Assembly (NCBI GenBank): GCA_029265615.1
Contig: JAJUIB010000001.1
Coordinates: 124,001-188,000, forward strand
Direction of reading: 5' to 3'
Source of the DNA: Spirochaetota bacterium
Lineage (GTDB): Bacteria > Spirochaetota > Spirochaetia > Treponematales > Rectinemataceae
Length of the DNA: 64,000 nucleotides
This document shows, in pieces, positions 1 to 64,000 of the stretch. The notes beneath the pieces are model-generated. The model searched no databases and was not told the DNA's origin. It saw only the letters and a list, made by a program, of their open reading frames with translations. Each line of letters begins with the position of its first letter. The first letter of the stretch is position 1. A program made the translations under genes and the position numbers.

Positions 1-2177
1 CAGGAGAGAGGGCGCCTGAGCGCGCCTACAGGCATGCCCGCAAGCGGGGCAAGGAGCGGTGCCCCTGCGTGGGAAAGCCAGTCCCCCATGCGGCTTTGGC
101 TCTCGGGGCTTCCTTCGAGGTAGTAATAGGCAAAAGCGAGCCGGGGAATGACCGCAGCCCAGGACGCGAGGGCGGCGCGGTTGGCGATATAGAGGTGGAT
201 GTCGCCGTAAAATGCAAGACGCTCGGGCCCCGCATTAAGGCGTGCAAGGAGCCTGCGCGCAAGGGCTACATGGTGGAGCGCCCCAAGGCCGACAAGCACG
301 CGACGCCCTTGCGCAAGTTCTCGTGCAAGCCGCGCCTCGACTGAGTCCGCATAAGCGGGAATGTCGGCGACGAGGGGCATAAGCGGCAGAAAGCGCGCAC
401 CCGCCGCCTCGGGGAGTGGCGCATCTTCAGCGAGTACGCGCGGGCTTGCGAAGGGCATGCCACAGGGGAGTTCGGCGTGCGGAAACACAAGCTCTGCACG
501 AGGTGGCAGCACCTCAAGGCGCGGCCCTGCATCCTGGGGAAGGGCGAAAGGCCAGTTTTTTCCGCGGAGTGCATTCGTAGCTTCGGCCTCGGCGATAAGC
601 TCCCCTGCACGCGCATAGAGGCGATTTTTTGCCTTTTTAAGAAGCGAAGGCGGTATGAACACATCTTCAAGTGCGACGGATCGCACCCTTCCCGTGGCGT
701 CGGGGATGAAGAGGGTGTATCCAGGCGGGAAAGCGGCCTCAAGGCGAAAATCGGCTTCGTCGTTTTCGGCGAAAAGCGACAGCGCCTTTACAAAGCCTCC
801 GGCCCGCTTCCCCTCGGCAAGCGGCACTACCTCATCGTCGACGAGTGTACATCCTGCATAGCGTCCGCCTAGTGTGAGCGCAAGCTGACCCTCGGCCTTC
901 CCGGCCTCGACGCGGATGGCAAGCGTCGCCTGAACGCGCTCTACCGCAGGCGGATATTCTTCGCGGCTTACCGCACGGCGATCGAGTTCCCGTGCGGAAA
1001 CGCGCCAAAGCTCCATGCCGACCCGCAGGCCGGGAGGCGCATCGAGTTCGATGCGGCCACCTCCGCGCGCCCGAACCAGGGGCGTTCCCCGATCCGCAGC
1101 GACAAGTCCTGAGACGGCGAAGGGAATCGGCGCATCCCCTCCCAGCGCAAGGAGGCCATCCCGCAGGCCAAGAGGGGCGGAAAGCTCGATTTCCGCCCTG
1201 CCCCGCCCCACCCTGAGGATGCGCCCGGCAGGAATGCCGCGATGACCGGGAAACTCCGCATCGAGGAGGGTTTCACCCGATGTGGAGCGCAAAAACGCTT
1301 TGGTCGGCGATCGGGCAAAACTCAAGCGCGCAGCCGTTCGGCGCGCGGCGAGCTCATCGCGATCGGGGGCTCCCGGTTTCTCTCCAAGGCGATCAAGGGC
1401 GCCACGATACAGGCGGGCGACCGCATGGGCGTATTCGGGCGACTTCATGCGCCCTTCAACCTTGAGCGAAGCTGCGCCGGCTGCGACAAGCGATGCAAGC
1501 TCATCCTCGAGCCAAAGATCGCGACAGGAAAACCAGTATCCGGTATCCCCCGCGATGCCGACGCCCGATTCGGCGCGATAATACGAGCGGCACACCTGGG
1601 CGCACTCGCCACGATTCCCCGATCGCCCCAGGAGGCGCCCTGAAGCGAGGCAGAGCCCCGAGAATGAGTAACAGAGGGCGCCATGGACAAAAAGCTCATA
1701 TTCGAGTTCAGGAACCTCGCGTTTAATCGTGGCCAGTTCGCTTATCGTGGTTTCCCGAGGAAGTACCAGGCGCTGCACTCCACGCTCTCGGACAATCCGT
1801 GCAGCATCGGCCCCTTGGGCCGCAGTCTGTGTGGAGGCGTGGAGCACAAGCGAGGGAAAGGCTTCGCGGATGATCGTCGCAAGCCCCCAATCCTGAAAGA
1901 TCACCGCATCGGGCCGATGGCGATCCAAAAACGCAAGAATGGCGGTGGCGCGATCGAGTTCGGCATCTTCGATGATAGTATTGAGCGCGACGTACACGCG
2001 GCATCCGCGATCCCGGGCAAGGCCCAGAATACGCCGATAGTCCTCGAAAGAGAAGTTCCGCGCCTGTTTCCGCGCGGAGAATTCCGCAAGACCAAGATAG
2101 ACTGCATCGGCTCCGCCCTCGAACGCGGCGACACCGGCCTCGAAGCTACCGGCGGGAAGGAGGAGTTCGGGGAGCAT
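1..2177 (-). CDS. Peptidase U32 family protein (RlhA/YhbU-like), 3' end outside window
   Basis: The minus frame is open from 2177 to the window edge, at least 725 residues. The N-terminus PELLLPAGS, the motif ELFVHGALCYSFSG (about residues 161-174) and GRSGNRGECAQVCR (184-197) are the U32 family signature, followed by SLKVEGRMKSPEY. Conserved cysteines at about 169, 176, 192 and 196 are where characterised members carry an Fe-S cluster. Members include RlhA, which hydroxylates 23S rRNA, TrhP, which acts on tRNA, and collagenase-like proteins, so an RNA-modification role is at least as likely as proteolysis. I chose ATG 2177 because GGAAAG lies about 10 bases upstream; an in-frame ATG at 2195 is the alternative. 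The long C-terminal part is less conserved, as in the 650-800 residue members. Confidence 0.88.
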   Translation of the reverse strand, partial: MLPELLLPAGSFEAGVAAFEGGADAVYLGLAEFSARKQARNFSFEDYRRILGLARDRGCRVYVALNTIIEDAELDRATAILAFLDRHRPDAVIFQDWGLATIIREAFPSLVLHASTQTAAQGADAARIVRERGVQRLVLPRETTISELATIKREVPELEYELFVHGALCYSFSGLCLASGRLLGRSGNRGECAQVCRSYYRAESGVGIAGDTGYWFSCRDLWLEDELASLVAAGAASLKVEGRMKSPEYAHAVARLYRGALDRLGEKPGAPDRDELAARRTAARLSFARSPTKAFLRSTSGETLLDAEFPGHRGIPAGRILRVGRGRAEIELSAPLGLRDGLLALGGDAPIPFAVSGLVAADRGTPLVRARGGGRIELDAPPGLRVGMELWRVSARELDRRAVSREEYPPAVERVQATLAIRVEAGKAEGQLALTLGGRYAGCTLVDDEVVPLAEGKRAGGFVKALSLFAENDEADFRLEAAFPPGYTLFIPDATGRVRSVALEDVFIPPSLLKKAKNRLYARAGELIAEAEATNALRGKNWPFALPQDAGPRLEVLPPRAELVFPHAELPCGMPFASPRVLAEDAPLPEAAGARFLPLMPLVADIPAYADSVEARLARELAQGRRVLVGLGALHHVALARRLLARLNAGPERLAFYGDIHLYIANRAALASWAAVIPRLAFAYYYLEGSPESQSRMGDWLSHAGAPLLAPLAGMPVGALRRPLS

Positions 2178-2273
2178 GGCGCTATTTCTTTCCATCGAAA
2201 GGTGGCATAGCACAAAGACGAAGGCGCGCGCTAGACCCTTAAGCCGAGCGGCCATGCAAACGGGCCACATCGA

Positions 2274-2302
2274 TTGACGCCGGGCATTCGGCGAGCTAGG
2301 TT
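2274..2302 (+). promoter_or_regulatory. Sigma70-type promoter for the 2351-3669 pair
   Basis: TTGACG at 2274-2279, a 17-bp spacer and TAGGTT at 2297-2302. The predicted start near 2309 gives a leader of about 42 bases. Confidence 0.45.
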
Positions 2303-2333
2303 GTAGGCGGGGCGTGTGCAGTAAACGCATGAG

Positions 2334-2345
2334 CCCCGATCGGGG
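2334..2345 (+). promoter_or_regulatory. Perfect palindrome CCCCGATCGGGG over the ribosome-binding site
   Basis: A 12-base self-complementary sequence ends five bases before ATG 2351. Its GGGG arm overlaps the only purine-rich Shine-Dalgarno candidate (GGGGGAAG), so a CCCC/GGGG hairpin in the mRNA would hide it. It could equally be a DNA operator. Confidence 0.35.
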
Positions 2346-2350
2346 GAAGC

Positions 2351-2635
2351 ATGAAAAGCACAGAGCCGCTCCGCATGCTTTGCAAGCCGGGACTTGCGGC
2401 GAATCGCATCAACATTCACCCCAATGAGGGGTTTGACCTCGGTTTTATGACCACCAACTACCGCGTGGAACTAGAAGGCTTTGGCGCAACGGAAGTCTGG
2501 CTCCTTAACGACTGTCCGAAGCAGAGCGTCGAGCTCAATCCCCAGGTATGGGAGCGCTGTGGAAAGCCGAAACAGGCGGTACTCAACTTTGATGGAGCTA
2601 AGCTCTCCATCGTTCCCTGGGCGGGTGCAAAATGA
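2351..2635 (+). CDS. Small protein of unknown function upstream of an NlpC/P60 hydrolase
   Basis: 94 residues with no signal peptide and no membrane segment. I do not recognise a family. It has a run of short beta-prone stretches (YRVELEGFG, TEVWLLND, AVLNFDGAKLSIVPW) and three cysteines (about 11, 56 and 70). The stop overlaps the next ATG (ATGA at 2632), so it is translationally coupled to the NlpC/P60 protein and probably acts with it. Its real status rests on this coupling, on a promoter at 2274-2302 and on a plausible ribosome site; no homology can be claimed. Confidence 0.6.
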   Translation: MKSTEPLRMLCKPGLAANRINIHPNEGFDLGFMTTNYRVELEGFGATEVWLLNDCPKQSVELNPQVWERCGKPKQAVLNFDGAKLSIVPWAGAK

Positions 2636-3669
2636 AAGCTCCGGGGTTCCGAACCAGCCTTGCAGGCGGAGTGACCCTTCCGCGGCGTGGCGCGCTTATG
2701 CTCTTCGCCCTTGGGATGTGTGTGGCACGGCTTTTCGCCGAACCGGGCGTGGGCGCACTTTCGCCAAATGCGGCCCGACGCCGCCTCGTCGACACCGCCC
2801 AGGCCTATCTTGGCGCACCCTATGTGTACGGCGCCGAATCGCCTCCCTCCTTCGACTGTTCCGGTTTTGTCCAGTATGTCTACTTGAAGGCCCTCGATCT
2901 TGAACTTCCGCGCAATTCACGCTCTCAGTATGCGGCAGGAAAGGCCGTCACGCGCGGCGAACTCAGTCCTGGAGATGTCCTCGTCTTTGACACGGTGGGA
3001 GGCGCGCCGAGCCATGTCGCACTCTATCTTGGCGACAGTACGATGATCCATGCTGTATCGGCGGGACCAAAAACCGGCGTCATCGTCTCGCGGCTCGATG
3101 ATTCCTATTTTGGGCCGCGCTATCTTGGCGCGCGGAGGTTTCTCTCAGATGCCGCACCCGGCGGCATAGCCGCGACGGATCGGACGACCCAAGCGCCGCC
3201 AGCTGAAGCGGCGCAGTCGGTTCTGCCGCCAACGGCACCTCCAGTGTCGCCGCCAGCGGGAGCCACTGCGCCAGCTAAAGCGCCACTGACACCGCCTGCT
3301 TCTGGAGCCCTAGCCGCCCCCAAATACGACAAGACTCCCCGCGAGGCGGCGATCGCCCAGATTGGTTTTGTCGTGCCTGCGGAACGCGCATCCTATACGG
3401 ATACTATACCGACGCTCAAGGGCACGCACCTTGCCTTTACCGTAACCAATGGAACGGGTAAGGATGGAACGTTCACGGTCATTTTCTACAAAGCGGCGAT
3501 TGATTTTTCAAAGTCGACCGAAATACACCACGAGCTTGTAAAGCTTCGCGCAGGCGCGGGTACCGAGCTACCGCCCTATCGCTTCGCCGAGGCGGGAGTC
3601 TACAAACTCATCGTGAAAGACAACTGGAACACGCAGCTGTTCGAGCGGATATTCAAAGTTATCGACTAA
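2632..3669 (+). CDS. Exported NlpC/P60 cysteine hydrolase
   Basis: 345 residues. A hydrophobic segment (about 20-37) looks like a signal peptide or anchor. The NlpC/P60 domain spans about 48-172: the nucleophile is Cys76 in FDCSGF, with His128 (PSHVALYLGD) and His140 (MIHAVS) as the other catalytic positions. Such enzymes cut the D-gamma-glutamyl-diaminopimelate bond in peptidoglycan stem peptides. A proline/alanine linker (about 178-226) leads to a C-terminal domain of about 105 residues with beta-rich sequence ending in a hydrophobic strand; I do not recognise it, and it may bind a partner or the wall. It is coupled to the small protein before it. The gene ends against a hairpin shared with the convergent ABC operon. 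Confidence 0.88.
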   Translation: MKAPGFRTSLAGGVTLPRRGALMLFALGMCVARLFAEPGVGALSPNAARRRLVDTAQAYLGAPYVYGAESPPSFDCSGFVQYVYLKALDLELPRNSRSQYAAGKAVTRGELSPGDVLVFDTVGGAPSHVALYLGDSTMIHAVSAGPKTGVIVSRLDDSYFGPRYLGARRFLSDAAPGGIAATDRTTQAPPAEAAQSVLPPTAPPVSPPAGATAPAKAPLTPPASGALAAPKYDKTPREAAIAQIGFVVPAERASYTDTIPTLKGTHLAFTVTNGTGKDGTFTVIFYKAAIDFSKSTEIHHELVKLRAGAGTELPPYRFAEAGVYKLIVKDNWNTQLFERIFKVID

Positions 3670-3718
3670 AAAAGCGCGCCCCACATCTACGTAATCTGGC
3701 CGAAGGGAGATGTGGGGC
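3667..3718 (-). terminator. Rho-independent terminator of the Yej-like operon
   Basis: An 11-bp perfect stem, GCCCCACATCT at 3678-3688 with AGATGTGGGGC at 3708-3718. On the minus strand the stem is followed by GCGCTTTTTT. It lies between convergent genes and may also slow transcription from the plus side. Confidence 0.75.
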
Positions 3719-3757
3719 GGACCGTTTGCGAACAGGAAAAGCGGCGCCGCTTGGTCT

Positions 3758-4723
3758 CTATCCGACGAGGTGGCAGGCGCAGTGGTGGCCCGGCGCCACT
3801 TCGCGTAATGCGGGCTTTTCTGTCTCGCAACGCTCGATGCGCTCGGGGCAGTTCAGGCGGAAGGGGCAGCCCGAGGGAAGGTCGATCGGCGAGGGGATTT
3901 CACCCGTAAAGGGGATTTTGTCGAACCTCCGCGAAGGATCGGGCTGCGGAATCGCTGCGATGAGCGCCTTGGTATAGGGGTGCCGCGGCTCGTGGTAGAT
4001 TGTGAGCGAATCGGCAAGCTCCATAACGTTGCCAAGATACATGACAGCGACGCGGTCGGACATGTGTCGAACGACCGAGAGCGCGTGCGAGACAAAGATC
4101 ATCGTGAGCTTGCGCTCGCGTTGGAGCTGCATGAGGAGGTTGAGGACCTGGCTCTGCACGGAGACGTCGAGGGCGGACACAGGCTCGTCGCAGACGAGCA
4201 CCTTGGGCTCTAGTGCGAGAGCGCGCGCTATCGCGATGCGCTGGCGCTGACCGCCTGAGAACTCGTGCGGATAGCGCAGGTAGGAATCCTCAGGCAGGCC
4301 CACTTCGCGCAAGAGCGCCAGCGCAATCTCCTTACGTTCCGGGGCGGAAAGTTTCGTTTGGATAAGGAGCGGCTCCTCGATGATGTATCCAACGTTGAGC
4401 CGCGAGTTCATCGACTCCGCAGGATCCTGGAAGATCATCTGCATGCTCCTCCGCACGAAGCGGAGATCGCGCTCGCGGAGTTTCGTAATGTCCTTGCCTT
4501 CGAAGTATACCGAGCCGGAGGTGGGCTTATAGAGTCGCATCATGGCGCGACAGAGCGTACTCTTGCCGCAACCCGTTTCGCCGACAAGCCCGAGGGTCTC
4601 GCCCTCGCGCACCGCGATATCGACGCCGTTGAGGGCGTGAACGATTCGGTTGCCGGAAAACCGGCCCTGCGCAAAGTGTTGCACAAGGCCCTTGACCTCG
4701 ATGATGGGCGTCGCGGCGCTCAT
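3758..4723 (-). CDS. Oligopeptide-type ABC transporter ATPase (second ATPase, OppF/YejF C-half-like)
   Basis: 321 residues. Walker A GETGCGKST lies near residue 48, the signature FSGGQRQR near 155 and Walker B VLVCDEP just after. The C-terminal PSGCPFRLNCPERIERC is the oligopeptide-transporter extension (Oligo_HPY), which in relatives carries an Fe-S cluster. It energises import through the permeases encoded upstream. Its ATG overlaps the stop of the other ATPase by one base (TAATG), so the two are made together as a heterodimer. In Escherichia coli YejF both halves are one polypeptide; here they are split. Confidence 0.93.
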   Translation of the reverse strand: MSAATPIIEVKGLVQHFAQGRFSGNRIVHALNGVDIAVREGETLGLVGETGCGKSTLCRAMMRLYKPTSGSVYFEGKDITKLRERDLRFVRRSMQMIFQDPAESMNSRLNVGYIIEEPLLIQTKLSAPERKEIALALLREVGLPEDSYLRYPHEFSGGQRQRIAIARALALEPKVLVCDEPVSALDVSVQSQVLNLLMQLQRERKLTMIFVSHALSVVRHMSDRVAVMYLGNVMELADSLTIYHEPRHPYTKALIAAIPQPDPSRRFDKIPFTGEIPSPIDLPSGCPFRLNCPERIERCETEKPALREVAPGHHCACHLVG

Positions 4724-5706
4724 TATACCCTCCCAGCCTTGAAGCAGCGTACTTTGCGCCCCGGGGAGAAATCCTCAAGGGCAGGCGTATTCGCGCGGCA
4801 CGATTCGTCAGCGTGCGGACAGCGATTGGCGAAGCGGCAGGTGGCCGGATAGTTGTGCGGTGAAGGCACCTGTCCGTGGATGGTGGGTAGCTCGGTTTTG
4901 GGCACCGAGTCGAGTAGGGGCATCGAACGGATGAGCCCCTTGGTATAGGGATGTATGGGATTTTTGAAAACGTCGAGCACGGCGCCTGTTTCGACGATCT
5001 GGCCCGCATACATGACGACGACATCATCGGAAATCTCGGCGACGACGCCCATGTCGTGGGTGATGTAGAGAACGCCCATGCCGTTCTTTTTCTGAAGGTC
5101 TCGGATGAGCGCAAGTATTTGCGCCTGGACCGTTACATCGAGCGCGGTAGTCGGCTCATCGGCGATAAGAAGGCGGGGATGCCCCGCGAGCGCCATGGCG
5201 ATCATCACCCGTTGACGCATGCCGCCCGAAAGCTGGAAGGGGTAATTACCCATGCGCGACTCGGGCGAAGGCATTTCGACCGCCTTAAGCATTTCGAGCA
5301 CCTCAGGCTCGCGCGCCTTTTTGGCAATGTCTGCGCGGTGGAGGTCGAGTACCTCGGCGATCTGCGCGCCTGCGGTGTGCACCGGGTTGAGCGCTGTCAT
5401 GGGCTCCTGGAAGATCATAGAAATCTTCCCCCCGCGGAGGCGGTACATCTCCTCCACGGGGAGATCCAGGACGCTCTCTCCTTCAAAGGAGATGCGCCCC
5501 CGTGTGACGCGGCCGTGCGGATGGGGAAGAAGCCGCATGATCGAGGAGGCAGTGACGCTCTTGCCGCAGCCGGACTCGCCGACGAGGGCGAGAGTCCTGC
5601 CAGGCTTGATCTCGAAAGAGACGTCGTCAACGACCTCTATCGGCCCCAGGTCCGTGTCGAAGGACACCGAGATTCCCTCGACCTTGAGTAGCTCTTTCCC
5701 ATCCAT
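4723..5706 (-). CDS. Oligopeptide-type ABC transporter ATPase (first ATPase, OppD/YejF N-half-like)
   Basis: 327 residues. Walker A is GESGCGKS, the signature LSGGMRQR and Walker [14 protein letters not shown], followed by the Oligo_HPY tail with cysteines ([15 protein letters not shown]). It pairs with the downstream ATPase to drive peptide or microcin C-like import. It follows the binding protein by 18 bases in the same operon. The OppD/DppD family match is clear; the substrate is inferred from the Yej-like permeases. Confidence 0.93.
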
Positions 5707-5724
5707 GCTGTAGCCGCTCCCGTT

Positions 5725-7665
5725 TTAGTTCGCTTTGTTCGTCGTATCCATCCAGATGCGCGGCTCGTACGCCTTGCCTGCCTTCTGGGCTTCGAGGACC
5801 TCTTTGCGGATATCCTGGTCTATCCACTGATATCCGAAGTAGGCGCCATAACCGTTGTAGGGCGCCATAGCCTCAAAGAAGTCGTCGTTGAATTTGTTGT
5901 TGAGCCACTTCGGGAAGCGCACCCACTTCCAGGTGCCACCGCGATAGTAGGGCACATAGTAGTGGGGGATAACGAGGGCTTCCTGGTCGACAAGCCGCTC
6001 AATCTTTTTGGTGAGCTCGGCCTTCTTCTTAAGGTCGCCTTCGGCGCGGAAGGCGTCGAGGAGTTTGTCCATTTCGGGATTGGCGTAGCCCCAGAAGTTG
6101 TTCGTCTGAGTTTTGTCGGCGTTCGTGGAGTGGAAATACTCCCAGTAATCGGGGTACACGCTCGTCGACATACCGCCCCAGTAGGCCTGGAAGTTCTTCT
6201 CGCGGAGTGCGGTAAACGAACCCTTCTGCATGAGGTTAAGGTTGAGCTCGAGACCAGCCTTCTTCGCCTCCTCCTTAAGCACGGACAGACGCTCGGTGTG
6301 GTTCGGCGAGGCATAGATGAGCTCGACCGAAAGCCGCTCACCCTTCGCGTTGACGCGGATGCCATCGCTTCCAATCTTGTCGAAGCCGCCCTTGGCGAAG
6401 AGCTCGCCCGCCTTGGCGGGGTCGAAATTCGGCTTCCTGATCGTCTTGTCATTGAAGTCGATGCCTGCAAAGGTGTGGCCGACGCCGATGTTGTGGTTCC
6501 GTGCATATTCGCCGCGGAGGACGGTGTCGATCATCTTCTGGATATTGATCGCGTAGTAGAAGCCCCTGCGCACGTTGACGTCAGAGAGGAACTTGTACTT
6601 TGTGTTGAGGAAGATGCCCTGCACGCCCTGGAGCGGCACATAGAAAGCGTATTCGCGGTCGATGTAGCCTTTCTGGATCTCCGGAGCCTTGGCCTCGTCG
6701 GCCCAGACCTGCGGAATGATCATGTAGAACTTGTCGAGCTCGCCCTTGTAGAAATAGTTTTTGATGATGTCGTTGCCGCCCGTGATGACCTTGTACTCGA
6801 AGGTTTCGATGTTGAAGCGGTTCTTGTTATAGGCGTACTCGTGGCCCCACCAGTTCTTGACCTTTTTGAAGGTGAGGGACTCGCCCTTCACAAAATCGGC
6901 GAGGTAATAGGGGCCGGTCGTGGGCTCAGCCTTCCACTGGTAGGTGTCGACGTAATCCTTGTCGATCTTACCGCCGTAGAAGTGCGCCGGGCGGGGGCTG
7001 CAGGCGGTGTTGAGAAGGAGGTCGGCCGGAGCCATCTTCGCGTTCATCGTGACCGAGATGACGTAGGGGCCGTAGGCTTTGAGGTCGACCATCTGCTCGG
7101 TGTAGAACTCATTGTACCAGGGATCCTGGATGTCGGGGCTCCGCATCATCTGATACATGAACGTGAAGTCGGCGCTCGTGAGCGGCTTGCCGTCGGACCA
7201 CTTGGCCTTCTCGTTGAGCTTGTAATAGACCGTCTTGCCGTCGGCGCCGAAGGCCCAGTGCGTTGCGAGACCGGGGAGGAATTCGCGGGTCTCCATGTTG
7301 AGCTCGACCGTCGCAGGGTTGGAACCGAAGAAGGTCCTGTAGGCGTGGTTGGCGTTGGGACCGACCGTCCTGAAGGTGTCGGGGAATTCGGCGATGTAGT
7401 CGCGGAAAGTGCCTCCCTGCTTGGCGCGCGAGGAGCCCCAGACTCCCGGCTTACTCGTGTACCACGTGAGGGTCTCGGGAAGACCTGAGACCTTCACGGA
7501 CTTGTCTTCGACCTGGGGCGAAGAGAAATCGGGGCGCACCTCGGCGGCCATCGCCTTTTCATCGGCGCTGACCGCTTTCGAAGTGTAATACTGCGCGAAC
7601 GAGGGCGCGGCGACGACAGCCGCGAGCCCGAGCGCGAGCGCGGCGGTCCGTAAACCTTTCTTCAT
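5725..7665 (-). CDS. yejA: Family 5 extracellular solute-binding protein (YejA-like)
   Basis: 646 residues from ATG 7665, chosen because AAGGAGG lies five bases upstream and the protein then begins with a classical signal peptide (MKKGLRTAALALGL to about Ala24, PSFA). An upstream in-frame start at 7695 would bury it. The mature protein has the SBP_bac_5 core, with a region around GLATHWAFGADGKTVYYKLN and long aromatic stretches typical of YejA-type proteins. It delivers oligopeptides to the YejBE-type channel. Its presence next to YejE- and YejB-like permeases supports the YejA assignment over plain OppA/DppA, which are usually shorter. Confidence 0.85.
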   Translation of the reverse strand: MKKGLRTAALALGLAAVVAAPSFAQYYTSKAVSADEKAMAAEVRPDFSSPQVEDKSVKVSGLPETLTWYTSKPGVWGSSRAKQGGTFRDYIAEFPDTFRTVGPNANHAYRTFFGSNPATVELNMETREFLPGLATHWAFGADGKTVYYKLNEKAKWSDGKPLTSADFTFMYQMMRSPDIQDPWYNEFYTEQMVDLKAYGPYVISVTMNAKMAPADLLLNTACSPRPAHFYGGKIDKDYVDTYQWKAEPTTGPYYLADFVKGESLTFKKVKNWWGHEYAYNKNRFNIETFEYKVITGGNDIIKNYFYKGELDKFYMIIPQVWADEAKAPEIQKGYIDREYAFYVPLQGVQGIFLNTKYKFLSDVNVRRGFYYAINIQKMIDTVLRGEYARNHNIGVGHTFAGIDFNDKTIRKPNFDPAKAGELFAKGGFDKIGSDGIRVNAKGERLSVELIYASPNHTERLSVLKEEAKKAGLELNLNLMQKGSFTALREKNFQAYWGGMSTSVYPDYWEYFHSTNADKTQTNNFWGYANPEMDKLLDAFRAEGDLKKKAELTKKIERLVDQEALVIPHYYVPYYRGGTWKWVRFPKWLNNKFNDDFFEAMAPYNGYGAYFGYQWIDQDIRKEVLEAQKAGKAYEPRIWMDTTNKAN

Positions 7666-7711
7666 TGCAGCCTCCTTACTTGGTGCAATTCTCAAAGCGG
7701 GCCCCTCTGGC

Positions 7712-8770
7712 TCACTTGTAGACGGTGAATTTTTTCGGATCGAAGGCGTCGCGGAGGCCTTCGCCTATAAAGGCGATCATTACGAGAATGACGGTCATCG
7801 CCGACACCACCGAGGTCAGAATCCAGGGAGCGGTCTTATAGGCGGAAATGCCCTGGCTGATAAGCTCGCCCCAACTCGGGGTCGGCGGCCGAAGTCCGAA
7901 ACCGAGATAGTCAAGCGCGGTGAGCGAGCTGATTGCGCCTGAAATAGCGAAGGGAAGCATGGTGACGATGACGACCAGGACATTCGGTACGATGTGCACG
8001 GAGATGATCCGCCATGTGCTCGCGCCCATGGCCTTGGCGGCGAGAATGTAATCGCGCTCACGCTCGCGGTAGGTCATGGCGCGGACCCGCCAGGTTCTCG
8101 AACTCCAGCCGAAGATGATGAAAATGAGAAGGAATATCGCAAAATTCGGCTTGTAAATCGAGCCGACGATCATCACAACATAGAGGAAGGGAACCTGTTC
8201 CCATATCTCGATGATGCGTTGGAAGATCGTGTCGAACCAGCCACCCCAGTAGCCCATAAGGCAACCGATGACGGTTCCGATGAAGAAGGTTATGAAGACA
8301 TAGGCGAGCGAGAAGAGGATGGCGATGCGGAAACCGTACACGAGGCGGGCGACGATGTCGCGGCCGATGCTGTCGGTGCCGAGGAAATGGCGGCTTACGA
8401 GCGAGGGGGCGTAGGGCGGATAGACCCCCTCCTTGAAGTCCTGTTCATACGCGCTATAGGGGACAAGTGGCATGAGCACCCAGCCCTTGCCATTTGCCTT
8501 AAGCGTCTTTGAAAGCTCGCGATAGTTTGTTTCGTATTGGTAATCAAGCCCGAAGGTCGTGCCGGGAATCACCGCGCCATAGGTCGGGAAATAGAGCTTC
8601 CCTTCGTAGGAAACAACAATGGCGCGCGAGTTTATGAAAAGCTCGGAAAACAGCGATAGGATGACGAGCACGAGCAGAGCGCGCCAGGACCAGTACCCCC
8701 GCTTGATTTGCTTAAACCGGTCGATTCGCTTCCTGGTGAGTGGGTCGAGCGTGAACATCGGTTTCTTCAT
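7712..8770 (-). CDS. yejE: ABC transporter permease, YejE-like
   Basis: 352 residues. The N-terminus KRGYWSWRALLVLVILSLFSELFINSRAIVVSYEGKLYFP in pieces matches the unusual YejE start (RGYWS, SELI.N, Y.G..YFP), which separates it from DppC/OppC. One N-terminal membrane helix (about 29-48) and a periplasmic loop are followed by five helices of the BPD_transp_1 core. The cytoplasmic coupling segment is at AAKAMGASTWRIISVHIVPN. It forms the channel with the YejB-like protein. It follows that gene closely and precedes the binding-protein gene in one operon. Confidence 0.88.
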   Translation of the reverse strand: MKKPMFTLDPLTRKRIDRFKQIKRGYWSWRALLVLVILSLFSELFINSRAIVVSYEGKLYFPTYGAVIPGTTFGLDYQYETNYRELSKTLKANGKGWVLMPLVPYSAYEQDFKEGVYPPYAPSLVSRHFLGTDSIGRDIVARLVYGFRIAILFSLAYVFITFFIGTVIGCLMGYWGGWFDTIFQRIIEIWEQVPFLYVVMIVGSIYKPNFAIFLLIFIIFGWSSRTWRVRAMTYRERERDYILAAKAMGASTWRIISVHIVPNVLVVIVTMLPFAISGAISSLTALDYLGFGLRPPTPSWGELISQGISAYKTAPWILTSVVSAMTVILVMIAFIGEGLRDAFDPKKFTVYK

Positions 8771-8774
8771 GGTC

Positions 8775-9812
8775 TTATTTCCCCATCCTGATGCGCGGGT
8801 CGACGAGCGACACGAAGAAGTCGCTTAAGATGTTGCCAAGGAGCGAGGCGAACGCGGTGATCGAGAGCACGCCGAGGACCATGGGATAGTCCTGATCAAG
8901 GAGCGCCTTGTAGCCGAGCATGCCCATGCCGCGGATGTTGAAGATGTTCTCGACGAGAAAGGAGCCGGCCAGGAACACCGTGATGATACCACCGAAACCC
9001 GAAGCGATGGGTATGAGGCTATTGCGGAAGGCGTGGAGCCACATCGCCTCCTTGAAGGTCCGTCCCTTGGCGACGGCGGTCTTGATGTAATCGGCGGCCA
9101 TGTTCTCCATGAGCGTGTTCTTCATAAGCAGGGTCATCACCGCAAAGTCGCCTATCGTATAGGCAATGAGAGGGAGGACCATGTGCTTGAAACGGTCGCC
9201 AATCTTCTCAAGGAGGCTCATATCCGCATAGAGCGAGCTTTGGAAGCCGCCGAGCGGCAGCCAGCCGAGGCGGAAGGAGAAGACTGAAAGCAGGATAATG
9301 CCGACGATGTATCCGGGAAGGGCGTAGCCTATGAAGACAAGCGTCGAGGTCGCGTTGTCGTACAGCGAGCGATGCTTGAGCGCCTTACTCACGCCGAGCG
9401 GTATCGAGACAAGATACGCGAGAATTGTCGACGTAAGGCCAAACCAGAGCGCGATGGGAAAACGCTCGACGATGGTCGGAAGGACAGGATCCCCGTACCG
9501 CGTCGACTTGCCGAAATCGAGCCTGAGTATCTTGCCGAGCCACTCAAAATAAGCGGGGATCATGGGCTTGTCGAGCCCATAGTACTTTTTGAGCTGCTCA
9601 AGCTGTTTTTCATTGAGCGTACTGCCACTCGCTCCCCGCCCCGGGCCACTTCCCGTCGAGCGTCCCTCGCTCGCCACGCCCGCCTGCCGGGCCTGTATGG
9701 CCGCTTCGAGAGGTCCTCCCGGCACCAATCGTGTAATGATGAAAATCATCAGCGTGATGCCGATGAATGTCGGGATCGTCAAAAGGAGACGATGAAGGAA
9801 ATACCTCCGCAA
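8775..9812 (-). CDS. yejB: ABC transporter permease, YejB-like (TTG start)
   Basis: 345 residues. The start codon is TTG at 9812; AGGAGGT at 9818-9824 sits five bases before it and fixes the choice. The helix at about 8-30 (LLLTIPTFIGITLMIFIITRLVPGGP) is the typical first segment. A loop of about 30 residues rich in Gly and Ser (about 43-65) lies before the core, a position that is also long and Gly-rich in known YejB. The coupling helix motif is AVAKGRTFKEAMWLHAFRN. It ends DPRIRMGK, as YejB/DppB proteins do (LVDPRI). First gene of the importer operon. Confidence 0.9.
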   Translation of the reverse strand: MRRYFLHRLLLTIPTFIGITLMIFIITRLVPGGPLEAAIQARQAGVASEGRSTGSGPGRGASGSTLNEKQLEQLKKYYGLDKPMIPAYFEWLGKILRLDFGKSTRYGDPVLPTIVERFPIALWFGLTSTILAYLVSIPLGVSKALKHRSLYDNATSTLVFIGYALPGYIVGIILLSVFSFRLGWLPLGGFQSSLYADMSLLEKIGDRFKHMVLPLIAYTIGDFAVMTLLMKNTLMENMAADYIKTAVAKGRTFKEAMWLHAFRNSLIPIASGFGGIITVFLAGSFLVENIFNIRGMGMLGYKALLDQDYPMVLGVLSITAFASLLGNILSDFFVSLVDPRIRMGK

Positions 9813-9836
9813 CGGCGACCTCCTAACTTTCCGGGC

Positions 9837-9865
9837 ACGATACCACGAGTACTTGTAGCACGCAA
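9837..9865 (-). promoter_or_regulatory. Promoter of the Yej-like operon
   Basis: On the minus strand TTGCGT (9860-9865), a 17-bp spacer and TATCGT (9837-9842). The predicted start near 9830 leaves an 18-base leader holding the AGGAGGT ribosome site. Confidence 0.6.
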
Positions 9866-9877
9866 GTGAAATTTCAC
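9866..9877. promoter_or_regulatory. Operator-like palindrome GTGAAATTTCAC
   Basis: A perfect 12-bp palindrome directly abuts the upstream edge of the -35 box of the Yej-like promoter. This placement suits an activator or a repressor. No cognate regulator is evident nearby. Confidence 0.4.
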
Positions 9878-9976
9878 CCGTTAAGGAGCTAGACTGTGTT
9901 TCTTTGTGTAACTAAATCTATTTTGCAGGACTAAATTTACCGCCTATGCAGGCTGTCATCCCGTGCGGAGGTCCTC

Positions 9977-11161
9977 GTGACGGTAACCTGGCTACCGCGT
10001 GCGGATTCACCTATACTCTTTTCTGTGAGCCACGGAAAACCCTCGTCATACACGGTGCTCGTCGTTGACGATTCGCCGACCAATCGAAGCTACCTCAAAT
10101 ACATCCTTGAAGAGGACGGTTATCGCATCGTCCAGGCGGCCGATGGGCTGTCCTGTGTCGAAACCGCCCGTGCCGAGCGGCCAGTGCTTGTTCTACTTGA
10201 CGTCGTCATGCCCGGCATCGACGGCTACGAAACCCTGGCGCGGCTAAAGGATGATCCTCTAACCGCGCGAACGCCCGTCATCATGTTGACGAGCCTTGAG
10301 GACCAGGAGTCTAAACTCAAGGCCTTCGAGCTCGGCGCCGTCGACTACATCGTGAAATCGGCGAACCCCCTCGAGGTGCGGGCACGGGTCAGGGTGCACG
10401 TCCGGCTTGCGCTTGCGAACGAAGAACTCGTTGCCGCGCGGCGCGAGAGCATCATGCAGATTGCGCAGGCACAGCGTTCGCTACTTGTCCGGCCGCGCGA
10501 CTACCCCGGAGCGCGGTTTGCGGTCTACTACCGTTCGCTCCACGAAGCGGGAGGGGATTTCTACGACGTTGTCCCCGTGGCTGACGAAGTCTTCTTCTAT
10601 CTCATGGCGGACGTCGCGGGACACGACCTTGGAACAAGTTATGTGACGCCCGCGGTCAAGGTGCTCCTCAAACAGTTCGCAACCCCCGCGTATTCGGTCG
10701 AGGAAACGATTAGTCTTATGAACGGCATTCTTTCACAAACGGTCTGCGAGGACACCTACCTCACGGCCTTCGCGCTCCGTTTGAACCGCAAATCGCGCAA
10801 GGCGGTGTATCTCGCGGCGGGGCACCCTCCTGCGCTCTATCTGCCACGCGGCGGGGCTGGCACCAATGTCCAGCCCCGCTTTCTCGAATGCGAAAACGGA
10901 ATGATCGGCATGCTCGAGGAGACAACCTACCATGCGGAATCCATGGATGTAGAACCAGGCGACCGCTTTGTGCTCTTCACCGACGGCCTTGTGGAAAGCG
11001 GGCCTAACCCCGCCGCGTGGACCGAGGCGAGATCCGCCCTCCTCCCTGTCGCGGAGCGCCTTGACGACGCCGAGCTCGACGAGCTACCTGAGCGCTTCGT
11101 AATCGCGCTCGGCGCCGAAAATGCCCGCGACGACGTGGCGGTTATGGCGATCGAGGTATAA
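9977..11161 (+). CDS. Response regulator with PP2C/SpoIIE-type phosphatase output
   Basis: 394 residues. A GTG start at 9977 is preceded by GGAGG with five bases between. The receiver domain (about 25-140) has acidic Asp31/Asp32, the phosphoacceptor Asp75 (LLDVVMPG), Thr105 and Lys127 (IVKS). A short helix leads to a SpoIIE/RsbU-type PP2C domain (about 170-394) with the metal-site motifs AGGDFYD, ADVAGHD and DDVAVM. Such proteins dephosphorylate an anti-sigma-factor antagonist when the receiver is phosphorylated. No anti-anti-sigma gene is adjacent. The soluble histidine kinase at 13122-14417 is the nearest candidate partner, but it is in another operon. Confidence 0.93.
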   Translation: MTVTWLPRADSPILFSVSHGKPSSYTVLVVDDSPTNRSYLKYILEEDGYRIVQAADGLSCVETARAERPVLVLLDVVMPGIDGYETLARLKDDPLTARTPVIMLTSLEDQESKLKAFELGAVDYIVKSANPLEVRARVRVHVRLALANEELVAARRESIMQIAQAQRSLLVRPRDYPGARFAVYYRSLHEAGGDFYDVVPVADEVFFYLMADVAGHDLGTSYVTPAVKVLLKQFATPAYSVEETISLMNGILSQTVCEDTYLTAFALRLNRKSRKAVYLAAGHPPALYLPRGGAGTNVQPRFLECENGMIGMLEETTYHAESMDVEPGDRFVLFTDGLVESGPNPAAWTEARSALLPVAERLDDAELDELPERFVIALGAENARDDVAVMAIEV

Positions 11162-11166
11162 AGCGC

Positions 11167-13113
11167 CTAACGCCCGAGTGAAGCGACGAGCGACTCAAAG
11201 CGCGCAACTTTGCCGCGCACGATCTCGACGCTGGCGCGCCAGAAATCGGGATTTGCAAGATCGACACCCAGGTGCTTTTTCGCAAGATCCTCCGTCTCCA
11301 TTCTGCCCGTATCCCTAAGGAGCGCCGCGTACGCGGCGTGAAAGCCCTTGCCAAGCTCGGCCCGACGCGCATAAACACCGAGGCTGAAGAGGTATCCGAA
11401 GGTATAGGGGAAGTTGTAGAACGTGAGCCCGCTCATATAGAAATGGAGCTTGGATCGCCAGAACCCTTCGTCGTAGACGTCGAGTGTGTCGCCGTAATGC
11501 TCCCGCATCGTCTCCGCCATGAGTGCGGTGAGCGAGCCGGGGCTGAGCGGCCCCGCTACACGGCGCTCATAGAGCGCCTTTTCAAAGGCGAACCTTGCGG
11601 GAATATTGACGAGGAAGGTCGCCGCGTCCTGGGCGTCGGCCCAGGCAACCTCGAGAAGCCCCGCGTCGACGACGCCTACACCTTCACCTCGTTGTGCGTC
11701 GAGGTAGTCGGCGAGCGCCGTTTCCGCGAACGTGCTCGCCGTTTCCGCGAGGTTCATGGGATACGCGGTTTCCGCGAGCGGGAGGCTTGCAAGGAGCCTT
11801 CCATGGTAGGCATGGCCGAGCTCGTGCGCCAGTGTGAAAACATCGGAGAGGGCGCCCCGATAGGTGAGGAAGACGTACGGGGTTCGAGACTTGGGAAAGC
11901 GCGTGCAATAGGCGCCAGGTCGCTTCGTGGGGAGGACGCGCGCCTCGATGCGGCTTGCGTCGCGCATCTCGCGGACGAAGTCGCCCATCGCCGGATCGAT
12001 GGCGGCATAGGCGCCGCGCACGAGCTCGAAGCCTTCGTCGAAGCAGTAGCTACGGGGCTCCAGGTCCGCTACGTGCGGTGCAGGCGCAAGCGTGTCGTAG
12101 CAGGAAAGGCGCGGAAGGCCCATGAGTCGCGCCTGGAGCTGTAAAGCGCGCCTTCCGAGTTCACGCGATTCGGCGACGACGCCGAGCATCGTTTCAAGCG
12201 TGTCACGCCTCATGCGATTTGCCGCCAGCGCCTCGTCGAGGAAATGGAGCGCCGCGCGGCGCGAACGGGCCTCGTATTCGGCAAGGCGGAAACCTGACAG
12301 CGAGTTGAGAATTGCGGCGAGACTTTCCTCGTGAACGCGGAAGGCCTCAGACTGCGCGCGATAGGCGGCAGCGCGAACATTGCGATCGGGATCGCGCAGA
12401 AGCGAGGCGGCTTCCGAAAGGCCAATCTCGCGCCCCTCAGGCGGCACCGGAGCTTCGCCTGAGGGTGCCGGACCGCGGTAAAGCGCCTTGGCGGTACCGG
12501 TTATCGCGTCATAAAGCCGCCCCCAGGCGTCCTTTCCGTCGGGCGAAAGAGCGGCTATGATCTTCTCCTCGGGAAGTTCAAGCAGGCGATCGCGATACTT
12601 CCGCGCCTGGGCGACCCTAAAGCCCTGCCCGGCCGCTTCGGGCAGAGCGAGCGCCGCGCGGGCGAAGGGCTCGGAGGCGCGCGCAAGGAGAAGCGAAAAC
12701 GCGGATTCTGCCTGATCGATGCGGGCGCCCAGGGTGGAAAACAAGCCGCGGAGCTCCTTTGCCCGCGCATTCCCCCCATCCACGGATGCAGTGCAGTTCG
12801 TGTACACCCTGAGGCTGCCGAAGCGAGCATCGATCTCGTCGCCGATGGCGAAAGAGCGTGCGAGAACTGCAAGGAGTTCGGGCTCCCGCTCGGGGTCGAG
12901 ATCCGCGGCGTGCGGAAGCGCCGCGGCGGCACACGGTGCAAGCGACTCAAGCTCTGCGGCGAGTTCCCGGACTCGCTCAAGGTCGGCGGCAAAAGCGGGA
13001 GCATCAAACGAAAGATACTCAGGCGTCAAGTCCCAGCCGGGGACGGCAAGGCGCTCCTCCATGGAGGAACATTCGGTATCGGTGTGTTGGCTCATGGGAA
13101 AGGAGCCTAGCAC
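11167..13113 (-). CDS. M3 family oligoendopeptidase
   Basis: 648 residues. The zinc site is HELGH at about 430-434 (TLAHELGHAYHG), with a downstream Glu-containing helix (NLAETASTFAETALADY) giving the third ligand. It is a cytoplasmic thimet-type peptidase that trims short peptides. A GTG at 13113, nine bases after the kinase stop, has AGGA at a fair distance; ATG at 13095 or 13062 are alternatives. It is the last gene of the operon of alcohol dehydrogenase, kinase and peptidase. It differs clearly from the PepF at 50548 (see PTTVGKSSG-type region there), so the genome holds two M3 branches. Confidence 0.9.
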   Translation of the reverse strand: MLGSFPMSQHTDTECSSMEERLAVPGWDLTPEYLSFDAPAFAADLERVRELAAELESLAPCAAAALPHAADLDPEREPELLAVLARSFAIGDEIDARFGSLRVYTNCTASVDGGNARAKELRGLFSTLGARIDQAESAFSLLLARASEPFARAALALPEAAGQGFRVAQARKYRDRLLELPEEKIIAALSPDGKDAWGRLYDAITGTAKALYRGPAPSGEAPVPPEGREIGLSEAASLLRDPDRNVRAAAYRAQSEAFRVHEESLAAILNSLSGFRLAEYEARSRRAALHFLDEALAANRMRRDTLETMLGVVAESRELGRRALQLQARLMGLPRLSCYDTLAPAPHVADLEPRSYCFDEGFELVRGAYAAIDPAMGDFVREMRDASRIEARVLPTKRPGAYCTRFPKSRTPYVFLTYRGALSDVFTLAHELGHAYHGRLLASLPLAETAYPMNLAETASTFAETALADYLDAQRGEGVGVVDAGLLEVAWADAQDAATFLVNIPARFAFEKALYERRVAGPLSPGSLTALMAETMREHYGDTLDVYDEGFWRSKLHFYMSGLTFYNFPYTFGYLFSLGVYARRAELGKGFHAAYAALLRDTGRMETEDLAKKHLGVDLANPDFWRASVEIVRGKVARFESLVASLGR

Positions 13114-13121
13114 GGCTTTTC

Positions 13122-14417
13122 CTAGGGGAGAAGGCCCCCGGGGAAGGTCGCACTAAAGACCGTTCCCCTGGAGCCAGTGTGGAATTCGAGCGTGCCGCCA
13201 TGGGATTCGACAATGGCCTTTGCCTGCGAAAGGCCGAGGCCGGCTCCCTCGCCCATCGTCTTGGTCGTGAAAAATGGCTCAAAAACCCTTTTCTGATGCT
13301 CGGCGGCGATGCCGGGGCCCGAATCCTCCACGTCGACGCGAAGGCCGCCTGATTGGGAGGCGCAGACGATGCGGAGCCGACCGCGATACGCCATGGCCTG
13401 GACAGCGTTGCTGATAAGGCATTCCCAGACCTGGCAGAGAAGTTCGTGGTCGCCGAGTATGGAGAGGCTCTCATCAAGCTCGAGGAAGATTTCAAGCCCT
13501 TCGCGCTTGAGCCGCGGCCCGAAGCGCTCAAGCGTATCGCGAAGCGATTCGGCAAGCGAAATACGCCGAGCAAGGCGCGCTTCCTCTTTGGGGAGATAGC
13601 GCTTAAGCGAGGCGATCACGAGTCCCGCACGGCGGGCGGCCTCCCCGACTACGCGAGCGTTTCGCGTAAGCGCGACCGCCTCGCTCGCGGCGCTGACAAC
13701 CAGCCTCACGCGCCCCGGGGACAGCGCCGCGAGGATTGCGCCTATCTCCTTAGCTGATCCGATTTCGGCCGCTTGTTCTGCTAATTCCTCGGCCCCCGCA
13801 ACGCCCGCTGTTTCGAAAAGAACTTCGAGTTCTTGCTGTGCCGTGTAGCCTTCCGGAAGGGCAAGAGATTCGGCTCGCTTGTTGCCGAGGCGGACAAGCT
13901 CCGTATAGGCCGCAAGTTCCTCAGGCGAAAAGCCGCGAACAAGGGCTGCAAACCCTGCGACATGGTCCGGCACTTGCTGTCCAAGCCCCTCGGCCGCGGA
14001 AAGAAGCGCGGCAAGCGGGCTGTTCACCTCGTGAGCGATCATCGCCGCAAGGCGACCGAGAGCCGCAGTCTTTTCCGTGGCAAGGAGCTCCGCCTGGGTT
14101 GCCTTAAGTGCCGCAAGCGTCGATTCGAGCGCCGCATTGCTCGCCTCGAGTTTGGCGACGGAGGCCTTAAGCGCCGCAGTGCGCTCATCGACAAGCCGCT
14201 CAAGCTGTGCGTTGAGTTCCGCAAGGCGCGCCTCGCCCGCAAGTGCCCGCGCTCGCTCCTCTTCGAGCTCGGAAAGGCGCGCCTTGAGCTGCGGATAGTA
14301 GCTTTTAACAGAGTAAGATTCTTCGATGCCGAGAAAGCGCTCGCGGAGCGCCTCGTCTTCCTCGGGAATGCCTTCCCGGGGAACGGGCGGGATCTCCGAA
14401 AGGGAATCAGAGCGCAC
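13122..14417 (-). CDS. Soluble histidine kinase with N-terminal coiled coil
   Basis: 431 residues from GTG 14417, which overlaps the alcohol dehydrogenase stop by 11 bases. The frame stays open further upstream, but there it runs inside the dehydrogenase gene and reads as Arg/Ser-rich nonsense. A heptad-rich coiled coil (about 44-117) precedes the H box AALGRLAAMIAHEVNSP with His129. The ATPase domain has an N box (ECLISNAVQAM), G1 (DVEDSGPGIA), F (VFEPFFTTK) and G2 (GAGLGLS). There is no membrane segment or known sensor domain, so it must read a cytoplasmic signal. Between the H box and the ATPase there is an insertion of roughly 100 residues, unusual for this fold. No response regulator is in the operon. 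Confidence 0.86.
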   Translation of the reverse strand: MRSDSLSEIPPVPREGIPEEDEALRERFLGIEESYSVKSYYPQLKARLSELEEERARALAGEARLAELNAQLERLVDERTAALKASVAKLEASNAALESTLAALKATQAELLATEKTAALGRLAAMIAHEVNSPLAALLSAAEGLGQQVPDHVAGFAALVRGFSPEELAAYTELVRLGNKRAESLALPEGYTAQQELEVLFETAGVAGAEELAEQAAEIGSAKEIGAILAALSPGRVRLVVSAASEAVALTRNARVVGEAARRAGLVIASLKRYLPKEEARLARRISLAESLRDTLERFGPRLKREGLEIFLELDESLSILGDHELLCQVWECLISNAVQAMAYRGRLRIVCASQSGGLRVDVEDSGPGIAAEHQKRVFEPFFTTKTMGEGAGLGLSQAKAIVESHGGTLEFHTGSRGTVFSATFPGGLLP

Positions 14418-15582
14418 GCTCAAGGATGGCCTCGAGCGCGGCTTCGTCGAGCCGCTGGGGGTTGGTGACAAGGCATGCATCGCGGCGCGCGGCCGCGGCG
14501 AGCATGGGGATATCCTCGTGGCGAAGTCCGAGTCGGGAAAGTCCAAAGCCGAGGCCAACCGCATTGCGCAGATCTTCGACAAGCGCAAGGAGGCCGTCGA
14601 GGCCCGGAGCACAGGATTCGTCGCGTCCCGCCGCAAGCGCACGCGAAACCGCATTGTAGCGTTCAGGAGAAGCCTCGTAGTTCGCCGCGATGACCGGGCC
14701 GAGGAGGAGTGCATTACACACGCCGTGCGGAAGATCGAGAAACCCGCCGAGGGCGTGGGCGAGCGCGTGCACCGCGCCGAGGCTTGCATTGGAGAATGCA
14801 CGCCCCGCAAGGAGGCTTGCAAGCGTCATGCCGGCGCGTGGTGTCGCATCGGCGCCATCGGCCACTGCTGCCGCTAGATGCCGCCCGACGAGTCTGATCG
14901 CCTCGAGCGCATCGATATCGGTGAGTGCCGAGGACGCGGTCGAAACATAGGCTTCGATCGCGTGCACAAGGGCGTCCATGCCGGTCGCTGCGGTGAGTTC
15001 AGGCGGCATGGTCATCGTAAGGCAGGGATCGATAAGGGCGACATCGGGAATGGCTTTTTTCGAGACGATCGCGATCTTGATCTTCCGCGCGGTGTCATTG
15101 ATGATGGCGAACTGCGAAACGTCCGCGCTCGATCCTGCGGTCGTCGGGATGCAGACGAGCGGAGGCCCCGGTTCCGGAACCGCGTCGATGCCCTCGAAGG
15201 ACAGGATATCACGACGGTTCGCCGCGGAGAGCCCAATGCCCTTCGCGCAATCCATGGGGCTACCGCCTCCGAGTGCGACGATGAGGTCGCAGCCCTCTGC
15301 GTGATAGACTTCGACACCTGAGCGCACTTCTCGATCCCGCGGGTTGGGAGTCACCGCATCGAAGATAACACAGGCAAGGCCCTCGTCGCGGAGCGACTGT
15401 TCGACGCGCTCCGCGGCACCTAAACGGATGAGGCCGGGGTCGGTAACGAGGAGGACCCGCGAGGCGCCAAGGCGGCGAGCATATCCGCCGACCTTCGCGG
15501 AAGCCCCTTCGCCTAGAAGCAATTCGGGAATCGTATACTTGCGGAGTGGAAAGGCATCGTTCGGCATCATCACTACCAGCAT
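14407..15582 (-). CDS. Iron-type (group III) alcohol dehydrogenase
   Basis: 391 residues from ATG 15582, with AAAGGA about nine bases upstream. The nucleotide-binding loop is GGGSPMD (105-111). Metal ligands expected from the FucO family are Asp203 and His207 (GMDALVHAIE), His272 (GAVHALAHALGG) and His286 (LPHGVCNA). It interconverts an alcohol and aldehyde with NAD(P)H in fermentation; the substrate cannot be told from sequence. It is the first gene of an operon with a histidine kinase and an M3 peptidase and is divergent from the ABC-F gene with about 107 bases between. Confidence 0.92.
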   Translation of the reverse strand: MLVVMMPNDAFPLRKYTIPELLLGEGASAKVGGYARRLGASRVLLVTDPGLIRLGAAERVEQSLRDEGLACVIFDAVTPNPRDREVRSGVEVYHAEGCDLIVALGGGSPMDCAKGIGLSAANRRDILSFEGIDAVPEPGPPLVCIPTTAGSSADVSQFAIINDTARKIKIAIVSKKAIPDVALIDPCLTMTMPPELTAATGMDALVHAIEAYVSTASSALTDIDALEAIRLVGRHLAAAVADGADATPRAGMTLASLLAGRAFSNASLGAVHALAHALGGFLDLPHGVCNALLLGPVIAANYEASPERYNAVSRALAAGRDESCAPGLDGLLALVEDLRNAVGLGFGLSRLGLRHEDIPMLAAAARRDACLVTNPQRLDEAALEAILERAL

Positions 15583-15689
15583 CGTGCCATTTCCTTTCCA
15601 ATGCAACAGACTGAAACCGTAGGCGCAGAATGCTTGCGACATTCTGCGCCCCCTTGCATATCGTGCGCTTTTCTGCGAAAACTTTACCC

Positions 15690-17339
15690 GTGATAACCGT
15701 AACTGACCTTGCGCTCGGTTTTGGCGAGCGCTCTCTCTTCAAGGATGTCAATCTTAAATTCACCCCCGGCAATTGCTACGGCATTATCGGGGCAAATGGC
15801 GCCGGTAAATCGACCTTTCTCAGGCTACTTTCGGGCGAAATCAAGCCGGACAAGGGCGACATCATCATCAGCGCCGGCAAGCGTATGGCCGTTCTTGCGC
15901 AGGATCACTTCGCCTTCGAGGAGCAGTGCGTCCTTGACACCGTCGTCATGGGCTATCCCAAGCTCTATGCCGTGAAACGGGAGCGCGAAGCGCTTTATGA
16001 GAAGGCGGACTTTACCGAAGCGGATGGCATCCGCGCGAGCGAGCTCGAGGGTGAATTCGCCGAACTCGGCGGTTGGGAGGCGGAGGCGCAAGCTGCCATT
16101 CTGCTTTCCGGCCTCGGCGTCGCCGAGGTACACCATGAAAAGCTCATGAAGGAGGTGGACGAGGGCATCAAGGTCCGCGTCCTCCTTGCTCAGGCGCTTT
16201 TTGGCAATCCGGACATCCTCCTCCTCGATGAGCCGACTAACGGTCTCGACCTCGAGTCCATCGACTGGCTCGAGGAATTCCTCATCGAATTCCCGAACAT
16301 CGTCATCGTCGTCTCCCACGACCGACACTTTCTCAATGCGGTCTGCACCCACACGGTCGATATCGACTTCGGCAAGATGCGCATGTATTCGGGCAACTAC
16401 GACTTCTGGTATCGGATGAACCGCATCCTCATCCAGCAGCAGAAGGATCAGAAGAAGCGGAACGAAGAGAAGGCAAAGGACTTAAAGGAGTTTATCCAGC
16501 GCTTCTCCTCCAATGCGTCGAAGAGTCGACAGGCGACCGCGCGAAAAAAGATACTCGAAAAACTCGAGCTTGATGACATCGTCCCCTCTTCGCGGCGTTT
16601 CCCCTATATCGCTTTCAAGCCGGAACGCGATGTGGGCAACAACGTGCTCAAGGTCGTCAGCCTTGCAAAGAGCGTCGAGGGCGAGCGCGTACTTTCGAAT
16701 TTTAGCCTCACCGCGAACCGCGGCGATAAGATCGCCTTTGTGGGACGCGAACATCTTGCAAAGACAACCCTTTTCGAGATCGTCGCAGGAGCGCAGAGCG
16801 CGGAATCGGGCGATGTCTACTGGGGCCAGACGATCAGCTTTTCGTATTTCCCGAAGGACAACACCCGGCTTTTCGACTCCGATGAGTCCATCGTCGAGTG
16901 GCTCGGGCGACATGCGGGGTCCGATGACGAAACCTACCTCCGTTCCTTCCTTGGACGCATGCTTTTCTCGGGCGAGGAGGCGCTTAAACCCGTACGCGTT
17001 CTTTCAGGCGGCGAAAAGGTGCGTTGCCTCCTTGCAAAAATGATGCTCTCGGGTGCGAATTGCCTCATTCTGGACGATCCGACGAACCACCTCGACCTTG
17101 AGGCAATCACGGCGCTTAACGACGGCCTCATCGAATTCCCGGGTGTCATTCTGTTTACAAGTCACGACCATGAGTTCATCACCTCGATTGCCAACCGCAT
17201 CGTCGAACTATGCCCGGGAGGCGTGATCGACCGCTACATGACCTTCGACGACTATCTCAAAGATAAGCAGGTCGCGGAGTTACGGGACGAATACTACGCG
17301 GGACGCTCCGTCGCCGGGCACGTCGTTGCGGAGTTGTGA
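15690..17339 (+). CDS. ABC-F family ATPase (YbiT-like)
   Basis: 549 residues from GTG 15690 (ITVTDLALGFGER is the expected ABC-F start). The first nucleotide domain has Walker A GANGAGKST (34-42) and Walker B LLLDEPTNGLDLES; the second has LSGGEKVRCLLAKMM and LILDDPTNHLDLE. The second Walker A reads GREHLAKTT, the ELAKTT-type form known in one ABC-F branch rather than GKT/S. The linker (about 235-310) is charged and Lys-rich. There are no membrane domains; relatives act on the ribosome. No clear Shine-Dalgarno precedes the GTG, so the start is less sure than the identity. Confidence 0.9.
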   Translation: MITVTDLALGFGERSLFKDVNLKFTPGNCYGIIGANGAGKSTFLRLLSGEIKPDKGDIIISAGKRMAVLAQDHFAFEEQCVLDTVVMGYPKLYAVKREREALYEKADFTEADGIRASELEGEFAELGGWEAEAQAAILLSGLGVAEVHHEKLMKEVDEGIKVRVLLAQALFGNPDILLLDEPTNGLDLESIDWLEEFLIEFPNIVIVVSHDRHFLNAVCTHTVDIDFGKMRMYSGNYDFWYRMNRILIQQQKDQKKRNEEKAKDLKEFIQRFSSNASKSRQATARKKILEKLELDDIVPSSRRFPYIAFKPERDVGNNVLKVVSLAKSVEGERVLSNFSLTANRGDKIAFVGREHLAKTTLFEIVAGAQSAESGDVYWGQTISFSYFPKDNTRLFDSDESIVEWLGRHAGSDDETYLRSFLGRMLFSGEEALKPVRVLSGGEKVRCLLAKMMLSGANCLILDDPTNHLDLEAITALNDGLIEFPGVILFTSHDHEFITSIANRIVELCPGGVIDRYMTFDDYLKDKQVAELRDEYYAGRSVAGHVVAEL

Positions 17340-17345
17340 CAGTCC

Positions 17346-17374
17346 TTGACCATCACGAAGCGGCTCCATATCAT
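17346..17374 (+). promoter_or_regulatory. Promoter of the nucleoside uptake operon
   Basis: TTGACC at 17346-17351, a 17-bp spacer and TATCAT at 17369-17374. The expected start is near 17381, a leader of about 46 bases. Confidence 0.6.
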
Positions 17375-17426
17375 GCCTGGCATGGACCGCGGTTAGCGCG
17401 GCCCAATCACGTACGGAGGAATACGT

Positions 17427-18536
17427 ATGAAACGTTCCGTCCTCGCTCTCCTTTCGATCGGTCTCGCCCTTGCGGCGAGCTCCTGCGGCAAGCCCGCTGC
17501 GAAGCCCGCGGAGACCTCTAATCTCCCCACCGTCCGGCTCCTCACCGATGCTACCGGCATTGATGACAAGTCTTTCAACGCGGCCGCGTGGCGCGGCATC
17601 CTCGAGTTCTATGGCGACAGCTGGGAAAATCAGGCTAAGAAGGGCAAGTCCTACGATGTCGTCACCGCGCAGACGCAGGACATGTATGTTCCTAACCTCA
17701 AGCAGGCCTCGGATGAGAAATACGATCTTATCGTCGTGACCGGCTTCACCTGGGCCGACGCCCTCAACGAGGTTGCGAAGCAGTACCCTAATCAGAAGTA
17801 TATGATCGTCGACGTTGACTGGGTTCCGAACCCCAACGTCATGCAGGTGACCTTCTCCGAGCACGAGGGATCCTACCTCGTCGGTGTCGCGGCCGCCCTC
17901 AAGGCCAAGGCTGACGGCATCAAGGATCCGAAGTTCGGCTTCATCGGCGGCATCCCCGACCCGGTCATCACGAAGTTTGAGGTCGGCTACATTCAGGGTA
18001 TCAAGTCCATCCTTCCCGAGGCCAAGATCGTCGACTACTACGCGAACGACTGGGGCAAGCCTGAGCTTGCGAAGGCTCAGGCCAAGAACTGGTACGACTC
18101 CGGCGTCTACGCGATCTTCTCCGCCGCGGGCGGCACCGGCAACGGCACGATCGCGCAGGCCAAGGAGTACCGCAGCCAGGGCAAGAATGTCTGGGCTATC
18201 GGTGTCGACTCCGACCAGTTCGCCGACGGCGTCTATGCCGAGGGTAAATCCGCTGTGCTCACCTCGATGCTCAAGCGCGTCGAGACGGCCTCCAAGTACG
18301 CGCTCGAGGCGGTCAAGAACAAGGCCTTCAAGGCCGAGGTCGTCGTGCTCGACACGAAGAGCGAGGGCGTTGGGTTCTCCGACAAAAACCCCGAGCTCGG
18401 CGCCGACATCGTGGCCCAGGTCAACGCCGCCAAGGATAAGATTGTGAAGGGCGAGATCAAGGTCGTGCCGACCTACGCCGAGGCGAAGGCCCTCCCTGGC
18501 TTCCCGCAGAATCTTCAGGCAAGCGACAAGCAGTAA
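17427..18536 (+). CDS. BMP/PnrA family nucleoside-binding lipoprotein
   Basis: 369 residues. Strong ribosome site GGAGG, eight bases before ATG. The signal peptide ends in a lipobox, LAASSC, with lipidated Cys20. The mature part is the BMP fold: TGIDDKSFNAAAWRGI, the hinge stretch IVVTGFTWADALN, EHEGSYLVGVAAAL, FIGGIPDPVI and IGVDSDQFADG, closely like Treponema PnrA (TmpC), which binds purine nucleosides. It feeds the ATPase and two permeases downstream. It is separated from them by 154 bases with strong hairpins, which could keep the lipoprotein mRNA more abundant than the rest. Lipoproteins of this group are often major surface antigens in spirochaetes. Confidence 0.93.
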   Translation: MKRSVLALLSIGLALAASSCGKPAAKPAETSNLPTVRLLTDATGIDDKSFNAAAWRGILEFYGDSWENQAKKGKSYDVVTAQTQDMYVPNLKQASDEKYDLIVVTGFTWADALNEVAKQYPNQKYMIVDVDWVPNPNVMQVTFSEHEGSYLVGVAAALKAKADGIKDPKFGFIGGIPDPVITKFEVGYIQGIKSILPEAKIVDYYANDWGKPELAKAQAKNWYDSGVYAIFSAAGGTGNGTIAQAKEYRSQGKNVWAIGVDSDQFADGVYAEGKSAVLTSMLKRVETASKYALEAVKNKAFKAEVVVLDTKSEGVGFSDKNPELGADIVAQVNAAKDKIVKGEIKVVPTYAEAKALPGFPQNLQASDKQ

Positions 18537-18548
18537 GCGTTCAAAGGC

Positions 18549-18659
18549 GGGCCGCGTTTGCGGCCCCGCGCACGGGCCGTAGAGGAGCGCTCTCGCGCCC
18601 CAGCGGCCGGACGGCGGAGGGCTTTGCTTCCCACCTCGGGACGCAAAGCCGCCGCCGTC
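18549..18659 (+). other. Two intercistronic stem-loops between lipoprotein and ATPase genes
   Basis: Hairpin 1: GGGCCGC (18549-18555), loop GTTT, GCGGCCC (18560-18566). Hairpin 2: arms 18610-18627 and 18643-18659, pairing GACGGCGG and GCTTTGC with their complements around a small bulge, 15 bp in all. Neither is followed by a T run, so mRNA processing or partial termination is more likely than full termination. Confidence 0.6.
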
Positions 18660-18690
18660 TTCGCATTATCCTTCTCCACATGGAATCAAC

Positions 18691-20253
18691 ATGGACGAGT
18701 ACGCCATCGAGATGCTCGAGGTCACGAAGGTCTTTCCCGGCGTCGTCGCAAACGACAAGGTGACCCTCCGCGTCCGCGAGAACGAGATTCACGCCATACT
18801 CGGCGAAAACGGCGCGGGAAAGTCGACCCTCATGTCGATCCTCTTCGGGCTCTACGACCCCGACGGCGGCTCGATCCGCGTCAAGGGCAAGGACGTCCGC
18901 ATTAGGGATCCCAACGAGGCGACGGCCCTCGGCATCGGCATGGTGCACCAGCACTTCAAGCTTGTGCACAACTATACGGTTACGGAGAACATCATTCTCG
19001 GCCTTGAGCCGAAGAGGCGCGACGGCACAATCGATCTCTCAGGCGCGGAGCGCCGCGTGGCCGAACTTTCCGAGCGTTATGGCCTTTCGGTTGATCCTCG
19101 CGCGAAGATCGAGTCGATTACCGTCGGGATGCAGCAGCGCGTTGAGATACTCAAAATCCTCTACCGCAACGCGGACATCCTCATTTTCGACGAACCTACA
19201 GCGGTGCTCACCCCGCAGGAGATCGACGAACTCATGTCGATCTTGAAGCGCCTCAAGGCCGAGGGGAAGACGATCATCCTCATCACCCACAAGCTCCGCG
19301 AAATCAAGGAAGCTGCCGAACGCTGCACGGTACTCCGCCGCGGGCGCTACATCGGCACCGTCGATGTGGCCGGGACGAGCGAGGAAGAGATGGCGGCGAT
19401 GATGGTTGGTCGCGCGGTCAAGTTCCGCGTCGACAAAGCGCCCGCGAAGCCGGGCGATGTGGTCCTCTGCATCGAGGATCTCACGGTGATGAGCGCGAAA
19501 GGCCACCCCGCGGTGAAGGGGCTCTCGCTCGACGTACGCGCAGGCGAGATCGTCGGCCTTGCGGGCGTTGACGGCAACGGCCAGTCCGAGCTTATTCAGG
19601 CCATTACGGGCCTTGCGAAGGTTCACACGGGACGCATACTGCTCGAGGGCCGAGATATCACGCGGCTTTCGATCAAGGAGCGGGTCGAGGCGGGCATCGG
19701 CCACGTGCCCGAGGACCGGCACAAGCACGGTCTTGTCCTCGACTTCCGCCTCGACGAGAATTTCGCGCTCAAATGCTACGACAAGGCACCCATCTTGCGA
19801 AAATTCGGTGTTCTCGATTTCGGCGCGATGGCCGATAAGGGCGAAACCCTTATCGGCGAGTACGACATCCGCGCAGGGCGGGGGCCTGCGACAAAGGCGC
19901 GGAACATGTCGGGCGGCAATCAGCAAAAAGCGATCATCGCGCGGGAGATCGACCTTTCCCCCCGCCTCCTTGTCGTCGCGCAGCCGACGCGCGGCCTCGA
20001 TGTCGGCGCCATCGAGTATATCCACAAGCGCATCGTCGCCGAACGCGACAAGGGGCGCGCCGTGCTCCTCATCTCGTTCGAGCTCGACGAGATCATGGGT
20101 CTCTGCGACCGCATTGCCGCGATCTCCAAAGGCGAGATCGTCGGCGTGGTAGACGCGGCGGCGGCTGAGGAGCGCGCGATCGGCGCGATGATGGCGGGCG
20201 TCCGTGGCGGCGTCCGCGATGGCGGCCGCGGAAGAGAACAAGGAGCTTCTTGA
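18691..20253 (+). CDS. Nucleoside ABC transporter ATPase (two fused nucleotide-binding domains)
   Basis: 520 residues. Domain 1 has Walker A GENGAGKST (38-46), signature TVGMQQRVEI and Walker B ILIFDEPTAVLTPQE. Domain 2 has the degenerate P loop GVDGNGQSE, signature MSGGNQQKAIIAREI and AQPTRGLDVGA, the pattern of the RbsA/MglA/NupO type. It drives nucleoside uptake with the BMP lipoprotein and the two permeases. ATG 18691 has only a weak GGA upstream. It follows the hairpin region and overlaps or abuts the permease gene. Confidence 0.94.
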   Translation: MDEYAIEMLEVTKVFPGVVANDKVTLRVRENEIHAILGENGAGKSTLMSILFGLYDPDGGSIRVKGKDVRIRDPNEATALGIGMVHQHFKLVHNYTVTENIILGLEPKRRDGTIDLSGAERRVAELSERYGLSVDPRAKIESITVGMQQRVEILKILYRNADILIFDEPTAVLTPQEIDELMSILKRLKAEGKTIILITHKLREIKEAAERCTVLRRGRYIGTVDVAGTSEEEMAAMMVGRAVKFRVDKAPAKPGDVVLCIEDLTVMSAKGHPAVKGLSLDVRAGEIVGLAGVDGNGQSELIQAITGLAKVHTGRILLEGRDITRLSIKERVEAGIGHVPEDRHKHGLVLDFRLDENFALKCYDKAPILRKFGVLDFGAMADKGETLIGEYDIRAGRGPATKARNMSGGNQQKAIIAREIDLSPRLLVVAQPTRGLDVGAIEYIHKRIVAERDKGRAVLLISFELDEIMGLCDRIAAISKGEIVGVVDAAAAEERAIGAMMAGVRGGVRDGGRGREQGAS

Positions 20254-20255
20254 AA

Positions 20256-21401
20256 ATGGCATCCGACACCACGGGCAAACCCCAACCCGCTACGCTAAGG
20301 GTAGGCGCGCTTGACGCCTTCATAGCATCCGATGGAGCGATTTCGCTTCTCGTCGTTCTTCTCGGATTCCTCTGCGGCACGGTGCTTATCCTCGCCGTCG
20401 GTAGGAATCCCGCCAACATGTACGCAGCGCTCCTCCAGACGCTCACAGGCTTCGATATAACGCGCGGCACATGGAATGCCCGCTACATCGGCGAGTGGCT
20501 CACCGCATCGATGCCGCTCATCCTATGCGGCCTTTCCATGGGATTCGCCGCCCGGACGGGACTCTTCAACATCGGCGCCGAAGGGCAGTACGTCATGGGT
20601 CTCACCGCGGCGCAGTTTGTCGCGCTCTACGGTCCGCGGATCTCGGGTCTCCACTGGGCCCTCGCCCTTCTTGCGGGTCTCGTTGCGGGTGCGCTCTGGG
20701 GCGCCCTCGTCGGCTGGCTCAAGGCGCGCTACTCGGTCTCCGAAGTCGTCGCGACGATCATGCTCAACTATGTCGCATATTTCCTTTCGCGATTTCTCAC
20801 CCAGCTCATCCCTGCGGCGAATACCTACCGTACGCCGGCCTACCCCGAGACCGCCCTCCTTAAGAACGCGCTTTTCGAACGCCTCACCAACGGATCGCGC
20901 CTCAACACCGGTCTTTTCGTCGTTGCACTCTGCGTCCTCTTCTACTGGTTCGTCATCGAACGCACAAAGCTCGGCTATGAGCTCCGCGCGACCGGTTTCA
21001 ACAAGGAGGCGGCGCGATGCTCCGGCATCAAGGTCACGCGGAGTATTACCGCTTCCATGGCTATCTCAGGCGGCTTTGCGGGGCTCGCGGGCGTCATCGT
21101 GGCGCTCGGATCCTTTGGCTATGGCCGCGTCCTTGGCGGTCTTGACAACTACGGATTCAACGGCATCGCGGTGGCCCTCGTCGGCAACAGCACGGCGGGC
21201 GGAACACTGCTCTCGGGCCTACTTTTCGGCATGCTCGCCTCGGCCCAGCCCCTCATGCAGTCGCGTCAGATTCCCAAGGAGGTAACGTGGATCATCTCCG
21301 GCCTTGTTGTCGTCTTCATCTCGCTCCGCGCCGGTTTCAGGATGATCGCGGAGTGGCGCCAGAAACGTATTGCGGAGAAGGGAGGGACGCGCGATGAATA
21401 G
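20256..21401 (+). CDS. Nucleoside ABC transporter permease 1
   Basis: 381 residues from ATG 20256 (AAGGAG ten bases upstream; a TTG at 20250 is an alternative that overlaps the ATPase stop). Branched-chain-type permease fold (BPD_transp_2) with about nine to ten helices and the family motif FAARTGLFNIGAEGQ followed by VVATIMLN. Together with the next gene it forms the heterodimeric channel, as NupP/NupQ do. It ends eight bases inside the next gene. Confidence 0.92.
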   Translation: MASDTTGKPQPATLRVGALDAFIASDGAISLLVVLLGFLCGTVLILAVGRNPANMYAALLQTLTGFDITRGTWNARYIGEWLTASMPLILCGLSMGFAARTGLFNIGAEGQYVMGLTAAQFVALYGPRISGLHWALALLAGLVAGALWGALVGWLKARYSVSEVVATIMLNYVAYFLSRFLTQLIPAANTYRTPAYPETALLKNALFERLTNGSRLNTGLFVVALCVLFYWFVIERTKLGYELRATGFNKEAARCSGIKVTRSITASMAISGGFAGLAGVIVALGSFGYGRVLGGLDNYGFNGIAVALVGNSTAGGTLLSGLLFGMLASAQPLMQSRQIPKEVTWIISGLVVVFISLRAGFRMIAEWRQKRIAEKGGTRDE

Positions 21402-22296
21402 CCTTTTTCGCATGATCCCCTCAGTCCTCATGATGGTCTCGCCCATACTGATCGCAGCGCTCGGTGGCATGATTTCCGAACGCTCGGGGGTGACGAATAT
21501 TGCACTTGAGGGCCTCATGGGCATCGGCGCCTTCACGGCCGCGACTACGCACGTACTTCTCGAGGCTACGACCCCCCTGTCTGTCTGGATCGCCCTCCTT
21601 GTGGCGGCAACTTCAGGCTGCATTGTCTCGCTCATCCACGCCTACGCCTCGGTGAGCCTCAAGGCGGATCAGACCGTCTCAGGCACCGGCATCAACCTGC
21701 TCTCGATGGGTGGCACGGTCTTCCTTTGCCAGGTCATTTTCCGGCAGGAGCGCACGGAGCCCTACAAGCTCGGTATGATGCCCGGACTTGGCGGCATATA
21801 CCCGACCGCGTACATCGCGCTCGCAATGCTCATCGCAACCTGGTATGTGCTCTATAAGCGGCCCTTCGGCCTCCGCCTCCGGGCCTGCGGCGAACACCCG
21901 GCGGCAGCCGCGAGCGCCGGCATCGATGTGCGGAAGATGCGCTATATCGCCGTACTCGCCTCGGGGGCCTACGCCGGGCTCGCAGGAGGCTGCCTCGTCC
22001 TCACTCAGACGATCCAATATACGAACATGACCATCAACGGCGCGGGCTTTATCGCGCTCGCCGCGGTGAGTTTCGGCCGCTGGCTACCTAAGGGCATACT
22101 TGGCTCGAGCCTCCTCTTTGGCACCGCCGTTGCGCTCGCGATCTACATGGTCAACATCGAATCCTTAAGGAGCCTACCGCCCGAGTTCTTCAGCATTATG
22201 CCTTACCTCATCACCCTCGTGACACTCGTTATCTTTTCTGGAAAGGACTATGCGCCGCGGGCCTGCGGCCAGCCCTATGAAAAGGGCGGGAGTTGA
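21394..22296 (+). CDS. Nucleoside ABC transporter permease 2
   Basis: 300 residues from ATG 21394, preceded by GGAGG with eight bases between. The family motif ISERSGVTNIALEGLMGIGAF is at about 27-47, and about eight helices follow; GFIALAAVSFGRW is the second conserved stretch. It pairs with permease 1 and overlaps it by eight bases, so both are made in equal amounts. Its stop lies six bases before the deoD start. Confidence 0.92.
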   Translation: MNSLFRMIPSVLMMVSPILIAALGGMISERSGVTNIALEGLMGIGAFTAATTHVLLEATTPLSVWIALLVAATSGCIVSLIHAYASVSLKADQTVSGTGINLLSMGGTVFLCQVIFRQERTEPYKLGMMPGLGGIYPTAYIALAMLIATWYVLYKRPFGLRLRACGEHPAAAASAGIDVRKMRYIAVLASGAYAGLAGGCLVLTQTIQYTNMTINGAGFIALAAVSFGRWLPKGILGSSLLFGTAVALAIYMVNIESLRSLPPEFFSIMPYLITLVTLVIFSGKDYAPRACGQPYEKGGS

Positions 22297-22301
22297 ACGC
22301 C

Positions 22302-23045
22302 ATGCACGACAAAAACCTCGAACACTACCGGTTAGGAACGCCGCACAATGCGGCAAAGGCGGGGGACATCGCGTCGACCGTACTCATGCCGGGCGACCCC
22401 TTGCGCGCTAAGTACCTTGCAGAGAATTTCCTCGAGGGGGCGCGGCAGTTCAACGCGGTGCGCAACATGTTCGGCTTCACCGGCACCTACAAAGGGAAGC
22501 CGGTGTCGGTGATGGGTTCGGGCATGGGCGGCCCCTCGATGGGACTCTACTCCTACGAGCTGTTCGCGTTCTACGACGTCGAGCGCATCATCCGCATCGG
22601 CACATGCGGCGGCCTCACGGCCGATGTCGATGTCGGAGACCTCGTGTTCGCGATGGCCTCATCGGGCGATTCGAACTACGCACATCAGTACCGCCTAAGC
22701 GGCACCTTCAGCCCTTGCGCCGACTATGGGCTCCTCGAGGCGGGCGTTCGGGTTGCGCGGTCGCGCAACATTCCGTTCTGGGTTGGTAATGTCTTCTGTT
22801 CGGATGTCTTCTCGCTCTACAGTGCGCTTTCCCCCGCCGAGGGTTGGGAAAAATGGGCGCGCATGGGCTGTGCGGCGACCGACATGGAGAGTTACGCGCT
22901 CTACTGCAACGCGGCCTACTTGGGGAAGAGGGCGCTTGCGATGTTCACCTGTTCCGATTCGAACGTTTCCCGCAGGGAAATGAGTCCCGACGAGCGCCAA
23001 ACCGCACTCACCTCGATGTTCGAGGTGGCGTTGGAGATCGCCTGA
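22302..23045 (+). CDS. deoD: Purine nucleoside phosphorylase, DeoD type
   Basis: 247 residues from ATG 22302 with GGGAG nine bases upstream. Phosphate and ribose site motifs: PHNAAKAG, MPGDPLRA, VMGSGMGGPS, RIGTCGGL and TDMESYALY. The late Asp in CSDSN is the expected catalytic acid. It splits purine nucleosides into base and ribose-1-phosphate. Placed directly behind a nucleoside importer it completes a salvage route from uptake to free base. The gene overlaps the nitroreductase start (TGATG). Confidence 0.94.
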   Translation: MHDKNLEHYRLGTPHNAAKAGDIASTVLMPGDPLRAKYLAENFLEGARQFNAVRNMFGFTGTYKGKPVSVMGSGMGGPSMGLYSYELFAFYDVERIIRIGTCGGLTADVDVGDLVFAMASSGDSNYAHQYRLSGTFSPCADYGLLEAGVRVARSRNIPFWVGNVFCSDVFSLYSALSPAEGWEKWARMGCAATDMESYALYCNAAYLGKRALAMFTCSDSNVSRREMSPDERQTALTSMFEVALEIA

Positions 23046-23743
23046 TGGCCGGCATCCCCGACGATCGCCCCTTCGACGAGCCACGGGGGCGTGAGCTGAC
23101 GAAGGGCGCGCTCGAGGCTCTTCCCCCTAACGCTCGGGTTTTTCTTGCCGCGATGGAACGGAGGTTCGCGTGCAAGCTCTATGACGGAAGCCCCCTTGCG
23201 CCCGAACTAGAGCGCTACATTCTCGAATGCGGACGGCTTTCGCCCTCCTCGTTTGGCCTTGAGCACTGGCACTTCGTCGCTGTGCGCGACGCCGAACTCA
23301 AGGAAAAGCTCTATGTGGCCTGCTTCTCCCAGGAGAGCGTCAGAAGCGCATCGCTTGTCGTCGTGACGCTTGCGCGGCGCGGCGCGGCGTATAAGCCCGA
23401 TTCCGCGTTCATCAAGGGCCGCGCCGCGCGTTTCCCCGGTGGATGGCCTGTGTTCCGCGCGGATTACGAGGGATACTACGACTATCTTGCCGCAAACAAT
23501 CTCCTTGAACACTGGGCGCGCGCACAGACCTACATCGCCTCAGCAAACATGATGACCGGCGCTGCCGCCTGTGACATCGATTCCTGTGCAATCGAAGGCT
23601 TTAAGGAGGCCGATGTGCTCGCCGCGCTCGGCCTTGATGCACGCCTCTGGCTTGTCGGCATCATCACCGTTTTTGGACGCAGGGCCGAGGAGTCCCGGGA
23701 GAAGATCCGCGAACCCCTTGAGTCGGTTGGTGAGTACCGCTAA
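23045..23743 (+). CDS. Nitroreductase family flavoprotein
   Basis: 232 residues from ATG 23045, overlapping the deoD stop by one base. The N-terminal RRFACKLYDGSPL and the GRLSPSSFGLEHWHFV stretch are the FMN-binding pattern of the NfsB/NAD(P)H-dependent reductase family; the C-terminal LWLVGIITVFGRR fits too. It probably reduces nitro compounds or quinone-like substrates in the cytoplasm. Its place in the nucleoside operon may only reflect co-transcription. A strong terminator follows 18 bases later. Confidence 0.88.
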   Translation: MAGIPDDRPFDEPRGRELTKGALEALPPNARVFLAAMERRFACKLYDGSPLAPELERYILECGRLSPSSFGLEHWHFVAVRDAELKEKLYVACFSQESVRSASLVVVTLARRGAAYKPDSAFIKGRAARFPGGWPVFRADYEGYYDYLAANNLLEHWARAQTYIASANMMTGAAACDIDSCAIEGFKEADVLAALGLDARLWLVGIITVFGRRAEESREKIREPLESVGEYR

Positions 23744-23761
23744 ACGACATTATGCTGTAGT

Positions 23762-23790
23762 GCCCGCGACACATGTCGCGGGCTTTTTTT
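23762..23790 (+). terminator. Rho-independent terminator of the nucleoside operon
   Basis: GCCCGCGACA (23762-23771) pairs with TGTCGCGGGC (23774-23783), followed by seven T residues. Confidence 0.92.
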
Positions 23791-23801
23791 AAGCTTTTCG
23801 C

Positions 23802-23830
23802 TTGACAAATAATGGTCTTTTGCTCATATT
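23802..23830 (+). promoter_or_regulatory. Promoter of the ORP-like operon 1
   Basis: Consensus TTGACA at 23802-23807, a 17-bp spacer and CATATT at 23825-23830; start predicted near 23837. The surroundings are markedly AT-rich for this genome. Confidence 0.75.
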
Positions 23831-23840
23831 AACACCGAAG

Positions 23841-23866
23841 CAATAATAAGCATATGCTTATTATTG
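23841..23866. promoter_or_regulatory. 26-bp perfect palindrome, operator candidate
   Basis: Each half reads CAATAATAAGCAT and the second is its exact reverse complement, so the centre is AGCATATGCT. It lies from about +4 to +30 of the predicted transcript, where a bound protein would block elongation. The same core GCATATGC occurs in the promoter of the second ORP-like operon (33229-33238). As RNA it would also form a long AT-rich hairpin. Confidence 0.75.
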
Positions 23867-23913
23867 TCGTGCGCATCGGCGCGCGTAGATTTTTACTGTA
23901 AGGAGAGTGGATC

Positions 23914-24270
23914 ATGCCTAATCTCAACGGACAGGGTCCCGCAGGGTGGAATATGGTGAGCGGCAGGGGGCGTGGCCCCTGCGGTGGAGCCTCGGCCGCA
24001 CGGCGCGGTTTTGGCTTCGGCCGCGGAGGCGAAGCCAAGATAGGCGCCTGTGGTTGGGGACGCGGCTTCGGATATGGCCGCGGATGGAACCTCGGTCTCG
24101 GACTCGGCCGCTTCGCCGTGGGCTATGGCTTGGAGGATTCCGAAATACGCGCCCGTAGCCTGAGACAGGTGCTCGAGGCGCGCGTTGCAATTCTTCGTGC
24201 CGAGCTTGAAAGAGCCGAGACTCTGCTCAAGAAAAGCGAAGAAGCAAGTACAGGGGGAGAAACGCGGTGA
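23914..24270 (+). CDS. DUF5320-type glycine-rich protein
   Basis: 118 residues. The start PNLNGQGPAGWNMVSGRGRGPCGG resembles the DUF5320 opening (GxGPxGxGPxTGRGxGxC). A Gly/Arg-rich middle (about 17-70, with Cys23 and Cys46) precedes a C-terminal coiled coil (about 84-112). The family has no known activity but is regularly next to NifX-like and MinD/ferredoxin ATPase genes in anaerobes. First gene of this operon, with AAGGAG about ten bases upstream, and it overlaps the next gene (GTGA). Confidence 0.8.
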   Translation: MPNLNGQGPAGWNMVSGRGRGPCGGASAARRGFGFGRGGEAKIGACGWGRGFGYGRGWNLGLGLGRFAVGYGLEDSEIRARSLRQVLEARVAILRAELERAETLLKKSEEASTGGETR

Positions 24271-25169
24271 GCGAAATTTCGCGGGTGATCATCGCGGTCG
24301 CGAGTGGCAAGGGCGGCACCGGCAAAACGACGATAGCGAGCCACCTTGCCCTCGCAGGATCGATGAAGCGCGCTGCGATCCTTGTCGACCTGGACGTGGA
24401 AGCACCTGACTCGTTCGGCTACTTTCCCGCAGCCGCGCCGCTCGGTCCGCCCGAGGCGGTATCCGTACGCTTGCCTACTGTCGACGCACAGCGCTGTCTT
24501 GGCTGCAGCCATTGCGCAAAGGTTTGCCGTTTTGGAGCGCTCATTGCGATAGGCGGTGTCGTTACCATCGACGAGCGGACCTGTAAGGGCTGCGGCCGTT
24601 GCGTTGCATCCTGTCCCGCAGGGGCGCTCATCGAGCAAGACCTTGAGGTCGGAGAAACACGCGCAGCTCGGTCCGGCACGCTTGTTTTGCTTGAAGGTCG
24701 TATGAAGGTCGGCGACATCCGCTCAACCGCGGTGATCGAGGCCGCAAAAAAGCGCGCTGAGCGCTCAGGGGTAGCACTTGAAGTCCGAGACTGCCCTCCT
24801 GGCACATCTTGTCCTGCTGTGCATGCTCTTGCGGGCGCGAATTACCTCGTACTGGTTGCCGAGCCCACGGAATTCTCTCTTCACGATCTTGGTGCCGCAA
24901 TCGAGCTTGCGATGTCGCTACACATTCCGGCGGGGGTTATCCTCAACAAAGACGGCTTTGGTTCCGCCGACGTGGAGTCGTTCTGCGCTGCCCGTCGCGT
25001 GCCGGTTATTGGACGCATTGCATTCGATCGTAAGCGAGCGCAAAAAGGCGTAGCAGGAATGCTCTGGCAAGAGGATCAAGAAATGATGGCGTGCATGGAC
25101 GCGGTTCTTGCAAGTGCAGACACCGCGATGAGATTCTGTGTCCCTGCCGAGGAAGGAGGAAAACCATGA
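24267..25169 (+). CDS. MinD/Mrp superfamily ATPase with inserted 2[4Fe-4S] ferredoxin domain (1)
   Basis: 300 residues with a GTG start overlapping the DUF5320 stop. Deviant Walker A SGKGGTGKTT (13-22), DLDVEAP (Walker A' Asp), then two ferredoxin motifs, CLGCSHCAKVC (77-87) and CKGCGRCVASC (106-116), followed by the second half of the ATPase (DCPPGTSCP). This is the layout of the ATPases of the Desulfovibrio ORP complex (DVU2103/2104 type). Likely role: ATP-dependent Fe-S or metal cluster handling. The second copy follows with an ATGA overlap. Confidence 0.92.
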   Translation: MSEISRVIIAVASGKGGTGKTTIASHLALAGSMKRAAILVDLDVEAPDSFGYFPAAAPLGPPEAVSVRLPTVDAQRCLGCSHCAKVCRFGALIAIGGVVTIDERTCKGCGRCVASCPAGALIEQDLEVGETRAARSGTLVLLEGRMKVGDIRSTAVIEAAKKRAERSGVALEVRDCPPGTSCPAVHALAGANYLVLVAEPTEFSLHDLGAAIELAMSLHIPAGVILNKDGFGSADVESFCAARRVPVIGRIAFDRKRAQKGVAGMLWQEDQEMMACMDAVLASADTAMRFCVPAEEGGKP

Positions 25170-26050
25170 CAATCGCCGTCGCAAGCGGTAAGGGCGGCGC
25201 GGGAAAGACCTCCCTAACCTCGGCCATCGCTGCAGCGTTCGGAGAATCTTGCGTTGTCGCGGATTGCGACGTGGACGCGGCCAACGGCGCGATCGCCCTC
25301 GGCGCGTTGCCGTGGGAATCAGAGCCCTACTTCGCTGGACCGGGCTTCTCAATCGAGATCGCGGCCTGTATCGCCTGCGGCGCCTGCGCGGAAGCCTGCC
25401 GCTTCGGTGCCATAAGACAAAGGCCGGGGGGAAATAGCTATGCCATCGTGCCTGAACTCTGCGAGCGTTGCGGCGCCTGCGTTGACCGCTGCACCGCGGG
25501 GGCGATTGTCACATCTGAGAAGGAAGCGGGAAGACTCTTTGTCTCCGATACCCGTCTTGGCGCGCGACTTGCACACGCGGAGCTTTTGCCTGGCGAGGAT
25601 ACAAGCGGCAAACTCGTCCGCAAGGTCCGCGAACGGGCCGACAGGCTTGCGGGGCATGAGGGTATTGTCCTTGTCGATGCGCCGCCTGGGATCGGTTGCC
25701 CGGTCATCGCATCCCTCACAGGGACTGAATGTGTCGTCATTCTCGTCGAAGCGAGTGTCTCCGGTATTAGGGATGCGAAGCGCCTCATCGAACTTGCGGC
25801 TTCCATGGGACGTAAAATGGTTGCCGTCATCAATAAGACGGGACTCGATACTGCCATGGATGAAGAGGCTCGCGCGGCAGTGCGCGAGGCTGGCCTGCCC
25901 CTCGCCGGCGAAATTCCCTTCGATCCCTCGCTGCGTTCCGCAGAGGAGCGTGGCATGACCTGGCTGAACGTAGAAGGTGCGGCGGGCGACTGTGTCCGCG
26001 CTGCGATTGCGGCGCTGCGCAGCCTCGTCGACAGCTACGGCCGCCGTTAG
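25166..26050 (+). CDS. MinD/Mrp superfamily ATPase with inserted 2[4Fe-4S] ferredoxin domain (2)
   Basis: 294 residues from ATG 25166, preceded by GGAAGGAGG. Walker A SGKGGAGKTS (7-16), then CIACGACAEAC (68-78) and CERCGACVDRC (99-109), then DAPPGIGCPVIAS. It is a diverged paralogue of the preceding gene, and the two probably form a heterodimer. Between its cluster motifs it carries a short Gly/Asn loop. The NifX-like gene follows after 29 bases with its own ribosome site. Confidence 0.92.
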   Translation: MTIAVASGKGGAGKTSLTSAIAAAFGESCVVADCDVDAANGAIALGALPWESEPYFAGPGFSIEIAACIACGACAEACRFGAIRQRPGGNSYAIVPELCERCGACVDRCTAGAIVTSEKEAGRLFVSDTRLGARLAHAELLPGEDTSGKLVRKVRERADRLAGHEGIVLVDAPPGIGCPVIASLTGTECVVILVEASVSGIRDAKRLIELAASMGRKMVAVINKTGLDTAMDEEARAAVREAGLPLAGEIPFDPSLRSAEERGMTWLNVEGAAGDCVRAAIAALRSLVDSYGRR

Positions 26051-26079
26051 GCAAAACACGACTCAAGAAAGGAGTGCAC

Positions 26080-26394
26080 ATGAAGTACGCAATTCCAACC
26101 GACGATGGAAAGACTGTCGGTTCGGTGTTCGGCAGGGCGATAAACTTCGCCCTCTACGATCACGAAGACGGTAGTTATGCAATTCTCGCAAACGAAGGAG
26201 CCAACTCCGAGCATGGCGCCGGAACGGGTGCTGCGGCCTTTCTTGCCGAAAGGGGCGTGGGAACGGTGATCGCACCCGAAATCGGCCCCAAGGCGGCCGC
26301 GGCGCTCGCGGCTGCAGGCATAGCCATCGTTAGTGTTCCCGCAGGCATTGAACTCGGCGAGGCGATGGCGAGAACAATTGCCCACACATCGTAA
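26080..26394 (+). CDS. NifX/NifB-type (dinitrogenase iron-molybdenum cofactor) domain protein
   Basis: 104 residues from ATG 26080, with AAAGGAG five bases upstream (GTG 26074 is less likely). A single pfam02579-type domain: MKYAIPTDDGKTVGSVFGRAINFALY at the N-terminus and GVGTVIAPEIGPKAAAAL in the middle. These ribonuclease H-like proteins carry labile metal clusters; in Desulfovibrio the orange protein of the ORP complex is of this kind. The usual His in HFG is replaced by a VFGRA variant, so cluster binding may differ from the second NifX domain at 34545-34904. No nif structural genes are in the window. Confidence 0.9.
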   Translation: MKYAIPTDDGKTVGSVFGRAINFALYDHEDGSYAILANEGANSEHGAGTGAAAFLAERGVGTVIAPEIGPKAAAALAAAGIAIVSVPAGIELGEAMARTIAHTS

Positions 26395-26425
26395 AAGTCT
26401 CCCGGTTTCCAGACTCATGGAAGTC

Positions 26426-26455
26426 TTGACTCCGCGGCCCATGCGCCGCTAGTCT
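26426..26455 (+). promoter_or_regulatory. Leaderless promoter of the DUF3842 gene
   Basis: TTGACT (26426-26431), an 18-bp spacer and TAGTCT (26450-26455), then exactly six bases to ATG 26462, which would be +1. No Shine-Dalgarno is present. Confidence 0.65.
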
Positions 26456-26461
26456 GACCCC

Positions 26462-26887
26462 ATGAAGCGGTGTGTCGTCGTCATCGACGGTATGGGCGGC
26501 GGTGTTGGGGCCCAGCTCATCGAACGGCTCAAGGCACAGGTGGGTGACCGTGTAGAGGTTTGGGCCCTCGGCACCAATTCGGGAGCGACCGACCGCATGC
26601 TCAAGGCGGGGGCCGATCGCGGCGCTTCGGGCGAAAACGCGATACGGGTGTCCGCCGCTCGCGGCGAACTCATTCTCGGCCCCATCGGTATCGTCCTTGC
26701 CAACGGGATGCTCGGTGAAATTACGCCGACAATGGCCGAAGCGGTGCTGGGCGCTCCCTGCGGCCGCATTCTCGTTCCGGTTCCTCAGGAGCATTTCACG
26801 CTCGCGGGCTTCGAACAGAAGCCGCTTGGCAAACTCATCGAGGACGCCTGCACCCTAGCCATGGAACGGCTTGGCATGGTAAAATGA
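26462..26887 (+). CDS. DUF3842 family protein
   Basis: 141 residues. VVIDGMGGGVGAQLIERL at the start, GTNSGATDRMLKAGAD and the ending EQKPLGKLIEDA match DUF3842, a family of small nucleotide-binding-like proteins of anaerobic bacteria with no proven function. The N-terminal glycine-rich strand-turn-helix looks like a Rossmann-type phosphate loop. It has its own promoter and an apparently leaderless start. It lies behind the ORP-like operon and so may share its physiological setting. Confidence 0.85.
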   Translation: MKRCVVVIDGMGGGVGAQLIERLKAQVGDRVEVWALGTNSGATDRMLKAGADRGASGENAIRVSAARGELILGPIGIVLANGMLGEITPTMAEAVLGAPCGRILVPVPQEHFTLAGFEQKPLGKLIEDACTLAMERLGMVK

Positions 26888-27114
26888 CGCTGACGTCAAA
26901 ATAGACATCGAGCCGCATGAAGCGGACTCGCCCGGCGAAGTTCGCCGACTAAACAAGCCTGGCACGCTGAGAACTTGCGTCGCTAGATCAAAGCATGCCT
27001 TGAACGCCTAGGGGGCACGCGACGTGTCCTTGCGCGCGACCGCGCGGCCGCGCCTTAGTTAGTCTTCGTGTGCGGCGCAGAGGATAATGCCGCACCGGTG
27101 AACCAGGAAACGCC
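26888..27114. other. Intergenic region with several GC-rich palindromes
   Basis: It holds TGACGTCA just after the DUF3842 stop, CGGCGAA-G-TTCGCCG (26933-26947), GGGCACG/CGTGTCC (about 27014-27030), GCGCGGCCGCGC (27042-27053) and TGCGGC/GCCGCA (27071-27094) near the ribosome site of the next gene. A TAGTCT at 27060-27065 might be a -10 box. I see no Zur-type box here and no coding potential. Confidence 0.5.
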
Positions 27115-27882
27115 ATGAAACGCAATCCAATTTTTCTCGCCCTGGCTGTATGCCTTGCAAGCCGTTCTCTTACCGCGGAACCGCTAGGTCGCGTCATCGC
27201 TTCCACCTCGTGGACGGCCGCCTACGCTCGCGCAGCAGGCGCAAGCGATGTGTTCACCATCGCCCCTCTCGAGCTCAAGCATCCGCCTGAGTACGAGCTT
27301 AAACCCTCTGATCTTGCGGCCGTGAACGGAGCGCGCTTTCTCGTCTATTCCGGATACGAGCGCTTTGCAAAGCGTCTTGCAGAAACCGCAGGCTCCGCGG
27401 GGCTCTCGGTGACGACCGTGTATACCGACAATATCCCTGCAACCTTCAAGGAGGAAGCGAAAAAACTCGCTCTTCTCTTTGGTACCCTGCCCGAGTACGA
27501 GGCGTGGGCTCGCTCCTTTGACGCAATGACAGAGGCTATGCGGAAAAAGGTGGCCGCAGCTTATCCCGACAAACGGGTTGTTGCGCACAAATTCCTCAAA
27601 ACCTACGCCGAGTGGCTCGGCTTTGAAGTGGTCGGCACCTTTGGTCCCGGTGAACCCTCCCCCGCCCATCTCCTCGAGCTTGCGTCGGCGAAGCCTGCGC
27701 TCATTATCGACAACTACCACAATGCATCGGGAGCCTCCATCGCCGCCGCCACCAAGGCCCCGGTCGTAACGCTCATCAATTTCCCTGGCAAAGACGGCAC
27801 GCGGAGCATTGAAGACGTTTTTGCACACAATGAGCGCGCCTTTCTCGAAGCGGCGCGGCAAAGGGACGCGGCGCACAAGTGA
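27115..27882 (+). CDS. Metal ABC transporter substrate-binding protein (TroA/ZnuA-like)
   Basis: 255 residues with AGGAAA ten bases before ATG. Signal peptide about 1-21. Metal ligands are likely His56 (KHPPEY), His158 (VVAHKF) and acidic groups around Glu179 and Asp209 (IIDNYHN). It lacks the His-rich loop of the ZnuA encoded at 32145, and it is shorter. It starts an operon with its ATPase, permease and a methyltransferase. Zinc, manganese or iron are all possible substrates; no Zur box is seen upstream, so control differs from the znu operon. Confidence 0.85.
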   Translation: MKRNPIFLALAVCLASRSLTAEPLGRVIASTSWTAAYARAAGASDVFTIAPLELKHPPEYELKPSDLAAVNGARFLVYSGYERFAKRLAETAGSAGLSVTTVYTDNIPATFKEEAKKLALLFGTLPEYEAWARSFDAMTEAMRKKVAAAYPDKRVVAHKFLKTYAEWLGFEVVGTFGPGEPSPAHLLELASAKPALIIDNYHNASGASIAAATKAPVVTLINFPGKDGTRSIEDVFAHNERAFLEAARQRDAAHK

Positions 27883-28559
27883 GCACCCTGCTCGAAACGC
27901 GCGAGCTTTCCCTCGCCTATGGGCCGCGCCTTGTGCTCAAAAACACCACGCTCGCGCTTAAGGGAGGGCGGGGACGCATTGTCGGGCTCCGTGGACCAAA
28001 TGGTGCGGGAAAATCGACCTTCCTCAAGGCCTGCCTCGGCCTTCATGCGGCGCAGGGCGGCGAGCTTGCGCTCCTCGGCGCACGTCCGGGCTCGCCTGGA
28101 TTCCGCGCCGTGCTTGCGGACATAGGCTATCTACCCCAGGCGCGGCCTGCCGGACAGCTCCGCATGACGGTCGCCGAGGTGGTGGAGCTCGGCCGCTACG
28201 GCCGGCTGAGGCAGCGGCGCAGATTGAACAAGGAGGACCGCCGCGCGGTCGACGCCGCCCTCGAGGCGGCGCAGGTGACGGGCCTCCGCAATCGCGCAAT
28301 CCAGGAGCTTTCGGGCGGCCAGTACCAGCGCGTTTCGCTCGCACGGGCGCTCGCCGGCGAGCCAAAACTGCTCCTCCTTGATGAACCGAGCTCCCATCTC
28401 GATCTTGCCTCGCGCACGACGGTGGTAGAGCTCATCACGTCGCTTGCGCGAACGCGCAAGGCCTCGATGCTCCTCGTATCCCATGACGAGGAGCTTCTTG
28501 CGCTTTGCGATTCGTTCATCGACTTTTTTGAGCATCGTGCGGAGCTGCGCGATGCGTGA
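27879..28559 (+). CDS. Metal ABC transporter ATPase
   Basis: 226 residues with a GTG start inside the preceding stop. Walker A GPNGAGKST (about 39-47), signature ELSGGQYQRVSLARAL and Walker B LLLLDEPSSHLDLAS. It is of the ZnuC/TroB type and overlaps the permease start by eight bases. The Arg-rich stretch GRYGRLRQRRRLNKEDRR sits in the helical subdomain. Confidence 0.93.
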   Translation: MSTLLETRELSLAYGPRLVLKNTTLALKGGRGRIVGLRGPNGAGKSTFLKACLGLHAAQGGELALLGARPGSPGFRAVLADIGYLPQARPAGQLRMTVAEVVELGRYGRLRQRRRLNKEDRRAVDAALEAAQVTGLRNRAIQELSGGQYQRVSLARALAGEPKLLLLDEPSSHLDLASRTTVVELITSLARTRKASMLLVSHDEELLALCDSFIDFFEHRAELRDA

Positions 28560-29379
28560 GCTGTTCGCCTTACCCCCCTTTCGCCGCGCGCTCATCGCCC
28601 TCGCGGCGACCGGTGTCTCATTCCCCGCACTCGGAACCTACATCCTTGCACTGGAGCTTGTATCCGCGCGCTTTGCGGTGATGCATGCCGCCCTTCTCGG
28701 CGCGGCCCTCGGGCTGCTCGCCGGTATTCCCGCCCTGCCGGCCGCCATCGCCGCCTCACTCGTTGCGGGAGCGGGCGTAGCTCGCCTTTCGGAGAAGAGT
28801 TCGACCTCGGCGGGTGGCGCCCTTGGCCTTGTGATGACGCTCTCGCTCGGACTTTCGTTCATCGTGTTCTACAAGGCAGAAATCAACGCGATCGAGGCCT
28901 TCGACCTCTTTTGGGGCTCGGTGCTCGCGCTGTCCCAGCTCGAACTCGTTCTCACCGTCACCGGCGCGGTCACGGTGCTTGCGCTTTCATGGTTGTTCAT
29001 CCGCGAAATCGGCGCCGTCCTCTATGATCGCGAACTTGCACGAACCTTCGGCATACCCGCGCGCACGGTCTATTACGGCATCGTCATGGCGGTCTGCCTT
29101 GGCATCGCCCTTGCGATGCGGGTGACGGGCGCCCTTATGGTCGACGCAGTGACGATCCTTCCCGCCCTTGCCGCGAGATCGCTGAAAAAAGGCCTCAAGG
29201 GCAGCCTTCTCTGGGGTGCGTTTTTCGGCCTTGCCATGAATTTCGGGGGCTTTACCCTCGCGCTCGTACTTGATCTTCCCGCGAGTCCCGCCATCATCGT
29301 ACTCGGCGCAGTTATTGTCGCCGCGGCGCGGATTGTTGAAACGCGCCGTAGCCGGGGCGCCGTGAGAAAGGAGCCTTGA
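28552..29379 (+). CDS. Metal ABC transporter permease
   Basis: 275 residues from ATG 28552; the frame extends upstream but only through the ATPase gene. About eight helices of the ABC-3 (ZnuB/TroC) family, with the conserved segment AVLYDRELARTFGIPARTVYYGIVM and the metal-path region ALAMRVTGALMVDAVTILPALAA. It works with the two preceding proteins. Its stop is three bases before the methyltransferase ATG. Confidence 0.92.
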   Translation: MRELFALPPFRRALIALAATGVSFPALGTYILALELVSARFAVMHAALLGAALGLLAGIPALPAAIAASLVAGAGVARLSEKSSTSAGGALGLVMTLSLGLSFIVFYKAEINAIEAFDLFWGSVLALSQLELVLTVTGAVTVLALSWLFIREIGAVLYDRELARTFGIPARTVYYGIVMAVCLGIALAMRVTGALMVDAVTILPALAARSLKKGLKGSLLWGAFFGLAMNFGGFTLALVLDLPASPAIIVLGAVIVAAARIVETRRSRGAVRKEP

Positions 29380-29382
29380 GGC

Positions 29383-30099
29383 ATGCTGAACGCCGAAGCG
29401 GTATCCTCTTCATCAATGAGCGGAACGTGTGCGTCGCGCGATATTTCGCGAGAACTCTCGCGCGACGCTCAGGTGTTTTTTGATCGTCTTGCAGAAACGT
29501 GGGATCACATAGCACATCATCCGCGCGAGCGTGTCGAACGCGTCCTCGGAACCCTTGGAACACTTCAGGGCAAGATGGTCGTTGACGTCGGAACCGGGAC
29601 GGGGGTGCTCATCCCCTACCTCGCTTCGCGTGTCGGCCCCGAAGGTTCGATCCTTGCGCTCGACCTTTCGCCGCGCATGATCGAGGTTGCCCGGGCGAAA
29701 CATCGTGCGGATAATCTCTCGTTTGAAGTGGCGGATTTTCTTGATTGGCAGGCCACGCGCCCTGCTGATGTCATCATCGCCTATTCCTGCTTTCCTCACT
29801 TTGACGAGCCGGGCGCCTTTTGGGATTCCGCTGCGAGGAACCTCGTCGATGGAGGTCTTGCTCTTGTGGCGCACATCGAAGGCCGCATACGCATCAACGC
29901 GATGCATGGGACGCGCGCCCCCGGCGTTTCGCATCCTCTTCCGCCCGCGAGGGAGCTTGCGGCAATGGCGGAACGGCGGGGCTTCGAAACGCTCAGCCTT
30001 GCCGACGAAGAGGACGCCTATCTAGTTCTCGCGCGGCTCGACCGCGGCGCCTTTCACAGATCCTACTTTCTGCAATCGCCACAGAGTCCCGAAAAATAG
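29383..30099 (+). CDS. Class I SAM-dependent methyltransferase linked to a metal importer
   Basis: 238 residues. Motif I is VVDVGTGTGVL (about 67-77), with an acidic end of strand 2 (ALDLSPRM) and motif post-I FEVADFLD. It belongs to the UbiE/Methyltransf_25-like group. Four genes in tight succession place it in the metal uptake operon, an association that suggests a job on a metal-binding small molecule or in metal stress, but the substrate is unknown. Its last 37 bases overlap the end of the convergent zur gene. An in-frame ATG at 29416 is a possible alternative start. Confidence 0.85.
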   Translation: MLNAEAVSSSSMSGTCASRDISRELSRDAQVFFDRLAETWDHIAHHPRERVERVLGTLGTLQGKMVVDVGTGTGVLIPYLASRVGPEGSILALDLSPRMIEVARAKHRADNLSFEVADFLDWQATRPADVIIAYSCFPHFDEPGAFWDSAARNLVDGGLALVAHIEGRIRINAMHGTRAPGVSHPLPPARELAAMAERRGFETLSLADEEDAYLVLARLDRGAFHRSYFLQSPQSPEK

Positions 30100-30437
30100 A
30101 GCGTGTGCTCCGTGACGCGAACGTCGAATTCGCGCTCAAGTTGGTCGCAGAGTCTCCCTAACCTGCAAACACCGAGATCGATAAAGCGGTGGCAGGACTC
30201 GCAATGGAACCAGTGGTGGTGCCGCTCGCCTGCGGCGATATAGTAGCGCTCCGTTCCGTCCCGTGCGCAGTGAAGGACGAAGGACTCTGCGCTTCCCGTC
30301 TCCTCGAGATAGGAAAGGGCGCGATACACTGTCGCCTGGTCGCAGATATCGCCGATGCGCGCAATGACGCCAGCGGCGGAAAGCGGTTCTTCCGCACTGC
30401 GAAGTGCATCAAGAACGGCCTTTCGTGCGCGTGTCAC
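30063..30437 (-). CDS. zur: Fur family regulator, Zur-like
   Basis: 124 residues from GTG 30437 with AAGGAGGGG directly upstream; it overlaps the znuB stop (GTGA). The winged helix (about 8-60) includes DQATVYRALSYLEE, and the dimer/metal domain has HHHWFHCESC (73-82) and a C-terminal CGDC (119-122). The two CxxC pairs hold the structural zinc of Fur/Zur proteins. It is the last gene of the znuACB operon, which makes zinc the obvious ligand, and it likely binds the two boxes at 33091-33153. It is rather short for the family because the N-terminal arm is trimmed. Confidence 0.92.
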   Translation of the reverse strand: MTRARKAVLDALRSAEEPLSAAGVIARIGDICDQATVYRALSYLEETGSAESFVLHCARDGTERYYIAAGERHHHWFHCESCHRFIDLGVCRLGRLCDQLEREFDVRVTEHTLYFSGLCGDCRK

Positions 30438-31372
30438 GCCCCCTCCTTGGGCCCAGAAAGAGAAGCTCCCGAAACGCAATCCTGAAGTCCTGTCTTCGCA
30501 TGGGCTGTTTTTCGTACGCGCCGCATGCGCAGTGCGCCTGCGGCAAGCCCCGCCCCACTTGCGCCAAGGAAGACGAGGCCGGAAATGACCACGACCGTGG
30601 CACCCGCAGGCAGATCGAGCGCCCAACTTGCGCCGAGGCCGAGAAGCGAAAATATGACCGAATACAGACTCGCAAGGAGCATCATCCCGGCAAGGCTTTT
30701 CGCCGAGCGACTCGCCGTGCCGGCTGGCAGGGTGAGCATCGCAATCACCATGACGATGCCGACGAATGTCTGAAGAAGCACCACGGCGACTGCGACCACC
30801 GCAAGGAGAACAAGGAACACCAGATCGGTCTTAACCCCGCGGGTGCGCGCGAAATCCTCGTCAAATGCCGAGGCCTCAATCTGCGGCAGGAAGGCCCAAG
30901 CGAGCACAATGACGAGTGCGTCGAGCGCGGCGAGAAGGATGAGGTCACGACCGGAAACAAGAAGTATGTTGCCAAAAAGATAGCTCATGGGATCGGCATA
31001 GCCCGGTGTCTTTGCGATAAGAAGGACGCCGAGGCTCATGCCAATAGCCCAAATCGCATTGATGACCGTGTCCTCGCGCTGTTTGGCCTTGAGCGACACA
31101 AGGGCGATGAGGAGCGCCGCAAGCACCGCAAAGACGAGTGCGCCGACGATGGGAGGAAGATCGGGCAGAATGCCGCGCGAGGCGAGGAAGATCGAAAGGC
31201 CCACACCGCCTAAAACAGCGTGGGAGATGGCGCCCGCAAGGCCCGCCACGCGTTTCACCGTGACGACTGCGCCCAGCACCCCGAAAAGCAACGAGGACAG
31301 AAGACTTGCGAGCACCGCATTTCGCACAAAGGGCATAGCAGGATCGAAAAGCGCCGTGAAAAAGCCGCTCAT
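30434..31372 (-). CDS. znuB: Zinc ABC transporter permease
   Basis: 312 residues with GGAGG before ATG 31372; it overlaps znuC (ATGA). About eight to nine helices of the ABC-3 family, KRVAGLAGAISHAVLGGVGL near the N-terminus and FVGIVMVIAMLTLPAGTASRSAKSL in the second half. The C-terminal 40 residues are hydrophilic and Arg-rich. It forms the zinc channel with ZnuC on the cytoplasmic side. The stop is shared with the zur start. Confidence 0.94.
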   Translation of the reverse strand: MSGFFTALFDPAMPFVRNAVLASLLSSLLFGVLGAVVTVKRVAGLAGAISHAVLGGVGLSIFLASRGILPDLPPIVGALVFAVLAALLIALVSLKAKQREDTVINAIWAIGMSLGVLLIAKTPGYADPMSYLFGNILLVSGRDLILLAALDALVIVLAWAFLPQIEASAFDEDFARTRGVKTDLVFLVLLAVVAVAVVLLQTFVGIVMVIAMLTLPAGTASRSAKSLAGMMLLASLYSVIFSLLGLGASWALDLPAGATVVVISGLVFLGASGAGLAAGALRMRRVRKTAHAKTGLQDCVSGASLSGPKEGA

Positions 31373-32148
31373 CGCCGTTCCTCCCCCTCGAAGCAGGCGT
31401 CCTCGCCCAAGTCGGTCTCATGGAGAACCCGGAGCACAGGGCCTGCGCCGCGCTCGCGAAGCCCCTCCTCCGCGACTGGCTCCACGGGATGCCTCACCAC
31501 CTCGCCGCGTCGGCCCCCGCGTTCGCGGATGCAGAGCGCCGCATCGGTGAGGCTCGAAACAAAGCTCGTGTCATGCGTGACGATGAGGATTGTCGTCCGC
31601 CCCTTAAGCGCGCCGAGGCTCCGAAAAAGAAGTTCCTCGCTCTCGGTGTCCATGTTTGAGGTTGGCTCGTCAAGGATGAGGAGCCGCGGAGAAGAGGCAA
31701 GGGCGCGCGCGACAAGAACACGGCGGCGCTGGCCGCCTGAAAGCGCCGCATAGGAGCGGTCGGCAAGCGCGGCGACACCCGCCTCATCCATTGCACGCCG
31801 TGCCGCTTCTTTGTCGTCGCGGCAATACCGGCCGCTTGCGCCGGGGAGCCGCCCCATAAGGACCACGCGTTCAACGGACACGGGAAAGGCGGGGTCATAG
31901 ACCACGGCCTGAGGCACATAGCCCACATCTCCCCGCGCCGCCTCGGGGCTTTGCCCAAACACGCTCACCCGGCCGTGCGCAGGGCGCGCAAGGCCGAGGA
32001 TGAGCTTAAGAATGGTGGTCTTGCCCGCTCCGTTGGGACCGAGAAGTGCGGCGAACTCGCCCTCATGGATATGAAAACTTGTGTGATCAAGCACCTCGAT
32101 GCCGCCGTAGGAAAACGACACCGCATCGAATCGGACCGCGACATTCAT
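31369..32148 (-). CDS. znuC: Zinc ABC transporter ATPase
   Basis: 259 residues. Walker A GPNGAGKTT (about 37-45), signature ALSGGQRRRVLVARAL and Walker B LLILDEPTSNMDTES. A C-terminal tail of about 50 residues rich in Arg and Glu goes beyond the ATPase core. ATG 32148 overlaps the znuA stop (ATGA). Confidence 0.94.
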   Translation of the reverse strand: MNVAVRFDAVSFSYGGIEVLDHTSFHIHEGEFAALLGPNGAGKTTILKLILGLARPAHGRVSVFGQSPEAARGDVGYVPQAVVYDPAFPVSVERVVLMGRLPGASGRYCRDDKEAARRAMDEAGVAALADRSYAALSGGQRRRVLVARALASSPRLLILDEPTSNMDTESEELLFRSLGALKGRTTILIVTHDTSFVSSLTDAALCIRERGGRRGEVVRHPVEPVAEEGLRERGAGPVLRVLHETDLGEDACFEGEERR

Positions 32149-33056
32149 CGGATGCCCTTTTTGAGCGCCTCGCCCATCCGCTCCAGGTTGGCAAGCCAGT
32201 CGCCTGAAAGATCGTCGAGCGGCAACACCACTCCACCGAGGGAACGGGCAAGCGTGGTGGCAGCCGCGGTGGGGAATTGCGCTTGGACAAAAATCACCGA
32301 AACGCCCTCAGCCTTCGCCCGTGCGACAAGGGCGGCGAGAGTCCTTTGCGTCGGCTCTTTGCCGCCTGTTTCCACCGACACCTGGCGAATGCCGAATTCA
32401 TCAAGAAAATACCCAAAAGCCGGGTGATAGACAAACACCGGCCGCCCTTTAAGTGGCGCAAGTTCGCGCGAAAGGCGTGCGAAAACTGCGTTCACCTCGC
32501 GTTCGAGCGCAGTGTAATTCGCGGTATAAACCGCCCTTCCTGCAGGGTCGAGCATCACAAAGGCATCGCGCATGCGCGCGGCCATCGCAAGCGCCTCATC
32601 GCGGCCAAGCCAAACATGCGGATCGAGGCCCCCCCCCTCGACATGCCCGCCAGAGGGCGCTTCATCGTCCGAATGTCCTTCATCATCGTGATCGTGCGCT
32701 TCAAGCGGCCTGCGCGCTATGCCCTCGGTCACATCGATGAGCTTGAGCCGCGGATACGCCGCGGCGACTTTGTGCATAAGCGCCTTTTCAAACTCGATGC
32801 CGATCGTAAACCACGCGGCAGAGATACTAAGATCGGCAATCTGACGCGGACTTGGCTCGTAGGCGTGTGGGTTTTGTCCTGGCCCGACAAGGGTGAGGAC
32901 GGAAAAACGACCGCCTGCTATCCGTTCAGCAAGATAGGCGGTGGGGGGAATACTCACCGCCACCTGTGGACGCGGAGCTGCGGCGCAAAGCCCGCCGGGG
33001 GAAAAAAGCGCAAAAAGGGCGACTGTGGTCAGCGTGTAAAGTCCGCGATGCCGCAT
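32145..33056 (-). CDS. znuA: Zinc ABC transporter substrate-binding protein with His-rich loop
   Basis: 303 residues from ATG 33056, chosen because AAGGAG lies seven bases upstream and a signal peptide follows (cleavage near Ala25-27); a longer frame to 33158 would run through the Zur-controlled promoter. Zinc ligands expected at His64 (NPHAYEP), His147 (DPHVWL) and His211 (YHPAFGYF). Between the first two is a His/Asp-rich loop (about 121-138), typical of ZnuA and used to collect zinc. First gene of znuACB-zur. Confidence 0.94.
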   Translation of the reverse strand: MRHRGLYTLTTVALFALFSPGGLCAAAPRPQVAVSIPPTAYLAERIAGGRFSVLTLVGPGQNPHAYEPSPRQIADLSISAAWFTIGIEFEKALMHKVAAAYPRLKLIDVTEGIARRPLEAHDHDDEGHSDDEAPSGGHVEGGGLDPHVWLGRDEALAMAARMRDAFVMLDPAGRAVYTANYTALEREVNAVFARLSRELAPLKGRPVFVYHPAFGYFLDEFGIRQVSVETGGKEPTQRTLAALVARAKAEGVSVIFVQAQFPTAAATTLARSLGGVVLPLDDLSGDWLANLERMGEALKKGIR

Positions 33057-33090
33057 GATATTCTCCTTGAACTGTCCCAAGGGGCACAGG

Positions 33091-33107
33091 TTGCAAATGA
33101 TTTGCAA
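33091..33107. promoter_or_regulatory. Zur-type box 1, TTGCAAATGATTTGCAA
   Basis: A perfect 8-1-8 inverted repeat, the 7-1-7 geometry of Fur-family sites. It covers the predicted znuA transcription start (about 33107). Confidence 0.8.
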
Positions 33108-33113
33108 AAATGA

Positions 33114-33142
33114 AATATACGTCACACACCGCCGTTTTGCAA
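33114..33142 (-). promoter_or_regulatory. znuA promoter
   Basis: Minus strand TTGCAA (33137-33142), a 17-bp spacer and TATATT (33114-33119). The -35 box lies inside Zur-type box 2 and the start point inside box 1. Confidence 0.8.
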
Positions 33143-33153
33143 GTGATTCGCAG
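33137..33153. promoter_or_regulatory. Zur-type box 2, TTGCAAGTGATTCGCAG
   Basis: Differs from box 1 at three positions and shares TTGCAA-TGATT-GCA. It overlaps the -35 hexamer. The two boxes start 46 bp apart, close to an even number of helical turns (about 4.4). Confidence 0.72.
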
Positions 33154-33218
33154 AACAAGAGTGGTGCGCAGAACTCCTCAGCTTAGGATCTGGCGGAGGC
33201 CCCTCAAGGAGCGCCCCG

Positions 33219-33247
33219 TTGACTATCGGGCATATGCCTGTTATCTT
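33219..33247 (+). promoter_or_regulatory. Promoter of ORP-like operon 2 with embedded palindrome
   Basis: TTGACT (33219-33224), a 17-bp spacer and TATCTT (33242-33247). The spacer contains GGCATATGCC (33229-33238), sharing the GCATATGC core with the palindrome at 23841-23866. Binding there would exclude RNA polymerase. Confidence 0.65.
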
Positions 33248-33315
33248 CTTCTTCAAGTCCATGCAGAGTCGAGCTTATGGTGAGCTTTGGCGCACCTAAG
33301 CTTTGGGAGGAACAC

Positions 33316-34236
33316 ATGCACGAAAATCCAGGTTCGCCTATAGCACGGCAGGGCAATAGGGCGAGCTATGTCATTGGCGTTGGCTCGGGGAAGGGCGGTG
33401 TCGGCAAATCGACTGCCGCCGTTCTCCTCGCCGAAGCGCTCTCCGTCAAGGGCCTCAGGGTCGGTCTCCTCGATGCGGACATCACCGGGCCAAGTGCGCC
33501 GCGCCTCCTCGGGCTTGAATCGGCGCGCGCCGAATCCGACGGCGAAAAACTCTTTCCCATCCGTGCGGAGCAGGGCTTTGGGGTGATGTCGATCAATTTC
33601 CTCGTCGAGGACGAGGATGCGCCGGTTATCTGGCGTGGTCCCCTTCTTTCACGCGCCGTCGAACAATTCTGGCAGGACGCCGAATGGGGCGAGCTTGACG
33701 TCCTTGTCGTCGACCTGCCGCCAGGCACGGGCGACGTGGTTATCACCGCCCTCACCTCGCTACCGATGACCGGCGTCGCCTTTGTCGCGACGCCGCAGGA
33801 CCTCGTCTCCATGGTCGTCGCCAAGGCGGTCGGCATGGCCAAGGCGGCTGAGGCGCAGGTGCTCGGCGTCGTAGAAAACATGGGCTCGATCGTCTGCCCC
33901 GCATGCGGCAAGGAGCACCCTCTCTTTGCTTCCGGCGAGGCGGGAAAGTCGGGGGCCGCGCGTCGGGGCCTGCCCCTCCTCGGAAAATTCCCCTTCCGGC
34001 CCGAGATCGCGCAGCGCGGCATTATCCGCTGGGACGAGCTTCCAGCGGGGCTCAAGGCCGAAGCGCTTGCATTCGCGGACGCGACCCTTGCCGCCGCGAA
34101 AAAAGCAGCTGCCGTTCCAGGGAGAAACCGGACAAGCCGCGCCGAGGCAGGCGAAGCGCACGAAAAGTGCGAAGGCTGTGGATGCTCGGGCGACTGCTCA
34201 AGCGGCGAGGGCTGCTCGGGCGGCTGTGCGAACTGA
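33316..34236 (+). CDS. mrp: Mrp/NBP35-type iron-sulfur cluster carrier ATPase with Cys-rich tail
   Basis: 306 residues from ATG 33316 (GGGAGG six bases upstream). Walker A GSGKGGVGKST (about 23-33), DADITGPS, DLPPGTGD and the CxxC pair Cys194/Cys197 (VCPACGKEH), which holds a bridging 4Fe-4S cluster in Mrp dimers. The last 25 residues carry a second Cys-rich patch (EKCEGCGCSGDCSSGEGC), unusual for plain Mrp and likely another metal site. It is fused by TGATG overlap to a DUF134-NifX gene, the pairing seen for Mrp and ORP proteins in sulfate reducers. Confidence 0.93.
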   Translation: MHENPGSPIARQGNRASYVIGVGSGKGGVGKSTAAVLLAEALSVKGLRVGLLDADITGPSAPRLLGLESARAESDGEKLFPIRAEQGFGVMSINFLVEDEDAPVIWRGPLLSRAVEQFWQDAEWGELDVLVVDLPPGTGDVVITALTSLPMTGVAFVATPQDLVSMVVAKAVGMAKAAEAQVLGVVENMGSIVCPACGKEHPLFASGEAGKSGAARRGLPLLGKFPFRPEIAQRGIIRWDELPAGLKAEALAFADATLAAAKKAAAVPGRNRTSRAEAGEAHEKCEGCGCSGDCSSGEGCSGGCAN

Positions 34237-34904
34237 TGCCCCGCCCCTTTTCCGGGCGTCGCGTCTATCTTGAGCCCGCCGCGACGCTCTACAAGCCAGC
34301 AGGGTTTCCAGGCCGCGGACTCGAGGAAATATGTCTCGGTCTCGATGAACTTGAGGCTCTCAGGCTCGCTGATAAAGAAGGGCTGTACCAGGAGGCAGCC
34401 GCGATGCGCATGGGTGTGTCGCGGCAAACCTTTGGCCGCATCGTCGAGGCCGCGCGCCGGAAAGTGGCGACGGCTCTTGTCGAGGGCAAGGCGCTCCGCA
34501 TAGGCGGAGGGCCCGCAATACGTGACATAGAAGAGGAGCGAAGCATGAAGATAGCAGTCCCCACGCGCGACGGCGCGGTCGATGCGCACTTTGGCCACTG
34601 CGCCTATTTTTCTATCTACACTGTCGAGGATGGCAGGATAGTCGGGGAAGAACGGCTTGAGTCGCCCGAAACCTGCGGGTGCAAGAGTGGCATTGCAGGC
34701 GAACTCGCACGGAGCGGCGTCAAGAAACTCATCGCTGGCAATATCGGCGAAGGAGCAGTCCGCGTTCTCGGCTCTTTCGGCATCGAGGTCGTCCGCGGCG
34801 CCACGGGGAGTGCCCGTGGCGCGGTTGAAGGTTTTCTCGCCGGGAAAACCTTCGAACATGGTGCAAACTGCCATGAGCACCACGGAGATTGCGCAAACCA
34901 CTAA
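34236..34904 (+). CDS. DUF134 helix-turn-helix protein fused to a NifX-type domain
   Basis: 222 residues from ATG 34236, overlapping the mrp stop. Residues 1-95 are a DUF134 domain (MPRPFSGRRVYLEP, LDELEALRLADKEGL, then the HTH MRMGVSRQTFGRIVEAARRK). Residues 104-205 are a NifX/dinitrogenase cofactor domain (MKIAVPTRDGAVDAHFGHCAYF, with ETCGCK). A His/Cys tail (HGANCHEHHGDC) follows. It could sense an Fe-S or metal cluster and bind DNA, making it the best regulator candidate for the GCATATGC palindromes. A strong AGGAG six bases before Met104 (ATG 34545) suggests that the NifX part is also made on its own. Confidence 0.9.
   Translation: MPRPFSGRRVYLEPAATLYKPAGFPGRGLEEICLGLDELEALRLADKEGLYQEAAAMRMGVSRQTFGRIVEAARRKVATALVEGKALRIGGGPAIRDIEEERSMKIAVPTRDGAVDAHFGHCAYFSIYTVEDGRIVGEERLESPETCGCKSGIAGELARSGVKKLIAGNIGEGAVRVLGSFGIEVVRGATGSARGAVEGFLAGKTFEHGANCHEHHGDCANH
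34534..34547 (+). promoter_or_regulatory. Internal ribosome site and start codon inside the DUF134-NifX gene
   Basis: AGGAG (34534-34538), six bases, then ATG (34545-34547) in frame at residue 104, exactly where the NifX domain begins (MKIAVPT). This is as good a ribosome site as those of the real gene starts in the window. Confidence 0.6.
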
Positions 34905-34946
34905 GGGGCCCCACCCCCTCGGGGGCGCAAGGCCCTGTGACTAAAA

Positions 34947-34975
34947 AAGGCCGCCCGGATGCTCCGGGCGGCCTT
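34947..34975. terminator. Bidirectional terminator
   Basis: A 13-bp perfect stem, AAGGCCGCCCGGA (34947-34959) with TCCGGGCGGCCTT (34963-34975). On the minus strand a T run follows (CTTTTTTAG); the plus side has only TTCATATT. It separates the mrp operon from the convergent exporter genes. Confidence 0.85.
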
Positions 34976-34986
34976 CATATTGGGGT

Positions 34987-35018
34987 GCTTACTGAGCTTT
35001 CGCAGAAGCTCAGTAAGC
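34987..35018. other. Second perfect hairpin behind the exporter permease gene
   Basis: GCTTACTGAGCTT (34987-34999), loop TCGCAG, AAGCTCAGTAAGC (35006-35018). It has no T run on either side. It lies between the permease stop and the terminator, so a minus-strand transcript ends in two hairpins in a row. Confidence 0.6.
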
Positions 35019-35027
35019 GCGAAAGGA

Positions 35028-36275
35028 CTAGCGCACCCTCGCCCACTTGAGGATTTCCTTGAACGTTGCGCGTTTTCCGGTCATGAGCATGCCAACTCTG
35101 AAGATGCGCGCGGCGAATGCAACCATCGCGTAAATCGTCCCTGCAAGGAGCGAAAGGGCGAGGGCGATTTGCCAAAGGGGCGGCGGAGAGACGAGAATGC
35201 GGATGAGCATCACAATGGGACTCGTCATGGGGAAAAGCGAGAGCGCAACAGAAAGCCCGGATCCCGGGTTCATCACGAAGGACGAGATCATCACGAGGGG
35301 GATAATCAGGAAGATCAGGAGCGGCCACGCAAGTTGGCCGAGGTGGTGCTCATCCTCCGCGGCAGCGCCAATCGCGGCGTAGCCCGAAGCGTAGAGGAAG
35401 AATGCGAGTACAAAAAAGAGCACGAGCCATCCGAGATTTGCTGCAGAAACGGCATGCGGCGCGGCAAGCCCGAGCGCGGGGAGAACGAGTTTTGAAAGCA
35501 GCATCGCCATCCCCGTCCAAACCGCGTACTGGAGCAGGCCCGCGATTCCGAGACCTAAGATCTTACCGAACATGAGTTCTCGCGCGGAGAGACTCGAAAG
35601 CATGATTTCGACAGTCTTGGATGTCTTTTCCTGGACCACCGAGCGCCCGATGAGCTGCCCGTAGAGAATGGTCGTCATATAGATGAGCATCACAAAAGCC
35701 ATCGCGGTGAACAAGGTCGTCTCAAAGTTCGATTCTGCATGCTCCTCCTCGACGGCTCCGCCGCCGACCTTCCGCACCGACAGATCGACGCCCTGCACAA
35801 GCGTGCGCGCAAGCTCAGGATCGATGCCGCTCTGTGCCGCCCGAGCGCTCCGGGCAACGGAACCCAAGGCCTCCCTGACGGCGCCGTAGAGGAACGCGTC
35901 GGTTCCTGTTTTTGTGTAGAGCGTGACGCCCGCATCGATCCAGTCGGCGGGGAGCAGGATAAGCGCGGCGTAGCTTTCATCGAGGACTTTCGCCTTGGCC
36001 GCCGACCGGGCGTCATCCGCATCGACAGACATAACAACGAGGCTGCGGCCAGCGTTTGCCGCGACCGCCTCAAGTGCGGCGAGGCCTGCTGCGTCGCCGC
36101 CAGAAACCGCGATCGGTGTGCCGCCCGACAATGTCTTCGGGTTCATCGACAACAGGCCGGGAAGGACGGTGATCGCGAGAATAAGAAAGGGGCCAAGAAT
36201 CGTGAGAACGACGAAGGTTTTATTCGCAGCGGCAAGCTTGAATTCGTGACGAATGACCGCAAACAGTTTGGGCAT
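35028..36275 (-). CDS. ABC exporter permease (NatB/YhaP-like)
   Basis: 415 residues from ATG 36275 with GAAGGAG seven bases upstream. One N-terminal helix (about 22-42), a soluble extracytoplasmic region of some 140 residues, then about six helices with the conserved RSVVQEKTSKTVEIMLSSLSARELMFGKILGL segment of the ABC-2 family. Likely exports sodium or a toxic compound together with the ATPase encoded just before it (one base between the genes). Confidence 0.9.
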   Translation of the reverse strand: MPKLFAVIRHEFKLAAANKTFVVLTILGPFLILAITVLPGLLSMNPKTLSGGTPIAVSGGDAAGLAALEAVAANAGRSLVVMSVDADDARSAAKAKVLDESYAALILLPADWIDAGVTLYTKTGTDAFLYGAVREALGSVARSARAAQSGIDPELARTLVQGVDLSVRKVGGGAVEEEHAESNFETTLFTAMAFVMLIYMTTILYGQLIGRSVVQEKTSKTVEIMLSSLSARELMFGKILGLGIAGLLQYAVWTGMAMLLSKLVLPALGLAAPHAVSAANLGWLVLFFVLAFFLYASGYAAIGAAAEDEHHLGQLAWPLLIFLIIPLVMISSFVMNPGSGLSVALSLFPMTSPIVMLIRILVSPPPLWQIALALSLLAGTIYAMVAFAARIFRVGMLMTGKRATFKEILKWARVR

Positions 36276-36276
36276 A

Positions 36277-37221
36277 TTAGTGCTCCTTCGAAGATGCCAC
36301 CGGCACGCCACCGTCACGGTCGACACCGGCTCCTGCATCGTTCACAAGACGGACAAAGATAGAATGAAGCGACGGGGTCATGAGCTCGAACCTCTTTATG
36401 CGGAGGCGCCCGACCAGCGCCGCGAGAAGCTCGTCGGCGCTCGCACCGGCCTTAAGCCCCACTTCGATCCACCGCGGATAAGCGCGGACGGATTCGACAC
36501 CGGGCAGGCCTGCGACAAATCCCGCGTCGCCATCGAATTCGATTTGAACCGAATTCGAGCCATGCCGCGCCTTGATCTCGGCGACGCTGCCGGAAAAAAG
36601 TTCGCGCCCCTTGCACACGAGCAGGAGCCGGTCGCAAAGACGCTCGGCGTGCTCCATCACGTGGGTCGAAAAAAGCACGGTCTTGCCCCGAGCTTTGAGT
36701 TCGAGCACTGCCTCGAGCAGGAGGTCCTGAGAAACGGGATCCAGCCCGGAAAACGGCTCATCGAACAGCACAAGGTCGGGATCGTGGATAATCGAACCGA
36801 TGAATTGGAGCTTCTGGGCCATGCCCTTCGACAGATCCTCGATCTTGTGGCCCCGCCAGTCGCTAAGCTTGAAGCGCTCGAGCAAGGGAGCGGCCTGCAT
36901 CCGCGCCTCAGCGCGGCTCAAGCCCTTGAGTTCGGCGAGATAGAGGAGCATCTCCTCCACCTTGGCCTTTTTGTAAAGCCCCCGCTCTTCGGGAAGATAG
37001 CCAATCCGGGCCTTCATGGCCTCGGAGAAGGGCTTTTCGTCAAAAGAAATCGATCCTGAGTCGGGCGCGATGACGTTCATGATCATGCGGATTGTGGTTG
37101 ATTTGCCGGCGCCATTTGGTCCAATAAGACCGAATATCTCGCCAGGTCGGGCTTCGAACGACAGCCCGTCCACCGCATGAACCGTCTCATAGGTCTTTAC
37201 AACCTTTTCTACTTTGAGCAC
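36277..37221 (-). CDS. ABC exporter ATPase (NatA-like)
   Basis: 314 residues from GTG 37221 with AAAGGAG six bases upstream. Walker A GPNGAGKST (about 37-45), Walker B LVLFDEPFSGLDPVS and a signature weakened to LSKGMAQKLQF, as in other NatA-type ATPases. The C-terminal extension of about 90 residues is typical of drug and sodium exporters. First gene of a two-gene operon. Confidence 0.92.
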   Translation of the reverse strand: MLKVEKVVKTYETVHAVDGLSFEARPGEIFGLIGPNGAGKSTTIRMIMNVIAPDSGSISFDEKPFSEAMKARIGYLPEERGLYKKAKVEEMLLYLAELKGLSRAEARMQAAPLLERFKLSDWRGHKIEDLSKGMAQKLQFIGSIIHDPDLVLFDEPFSGLDPVSQDLLLEAVLELKARGKTVLFSTHVMEHAERLCDRLLLVCKGRELFSGSVAEIKARHGSNSVQIEFDGDAGFVAGLPGVESVRAYPRWIEVGLKAGASADELLAALVGRLRIKRFELMTPSLHSIFVRLVNDAGAGVDRDGGVPVASSKEH

Positions 37222-37264
37222 GGTACACTCCTTTCGCGATACGCGGTAGTTGCGCGATACTGGC

Positions 37265-37294
37265 ATGGTAGTGCTCTTCGGCCATGTTGAACAA
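37265..37294 (-). promoter_or_regulatory. Promoter of the NatAB-like operon
   Basis: Minus strand TTGTTC (37289-37294), an 18-bp spacer and TACCAT (37265-37270); start near 37258, leader about 37 bases with the ribosome site. Confidence 0.5.
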
Positions 37295-37317
37295 GGCATC
37301 CACAATGCGGTGGTTTA

Positions 37318-37350
37318 AAACGAAAAAGCCGCCCCGGTTTCCGGGCGGCC
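37318..37350 (-). terminator. Terminator behind the YjfB-like gene
   Basis: GCCGCCCCGG (37328-37337) pairs with CCGGGCGGCC (37341-37350) with one bulge. On the minus strand it is followed by TTTTTCGTTTT. Confidence 0.75.
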
Positions 37351-37393
37351 TTCCTCGCCTTTCGCGCCCTATGAATGGGCGTGCTCGTGGACG

Positions 37394-37579
37394 CTAGGCG
37401 CTCGTGTCCAGGCGAGACCCGAGCGCCGGATCGGACGCTGTCTCCACGCTTTCAAGGAGGGTGCGGAGGTCATCCCCGCCGCTTTTTGCCGTTTTGAGCG
37501 CAAGTGAGAGCACTCTTGCGCCCAGCTCTTGGGCTAAACGCTCCTCGGAAAGCCTCGTGGAGAGCGAAGCGATATCCAT
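37394..37579 (-). CDS. Small YjfB-like putative motility protein, leaderless
   Basis: 61 residues, MDIASLSTRLSEE at the start. A short amphipathic helical protein with ALKTAKSGGDDLRTLLESV, the pattern of the YjfB family (pfam14070, MDIA.LS...S and K.A..TAK...), which is linked to flagellar genes in other bacteria; no function is proven. The longer frame upstream (to 37762) runs through the tyrS end and a promoter, so the short form is preferred. ATG 37579 sits exactly six bases after a TATAGT -10 box with no ribosome site; ATG 37585 is two codons earlier. Confidence 0.72.
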   Translation of the reverse strand: MDIASLSTRLSEERLAQELGARVLSLALKTAKSGGDDLRTLLESVETASDPALGSRLDTSA

Positions 37580-37585
37580 GCTCAT

Positions 37586-37614
37586 ACTATACTGCGAAAT
37601 TTGGCCCGCAACAA
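37586..37614 (-). promoter_or_regulatory. Leaderless promoter of the YjfB-like gene
   Basis: Minus strand TTGTTG (37609-37614), a 17-bp spacer, TATAGT (37586-37591), six bases, ATG 37579. Confidence 0.65.
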
Positions 37615-37689
37615 GGACACATCGATCCCCTAGCGTGAAAAATCCGTTAATACATCCCGCACGCAGAACGCGCACCGTGCCCAGGGCGG

Positions 37690-38925
37690 CTAGCGGCGCA
37701 GGATCCTGAACACGCGCTTTTTCCCCGCACGGAGCATGAGCGCTCCCTCGGCATCGAGCCACGAGCTATCCACGACGGTCTTTTCGTCATCGATTTTGCG
37801 GTCGTTGATGATGGCGCCGCCCTGTTGGACGAGCCGCCGGGCTTCGCTCTTGGAAGGGACAAGGCCTGCATAGACAAAGAGATCGAGCACTCCCATGCCG
37901 TGGTCAAGCTCCTCGCCTGAGAGTTCCCGCGAGGGTATCTGGCTGACATCGCCCGCCTTGGAGCCGCCAAAGGCCGCCTGAGCCGCCGCAAGCGCCCTGT
38001 CTGCCTCGTCCTTGCCATGGATGAGCGCAGTGACCTCCCAGGCGAGGCGCTCCTTTGCCTGGTTGATGCCGGCATCGGTTGCGTTGCCGAGCGCCCTGCA
38101 TTCAGCGGCCGGCAGAAAGGTGAACATGAGGAGGAAGCGCTCGACATCGGCATCGGCGACATTGCGCCAGTATTGGAAAAAGTCATACGGGCTCGTGACT
38201 GCCGGGTCGAGGAAAAGCGCTCCCTTTTCCGTTTTACCCATTTTCTTCCCATCGGCGGTGGTGACCAGTGGGAAGGTCAGGCCGAAGCACTCCGCCCCCT
38301 CGACGCGGCGTATGAGCTCGATGCCTGCGACGATGTTGCCCCACTGGTCGTCGCCCCCGATCTGGAGGCGGCAACCGCGGCGCTTGTACAGCTGAAGAAA
38401 ATCATAGCTCTGGAGTAGCTGGTAGTTAAACTCGATGAAGGAGAGGCCGGTCTCCATGCGCATGCGGTAGGCCTCGAACGAAAGCATGCGGTTCACGGAG
38501 AAATGCCGCCCTATGTCCCTGAGGAAGTCAATGTAGTTAAGATCGGCCAGCCAGTCTTTGTTGTTCTCGGTGTAGGCGGTCGTACCGTCGAAACCGATGA
38601 AACGATCAAGTTGCGCCGCAATCGAGGCGCTGTTTGCATCAAGCTGCTCGTAAGAGAGCATCTTGCGCATTTCGCTCTTACCGGAAGGGTCGCCGATGCG
38701 CGCCGTACCACCGCCAACGAGCGCGATGCCCCGGTGACCGGCTTCGTGGAGATGGCGGAAGGCGAAAAACGGCACCATGTGCCCGATATGGAGCGATGGA
38801 CCCGTAGGATCGCAACCGACGTAGAAGGTGACCGGTCCCTCGTCCATGAGCTTGGAAAGTCTGTCAAGGTCGGTGCACTGCTTAAGGAAGCCGCGTTCCT
38901 TAAGCGTCTCAAGGGCGGCGTTCAT
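37690..38925 (-). CDS. tyrS: Tyrosyl-tRNA synthetase
   Basis: 411 residues from ATG 38925 with GGAGG six bases upstream. Class I HIGH at 46-49 (PSLHIGHM), the binding helix segment NYQLLQSYDFLQLYKRRGC and the KMSKS loop as KKMGKTEKG, a TyrRS variant. The C-terminal 65 residues are an S4 RNA-binding domain (GLVPSKSEARRLVQQGG). Charges tRNA-Tyr in the cytoplasm. Divergent from the HU gene. Confidence 0.96.
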   Translation of the reverse strand: MNAALETLKERGFLKQCTDLDRLSKLMDEGPVTFYVGCDPTGPSLHIGHMVPFFAFRHLHEAGHRGIALVGGGTARIGDPSGKSEMRKMLSYEQLDANSASIAAQLDRFIGFDGTTAYTENNKDWLADLNYIDFLRDIGRHFSVNRMLSFEAYRMRMETGLSFIEFNYQLLQSYDFLQLYKRRGCRLQIGGDDQWGNIVAGIELIRRVEGAECFGLTFPLVTTADGKKMGKTEKGALFLDPAVTSPYDFFQYWRNVADADVERFLLMFTFLPAAECRALGNATDAGINQAKERLAWEVTALIHGKDEADRALAAAQAAFGGSKAGDVSQIPSRELSGEELDHGMGVLDLFVYAGLVPSKSEARRLVQQGGAIINDRKIDDEKTVVDSSWLDAEGALMLRAGKKRVFRILRR

Positions 38926-38981
38926 GCTGGTCCTCCGTGGTCGTATCGGGTCCAAACCGCGAGCGCGCGGTCGTTTTCGCG

Positions 38982-39011
38982 ATTATATCGGGCCCAAAGA
39001 GGGCTGCGCAA
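38982..39011 (-). promoter_or_regulatory. tyrS promoter
   Basis: Minus strand TTGCGC (39006-39011), an 18-bp spacer and a perfect TATAAT (38982-38987). The leader of about 50 bases contains the hairpin ACCGCG-AGCG-CGCGGT (38956-38971). Confidence 0.65.
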
Positions 39012-39045
39012 GGCTCGCACCCATCTGTTTTGGAAGTGCGCGCTC

Positions 39046-39074
39046 TTGCGAGAGCCTGCAAGGAGCGCTATTAT
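39046..39074 (+). promoter_or_regulatory. HU gene promoter
   Basis: TTGCGA (39046-39051), a 17-bp spacer and TATTAT (39069-39074). Confidence 0.65.
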
Positions 39075-39100
39075 TGAACAAAACCTGCCAAGGAGTGAGT

Positions 39101-39409
39101 ATGCCCGCTGCAACCCCCAAAGCCCTGACAAAGGCTCAGATCATCGCCCAGCTCGCGGAGAAAAACGAGCTCACGAAAAAGCAGATCGCTGCCGTGCTCG
39201 AATCGTTCGCCGAACTCGCCTACAAAGAAACCAAAAAAAACAAGAAGTTCACGATTCCCGGCATCGGCATCCTCAAGCTCAACAAGCGCAAAGCACGGAT
39301 GGGACGCAACCCCGCCACCGGCGAAGCCATCAAAATCCCCGCAAAAACCGCAGTCAAGATGACGGTGTCGAAGGCCTGCAAAGAGGCCATTCTCGGCGCC
39401 ACGAAATAA
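39101..39409 (+). CDS. HU family DNA-binding protein
   Basis: 102 residues from ATG 39101 with AAGGAG five bases upstream. The HU/IHF fold: helical N-terminal half (ALTKAQIIAQLAEKNELTKKQ), FTIPGIGILKLNKRKARMGRNPATGE with the DNA-intercalating arm RMGRNPATGEAIKIPA, and the closing helix VSKACKEAILG. A Pro/Ala N-terminal extension of about eight residues is like spirochaetal HU proteins. Acts as a nucleoid protein. It has its own promoter. Confidence 0.95.
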   Translation: MPAATPKALTKAQIIAQLAEKNELTKKQIAAVLESFAELAYKETKKNKKFTIPGIGILKLNKRKARMGRNPATGEAIKIPAKTAVKMTVSKACKEAILGATK

Positions 39410-39429
39410 ACGGCCTTTCATTCCGCTTA

Positions 39430-39457
39430 GGTGGTTGCCGGTCTTTCGGCAACCACC
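39430..39457 (+). terminator. Hairpin between HU and ttcA genes
   Basis: GGTGGTTGCCG (39430-39440), loop GTCTTT, CGGCAACCACC (39447-39457), an 11-bp perfect stem 20 bases after the HU stop. No T run follows, so it may reduce read-through into ttcA or stabilise the HU mRNA rather than end it fully. Confidence 0.55.
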
Positions 39458-39478
39458 CCGTACGCAAACGGTGGATGC

Positions 39479-40195
39479 ATGAAAAACGCCGAGGCGGTCG
39501 TCGCGAAGCTTTCTGAAGCGGCGATTCGGCGTTACGGGATGATCGAAGCGCATGACCGCATCCTCATTGGCGCCTCGGGCGGCAAGGATTCCACATCCCT
39601 TGCTTACGATCTCTCCGTAAAACGCCGCTGGTGGCCCCTCCCCTTCGACATCGCGGCCTTGCATATTGCAACCGACGTAGGCGACTCCCAGGACATCGCG
39701 CCGCTCTCCGCGCTCTTCGCGGACTGGGGGATTCCGTTCGAATCCGTCTTCGTGCCAGTACGCGAGCGCATCAAAGAGGGCCACACAATGAACTGCTATT
39801 GGTGCTCAACCCAAAGGCGCACCGAGCTCATTCGCTTCGCGATGGAGCGCGGGTTCAATAAGATAGCGCTCGGCCATCACCTCGACGACATCGTCGAAAC
39901 GCTGCTCATGAACATGCTCCATAAAGGCGAATTTTCGACCATGCCTCCCGTCGTTCGCTATCGGAAGTACCCGCTTGCGGTCGTACGGCCCCTTGCACTC
40001 CTCGAGGAACGCCAGATTCTCGCCTTTGCCGCGGAAAAGGGCTTTAGTAGCATCACGTGCACCTGCGGCTTCGATGGCGCATCGCGCCGCAGAGAGGTGC
40101 GTGCGAAGCTTGCCGCCCTCACGGGAGGATCAAGCGAACAAAAGCGAAACCTGTTTGCGGCGATGTCGAACGTGAATGTCGAGTATCTGGCCTGA
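39479..40195 (+). CDS. ttcA: TtcA-like tRNA thiolation enzyme (PP-loop ATPase)
   Basis: 238 residues from ATG 39479 with GGTGG just upstream. PP-loop SGGKDS (33-38), the Cys pair MNCYWCS and a late Cys motif (SSITCTCGFDG), which in TtcA hold the 4Fe-4S cluster used to make 2-thiocytidine at tRNA position 32. GHHLDDIVETLLMNMLH is the second family stretch. The family includes other thiolases, so the modified base is inferred. Confidence 0.87.
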   Translation: MKNAEAVVAKLSEAAIRRYGMIEAHDRILIGASGGKDSTSLAYDLSVKRRWWPLPFDIAALHIATDVGDSQDIAPLSALFADWGIPFESVFVPVRERIKEGHTMNCYWCSTQRRTELIRFAMERGFNKIALGHHLDDIVETLLMNMLHKGEFSTMPPVVRYRKYPLAVVRPLALLEERQILAFAAEKGFSSITCTCGFDGASRRREVRAKLAALTGGSSEQKRNLFAAMSNVNVEYLA

Positions 40196-40235
40196 CAACT
40201 TACGGCGATGCTGCCCTCTGGCTTAGGCCCCCCGC

Positions 40236-41306
40236 TTATTTAGCCTTGCGCCTGCGTTCGCGCTCTTCAACTATGGCGGGAAGCTGCGGCGAAGCGCGCC
40301 TGTATGCGGTGATTTCCGCAAGCACGGCGACGGCTATCTCTTCGGGCGTCTCAGCCCCCACGTCGAGGCCAATGGGTGCGGCGAGCGCATTGACACGCGC
40401 AGGATCGAAGCCTTCCGCCACAAGCGCATCACATACCATGCGCACCTTGCGGCGTGAGCCGATGAAGCCTGCATACCGATACTCCTTACCGAGGACGGCA
40501 CGAATACAGTCAAGGTCGGAGAGGTGGCCGGGGCTCACCACAACCGCGTACGCATGGGGGCCGAAGGGAAAGTGCTCGATGATCGCGGGAAAAGGCGCAC
40601 ACTCGACCTTGACGTCTAAAGGGAAACGTGCAGGATCGGCGAGTGCGGGCCGCGGATCGCCGATGGTGACCGAAAACCCGAGGAGCGGCGCCATGCGTGC
40701 GATGGCGCGGCCGACATGCCCCGCACCGAGAATGAGAAGCCGCTCAGGGGGGCAAAGCGGATCGTAGAAGTGGCCAGCCTCATCGAAACAGGGGCGCTCC
40801 GCCTGGAGCGCAAAGCGCGCACGCTCGAGGTCGAACTCGCCGTCCGCCGCAATCGCATGAGCTGTCCCGAGGGGGATGCCGTCATCGTCAATCGCGGCGA
40901 TGAGTCCGCAGTTGGCGCTTGCATCACCAAGCACAAGGACGGTCTTCCTCCCGGCATCGACACGCGCAAGCGCGGCGCGTAGCGGAGCAGGATCGACTTT
41001 CCATGCGATGAGCCGGACGCGGCCGCCGCAAATTGCCTCATCGCCGCGTGCGTTACAGCCTGCCAGATCGAGATCGAGCTCGATGGAGCTCTGTGTCCCT
41101 TCCGCCGCCAAAAGCCCCCGTGCACGCTCGATGGCAACCGCCTCGACTATGCCCCCGCCGACTGTTCCTACGGTACGACCGTCGGCAAACACTGCCATTT
41201 TGGAGCCGGCCCCCCGGGGCGTTGATCCCTCCACTTCAATCACCGCAACAATGACCGCCGGTTCATCACCTGTTGCGGCACGCAAGACCTCAAGACTCAC
41301 TGACAT
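40236..41306 (-). CDS. xdhC: XdhC/CoxI family protein
   Basis: 356 residues from ATG 41306 (AAAGGA five bases upstream). The N-terminal XdhC_CoxI domain has GSTPRGAGSKMAVF and VGTVGGGIVEA; the C-terminal Rossmann domain has LLILGAGHVGRAIA, and SRRKVRMVCDALVAEGF follows. XdhC proteins bind and sulfurylate the molybdenum cofactor for xanthine dehydrogenase-type enzymes. No such enzyme is in the window, although purine salvage genes are, so the client lies elsewhere. Confidence 0.9.
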   Translation of the reverse strand: MSVSLEVLRAATGDEPAVIVAVIEVEGSTPRGAGSKMAVFADGRTVGTVGGGIVEAVAIERARGLLAAEGTQSSIELDLDLAGCNARGDEAICGGRVRLIAWKVDPAPLRAALARVDAGRKTVLVLGDASANCGLIAAIDDDGIPLGTAHAIAADGEFDLERARFALQAERPCFDEAGHFYDPLCPPERLLILGAGHVGRAIARMAPLLGFSVTIGDPRPALADPARFPLDVKVECAPFPAIIEHFPFGPHAYAVVVSPGHLSDLDCIRAVLGKEYRYAGFIGSRRKVRMVCDALVAEGFDPARVNALAAPIGLDVGAETPEEIAVAVLAEITAYRRASPQLPAIVEERERRRKAK

Positions 41307-41353
41307 CCGTCCTTTCCCCCACATGGCGCCTAGGCCGCGCCACGGAAAGGTCC

Positions 41354-41383
41354 AGCATACCGTACGCACATGAACGTCCTCAA
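41354..41383 (-). promoter_or_regulatory. xdhC promoter candidate
   Basis: Minus strand TTGAGG (41378-41383), an 18-bp spacer and TATGCT (41354-41359). Confidence 0.45.
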
Positions 41384-41490
41384 GCGGCCCTGCAGTCTCT
41401 TCCCTTGGAGGCCACGCATGTGCGAGAGTGGGCGGGGCATTCCCGGTGACGGCCTCCCTCCGGATCGGGATGCGCCGCGAGGAAGCAAAG

Positions 41491-42237
41491 ATGCCGCGAG
41501 AAACCTGTTACCGTTGTAGAAGGCCCAAGAGCCTGTGTCTCTGTCCGTCTCTGCCCCCGATGGAGACGAAGACCCGCATTGTGCTTCTCATGCATCCTAT
41601 GGAATGGCGACGGGAAAAATGCACCACGGGGCGACTCGCCTGCCTCAATCTTGCAAACAGCGAGATTATTCCCGGCATTGCCTTTGACGATCACCCGCGC
41701 GTCCGCGCGCTCATCGAAGATCCCGGCACCTATGCCGCGCTCCTCTACCCCGGAACCGCAGCGCGCAATCTATCGGCCGAGGGTTTCCTCGCCGCCGAGT
41801 TAGGCGGCCGCCGCCTCGTCGTCTTCCTCATCGATGCAACCTGGGCATGCGCCAAAGCCATTGCGCGCGCAAACCCTCGACTCCTTTCCCTTCCTCGGCT
41901 CATGTTCACCCCGCGAGAACGGAGCCGATGGATCATCAAGCGCCAGCCCGCCGAATACTGCCTTTCCACCATCGAGGCGGTGCATGAGCTCCTCATCGCG
42001 CTCGAGGATGCGGGTGTAGATCAGTATCCCGACAAGACGCGCCTCATCGAGGCATTTATGCGCATGCAGGCGCTGCAGGTTGAAAAAGCGGCGACGGAGA
42101 GGCGGCCACGGCACTTTGAGCGTCGCGGCGGCGGCCTCAAAGACATGCCGAAACGGGAGGCAGAGTCGCGAGAGCAGAGGCGCCTACCGGCGCAGTCTTC
42201 CGACGGTGCGCGAAGAACGGCGCATGATTCGAAGTAA
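41491..42237 (+). CDS. DTW domain protein, tRNA-uridine aminocarboxypropyltransferase-like
   Basis: 248 residues from ATG 41491 (GAGGAA upstream; ATG 41470 is possible). N-terminal zinc-type cysteines CYRCRRPKSLCLC (about 6-18), then VVFLIDATWACAKAI, the D-T-W signature (here DATW), and MHPMEWRREKCTTG. Members such as TapT add an aminocarboxypropyl group from SAM to uridine in tRNA. The last 50 residues are Arg/Glu-rich and not conserved in appearance; this part overlaps the convergent radical SAM gene by 101 bases. Confidence 0.87.
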   Translation: MPRETCYRCRRPKSLCLCPSLPPMETKTRIVLLMHPMEWRREKCTTGRLACLNLANSEIIPGIAFDDHPRVRALIEDPGTYAALLYPGTAARNLSAEGFLAAELGGRRLVVFLIDATWACAKAIARANPRLLSLPRLMFTPRERSRWIIKRQPAEYCLSTIEAVHELLIALEDAGVDQYPDKTRLIEAFMRMQALQVEKAATERRPRHFERRGGGLKDMPKREAESREQRRLPAQSSDGARRTAHDSK

Positions 42238-43822
42238 AGACTAAAGGTGTGCGGTTGAGTATCCCGCGGAGCCGGGGCTCTCGTTCAAAGTCACGTGAAA
42301 TGAACTCGCGAACCCTGTTTCGATTCCACCCCCGAGGATGCTGGAAATCCCGGTAGAGTGCAAGCTCGCCCTCGTAAAAATCCCTTCCAGGGTAGCGTGT
42401 GGCTTCGGGGCTTGAGATGGGCATGTTGAAGATCGCGATATTGAGAAAATCGACGAGGGAAGCCCGTTCCGCAACGAAATCACGAGTGCGGAGCGCGGCC
42501 GAGCGGTCTTCGGCGGGCGTGCCAAACAGCAGGTAGAGATAGACGCCGATTCCTGCATCGGCGAGGGCATGAAGGGATCGGTCGATGAGGTCGAGCGTGG
42601 TTCCCTTGCCGAGTGCGTTAAGAACGTTCTGGTCCCCTGATTCAAGGCCGAGCTGAAGCATAGCGCAGCCCGACGCAGCGAGCGCGCGACAAACCGCTTC
42701 ATCGGCGAGGAGGGGGGTAAAGCGGGCGAATCCATACCACGGCACACCGAGCCGCGCTTCGGCAAGGGCGCGGAGATACAGCGGCGCGACCTCGTTATCG
42801 GTAAAATGGAAAAGCCCTGGTGCATAGCGTTCGGCAAGTTTGCCAAGATCGGCGAGCGCCGTCTCCTTCCGTTGACCTGCATAGCGCGTGGCTTCGGCCG
42901 TCTCGGGACAAAAGCTACACTTCCGCCAGGGGCAGCCGCGCGAAAAGTTATACGGCACTATCCGCGTGGGGGCGAGATAGCGAAGCTCTGCGAAATCCGA
43001 AAAATCAGGCACGGAGCCGAATGCCTGCGTCACGCGGCCGTTCCGACTTGAGGGCTCCGAAATGGCGAGAATCGCAGGCAGGGCATCCTCGCCAGATCCG
43101 CCAACAAGCGCATCCACAAAGCCCTCGAAGCGCTCCTCGCGCGAAATGCGGCCCTGCGCCAGCCAGGAGGTAATAAGGCCTCCGCCAAGCACGATGCGAA
43201 CGCGAGGCGCCAGGGCGCGAATGATGCCTGCGAGCGCGAAGGCAGGGAGGGCCTGGGATAGATAGCAGACCGAAATGCCGACCACATCGACTCTGTTTTC
43301 CTCAAGCTCGGCTGCGATGCGCGCGTGAAAAAAGCGGTCAAAGGGACCTGGGACAAAGGTCCCTGGGGTAAAGGTCCCATCTCCTCCATCGCAGCGTCCT
43401 GCGAGCGCAGGGTTAACACAAGCCGTAGCCCGACGCGCGACAAAGACAAGGTCGGCGCGGCGGTGGGGCGAACGCCCCGCTTCATGATAGTCGGCAAGTC
43501 CGGGCTCAGCCCCCGAGGGACGACAGAGCGTTTTGAGCGCATGGTTGAGATCGCGGACCGCACGGACATAGGCGTCTTGGCATGCATAAATAGCGGGCGC
43601 GCGGAGCGCGGCAAAATTTGCATCTCGGCGACGCACGGCGACGCGGGCCCAGGTATCAAGTAGCGCTTCAGGCTCAGGTTGCGCAAGAAGCGCCTCAAGC
43701 CCCTCGTGATTGAGATCGAGCGACCGAACAGGTACGCCGCAAGCCCTTAGCGAGGCAGCCAAACGGGCAAGACCGAGGGGCGGTTCCGTGCTCCGCGCTC
43801 CGGGCGGATAGATGAGGAGCAT
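42137..43822 (-). CDS. B12-binding-type radical SAM protein
   Basis: 561 residues. The N-terminal part (YPPGARSTEPPLGLARLAASLRACG, VDVVGISVCY, IVLGGGLITSW) is a cobalamin-binding-like Rossmann fold. The radical SAM core begins with SRGCPWRKCSFCPE (C-x4-C-x2-C spacing) and continues with LGLESGDQNVLNALGKG. Substrate unknown. An odd stretch, GTFTPGTFVPGPF, near residue 150 is encoded by a short repeat with inverted arms (43341-43380). The C-terminus overlaps the convergent DTW gene. It follows the GNAT-like gene by 16 bases on the same strand. Confidence 0.87.
   Translation of the reverse strand: MLLIYPPGARSTEPPLGLARLAASLRACGVPVRSLDLNHEGLEALLAQPEPEALLDTWARVAVRRRDANFAALRAPAIYACQDAYVRAVRDLNHALKTLCRPSGAEPGLADYHEAGRSPHRRADLVFVARRATACVNPALAGRCDGGDGTFTPGTFVPGPFDRFFHARIAAELEENRVDVVGISVCYLSQALPAFALAGIIRALAPRVRIVLGGGLITSWLAQGRISREERFEGFVDALVGGSGEDALPAILAISEPSSRNGRVTQAFGSVPDFSDFAELRYLAPTRIVPYNFSRGCPWRKCSFCPETAEATRYAGQRKETALADLGKLAERYAPGLFHFTDNEVAPLYLRALAEARLGVPWYGFARFTPLLADEAVCRALAASGCAMLQLGLESGDQNVLNALGKGTTLDLIDRSLHALADAGIGVYLYLLFGTPAEDRSAALRTRDFVAERASLVDFLNIAIFNMPISSPEATRYPGRDFYEGELALYRDFQHPRGWNRNRVREFISRDFEREPRLRGILNRTPLVFTSNHAPFFAHRRKTAPVGASALATLPPVSACL
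43341..43380. repeat. In-frame 15-bp repeat with inverted arms inside the radical SAM gene
   Basis: AAAGGTCCC occurs at 43355-43363 and again at 43370-43378 (period 15 bp), and GGGACC at 43343-43348 is the inverted match. The coded peptide repeats FTPGT/FVPGP, unlike its surroundings. Confidence 0.6.
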
Positions 43823-43838
43823 GAGAAGGCGCTATGCT

Positions 43839-44252
43839 TTAGGTGCGTCGCCGACCTTCGACGAGTCGCGAAGGGGCGAGCATCGCAACGCCATCCTCAT
43901 TGAATAAGTCCAACTCGCCGATCCAGTCGGGGCGAAAGGACTCGGCAAGCCGCCCGCCTGCAAGCTCAAGCCGTGCAAGGCCCAAGCCTCCAAGTTCAAA
44001 CATGATGTACGCAATGAGGCCGCGTTCCACGTTTTGTCCTGCATATTGGGGAGCCAGTACAAGCTCCTCAAGGACGGCCCGGCCGGGAGCCGGGCGGTCG
44101 ACCACCGCATAGGCGGCAAGACTCCCTTCGTCGAGAGAGCAAAAATAAAGATGGCGCTCGTCGGTGGAGAACGCGCCTTCGTTTCCGGAAAGTCGGGCGT
44201 GTATCGCGACCATCTCCTCGCGGTCGTGGACCATGTGGTTGGTGATGTACAT
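43839..44252 (-). CDS. GNAT-like acetyltransferase-fold protein
   Basis: 137 residues with AAGGAG eight bases before ATG 44252. HLYFCSLDEGSLAAYAVVDR, VLEELVLAPQYAGQNVERGLIAYIMFELGGLG and LARLELAGG match the order of strands and the acetyl-CoA helix of GNAT proteins, although the usual Q/RxxGxG/A is loose. Small for the fold and possibly a domain only. It is the first gene before the radical SAM gene, with its own promoter. Confidence 0.65.
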   Translation of the reverse strand: MYITNHMVHDREEMVAIHARLSGNEGAFSTDERHLYFCSLDEGSLAAYAVVDRPAPGRAVLEELVLAPQYAGQNVERGLIAYIMFELGGLGLARLELAGGRLAESFRPDWIGELDLFNEDGVAMLAPSRLVEGRRRT

Positions 44253-44289
44253 ATTTTGTACTCCTTGAGCAATAAAAACCTATAATGAG

Positions 44290-44317
44290 AATATACCGCG
44301 GTCACGATCCATGTAAA
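44290..44317 (-). promoter_or_regulatory. Promoter of the GNAT-like gene
   Basis: Minus strand TTTACA (44312-44317), a 16-bp spacer and TATATT (44290-44295). Confidence 0.55.
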
Positions 44318-44323
44318 GCAACA

Positions 44324-46810
44324 TCATACTGCGTCACCGTCGATATTTGCACCGCCGCGCTGGTCTGGCGGAGGCGGGGCTGGGGGGCGTGGCTCGTCCG
44401 GTTCGAATTCGAGTGCGGCGGGATACACAAGCCTAAAGCGCATGCTTTCGGAACTTGATGCCGTTTCAATCCGTCCAAGGATTTGCGCCATCGCCGCCAT
44501 CGCAATGCGCAGTCCCAGCCCGGCCCCGGCCATGAGGTCGAAATCCGGGGCAAGGCCGGGGCCCTCGTCTTGGACAATGAGCGCCGCCTCGACACCCTCG
44601 GACTCGCGGTATATCCGGATGCGGATGCGGGACGAACCGGGTCGACGGCCATAGGTGAGCGCATTGGAAAGAACTTCGCCAAGAGCCAAGGCGAGTGGCA
44701 TGGCGCTGTCGGCGGAAACACGAAATGAAGGAAGCTCATTTTCCACACAGGGGGCGTTCTCGGGAGACAGACCTCCCTGCTCGGGATGGCGTAGCGAATC
44801 GGCGAGCGTAAGCGCAAGTTGCGCGACATCGACGCTCCGAAAATCTGGTGAACGCTGGAGCGCCTCGTGGACGAGCGTCATGACCAGGACCCGATCGCGG
44901 AACCGGGCCAGTGCATGAGCGGCATCGGCAGATGCCGTCTCGCTCGACTGCAGGCCGACCAGGCTGAGGAGCACCTGGAGGTTGTTCTTAACCCGGTGCT
45001 GCACCTCGTGGAGAAGCGCATCGCGCTCAGCGATGAGTCGCGCCAGCCCCGCGCGGCTCGCTTCGAGCGCCTCCGCCGCCGCTTTGCGCTCCGTGATATC
45101 GACGATAAAGCCGTCGATCCATGATTCGCCTCCCGTGCGGCCCGTAACGATGCGCGCACTTACAGAAGCCCAGATCACGCTGCCATCCTTGCGTTTAAGA
45201 CGTGTCTCCCGTCCGATTACCATACCGCGTGCACGAAGCTCGTCGAGGACGAGAGCCCGGTCGGAGACATTCTCGTACACCTGGTTTCCTAAATCGCTCA
45301 CCTGGGCAAGAAATTCGGCGGCGGAATCATAACCGAGCATGCGCGCGAGCGCCGGATTGACGGCAAGCGGGCGACCGGCAAAGCTCGTGCGGTAAATACC
45401 TTCGAGGGCGTTTTCAAAAAGGCCTCGATAATTCGCCTCGCTCTCGCGAAGCTCCCCAAGCGCCGCGGTGATGCGCTCGTTCATGCAATTGAATGCCGAT
45501 GCAAGCGCGCCAAGCTCCCCGCCCGAGACAGGCTCGATATGGCCGACCGCCTCGCCTCGTGCGAGTGTCTCGGCGGCTACCGTCACCCGCGCAATGGGAA
45601 CCGCGATAGTCCGCGCTAGCCGGGCGCCGACAAAGCCGACTAGCAGTGCAAACCCAAGGCCGGCGAAAACCATCGTACGAACGAGCGCCTCGTTCCCCCG
45701 CGTGAGCGTTGAGCGGTAGATGTCGACCTCGTCCTCGTACACGCTCGCGCCGATGACCCAGTCCCATGGCGCGTACCGCGCAAGCCGTGCGATTTTCCAG
45801 CGTGGTGCCGCCTCTCCGGGATTGATCCAGCGGTATCGAATGGTGGTCATCTCGCCGGGATCAAGCGCGAGCGCTGCTGAGACGATCTCGCGCGTCACCT
45901 TGCGGCCGTCGGGATCGGTTGCGTCCCAAATATCCTCGCCGTCGCGAAGTCCGCCTTGCGAGATGACATAGCGGCCCCGGTCAGCCCCCGTACCCGTGAT
46001 CACAAAAACATAACCGGATCTGCCGAGCTTTAGATCTATGATGGCATCGCGAATTCTGCTTTCGGCGGCACGTTGATTGATACCGACGTAGAGCGCGCCG
46101 ATGACCTCCTGCTGTGCATCGACAATGGGCTCGTAGGCGGTGAGATACCATGCATCGACGACGTAGGCCCGGCCTTGATACGCCCTTCCGGCGACAAGAG
46201 CGGCGACTACAGGATTGGGCTTACCGTCGGGTTCACGCGCGGGAATATAGGTTCCGACGGCGGGACGACCATCGGCCCGACGAACCGTGGTCGCCACTCG
46301 CACAAAATCCCCATCCGCATTTGCGCGAAGGAAGAGCGTGGCGCTCGCCCCGATGAGGCGGGTCACTTCGTCGACGAGCGGCTGTTCCTTGGCTGCGGAT
46401 TCGGGAAAAAGCGCCATGCCGCCGAGCGATACGCGCGGAAGCTCGAAGCGCGCAAGACTTCCATCAAATTGGTTTTCGGCGGTCAAAAAACGCCGTCCGC
46501 CTTCGAAACGCAGGCCACCTGCGCGGTCGAAAATTCCGCGGGCGACCTTGACGCTCGTCCGCACATACTCGCGAATCGCTTCGTCTTCGGCGCGTACAAG
46601 GTTGTAGGCGCTCCGCGTCACATGGGAAAGATCCTCATCGACGAGGGCGTTCACTTCGCGGAGCGCGAGCGCCGAATATGCGGATGAAAGATGTGCGGCA
46701 AGAGCAACGAGGATACAGGCAGTGAAGCAGGTCGCGCTGGCAGCGAGTAGCGATATCTTGGTCTCAAGACGCGCAAAGCGCAGAGCCTTCCCGGACACGG
46801 TGCTGGTCAT
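44324..46810 (-). CDS. Membrane sensor histidine kinase: Cache, HAMP, PAS, HisKA_2, HATPase
   Basis: 828 residues from ATG 46810 (AAGGGG upstream); a longer frame to 47035 runs into the aminotransferase gene. Helix 1 (about 19-42), an extracytoplasmic Cache domain (about 45-375, beginning VRAEDEAIREYVRTSVKVARGIF, the Cache_3-Cache_2 style, and ending WVIGASVYEDEV), helix 2 (378-397), HAMP (398-450), PAS (458-575), then HisKA_2 with HEVQHRVKNNLQVLLSL (His605) and an HWE/HisKA_2-type ATPase with ALGEVLSNALTYG. Such kinases sense small organic acids or amines outside the cell. No response regulator is adjacent. Confidence 0.93.
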   Translation of the reverse strand: MTSTVSGKALRFARLETKISLLAASATCFTACILVALAAHLSSAYSALALREVNALVDEDLSHVTRSAYNLVRAEDEAIREYVRTSVKVARGIFDRAGGLRFEGGRRFLTAENQFDGSLARFELPRVSLGGMALFPESAAKEQPLVDEVTRLIGASATLFLRANADGDFVRVATTVRRADGRPAVGTYIPAREPDGKPNPVVAALVAGRAYQGRAYVVDAWYLTAYEPIVDAQQEVIGALYVGINQRAAESRIRDAIIDLKLGRSGYVFVITGTGADRGRYVISQGGLRDGEDIWDATDPDGRKVTREIVSAALALDPGEMTTIRYRWINPGEAAPRWKIARLARYAPWDWVIGASVYEDEVDIYRSTLTRGNEALVRTMVFAGLGFALLVGFVGARLARTIAVPIARVTVAAETLARGEAVGHIEPVSGGELGALASAFNCMNERITAALGELRESEANYRGLFENALEGIYRTSFAGRPLAVNPALARMLGYDSAAEFLAQVSDLGNQVYENVSDRALVLDELRARGMVIGRETRLKRKDGSVIWASVSARIVTGRTGGESWIDGFIVDITERKAAAEALEASRAGLARLIAERDALLHEVQHRVKNNLQVLLSLVGLQSSETASADAAHALARFRDRVLVMTLVHEALQRSPDFRSVDVAQLALTLADSLRHPEQGGLSPENAPCVENELPSFRVSADSAMPLALALGEVLSNALTYGRRPGSSRIRIRIYRESEGVEAALIVQDEGPGLAPDFDLMAGAGLGLRIAMAAMAQILGRIETASSSESMRFRLVYPAALEFEPDEPRPPAPPPPDQRGGANIDGDAV

Positions 46811-46844
46811 CGGGGAGCCCCTTCTATGGGTGGCGTATCCTTTA

Positions 46845-46874
46845 AGTCTAAGCCTGCGATGGCTCGACATGCAA
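46845..46874 (-). promoter_or_regulatory. Promoter of the sensor kinase gene
   Basis: Minus strand TTGCAT (46869-46874), an 18-bp spacer and TAGACT (46845-46850). Confidence 0.45.
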
Positions 46875-46910
46875 GGAAGAGTCACGAGGGGTTTGGAGGC
46901 ACAGGTGTGA

Positions 46911-47780
46911 TCAGACCGGCTTTGGCCTCTGGCGGAGGCTCGTGGCGTAGCGTGCAAGATACGCAGCATAGAGTGCTTCGATCTCGGCGCTCCAAGCGGA
47001 TTGCGGGAGGGCGAACGGCGCCAATCCCTCCGCAAAGATGCGGCGCACGGGGAGGACTCTGCTTGAGGTGCTCGTCACAAGGAGCGTCAGCGCCCCGCTC
47101 CGAACAAGCCCCAGGGGGAGCGGGCTCTCCTCAACGACGATTCCCCGCTCGCTAAGCGCCTCGCGCAAGGTGTGGCGCGTGATTCCGGCAAGACAGTCGG
47201 TCGCAGGCGGCGTGTAAAGACGGCCAGGGGCACTCGTTTCATAGAAAAAAACATTGGTACGGGTTCCCTCGGTCACTTCTCCACGGCGATTGACAAGAAG
47301 GGCGTCCCAACAGCCCTGCGCGGAAGCCGCTCGAAACGCCACCGTCGAAAGCAGCATGGAAAGGCTCTTGGCCTGGGGAAAATGCCGCTCGCCCGAAACG
47401 ACAAGGCAATCGACGCCTTCAGCCTCGGCGCCCGGCGGAGGGGCCAATGCGGGGAGGGCGAATGCGTACCACTCCGCATCGCGTCCTTCGTGACCTATGA
47501 GCATGAGCTTCAGATTGCAATCACTCAGCCCGTTGGCCGCAACGAGCGTCTTAAGGCCGCGTAGGATCATGGCCGTCTCGAGGGAGTGGCGGATGCCGAG
47601 TAGCGCGGCCGAGGCGAGTAGCCGCTGGGCGTGGAGTTCCGCAAAGTAGAGGAGCCCTTCGCGCACCTTGAGGGTTTCATAGCACCCGTACCCGTAGGTA
47701 ATGTCGGTATCGTCAAGACGGAAGACAAGCGCCTCGGGCGAGGCGAGTTTTCCGTTCACAAGCACCGAAGTTCCCAGCAT
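46911..47780 (-). CDS. Class IV PLP-dependent aminotransferase
   Basis: 289 residues with GAGGAGG nine bases before ATG 47780. YGYGCYETLKV near the N-terminus, the PLP lysine Lys138 (PQAKSLSMLL) and EGTRTNVFF, where the Glu contacts the pyridine nitrogen. The family covers branched-chain aminotransferase, D-amino-acid aminotransferase and aminodeoxychorismate lyase; the length of 289 and the loose substrate loop do not decide among them. It follows the epimerase gene by 11 bases. Confidence 0.85.
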   Translation of the reverse strand: MLGTSVLVNGKLASPEALVFRLDDTDITYGYGCYETLKVREGLLYFAELHAQRLLASAALLGIRHSLETAMILRGLKTLVAANGLSDCNLKLMLIGHEGRDAEWYAFALPALAPPPGAEAEGVDCLVVSGERHFPQAKSLSMLLSTVAFRAASAQGCWDALLVNRRGEVTEGTRTNVFFYETSAPGRLYTPPATDCLAGITRHTLREALSERGIVVEESPLPLGLVRSGALTLLVTSTSSRVLPVRRIFAEGLAPFALPQSAWSAEIEALYAAYLARYATSLRQRPKPV

Positions 47781-47791
47781 CGAATTCCTCC

Positions 47792-48805
47792 TCAGTCCGA
47801 GAGAAACGCGGCAGCCTCTGCACGATGCCAGGTTGCGAGTATACGCTCGATCGCGGCATCGGTTTCAGTGTCGATGATGCGACGGGAGTCATCCTCGAAA
47901 AGCCAGGCAAGCGATTCGCGTAGACCTTCTGCAAGTGAGACCGTTGTGCGGAATTCGGGGACGAGCCGCTTGAGCTTTGCGCAGTCAAATACCGAGGACC
48001 AGGCTTTGTCGCCTAAAAGACGCTCCCCCATCGCAGGATTGGCGCGCGCGATAAACTCCGAAGGAATATGGACGATGCGCGCCTCTTTGCCGAGCGCCCG
48101 TGCGAGGGCGAGGTGGATGGCGTCCCAGGTGAGCGCCTCGTCGCCGGTGATCTGAAATGCCTCGCCGATCGCTTCGGCTCGGCCGAGCAAGCCTAGTAGG
48201 CCAACTGAAAAATCGCGTGCGTGCGTGATTGTCCAGAGCGTTTGCCCGTCGCCCGGAACGACAATCTCCTTGCCCGCAAGAATGCGGGCGGGAACCGTGA
48301 AACTTCCCGAGGAAAAAGCGGAAGGTATCCAGCCCCTCCCGTAGGTATGGGAGGGACGGACGATCGTATAGGGGAAGCCCGATGCGGCGCCCTCCGCCTC
48401 AAGGCGGCGTTCGCATGCAATTTTTGCTCGGGCGTAGCCCCAGTATGGATTGTGAAGGCGGGTCGACTCGGTGATCACTTGTCCGGTTCCGGGTTTACGA
48501 TACACCGAGGCGCTCGAAATAAAGACATACTGCGCAGCCCGGTCCCGAAAGAGTTCGATGTCGCGTGCGACGTCTTCGGGGGTGTAGGCGATAAAATCCA
48601 CGACGGCATCGAAGCGCAAGCCTGAAAGCACACGCTCAAGCGCATCACGATCCCGGACATCGGCGTGCAAAGTGCACAAGCCAGGGATCGCCCTGTCAGG
48701 CCTCGAACCTCGATTGAGGTGAAACAGTTCGATGCCTCGGTCGAGGGCTCGGAGCGAGGCTTCGTAGGAGAGATTGCCCGTTCCGCCAATGAAGAGCACG
48801 CGCAT
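47792..48805 (-). CDS. NAD-dependent epimerase/dehydratase (extended SDR)
   Basis: 337 residues with GGAGG eight bases before ATG 48805. Rossmann motif VLFIGGTGNLSYE at the N-terminus, catalytic Tyr/Lys in the YWGYARAK segment (about 124-131), and VRPSHTYGRG. Similar to nucleotide-sugar and CSP41-like epimerases. The substrate cannot be read from sequence. It heads a two-gene unit with the aminotransferase, which could point to amino-sugar metabolism, but that is only context. Confidence 0.85.
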   Translation of the reverse strand: MRVLFIGGTGNLSYEASLRALDRGIELFHLNRGSRPDRAIPGLCTLHADVRDRDALERVLSGLRFDAVVDFIAYTPEDVARDIELFRDRAAQYVFISSASVYRKPGTGQVITESTRLHNPYWGYARAKIACERRLEAEGAASGFPYTIVRPSHTYGRGWIPSAFSSGSFTVPARILAGKEIVVPGDGQTLWTITHARDFSVGLLGLLGRAEAIGEAFQITGDEALTWDAIHLALARALGKEARIVHIPSEFIARANPAMGERLLGDKAWSSVFDCAKLKRLVPEFRTTVSLAEGLRESLAWLFEDDSRRIIDTETDAAIERILATWHRAEAAAFLSD

Positions 48806-48855
48806 CGCAAATGCCTCCGCAAGACGGTGGAGAAAGGGGGCAAGGCCCCGATGCA

Positions 48856-48909
48856 GATTTGCGCAGCAGGTCGCTAGACCTGCAGGTCGCCAGCCCTGCC
48901 GCGCAAATC
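48856..48909. repeat. Stem-loop with two tandem 16-bp repeats after glyQS
   Basis: Outer arms GATTTGCGC (48856-48864) and GCGCAAATC (48901-48909) enclose CAGGTCGCTAGACCTG (48867-48882) and CAGGTCGCCAGCCCTG (48883-48898), identical at 14 of 16 positions. The 12-bp palindrome GACCTGCAGGTC spans their junction. It can form a cruciform or a branched RNA end; there is no T run. Confidence 0.65.
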
Positions 48910-48918
48910 CGATAGCTA

Positions 48919-50283
48919 TTAGACGCGCTTATATGCGCGAATCGCCTGCTTGAGTGTCGCTTCGAGCTCGCTCCGGTGGACACGCACCTGCTCCATGGAA
49001 TCGCGGAAGCGGACGGTGACGGTTCCGTTCTCCTTGGTCTCGTAGTCGACCGTGACACAGAAGGGCGTACCAACCTCATCCTGACGCCTATAGCGGCGGC
49101 CGATAGCGCCCGACTGGTCGTAGTCGGTCGAGAATTCCTCCTTGAGCCCCGCCCTGATATCCTGGGCGAGTTCCGCAAGACCGTCCTTCTTCATGAGGGG
49201 AAGGACCGCGACGGTGATCGGGGCGAGATTTGGATGGAAGTGCATCACCGTCCGCCAGTCGTCCTCGTTGCCCTTGTCCGCGACCTTTTGTTCCTCGTAG
49301 GCGTCGCACAGAATCATGAGGAGCTGGCGCGTGAGGCCGGCGCTCGTCTCGATGATGTAGGGGATGAAGCGCTCGTTGCCATTGTCCTGATCGATATACT
49401 GGAGGTCTTTTCCTGAATACTCCTGATGGCGTTTGAGATCGTAATCAGAACGATTGTGAACGCCCTCAAGTTCCTTCCAGCCCATGGGAAACTCGTACTC
49501 AATATCGTAGGCATCTTTCGCATAGTGGGCGAGCTCACCGGGACCATGCTGATGCCAGCGGAGTTTGTCCATGCGAACGCCGAGTTTTTCGAAGTACTTC
49601 CAGCGTTGGTCGCGCCAGTAATTGAAGAACTTTTCGTCCTCGCCCGGCTTTACGAAATACTGCATCTCCATCTGCTCGAATTCGCAGGTGCGGAAAATGA
49701 AGTTCTTGGTGACGATCTCGTTGCGGAAAGCCTTGCCGATCTGGGCGATGCCAAAGGGGATCTTCATCCGGTTCGACTGGACGATATTTTTGTAATTGAC
49801 ATAGATGCCCTGGGCGGTCTCGGGACGCAGGTAGATAAGCCCCGTGCCGTCGTCAACGGGACCGATGTTCGTCTTGAACATGAGGTTGAATTTGCGCGTG
49901 TCGGTAAGCTCGCCACCGCACTCGGGGCACTCCTTTTTGGCGAGTTTGTCCTCGGGGATCATGTCCGCGCGGAAGCGTTGCTTACACTTCTTACAATCGA
50001 CGAGGGGGTCGGTGAAATTCTCGACGTGCCCCGACGCCTCCCAGGTGCGCGGATGCATGAGGATGGCCGCATCGAGGCCCACGATATCATCGTGGAGCTG
50101 GGTCATCTCCTTCCACCAGAATCGCGCGATGCGGTTTTTGAGCTCGACCCCCATGGGACCGTAGTCCCAGGCACCTGCCTGGCCGCCATAGATTTCGGAA
50201 GACTGGAAGACGAATCCCCGCCGTTTGGCGAGCGAAACGATCTTCTCCATGGTCACCTCGTGACCGTTCGCGGTGGCATCCAT
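48919..50283 (-). CDS. glyQS: Glycyl-tRNA synthetase, single-chain dimeric type
   Basis: 454 residues with TAAGGAG seven bases before ATG 50283. Class II core: RGFVFQSSEIYGGQAGAWDYGP, motif 2 around GIAQIGKAFRNEI and motif 3 RFRDSMEQVR region after the anticodon domain. A zinc-ribbon-like insertion has Cys97, Cys100, Cys119 and Cys122 (DCKKCKQRF, ECPECGGEL). This is the alpha2 form found in Thermus and eukaryotes rather than the alpha2beta2 enzyme. Its upstream region is strongly structured. Confidence 0.95.
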   Translation of the reverse strand: MDATANGHEVTMEKIVSLAKRRGFVFQSSEIYGGQAGAWDYGPMGVELKNRIARFWWKEMTQLHDDIVGLDAAILMHPRTWEASGHVENFTDPLVDCKKCKQRFRADMIPEDKLAKKECPECGGELTDTRKFNLMFKTNIGPVDDGTGLIYLRPETAQGIYVNYKNIVQSNRMKIPFGIAQIGKAFRNEIVTKNFIFRTCEFEQMEMQYFVKPGEDEKFFNYWRDQRWKYFEKLGVRMDKLRWHQHGPGELAHYAKDAYDIEYEFPMGWKELEGVHNRSDYDLKRHQEYSGKDLQYIDQDNGNERFIPYIIETSAGLTRQLLMILCDAYEEQKVADKGNEDDWRTVMHFHPNLAPITVAVLPLMKKDGLAELAQDIRAGLKEEFSTDYDQSGAIGRRYRRQDEVGTPFCVTVDYETKENGTVTVRFRDSMEQVRVHRSELEATLKQAIRAYKRV

Positions 50284-50547
50284 ACCACGACTCCTTACTC
50301 ATCGCCGAACGGAGAACGTCCGGCGCCGCGGGTGAACGGCGTCCACCCGCGAAGGCCCTGATTTCGCCCCGCCGCCGGCTGCGGTAGGACGCCGGAAAGG
50401 CATGGCCCCTTCCCGGGCCTGTCGGGAAGAGGCGCCCTCCGGCGGCTTCCGGAGCGGCATTTCCGCGCCGGAAGCGTAGGCGGCAGTATACACGAGGACG
50501 CAGAAGGAAGCTAGCGGAAAGCCGGTCGCCGCAACAACGTGTCGCCC
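50284..50547 (-). other. Structured GC-rich region upstream of glyQS
   Basis: It holds at least three hairpins: CGCGGGTG/CACCCGCG (50327-50334 and 50344-50351), CTTCCCG/CGGGAAG (50409-50415 and 50423-50429) and CTCCGG/CCGGAG (about 50437-50454), then TTCCG/CGGAA. A minus-strand TATACT at 50485-50490 would start a leader of about 195 bases that carries all of them. I see no tRNA-like specifier or T-box motif. Confidence 0.45.
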
Positions 50548-52344
50548 CTAGGAGGTGAGCCTTTCGAGCCGATCCACGAGGCCCTCAAGGACATCGAAGG
50601 TTTTTTCCATCGCCTCGGGCGTACGCATGTCGACGCCGGCGCGGCGAAGCACCTCGACAGGGTAGTCGGAGTCCCCCGCGGAGAGGAAGTCGATGTACCG
50701 CGCGGCGGCAGCGGAGTCACCCGCAAGAATCGGAGATGCGAGGGCGTGGGCGGCGCTGATGCCTGTCGCATACTGGAAGACGTAGTAGTTCATGTAAAGA
50801 TGGCCGAACTGCGCCCAGGTCGAACCTTCGCGGTGCCGGTCTACTTCAAGCTCGCCGCCGTACCCCTCGGCGAAGAGGTCAGCCATAAGGGCGTTCATAT
50901 CCTCAGCCGTGGCGGTGTCGCCCTTCTCAAGGCGTTCGTGCATTTCGAGTTCGAAGCGTGCAAGGGTCGGCATGATGAAGAAATAGCGGTGAAGGTTCTC
51001 CATCGCCTCCTCGATGACGGCGATTTGGAACTGCGGGTTCTTTTCTTTTTCAAAGAGACTTGCGCGGACCATCGCCTGGTTGAAGTTCGAGGCCACCTCC
51101 GCGACAAAAATAGAATAGTCCTGATACACCGATGGCTGGTGTTTCCAGGTGTACCAGCTGTGCATCGAGTGTCCAAGCTCATGGGCAAGCGTGCTCATCG
51201 ACGAAAGGTCGTCGGTATACTGCATTTTGATAAAGGGGAAGGTTCCCTTCCATCCCGATGAGAAGGCGCCCGAGCTCTTGCCAACGGTCGGGTACACATC
51301 GACCCAGCGCTCTTCGAGGCAGCCACGCCTCAGTGTATCGACATACTCCGCACCGAGCGGCTTAAGCGCATCCGTTATATAGGCGACGGCCTTTTCATAG
51401 GGGATGCGGGGCTGCTCTTTCGCTATCGGCGCCCAAATGTCGCAATGCTCGAGCTTTTTAAGACCAAGCGCCTTGCGGCGGACGCGCCAATAGCGGTGCC
51501 AGACGGGAAGCCGTCGCTTGAAAGTCTCGATCGTCCCCTCGAACACCGAACGAGGGATGTTCGCCTGGAAGAGTGCGGCGTCAAGCGAGGTAGAGAAGCG
51601 ACGGGCGCGGGCGTTGAAAATGTCGCGCTTCAGCGCCGTCGCAAGCGAAGCTGCAAGGCTGTTTTCGTGGGCAATGTGGGCGTCGCAGTAGCTCTGCCAC
51701 GCCGTGCGCCTGACCTCGCGGTCGGGGCTTGCAAGAAGTGCCTCAATAGTGCCCTGGGCGACCTCAGAGCCATCCGCGGCGGGCGTGAATTTCATGTCGG
51801 CATCGACGAGCATGTCGCGTGTGTTATCAGCGCTCCCGAAGACCTCGGTTACAAGGCCAAGGAGTTCCTCGACCTCAGCGGAACGTACATGGCCCTCTTT
51901 ACGGAAGAGATTTTCGATATAGTGGCGATACGCTGCAAGCCGAGGTTCGGCGGCCATCCAGGCCTCAAGTCGTTCTCGCCCAATGGCAAGAAGCTCAGGA
52001 TCGAGGAAAGCGACCGCCGCGGAGGCCTGGCCGAACAATCCCACAGCCTGGCCGGCCATCCCCTGTGCCTCGGTATCACTCGTGTCCACAGCCTGCGACA
52101 TGGAGGCATAGACGTACAGTGCGCCGACACGGTCGATAAATCCGAATATCGTTTCAAGGGTGTCGGCAAGTCCGGAGGCCCCGGCCTCTCCGAGCTTGCC
52201 CGCACATGCGGCGATGGCGGGCACTTCGGCCATGAGGGCCGTGTACGCAGCGCGCCAGGCGGCACGATCGGGAAAAATGCTTTCAGCATTCCACAGATAG
52301 CGCTTGTCGAGGGAGGCTCTGTCCCTGAGTGTGGTTTCGCTCAT
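50548..52344 (-). CDS. pepF: Oligoendopeptidase F (M3B), leaderless
   Basis: 598 residues. The zinc motif HELGH is at 388-392 (TLAHELGHSMHSW), and Glu in IFVAEVASNFNQAM gives the third ligand. SSGAFSSGWKGTFPFIKMQYT is typical of the PepF branch. It digests oligopeptides of about 7-17 residues in the cytoplasm. ATG 52344 has no ribosome site but lies exactly six bases after TAATAT. A second, diverged M3 peptidase is at 11167. Confidence 0.95.
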   Translation of the reverse strand: MSETTLRDRASLDKRYLWNAESIFPDRAAWRAAYTALMAEVPAIAACAGKLGEAGASGLADTLETIFGFIDRVGALYVYASMSQAVDTSDTEAQGMAGQAVGLFGQASAAVAFLDPELLAIGRERLEAWMAAEPRLAAYRHYIENLFRKEGHVRSAEVEELLGLVTEVFGSADNTRDMLVDADMKFTPAADGSEVAQGTIEALLASPDREVRRTAWQSYCDAHIAHENSLAASLATALKRDIFNARARRFSTSLDAALFQANIPRSVFEGTIETFKRRLPVWHRYWRVRRKALGLKKLEHCDIWAPIAKEQPRIPYEKAVAYITDALKPLGAEYVDTLRRGCLEERWVDVYPTVGKSSGAFSSGWKGTFPFIKMQYTDDLSSMSTLAHELGHSMHSWYTWKHQPSVYQDYSIFVAEVASNFNQAMVRASLFEKEKNPQFQIAVIEEAMENLHRYFFIMPTLARFELEMHERLEKGDTATAEDMNALMADLFAEGYGGELEVDRHREGSTWAQFGHLYMNYYVFQYATGISAAHALASPILAGDSAAAARYIDFLSAGDSDYPVEVLRRAGVDMRTPEAMEKTFDVLEGLVDRLERLTS

Positions 52345-52350
52345 GCTGGT

Positions 52351-52379
52351 ATATTAGGCGTATTTTTCCCTTCGGTCGA
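52351..52379 (-). promoter_or_regulatory. Leaderless promoter of pepF
   Basis: Minus strand TCGACC (52374-52379), a 17-bp spacer, TAATAT (52351-52356), six bases, ATG 52344. Confidence 0.55.
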
Positions 52380-52395
52380 GAGAGAAAATGATTCT

Positions 52396-52438
52396 TAAAA
52401 AGGCTATCTGCGGCCGCCTGCATTGGGCGACCGCAGAT
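52396..52438 (-). terminator. Terminator of the sigma-factor operon
   Basis: ATCTGCGG (52406-52413) pairs with CCGCAGAT (52431-52438), with a short inner GCC/GGC pair. The minus strand continues AGCCTTTTTAAG. Confidence 0.75.
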
Positions 52439-52444
52439 CCAAGA

Positions 52445-52900
52445 TCAGTCGAGCTCGGCGAGGCGGCGCTTTACAAGCGACTCGAAAGGTAGCGGCAGGA
52501 TGAGGAAGAGGAGGAGAGCGTTCGTAACGCAGAGGAGCATCACGGCGAGGTTACGGCCAAGTTTGTCGATATCATGCCCGTCCGCATAGGCGAGAATACA
52601 GACGAGGCCGATCATCGAACCAAAAAAGGCCGCGACCAGGACCCACTGCCGCAGAAGCGCGAAGAAGGTCCGCGACTTCTCAAGCTCCTTCCGCTCCGCC
52701 CTCTCGTCGAAGGGAGCGGAGAAGGCCCGCCCGATATCTCGAACGGGCCATGAGGCGAAGGCGATGGCCGCGGGTATGACGACGATCACGACGAAGGTCG
52801 GGATGTCAAAAAAGGTCGTAAGTCTTCCACCTGATCCCAGAACGGCCAACACCGAAATAGCAAGGACGAGAAAGACGCCAAGAAAGAACTTCAGTTTCAT
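52445..52900 (-). CDS. Four-helix membrane protein, MotA-like in part
   Basis: 151 residues with about four membrane helices (roughly 4-22, 33-53, 86-106, 120-138). The stretch GGRLTTFFDIPTFVVIVVIPAAIAFASWP recalls the start of MotA (a Gly, then ID.PS..IV..G), but the MotA channel helices are not evident, so I only note likeness. Third gene of an operon with an ECF sigma factor and a one-helix protein, which suggests a membrane stress or signalling role. Confidence 0.65.
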   Translation of the reverse strand: MKLKFFLGVFLVLAISVLAVLGSGGRLTTFFDIPTFVVIVVIPAAIAFASWPVRDIGRAFSAPFDERAERKELEKSRTFFALLRQWVLVAAFFGSMIGLVCILAYADGHDIDKLGRNLAVMLLCVTNALLLFLILPLPFESLVKRRLAELD

Positions 52901-52912
52901 GGGTTACTCCTT

Positions 52913-53299
52913 TCAGCGATAGCGGCCCGCGGTGGCACCGCCTGCTTTCGCACCCTTGAGTTCGCAGAAGCCCTCGACGGCCGATGTAAAACGGCCGCCG
53001 ATCGCGGCGCCCACGACCGCAGCCCGCCCCCCTTTGATGGTAGCGTCGGCAAGCGCGGTGCCGAGGGGGCCGCCGCGCGACAAGACGGATAGGCCGGCCG
53101 AGAGGACGAGTAGCGCCGCTGTAGCGGCCTCGAGAAGAAATCTTGAGCGGCGCCGTCGCGGAACTGCCGCTACGGGCGGGGATGGGAGCCATTCCCCTGC
53201 GTGCGGCGCGGGAGGACAGAGACGCCTTTCCTCTTCGAGTTCAGCCGCATAATGCGCGCGGAGCGCCACTTCCGGGTCGAACCGAACATTAGCCGCCAT
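52913..53299 (-). CDS. One-helix protein coupled to an ECF sigma factor, putative anti-sigma factor
   Basis: 128 residues. A cytoplasmic N-terminal part of about 50 residues ends in an Arg-rich clamp (PRRRRSR), then one helix (about 54-72) and an Ala/Gly-rich exterior part. The topology and an 11-base overlap with the sigma gene stop are those of an anti-sigma factor, though I see no HxxxCxxC zinc motif. The C-terminal Gly/Ala-rich sequence is unusual. Confidence 0.65.
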   Translation of the reverse strand: MAANVRFDPEVALRAHYAAELEEERRLCPPAPHAGEWLPSPPVAAVPRRRRSRFLLEAATAALLVLSAGLSVLSRGGPLGTALADATIKGGRAAVVGAAIGGRFTSAVEGFCELKGAKAGGATAGRYR

Positions 53300-53837
53300 A
53301 TTCCCGCTCCCAGGCCTTGCGCAAGGCCTTTCTCACCTCGTAAAGCCGCCACTTGGCGGTCCCTGTCGGCATGCCTGCAATCCGCGCTGCTTCCCCTATG
53401 CCGAGACCCGCGCCGTAAATAAGGCACGAAAGCTCGCGGTCGCGTTCAGGAAGCGCCGCGACGAAACGGCGCACAAACTCCGCCTCCTCCTTACGGAGGG
53501 CACCGCCTTCGGGCCCTTCGTGGTGGGAGGCGGAGCGGTCGAAATTCTCCGGAGAGGCGGAGAGCTCACGGCGGCGCCTGAGCGTGTCGAGGGCAAGGTG
53601 CCGCACGATAGCGAAAAACCAGGGTGCGAAGGGACGGTTACGGTCGCGACGCCCCTCCGCGAGCCAGGCCCGTGTCACAGCCTCCGCGGCGAGCTCCTCG
53701 CGATCCTCCGCCGAAAGCCCCCCGAAGGCCCGCGCATAGGCCGCGGCCCGCGGGCGCCACTCGCGCCAGAAGGCCTCGAAGCCAGCGTCGTCGGCGCCTT
53801 CCCCCGCCCAAGGGCTACCCTCGATCAGGCTCTCCAT
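53289..53837 (-). CDS. ECF-type RNA polymerase sigma factor
   Basis: 182 residues from ATG 53837 (GTG 53846 is possible). Region 2: FWREWRPRAAAYARAFG to APWFFAIVRHLALDTLRRRRE, the core-binding and -10 recognition part. Region 4: ALPERDRELSCLIYGAGLGIGEAARIAGMPTGTAKWRLYEVRKALRKA in pieces fits the HTH for the -35 element. It is the first gene of a three-gene operon with two membrane proteins. Its regulon is unknown; I do not see a clear self-type promoter upstream. Confidence 0.9.
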   Translation of the reverse strand: MESLIEGSPWAGEGADDAGFEAFWREWRPRAAAYARAFGGLSAEDREELAAEAVTRAWLAEGRRDRNRPFAPWFFAIVRHLALDTLRRRRELSASPENFDRSASHHEGPEGGALRKEEAEFVRRFVAALPERDRELSCLIYGAGLGIGEAARIAGMPTGTAKWRLYEVRKALRKAWEREYGG

Positions 53838-53923
53838 ACACCGCACCCTACGCAGCGTCCGACCGATCGGTTGGGAAATTCGAATCTGAATCCGCGCACC
53901 CGCGCGCAGGTGTGGACTTCCCC

Positions 53924-53952
53924 AAAAAAACGGGGCCCTCGAGGGGGCCCCG
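53924..53952 (-). terminator. glnS terminator
   Basis: CGGGGCCC (53931-53938) pairs with GGGCCCCG (53945-53952); the minus strand continues with seven T residues (53930-53924). Confidence 0.88.
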
Positions 53953-53984
53953 CGCGCGTCCTTGCATAACCGCGGTCGTGCGGC

Positions 53985-55745
53985 TCACGCGTTCTTCTTT
54001 TCGATCTTTGCCCAGGTGTCGCGAAGCGACACTGATCGATTAAAGACCGGCGCACCGGGCTTCGTATCGGGATCGCAGGCAAAGTAGCCAAGACGCTCGA
54101 ATTGGTAGCGATCGCCGGGCCGGGCCTCTGCGAGGGATGGCTCGCCCACGGCACCCTTCACCGCCTCGAGCGAACGCGGGTTGATCGTCGTCACCCAGTC
54201 CACCCCGGGGGGGACATCCTGCGGCCGCTCGGCAAGAAAGAGGTGGTCGAAAAGACGAGCCTCAATGTGAACAGCATGCGCGGCAGAGACCCAGTGAATG
54301 GTGCCCTTGACCTTACGGTTGTCGGGCGCATCGCCGCCGCGGGTCGCAGGATCATAGGAGCAGCGCACGGCGGTTATCTCGCCGGTGGCGGGATCCTTGT
54401 CGAAGCCCGTGCAGGTGACTATGTAACCGTAACGGAGGCGCACGGCGTTCCCCGGGAAAAGGCGGAAGTACTTGGGCGGAGGAACTTCCTGAAAATCCTC
54501 GCGCTCGATGTAGAGCTCGCCCGAGAAGGGGATCTTCCGCGTACCCGCGCTGGGATCCTCGGGATTGTTCACCGCGTCGAGCATTTCCACATGGCCTTCA
54601 GGCCAGTTTTCGATGACGAGCCTCAAGGGGTGGAGCACGGCCATAACGCGGAGCGCGCGCTTGTTGAGATCCTCGCGAAGACAGTGTTCGAGAAGCTGGA
54701 TGTCGACCAGCGAATCGGTCTTTGCGATGCCGATGCGCGCGATAAAGTCGCGGATGGCTTCGGGGGTATAACCGCGGCGCCTGAGGCCGGAGAGGGTCGG
54801 CATGCGGGGATCGTCCCAGCCCGAAACATATCCCTCCTTTACGAGGCGGAGGAGCCATCGCTTCGAAAGAACCGTGTGCGAAAGATTAAGGCGCGCGAAC
54901 TCTATCTGGCGCGAGGGGAAAACCTCCGCTTCGCGGATAAACCACTCGTAGAGTGGCCGGTGTATCTCGTATTCAAGCGAACAGAGCGAATGGGTCACAC
55001 CTTCGATCGCGTCGGAGAGGGGGTGCTGAAAATCGTACATTGGATAGATGCACCATGCGGTCCCCGTGCGATAGTGCGGTTCGCGGCGGATGCGGTACAT
55101 GACCGGATCGCGCATGAGGAGGTTCGGGTGCGCCATATCGATCTTTGCACGGAGCGTCTTGGCGCCATCGGCGAACTCGCCTGCGCGCATGCGGACAAAA
55201 AGGTCGAGATTTTCCTCGATCGAACGATTGCGATAGGGGCTGTCACGTCCCGGCGGCGTGTAGGTGATGTTGTTCTTGTCAGGAACGTTCGTCCCCCGAT
55301 ATTCTTTAATCTCCTCCTCAGAGAGATCGTCGACGTAGGCCTTGCCCTTTTTTATGAGCTTGACGGCGAACTCATAGAGCCGCTCATAGTAGTCGGAGGC
55401 GTAAAACTCGCGATCCTCCCAATCGCAGCCGAGCCACTTGACATCGCGCTTGATCGCCTCGACATAGGACATGTCCTCCTTTTCAGGGTTTGTGTCGTCG
55501 AAGCGGAGGTTGCACTTTCCGCCGAAGTCCTTCGCGACCTCGAAGTCGATGAGAAAGGCCTTGGTGTGGCCGATGTGAAGCCATCCATTCGGCTCGGGGG
55601 GGAAGCGGGTGCGAACTTCCGTGTAGCGCCCGCTTGCAAGATCGGCCGCAATCGCCTCGCGGATGAAGTCGGCGCCCGGCGCGGCTGTCGCGGCGGAGTC
55701 GGGGGCGGCCGCGGCGGGGCCTGCGGTCTTCGTGCTTTCGCTCAT
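53985..55745 (-). CDS. glnS: Glutaminyl-tRNA synthetase
   Basis: 586 residues from ATG 55745 (TAAGGAG seven bases upstream); the frame runs further upstream only through the fRMsr gene. An Ala/Pro-rich extension of about 25 residues precedes the class I core: [16 protein letters not shown] with HIGH at 57-60, the specificity stretch FDDTNPEKE and a KMSKS loop of the form VLSKR. A C-terminal beta-barrel anticodon domain ends RSVSLRDTW. Its presence means Gln-tRNA can be made directly. Confidence 0.95.
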
Positions 55746-55784
55746 AGCGTTCTCCTTACCGCGCTTCAGGGGCGCGGCAAAGCC

Positions 55785-55814
55785 ATTGTGCCCGTTTGCA
55801 CGCGACGCAGTCAA
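55785..55814 (-). promoter_or_regulatory. glnS promoter
   Basis: Minus strand TTGACT (55809-55814), an 18-bp spacer and CACAAT (55785-55790). Confidence 0.5.
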
Positions 55815-55836
55815 GGAGAAGCGCGAGACGGCCCCT

Positions 55837-56307
55837 TCATACCACAAGCGGCTCGAGCAATGCGACGATACGCGAGAGAGGCCCGACATCGTCCTCGTCA
55901 AACTGCGCAAGCTTGTCCGAATCGATATCGAGCACCGCCACCACCCTGCCGTCCTTTTTGAGTGGAACGACGATCTCGCTTTTTGAGCGGGAGTCGCAGG
56001 CGATGTGGCCGGGGAAGGCTTCGACATCGGGAACCACGACGGGGCTGGCGGTTTTCACCGCATGGAGGCAGACCCCCCTACCCTTCAAAACCTGGCAGGC
56101 GACCGCCCCCTGGTAGGGCCCGACATGAAGCTCATCATCGCCTGCGACAAAATAAAAGCCTGTCCAAAAGTGGTGCCTGAGCTTCGCGTGGAGGAGTGCC
56201 GCAACGGTCGCCATGCCGGCGACGAGGTTGGGCGACTTCTCGCGAATGAGCGGCTCAAGCTGTGTATAGAGCCGTTCGTAAACACCCGATCTTCGCTCTT
56301 CGACCAT
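55837..56307 (-). CDS. msrC: Free methionine-(R)-sulfoxide reductase (GAF domain)
   Basis: 156 residues from ATG 56307 with AAGGAGG five bases upstream. A single GAF domain: [29 protein letters not shown] and [16 protein letters not shown]. Cys71, Cys80 and Cys104 match the three catalytic cysteines of fRMsr. It reduces free methionine sulfoxide using thioredoxin, a repair step after oxidation. It follows gltX by 25 bases. Confidence 0.92.
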
Positions 56308-56332
56308 GGATCCTCCTTCGTACGAGCCGCAC

Positions 56333-57829
56333 TCAGGATGCAAGTAGCGCCCGGGCGCGTTCAACACGCGCGAGCGTCTGCTTAAGCCCGATGAGCCTGA
56401 TCGATTCGAAAAGCGGGGGACTCACCCGCGATCCGGTCACCGCGACGCGAAGCGGCATCATGAGGTCGCCGAATTTTGCGCCTGCAGCATCTGCGGCGGC
56501 ACGGAACGCCGCCTCGCAGCCGTGTATATCGGCAAGATCGCAACCGGGAAGCAAGGTGGCCGAAAGTGTGAGGAGCTCCGCAGTGCGCGCGGCGTCGAGC
56601 TTTTTCGGGATAAATTCGTCCTTTGCGGGGAGCTCTGGCTCCTCAAATAGATAGCGCATCATCGGAGCTGCGTCGGTGAGGAATTTAAGCCGCTCGCGGA
56701 CAAGGGGCATTGCGCCATGGACAAGGGCCGATTCTTCGGCAGTCGGCCGTGGCATGCCATCCTCGCCGCGCCCGACAAGACCCGCATCGGCGAGGAAGGG
56801 CAGAACGAGCTCCGCGAGAGCGGCATCGTCCTTCATGCGAATGTACTGTCCGTTGTACCACTCGAGCTTCGCATAATCGAAAACCGCCGAAGCCTTGTTG
56901 AGCTTCTCGATTCTGAAGAGCCGTGACAGCTCCTCGAGGCTAAAAATCTCGCGTCCCTCCTCGTACGAACAGCCGAGATGGGCCACATAGTTGATGAGTG
57001 CCTCCGGAAGGTAGCCGTTTTTCCGAAATTCGTTGAGGCTTGTGGCGCCATGGCGCTTCGAAAGCTTCGACCCATCCTGGCCTAGCACCATGGGAAGGTG
57101 GCAGAACCGCGGCGGCTCCCAACCGAAGGCCTCGTACATGAGGATGTGCATAGGTGTCGAGGATATCCACTCCTGAGCGCGCATGACGTGCGTTATGTGC
57201 ATGAGATGGTCATCTACGACATTCGCAAGGTGGTAGGTTGGGAAGCCGTCCGACTTGAGGAGCACGGGGTCGGGTGAGACATCCGCATTCCGCCACTCGA
57301 TGTCGCCTAAGAGCGCGTCGTGGAATTTCGTGGTTCCCTCAAGGGGTATCTTGAGTCGTATGACGGCCCTTTCGCCGGCGGCAACCCGGGCTGCTGCCTC
57401 GGCGGGATCAAGGTTACGGCAACGCCGGTCGTAACCGAAACTCGAAGGCTCATCCCCGCCCTCACCCTGCGCGTCCGCGTGAAGCTTCGCAAGCCGCTCC
57501 TCGCCACAGAAGCAGTAATAGGCCCGCCCCATCGCGACGAGCTTCTCGGCGTGCTCCTGGTAGAGGGCGAAGCGTTCGGACTGCACATAGGGCGCATAGG
57601 GACCGCCGACGTCGGGCCCCTCGTCCCAGTAGAAGCCCAGCCATGCGAATGTGTCATAGAGGTTTCGGACGTATTCGTCCGCGTAGCGCGTCCGATCCGT
57701 ATCCTCGAGGCGAAGGATAAAGGTCCCGCCCTGGGACCGAGCGAACAAGTAATTGATGAGAGCGGTGCGAACACCGCCGATATGCTGGTTGCCCGTCGGA
57801 GACGGGGCGTAGCGCACTCGTACGTCCAT
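56333..57829 (-). CDS. gltX: Glutamyl-tRNA synthetase
   Basis: 498 residues from ATG 57829 with GGAAGAG upstream; the longer frame to 57943 crosses the promoter. Class I motifs: RYAPSPTGNQHIGGV (HIGG at 16-19) and DGSKLSKRHG. Charges tRNA-Glu. It heads a unit with the methionine sulfoxide reductase. Confidence 0.96.
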   Translation of the reverse strand: MDVRVRYAPSPTGNQHIGGVRTALINYLFARSQGGTFILRLEDTDRTRYADEYVRNLYDTFAWLGFYWDEGPDVGGPYAPYVQSERFALYQEHAEKLVAMGRAYYCFCGEERLAKLHADAQGEGGDEPSSFGYDRRCRNLDPAEAAARVAAGERAVIRLKIPLEGTTKFHDALLGDIEWRNADVSPDPVLLKSDGFPTYHLANVVDDHLMHITHVMRAQEWISSTPMHILMYEAFGWEPPRFCHLPMVLGQDGSKLSKRHGATSLNEFRKNGYLPEALINYVAHLGCSYEEGREIFSLEELSRLFRIEKLNKASAVFDYAKLEWYNGQYIRMKDDAALAELVLPFLADAGLVGRGEDGMPRPTAEESALVHGAMPLVRERLKFLTDAAPMMRYLFEEPELPAKDEFIPKKLDAARTAELLTLSATLLPGCDLADIHGCEAAFRAAADAAGAKFGDLMMPLRVAVTGSRVSPPLFESIRLIGLKQTLARVERARALLAS

Positions 57830-57889
57830 ACTCTCTTCCTGCCTTGCGCCGCGCATCAAAGGGGCGCCCTGTGCGATGTGAGGAGCCTC

Positions 57890-57919
57890 AGTATAATCGG
57901 CTCGCAGAAGAGGGGTCAA
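57890..57919 (-). promoter_or_regulatory. gltX promoter
   Basis: Minus strand TTGACC (57914-57919), an 18-bp spacer and TATACT (57890-57895); start near 57883. Confidence 0.65.
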
Positions 57920-57978
57920 GAACGGCCGCAAGGATAGCGCCACATGGCATGTGTAGCAGCCGGACTCGCAGAAAGGGC

Positions 57979-59493
57979 TTATTTAGCGGCGGGGATGCGA
58001 ACCGCAAGCTTGGCGTCACATGTGGCGTTGAGGCCGAGATTCCTCAGCCCGGCCTCGTCGCCTGGACCAGGAACGTGCGACACGTGGATCTCGCAGCCAG
58101 AAAGCTCCTTGAGGCTCTCCATCGCGGCCTGCGCGGCGGGGTTTGTCGCGGCGCTCACGGAGAGCGCGATAAGCGCCTCGTCGAGATTAAGGCTCTCACT
58201 TTTCCGACCAAGCACCTCTCGCTTGAGTATCGCGACCCCGGTGGTAACCGCAGGAGGCAGGAGGTGGATGCGGTCGGGAATTCCGGCGAGCCTCTTCGCC
58301 GCATTGAGGACGACGGCACCCGCGGCATGGAAAAGCTCCGAATTGCGGCCCGTCACGATGCTCCCGTCGGGAAGCTCGATCGCCGCGCCGCAGTAGACGC
58401 CCTTGTCTCCCTTTTTCAAGGTTCGTGCCTCTTCTGCGGCCTTCCGCGCAGGGATAACGACGCGTCGGTCCTCGGGCTTGAGCTCGAGCTCCTCCATGAG
58501 GGCCTCGATGCGGCGGAGCACCTCGGGCTCGGAGCTGCCAAAGGCGTAGGCACGGGCCTCGCGGAAGTAGCGCCGGATGACCTCTTGTTTCGCGGCCGCG
58601 CGCACCACCGTGTCATCGATGATGCCGGATGCGATGCGATTGACGCCCATGTCGGTTGGAGAACGGACATCGATCTCGCCGCCCGTCATCTTCTGGATGA
58701 TGCGGCGAAGGATGGGAAAGACCTCGACATCGCGATTGTAATTTATGGCAGTCGCGCCGTAGGCCTCGAGGTGAAAGGGGTCAACGCAATTAAAGTCGCC
58801 AAGGTCGACAGTCGCCGCCTCGTAGGCGAGATTGACCGGATGTTTCAAGGGAAGATTCCAAACGGGGAAGGTCTCGAACTTCGAATAGGCCGCGGGCCTC
58901 CCCGCGAGGCGGTCGTGATAGAACATCGTGAGCGCAGTCGCAAGCTTGCCCGAGCCGGGGCCGGGGCCGGTCACGACGACAATGGGCTTTGTCGTCGGCA
59001 CATATTCGTTGGCTCCGTATCCCTCCTTCGAAAGGATGGTGTCGACATCCGAAGGATAACCCTTGGTGGCCCTGTGCGTATAAACCTTAATACCGCGTCG
59101 CTGGAGCTTGGTCCGGAACTGAGAGGCGGCGCCCTGGCCCTCGTAGCGAGTGATGACGACGCCGGCGACGGGTACGCCCCAATCGCCAAGCTCTTCGATG
59201 AGGCGCAAGGCATCGGCGTCGTAGGTGATGCCAAAGTCGCCGCGGAGTTTTGAGCGCTCGATCGCCCCCGCATGGACGCAGATGATAACCTCGGCCCGAT
59301 CGGCGAGGCGGGCGAGGAGGCGCATTTTCACGTTGGGGTCGTAGCCCGGCAAGACGCGGGCGGCGTGATAGTCCCAAAGAAGCTTGCCGCCAAATTCCAG
59401 ATACAATTTCTCCGTGCGGCAAGCGCGCTCCATGATGAGTCGCGCCTGCTCGTCGAGGTATTTCTCGTTGTCGAAACCGATCACCCTGCCCAT
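57979..59493 (-). CDS. DUF1846 family protein
   Basis: 504 residues from ATG 59493, with AAGGGGGG just upstream; ATG 59511 is six codons earlier. MGRVIGFDNEKYLDEQ, LYLEFGGKLLWDYHAARVLPGYDP, VVTGPGPGSGKLATALTMFYHD and GVNRIASGIIDD are the conserved blocks of DUF1846. The GPGSGK stretch looks like a nucleotide loop. Function is unproven; structures show an ATP-dependent-ligase-unlike multi-domain fold. Full length for the family (about 500). Confidence 0.92.
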   Translation of the reverse strand: MGRVIGFDNEKYLDEQARLIMERACRTEKLYLEFGGKLLWDYHAARVLPGYDPNVKMRLLARLADRAEVIICVHAGAIERSKLRGDFGITYDADALRLIEELGDWGVPVAGVVITRYEGQGAASQFRTKLQRRGIKVYTHRATKGYPSDVDTILSKEGYGANEYVPTTKPIVVVTGPGPGSGKLATALTMFYHDRLAGRPAAYSKFETFPVWNLPLKHPVNLAYEAATVDLGDFNCVDPFHLEAYGATAINYNRDVEVFPILRRIIQKMTGGEIDVRSPTDMGVNRIASGIIDDTVVRAAAKQEVIRRYFREARAYAFGSSEPEVLRRIEALMEELELKPEDRRVVIPARKAAEEARTLKKGDKGVYCGAAIELPDGSIVTGRNSELFHAAGAVVLNAAKRLAGIPDRIHLLPPAVTTGVAILKREVLGRKSESLNLDEALIALSVSAATNPAAQAAMESLKELSGCEIHVSHVPGPGDEAGLRNLGLNATCDAKLAVRIPAAK

Positions 59494-59519
59494 GCCGCCC
59501 CCCCCTTGCATGGGAGCCC

Positions 59520-59548
59520 ATCATAGCGGAACGAGCTGTGCGCATCAA
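59520..59548 (-). promoter_or_regulatory. Promoter of the DUF1846 gene
   Basis: Minus strand TTGATG (59543-59548), a 17-bp spacer and TATGAT (59520-59525). The start falls next to ATG 59511, giving a leader of only about 20 bases to ATG 59493. Confidence 0.5.
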
Positions 59549-59569
59549 TGCGCATCGGCTACTGTGCCC

Positions 59570-59599
59570 TTGCCCCTCGCATGGATGCCGGGGTAGTCT
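59570..59599 (+). promoter_or_regulatory. Leaderless promoter of cca
   Basis: TTGCCC (59570-59575), an 18-bp spacer, TAGTCT (59594-59599), six bases, ATG 59606. The -10 hexamer and spacing are identical to those of the DUF3842 gene. Confidence 0.6.
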
Positions 59600-59605
59600 G
59601 AGCGC

Positions 59606-60955
59606 ATGCGAATCCCCCTGATTCCGAGCGAGCTTAAGGACTTCGCGCAGGTCTTTCGAAGGGCGGGCCGACAATGCTACATCGTGGGCGGCGCGGTCCG
59701 TGACGGCCTCATCGGACGCCTCGTTGCCGACTACGACGCTGCAACCGATGCGCCCCCCGAAGAAGTGATGCGCCTTTTCAGGCGCGTCGTACCCACGGGG
59801 ATAAAACACGGCACCGTGACCGTGCTCTGGAAGGGCCGCAACATCGAGACAACGACCTTTCGCCGCGACCTCGGGTACTCGGATGGGCGCAGGCCCGACA
59901 AGGTTGAATTCGGCGCCAGCCTCGAGGAAGATCTTGCGCGCCGCGACTTCACCATCAACGCTATGGCGCTCGATCCGCTCGAATCAAGGATCATTGATCC
60001 GCACGGTGGACAGGCCGACCTTGAACGGCGCCTTGTGCGCGCCGTGGGCGACCCAGTCCTGCGCTTCGCTGAGGACGGCCTCCGCCCCCTGCGGGCGGTC
60101 CGTTTCGCCACGCAGCTCGGCTTTGAAATCGAAGCGGCTACCTTCGCGGCTGTAAACGGTGCGCTTTCCCGCCTGAAGGCCGTCTCCGCCGAGCGGCTTC
60201 GCGAGGAAATCGAGAAAATTCTCATGGCGAGCGAACCTTCGCGCGGGTTGAGACTCATGGAGGAGTCGGGCATGCTCGCGATAGTCCTTCCCGAGCTTAC
60301 GGCCTGCCGCGGAGTGGAACAACGGGGGCTCCACCGCTTCGATGTCCTTGACCACCTTTACGTGAGCCTCGACGCGTCGCCGCGCGATCGCGAAATCCGC
60401 CTTGCAGCCCTCTTCCACGACATAGGGAAGCCCGGAACACGGCGACGTGAGGATGACGGCGTTTTTACCTTCCACCGCCACGAGGAGCTCTCCGCACGCC
60501 TTGCCGAGGGCATCCTCAAACGGCTTCGATTTCCGAACGCCGTCATTGATGAGGTGACGCACCTCATCCGACAGCACATGTTTTTCTACGACGAGTCCTG
60601 GAGCGATGCGGCCGTGCGCCGCTTTCTCGCACGAGTCGGCACCGACCACGTGGACAAACTCCTTGCGCTTCGGCTTGCGGACAGCACAGGCATCCTGGGC
60701 CACCCCGCCGACCCGCGAAGCATCGAGCCCCTCCGCCGAAGAATCGACGCGGTCATCGCCAAGGATGAGGCCCTCGGACTTAAGGATCTTGCGATTGGAG
60801 GAAGCGAGCTCGCCGCCCTGGGCGTTCCGCGCGGCCCCGTCATGGGGCGAATCCTCGCCGAACTCCTTGAGACGGTGCTCGACGACCCCGAGCAGAACAC
60901 CAAGGAGCAGCTCCTCCGCATCGCGCGGGGCATTATGCCCAAATACGGGCTTTAG
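59606..60955 (+). CDS. cca: CCA tRNA nucleotidyltransferase with HD domain
   Basis: 449 residues. IVGGAVRDGLIGR at about 26-38, then the metal-binding DYDAATDA, the template region RRPDKVEFGASLEEDLARRDFTINAMA and RAVRFATQLGFEIE. An HD domain has LAALFHDIGKPGT. It adds or repairs the CCA end of tRNAs. No ribosome site is seen before ATG. It converges with rnc with 36 bases between. Confidence 0.94.
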   Translation: MRIPLIPSELKDFAQVFRRAGRQCYIVGGAVRDGLIGRLVADYDAATDAPPEEVMRLFRRVVPTGIKHGTVTVLWKGRNIETTTFRRDLGYSDGRRPDKVEFGASLEEDLARRDFTINAMALDPLESRIIDPHGGQADLERRLVRAVGDPVLRFAEDGLRPLRAVRFATQLGFEIEAATFAAVNGALSRLKAVSAERLREEIEKILMASEPSRGLRLMEESGMLAIVLPELTACRGVEQRGLHRFDVLDHLYVSLDASPRDREIRLAALFHDIGKPGTRRREDDGVFTFHRHEELSARLAEGILKRLRFPNAVIDEVTHLIRQHMFFYDESWSDAAVRRFLARVGTDHVDKLLALRLADSTGILGHPADPRSIEPLRRRIDAVIAKDEALGLKDLAIGGSELAALGVPRGPVMGRILAELLETVLDDPEQNTKEQLLRIARGIMPKYGL

Positions 60956-60991
60956 GGGGGCAGAAGACGGCCAGAACGGCGATGCCAGGGG

Positions 60992-61762
60992 TTACTGGTT
61001 TTCCACCTGCAAAAGCCGGGCGGCCTCGAGCCCCCCGGCCGCCACGATGGCGTCATAGGCGACCTTGGCCGCGTTTTGCTCGGCTTCCTTTTTGTTTTTT
61101 CCCGACGCCGGACCAAAGAGCGTTCCATTCACTTCGCAGTTTATCCAAAAGGTCCGGTCATGATCGGGGCCGTCTTTGCGCTCGAGGGTGTACTTGGGAT
61201 AGCCGCGATGGTACTTTTGCACATATTCCTGGAGAACAGTCTTGTAGTCTTTCGCGTGGCGGTTCTGAAGCACCTTGCGGATTTCGGGCTCGACAAGCGA
61301 AAGGACGAAGTGCTCGGCAGCCTCGAAGCCCTGATCAAGATAGTATGCTCCGATGATCGCTTCCATCGCGTCGGCGAGAATGGCCTTTTTTTCGCGGCCG
61401 CCCGACTGCTCCTCACCTTTGCCGAGAAGAAGGTAACGGTCAACCGCAAGGCTTCGGGCAAGACCCGCGAGCGTGGTCTCAGAAACCACGAAACTCTTCA
61501 CGCGTGCAAGTTCACCCTCGGGACGGTCGTACAAAAGCTCAAAGAGCTTGCGCGCCACCACCATGCCAAGCACGGAATCGCCGAGAAATTCAAGTTTTTC
61601 ATTGTTGGAGCCACGCGAGATGTCCTCGTTGGCGCAGGAGCGATGGGTAAAAGCAAGGTTCAGAAGCTCAAGACTCCTGAACCTGATTTGTGCTTGCTTG
61701 AGGAAAGAAAGGAGTTCGCTTTTTCGCTCCCGGGAAAGCCCGCCTTTGACGTTCAACAACAC
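60992..61762 (-). CDS. rnc: Ribonuclease III
   Basis: 256 residues from GTG 61762. The signature NEKLEFLGDSVLG (about 53-65) with catalytic Glu/Asp, a second acidic pair in DAMEAIIGAYYLD, and a C-terminal dsRNA-binding domain (about 175-250, YKTVLQEYVQKYH to GKNKKEAEQNAAKVAYDAI). It processes rRNA and structured mRNA. It follows acpP by 29 bases, the common acpP-rnc order. Confidence 0.96.
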   Translation of the reverse strand: MLLNVKGGLSRERKSELLSFLKQAQIRFRSLELLNLAFTHRSCANEDISRGSNNEKLEFLGDSVLGMVVARKLFELLYDRPEGELARVKSFVVSETTLAGLARSLAVDRYLLLGKGEEQSGGREKKAILADAMEAIIGAYYLDQGFEAAEHFVLSLVEPEIRKVLQNRHAKDYKTVLQEYVQKYHRGYPKYTLERKDGPDHDRTFWINCEVNGTLFGPASGKNKKEAEQNAAKVAYDAIVAAGGLEAARLLQVENQ

Positions 61763-61791
61763 GACGCGCCATCCCGGGGGAAAGCTAGCTC

Positions 61792-62028
61792 TTACTTCAC
61801 CTGCGACTTGATAAACTCGTAGGCGTCCTTGACGGTCTCGAACTCGTTGGCCTTCTCGTCGGGGATGCTGATGCCCAGCTCTTCCTCGATGCCGTAAACG
61901 AGCTCGTAGGTGTCGAGACTGTCCGCGCCGAGATCCTGGCGGAAGCTCGCCTCAAGAGTGATCTTGTCCTCTTCAACCTCGAGCTTCTCGGCGATGATTT
62001 TTTTAATCTTCTCGAACAGTTCGTCCAT
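61792..62028 (-). CDS. acpP: Acyl carrier protein
   Basis: 78 residues with AGGAG seven bases before ATG. The phosphopantetheine serine is Ser37 in LGADSLDTYEL. Very acidic, as expected. It carries acyl chains in fatty acid synthesis. Downstream of rpmF by 12 bases. Confidence 0.97.
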   Translation of the reverse strand: MDELFEKIKKIIAEKLEVEEDKITLEASFRQDLGADSLDTYELVYGIEEELGISIPDEKANEFETVKDAYEFIKSQVK

Positions 62029-62040
62029 GGAAAGTCTCCT

Positions 62041-62229
62041 TTAGGCGTTCGTATCGGGCGTGATAATCTGGCGCCCGCGATAGAAACCGCACTTCGGACA
62101 AACCCGGTGCAGGAGGACGGGATTACCACAATTCCCGCAGGTGACGAGCGTCGGGGCGGTGAGCTTCATATTGATGGAGCGCCGCCTGCGCGTCCGGGCT
62201 TTCGAAGTCTTGAATTTGGGTACAGCCAT
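62041..62229 (-). CDS. rpmF: Ribosomal protein bL32
   Basis: 62 residues from ATG 62229 (GAGG upstream). Starts AVPKFKTSKARTRRRRS and has the zinc ribbon CGNCGNPVLLHRVCPKCG, so it is the zinc-binding form. Order rpmF-acpP-rnc is a common bacterial cluster linking ribosome and lipid synthesis. Confidence 0.97.
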   Translation of the reverse strand: MAVPKFKTSKARTRRRRSINMKLTAPTLVTCGNCGNPVLLHRVCPKCGFYRGRQIITPDTNA

Positions 62230-62282
62230 CGCTAAAACCTCATTCCCGTAAGAAAATTCCGTAAACGGTATGCCGATCACCT

Positions 62283-62311
62283 ACACTAAACAAAGCGGCG
62301 TAGATTGTCAA
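62283..62311 (-). promoter_or_regulatory. rpmF-acpP-rnc promoter
   Basis: Minus strand TTGACA (62306-62311), a 17-bp spacer and TAGTGT (62283-62288); leader of about 47 bases. Confidence 0.65.
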
Positions 62312-62373
62312 GACCGGCGAATCCTGCCGACTTAAGGGCGGCTACGCCGCGGCGCGGCCTCGGAGGAACCGCC

Positions 62374-62856
62374 CTAGGGGCGGGCGGCCTTACGCTTGAG
62401 CGCCTCCGCCACATTCGGTGGCACCATGCTCGAAAGGTCTCCGCGATAAAAGGCCACTTCCTTGATTGCGCTTGATCTCAGAACGAAATACTTAGGATCG
62501 GTTGGCATGAGGATGGTCTCGATGCCGGGATCGAGACCCTTGTTCATAATCGAGAGGTCGAACTCATAGGAAAAGTCCGGAACGCTTCGGACTCCCCGAA
62601 CGAGAATGCGGCAGCCGTGTTCGCGGGCAAAATTGACGATGAGGCTGTCGCAGAGGTGAACGGAAACATTTTTATACGGAGCAAGCAATTCCTGAAGAAG
62701 TGACAGACGCTCTTCTGGGCTGAAAAGGCCCGACTTTTCACGATTCACCGCGACGACAACATAGAGCTCTTCGAAAATACCTCGCGCGCGCTCGACAATA
62801 TTGAGGTGGCCGTAAGTCGGCGGATCGAAGGACCCCGGGAAGACTGCCTTGACCAT
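62374..62856 (-). CDS. coaD: Phosphopantetheine adenylyltransferase, leaderless
   Basis: 160 residues from ATG 62856. [19 protein letters not shown] has the T/HxGH nucleotidyltransferase motif; [21 protein letters not shown] and [24 protein letters not shown] are the other blocks. It makes dephospho-CoA from phosphopantetheine. The frame upstream to 62961 is not coding-like. A TACCAT box ends six bases before the ATG and no ribosome site is present. Confidence 0.95.
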
Positions 62857-62862
62857 TGCCGC

Positions 62863-62891
62863 ATGGTAGCGGCAGGTGCAGCATCGGTCAA
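62863..62891 (-). promoter_or_regulatory. Leaderless promoter of coaD
   Basis: Minus strand TTGACC (62886-62891), a 17-bp spacer, TACCAT (62863-62868), six bases, ATG 62856. Confidence 0.65.
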
Positions 62892-62924
62892 GGCCGGAAA
62901 AAGCGGTGGATGAGGGCCGCCGTC

Positions 62925-62953
62925 TTTCAGCGCGCGTTATTTCAGGGTACACT
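62925..62953 (+). promoter_or_regulatory. Possible lnt promoter
   Basis: TTTCAG (62925-62930), a 17-bp spacer and TACACT (62948-62953), eight bases before ATG 62962. The mRNA would have almost no leader. Confidence 0.35.
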
Positions 62954-62961
62954 GCGTACAC

Positions 62962-64000
62962 ATGAAAAGGCAGACTATCGTCATCCGCGCCTTCGTAGCC
63001 GCGGCACTTTTCGCGCTCGGGCTACCAAACGAGTTCTTCCACTACGGTTTCCCCGCTTTGGGCTATGTCGCGCTCGTTCCCCTTTACGGCGCACTGGGTG
63101 CGGCGCCTTCCTACGGCATGGCCGCACTCGCCGCAGGCCTGTACGGCGCCCTCCACCACGCACTTTCAAGCTACTGGCTTTATTTTTTCAAAGACTTCGC
63201 CCTATGGACGATCGGAGCTACGACGCTCGCCTATTTCATCGTCTATGCCGTACTCGGACTGTATCTTGCCTTTTTTTTGAAAAAGGCAGAAAGCGTACGC
63301 CCCTTCGCCTTTGCGCTACTCTGGGCAAGCTTCGAATACCTCAAGTCCTCAGGCTTCCTCGGCTACCCCTGGGGCCTCATTCCCTACACCCAGACAAGGG
63401 TCCTCGCTCTTCTGCAAATCGCCGACACGACGGGTGTGTACGGGTTGTCGTTCTTTCTCGCCTTGGTCAACGCGACACTTGCCGAACTCCTTGCCGACCA
63501 CACACGAAGGGGGCTCTGCGCCATATCGCTCCTTGAGTGCAGGCCCGACCGAGGAGAGGGCCAGGGCTCAGGCGGGACCCATCGGCCCCGCCTGAGCGCA
63601 AGGCACCGCCTGCGGGCAGCGCTCCTGCCTCCTAAAGCGTTTGCACCCGGACTGCAAAAAGCCTACATCCTTTTCACCGCCGTGCTCGCCCTACTTATAG
63701 TGGGCTATGGGGCCTACCGCCTCGCCATCCCTCCCCGCCCTGAGGCCGAACTCGACGCCCTCCTCGTCCAGCAGAATGTCGACCCGTGGATTGAAGGGGA
63801 AGAGGCTGCGCTTGAGGCGAACATCCTCCTTGCGCGCAGTGCGCTTACCGATACGCACAAGCCGCCAGAACTCATCGTATTCAGTGAATCGAGCCTCAAG
63901 CGGCCTTTTGCAGAATTCCGGCGTTGGTTTTCTGCAAAGCCGGAAAAGGCTCCTCTCATCCCCTTCATCAAGGAAACAGGTGCCTATCTTCTTACGGGGG
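62962..64000 (+). CDS. lnt: Apolipoprotein N-acyltransferase, 3' end outside window
   Basis: 346 residues are visible and the frame is open at the edge. About six helices with [28 protein letters not shown], the Lnt signature, then the nitrilase domain opening with [12 protein letters not shown] and the catalytic Glu region IVFSESS. It adds the third acyl chain to lipoproteins in the inner membrane and so implies an outer membrane. A hydrophilic Arg/Gly/Pro stretch (about residues 190-225) between helices is coded by DNA with an 11-bp perfect inverted repeat. Confidence 0.92.
63566..63597. repeat. Inverted repeat inside lnt
   Basis: GCTCAGGCGGG (63566-63576) and CCCGCCTGAGC (63587-63597), perfect 11-bp arms with a 10-base loop, in frame within a low-complexity hydrophilic insert. 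Confidence 0.65.

Follow-up and report, generated by a model that had tools for sequence, protein, structure and literature searches.

In Streptomyces coelicolor the Zur box tGaNNatSatNNtCa is a 15-bp sequence of 7-1-7 architecture, two copies of which are located at znuA (PMC5472717). The znuABC operon of Escherichia coli is controlled by a Fur-family repressor that sits over promoter elements and senses the metal through H77, C88, H96 and E111 (PMC4219657). For Magnetospirillum gryphiswaldense Fur, an iron regulator, co-crystals with the feoAB1 operator are available (4rb2/4rb3), the DNA of which, TTAATTGCAAATCATTTGCAATTGC, had been mutated toward a palindrome for crystallisation (PMC4506495). 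In Clostridium thermocellum DAP-seq of the Zur-like regulator Fur_1691 yielded the motif TGCAAATcATTTGCA, strongest upstream of the zinc ABC operon clo1313_1690-1688; conservation of the sites extends to C. clariflavum, C. stercorarium and Caldicellulosiruptor bescii (PMC8457756).

Here we describe a locus in a genome of the Spirochaetota (Rectinemataceae) that resembles these systems. It is located in a window of 64,000 nucleotides, i.e. the whole stretch of DNA that was analysed, and consists of an operon in the order znuA-znuC-znuB-zur, encoded on the minus strand throughout with a 4-base overlap at each gene junction, and of two near-identical palindromes upstream of znuA (Table 1). An earlier note on this DNA had placed two Zur boxes at the znuA promoter and zur at the end of the operon. 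Both boxes were found exactly at the positions listed, and zur is indeed the last gene of znuACB-zur. Each box is a 15-bp inverted repeat with the half-site TGnnAAT or a close variant and lies over promoter elements, so that the 7-1-7 pattern of the Zur/Fur class proposed by the note holds: TGCAAAT-G-ATTTGCA covers the predicted start and TGCAAGT-G-ATTCGCA the -35 hexamer. The proximal box extends to an 8-1-8 palindrome and begins at the predicted transcription start (~33107, at the edge of the box). On the coding strand the -35 hexamer is formed by the last bases of the distal box and one further base. The TTGCAA-17-TATATT promoter, likewise claimed by the note, is the only promoter-like site on the minus strand of 32900-33400.

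Table 1. Operon genes, predicted promoter elements and predicted operators (positions in the window).
Feature	Position	Strand	Basis or remark
Proximal Zur box TTGCAAATGATTTGCAA	33091-33107	-	Predicted operator, motif match; minus strand reads TTGCAAATCATTTGCAA
Distal Zur box TTGCAAGTGATTCGCAG	33137-33153	-	Predicted operator, motif match; minus-strand core TGCGAATCACTTGCA (33152-33138) plus flanks
Predicted -35 hexamer TTGCAA	33142-33137	-	Embedded in distal box, from its 3' half
Predicted -10 hexamer TATATT	33119-33114	-	17 bp past -35
Likely ribosome-binding site AAGGAG	33063-33068	-	Sequence
znuA, zinc ABC transporter substrate-binding protein	32145-33056	-	PF01297, E 1.1e-59; start codon ATG at 33056
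znuC, ATP-binding subunit	31369-32148	-	Domain annotation
znuB, ABC-3 permease	30434-31372	-	E 9.7e-57
zur, Fur-family regulator, 124 aa	30063-30437	-	GTG start at 30437; GTGA overlap with znuB

The closest likeness is to C. thermocellum. The 15-mer palindrome TGCAAATcATTTGCA is identical in both organisms, the proximal box being the same TGCAAAT-type box TGCAAATnATTTGCA and likewise preceding a zinc ABC operon; the gene of Fur_1691 adjoins its target operon (by locus numbering) as zur does here. The two systems belong to different phyla, and Fur_1691 has further DAP-seq peaks and targets, whereas only one target operon is predicted in the spirochaete genome; a fusion of the operator with a -35 element is not described in the accessible part of that report (PMC8457756). 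The exact proximal 17-mer TTGCAAATCATTTGCAA is contained in the MgFur crystal DNA, although the metal and the target gene differ (PMC4506495). S. coelicolor Zur shares the 7-1-7 architecture and the two znuA boxes, but has TGA half-sites where TGC[A/G]A is found here, as well as a many-gene regulon (PMC5472717). E. coli Zur differs by a longer AT-rich box that is bound by two cooperative dimers (PMC4219657). Because the Fur_1691 motif, the MgFur crystal DNA and the S. coelicolor box precede it, the operator is not of a new kind. The earlier note had suggested that the half-site TGCAAAT could define Zur recognition in this lineage; it very probably does mark Zur recognition there, but the half-site already occurs in the Fur_1691 motif (PMC8457756) and in the MgFur DNA (PMC4506495).

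A genome scan with the boxes, which the note had proposed for listing the zinc regulon, recovered the znu operon but no larger regulon. In a pattern search with the degenerate pattern TGCRARYNRYTYGCA exactly two mismatch-free sites were found in the 2.7-Mb genome, both upstream of znuA. The near-matches on another contig (C15:2669 and C15:3060) are both within coding sequence: one belongs to the gene at 2076-2798 of L176, the other falls close to the beginning of an SMC-like gene. With no other exact site present, a regulon of one operon is predicted for this genome. A second metal ABC-3 transporter of the AztABC/ZnuABC type, followed by a methyltransferase gene, is located at 27115-29379 on the plus strand, convergent with zur; its upstream region contains no box, and it was not counted as a Zur target. 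Both metal transporters are flanked by DUF134/NifX-domain genes and by genes for P-loop ATPases of the Mrp/NUBPL type, of which some carry ferredoxin-like Cys motifs (24267-26887 and 33316-34904, plus strand). Exact boxes elsewhere in related genomes were mostly intragenic or in genomes without zur and were therefore not taken as additional targets. One of them, a perfect TGCAAATCATTTGCA (G041:C1:354062, positions 1501-1515 of L160), precedes a sigma-factor gene by about 54 bp in a genome in which this Zur was not found, and was treated as a chance match.

We then compared znuA loci from 79 related genomes and from a set of named genomes (Treponema, Gracilinema, Breznakiella, Sphaerochaetaceae and further Spirochaetales), all of them spirochaetes and some present in both sets. 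Within 350 bp of znuA one or two copies of the box were found in 51 of the 110 loci, and the distal box of the window matches the motif common to these 51 loci exactly. The 61 distinct sites follow the motif TGC[A/G]AA[T/c]-N-[A/g][T/C]T[T/C]GCA, bordered by A/T-rich sequence. The loci in which this degenerate motif was counted are also those from which it had been derived, although the window supplied its core word and flanking DNA served to measure its specificity. Across the 597,646 bases of the 80 named loci there are 30 exact matches, every one of them inside a znuA start window; these windows total 30,009 bases. The spacing between paired boxes varies widely, from 16 to 63 bp with most values at 38-55 bp, and therefore suggests that dimers bind independently and do not form a fixed cooperative array.

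The earlier note's reading depended on the boxes recurring at orthologous znu promoters. We found the box at znuA in essentially every spirochaete with this Zur, whereas it is absent where the Zur is missing. In relatives whose ZnuA is a close orthologue and whose upstream DNA is readable, the Zur clade and the box were both present in 29 genomes and both absent in 15, while two (G016 and G026) had the box without a detected zur (Fisher p = 3e-10, the genomes not being independent of each other). In the latter two the contig ends before the expected zur position. Both states, zur with box and neither, occur within at least three families. zur is linked to the zinc uptake operon as its last gene and is co-inherited with it. 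In G025 zur has been lost from the operon, though other members of the genus have it, and only a degenerate TGCAGACCATCTGTA is kept. G060, a genome whose ZnuA is distant and whose zur has diverged, lacks the strict motif; it is not a counterexample to the link, as a variant palindrome, CGCGAATCGTTCGCG (TAAACGCGAATCGTTCGCGTTTA), is located between znuA and zur.

Two further loci deserve mention. In G016 two boxes (564-637 of L161, G016:C17) are located between znuA and an upstream co-oriented gene for a LacI-family regulator. The congener G001 lacks a ZnuA orthologue, yet carries the box TGCGAATGACTTGCA at 795-809 of L195 (G001:C350:1-2000; feature span 795-1134), a degenerate second box about 46 bp away, a spacing as in the window, and at 961-1134 a C-terminal Zur fragment from which the DNA-binding domain is missing. 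This remnant is possibly the deletion scar of znuACB-zur, or else the box may now serve a divergent gene for a NicO-like membrane protein.

The fusion of operator and -35 element is conserved in spirochaetes. Thirty distinct boxes have C at position 10; in 25 of them the best position for a -10-like hexamer is exactly 17 bp downstream of the TTGCAN that the box provides, whereas shuffled downstream DNA gave a mean of 0.7 and a maximum of 5. For boxes without this C the corresponding number is 2 of 31, so that two positional classes of the box can be distinguished: one that doubles as -35 element and reads [A/G]CTTGCA, and a symmetric one downstream of the -10 element that reads [A/G]TT[T/C]GCA.

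The regulator encoded by zur matches PF01475 (E 1.1e-11), and an AF2 model built from 15 orthologues has a Fur/Zur fold with a mean pLDDT of 93.7. A structure search matched Fur and Zur structures alike and did not separate the two. The best PDB match by sequence is S. coelicolor Zur (3mwm), with B. cereus Fur nearly tied. Two CxxC motifs, C79/C82 and C119/C122, are invariant, the pattern of a structural Zn(Cys)4 site. The putative metal ligands C57, H73, H75, H83, C91 and H111 are invariant as well; the sensor residues H77/C88/H96/E111 of E. coli Zur are not kept in the same form (PMC4219657). By a tentative hand alignment the Cys marking E. coli Zur (C88) is not found at the aligned place, the Cys here lying nearer that of H77. 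Tyr38-Arg39, also invariant in the orthologues, correspond to Tyr56-Arg57, the pair through which MgFur contacts the bases (PMC4506495).

Taken together, we consider it very probable (about 0.92) that the palindromes are operators of Zur, the Fur-family repressor whose gene closes the operon, and that zinc-loaded Zur represses znuACB-zur while loss of zinc releases it. That Zur is the binding protein, zinc the metal and repression rather than activation the outcome we infer from knowledge of the family and the cited precedents. Other readings can be weighed against the same data. The boxes might belong to another Fur-family paralog such as an iron Fur or PerR, or the transporter might carry iron or manganese. 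MgFur, an iron regulator, binds the same sequence; when compared with NCBIfam, no model reached the cut-off for the regulator, PerR and Fur being the nearest, nor for ZnuA, the nearest there being Deinococcus MntC. But the box is present only with the operon-linked regulator clade and vanishes with it, though weak matches point to further Fur paralogs in these genomes, and unlike the sites of a global iron regulon it occurs nowhere else in the genome. ZnuA moreover contains a His/Asp-rich stretch, HDHDDEGHSDDE, which counts for zinc as the substrate; such stretches are typical of zinc-binding ZnuA proteins. We therefore regard a different regulator or metal as very unlikely.

It is very unlikely that, besides znuA, the boxes control the divergent operon of NUBPL/DUF134/NifX-domain genes, which runs from 33316 onward on the plus strand. 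The two operons share the intergenic region, and a promoter-like TTGACT-17-TATCTT is found on the plus strand at 33219-33247, but the boxes stop 66 bp upstream of this promoter and overlap none of its elements, and the products of that operon have no clear link to zinc. Chance palindromes that overlap a promoter without a regulatory role would agree with the looser matches to the box, which occur at chance frequency (11 sites with ≤2 mismatches in the window, 10.5 expected). The only two exact sites in 2.7 Mb are however both located at znuA, and they are kept across families and co-segregate with zur. As judged from this sequence conservation, the chance reading may be taken as already refuted, and its probability as practically nil.

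If the boxes are Zur operators, the circuit would work as follows. At sufficient cytoplasmic zinc, zinc-loaded Zur dimers would bind both 7-1-7 boxes, the distal dimer covering the -35 element, for which the operator half-site itself provides the hexamer, and the proximal dimer covering the transcription start. RNA polymerase would thereby be excluded. When zinc falls, Zur would give up its sensor zinc and leave the DNA, and znuACB-zur would be transcribed. Because zur sits in the operon, the repressor would be made together with the transporter, resulting in negative feedback. The circuit appears to control no other operon in this genome. A more far-reaching proposal, which we put forward tentatively and consider somewhat doubtful, is a dedicated one-operon Zur switch with merged operator and -35 element that is gained and lost as a unit in Spirochaetota. 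In its -35 boxes the C at position 10 (CTTGCA), which breaks the symmetry, would be under selection, and the Zur clade may sense zinc via relocated Cys-containing ligands (C57, C91) as compared to the E. coli arrangement.

The boxes of the znu operon are thus a well-supported yet fairly ordinary example of a Zur operator. A literature search of open-access papers found no Zur motif for spirochaetes, and as far as these papers show, the use of this operator in Spirochaetota, its conserved fusion with the -35 element there and the one-operon regulon seem to be unreported. The finding provides an operator that can be tested, and with it a Zur circuit of apparently one target, in a phylum for which these papers yielded no such motif. 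It makes zinc regulation predictable from sequence across spirochaetes, the box separating lineages with a Zur-regulated znuACB from those without the box, such as many Treponema metagenome loci.
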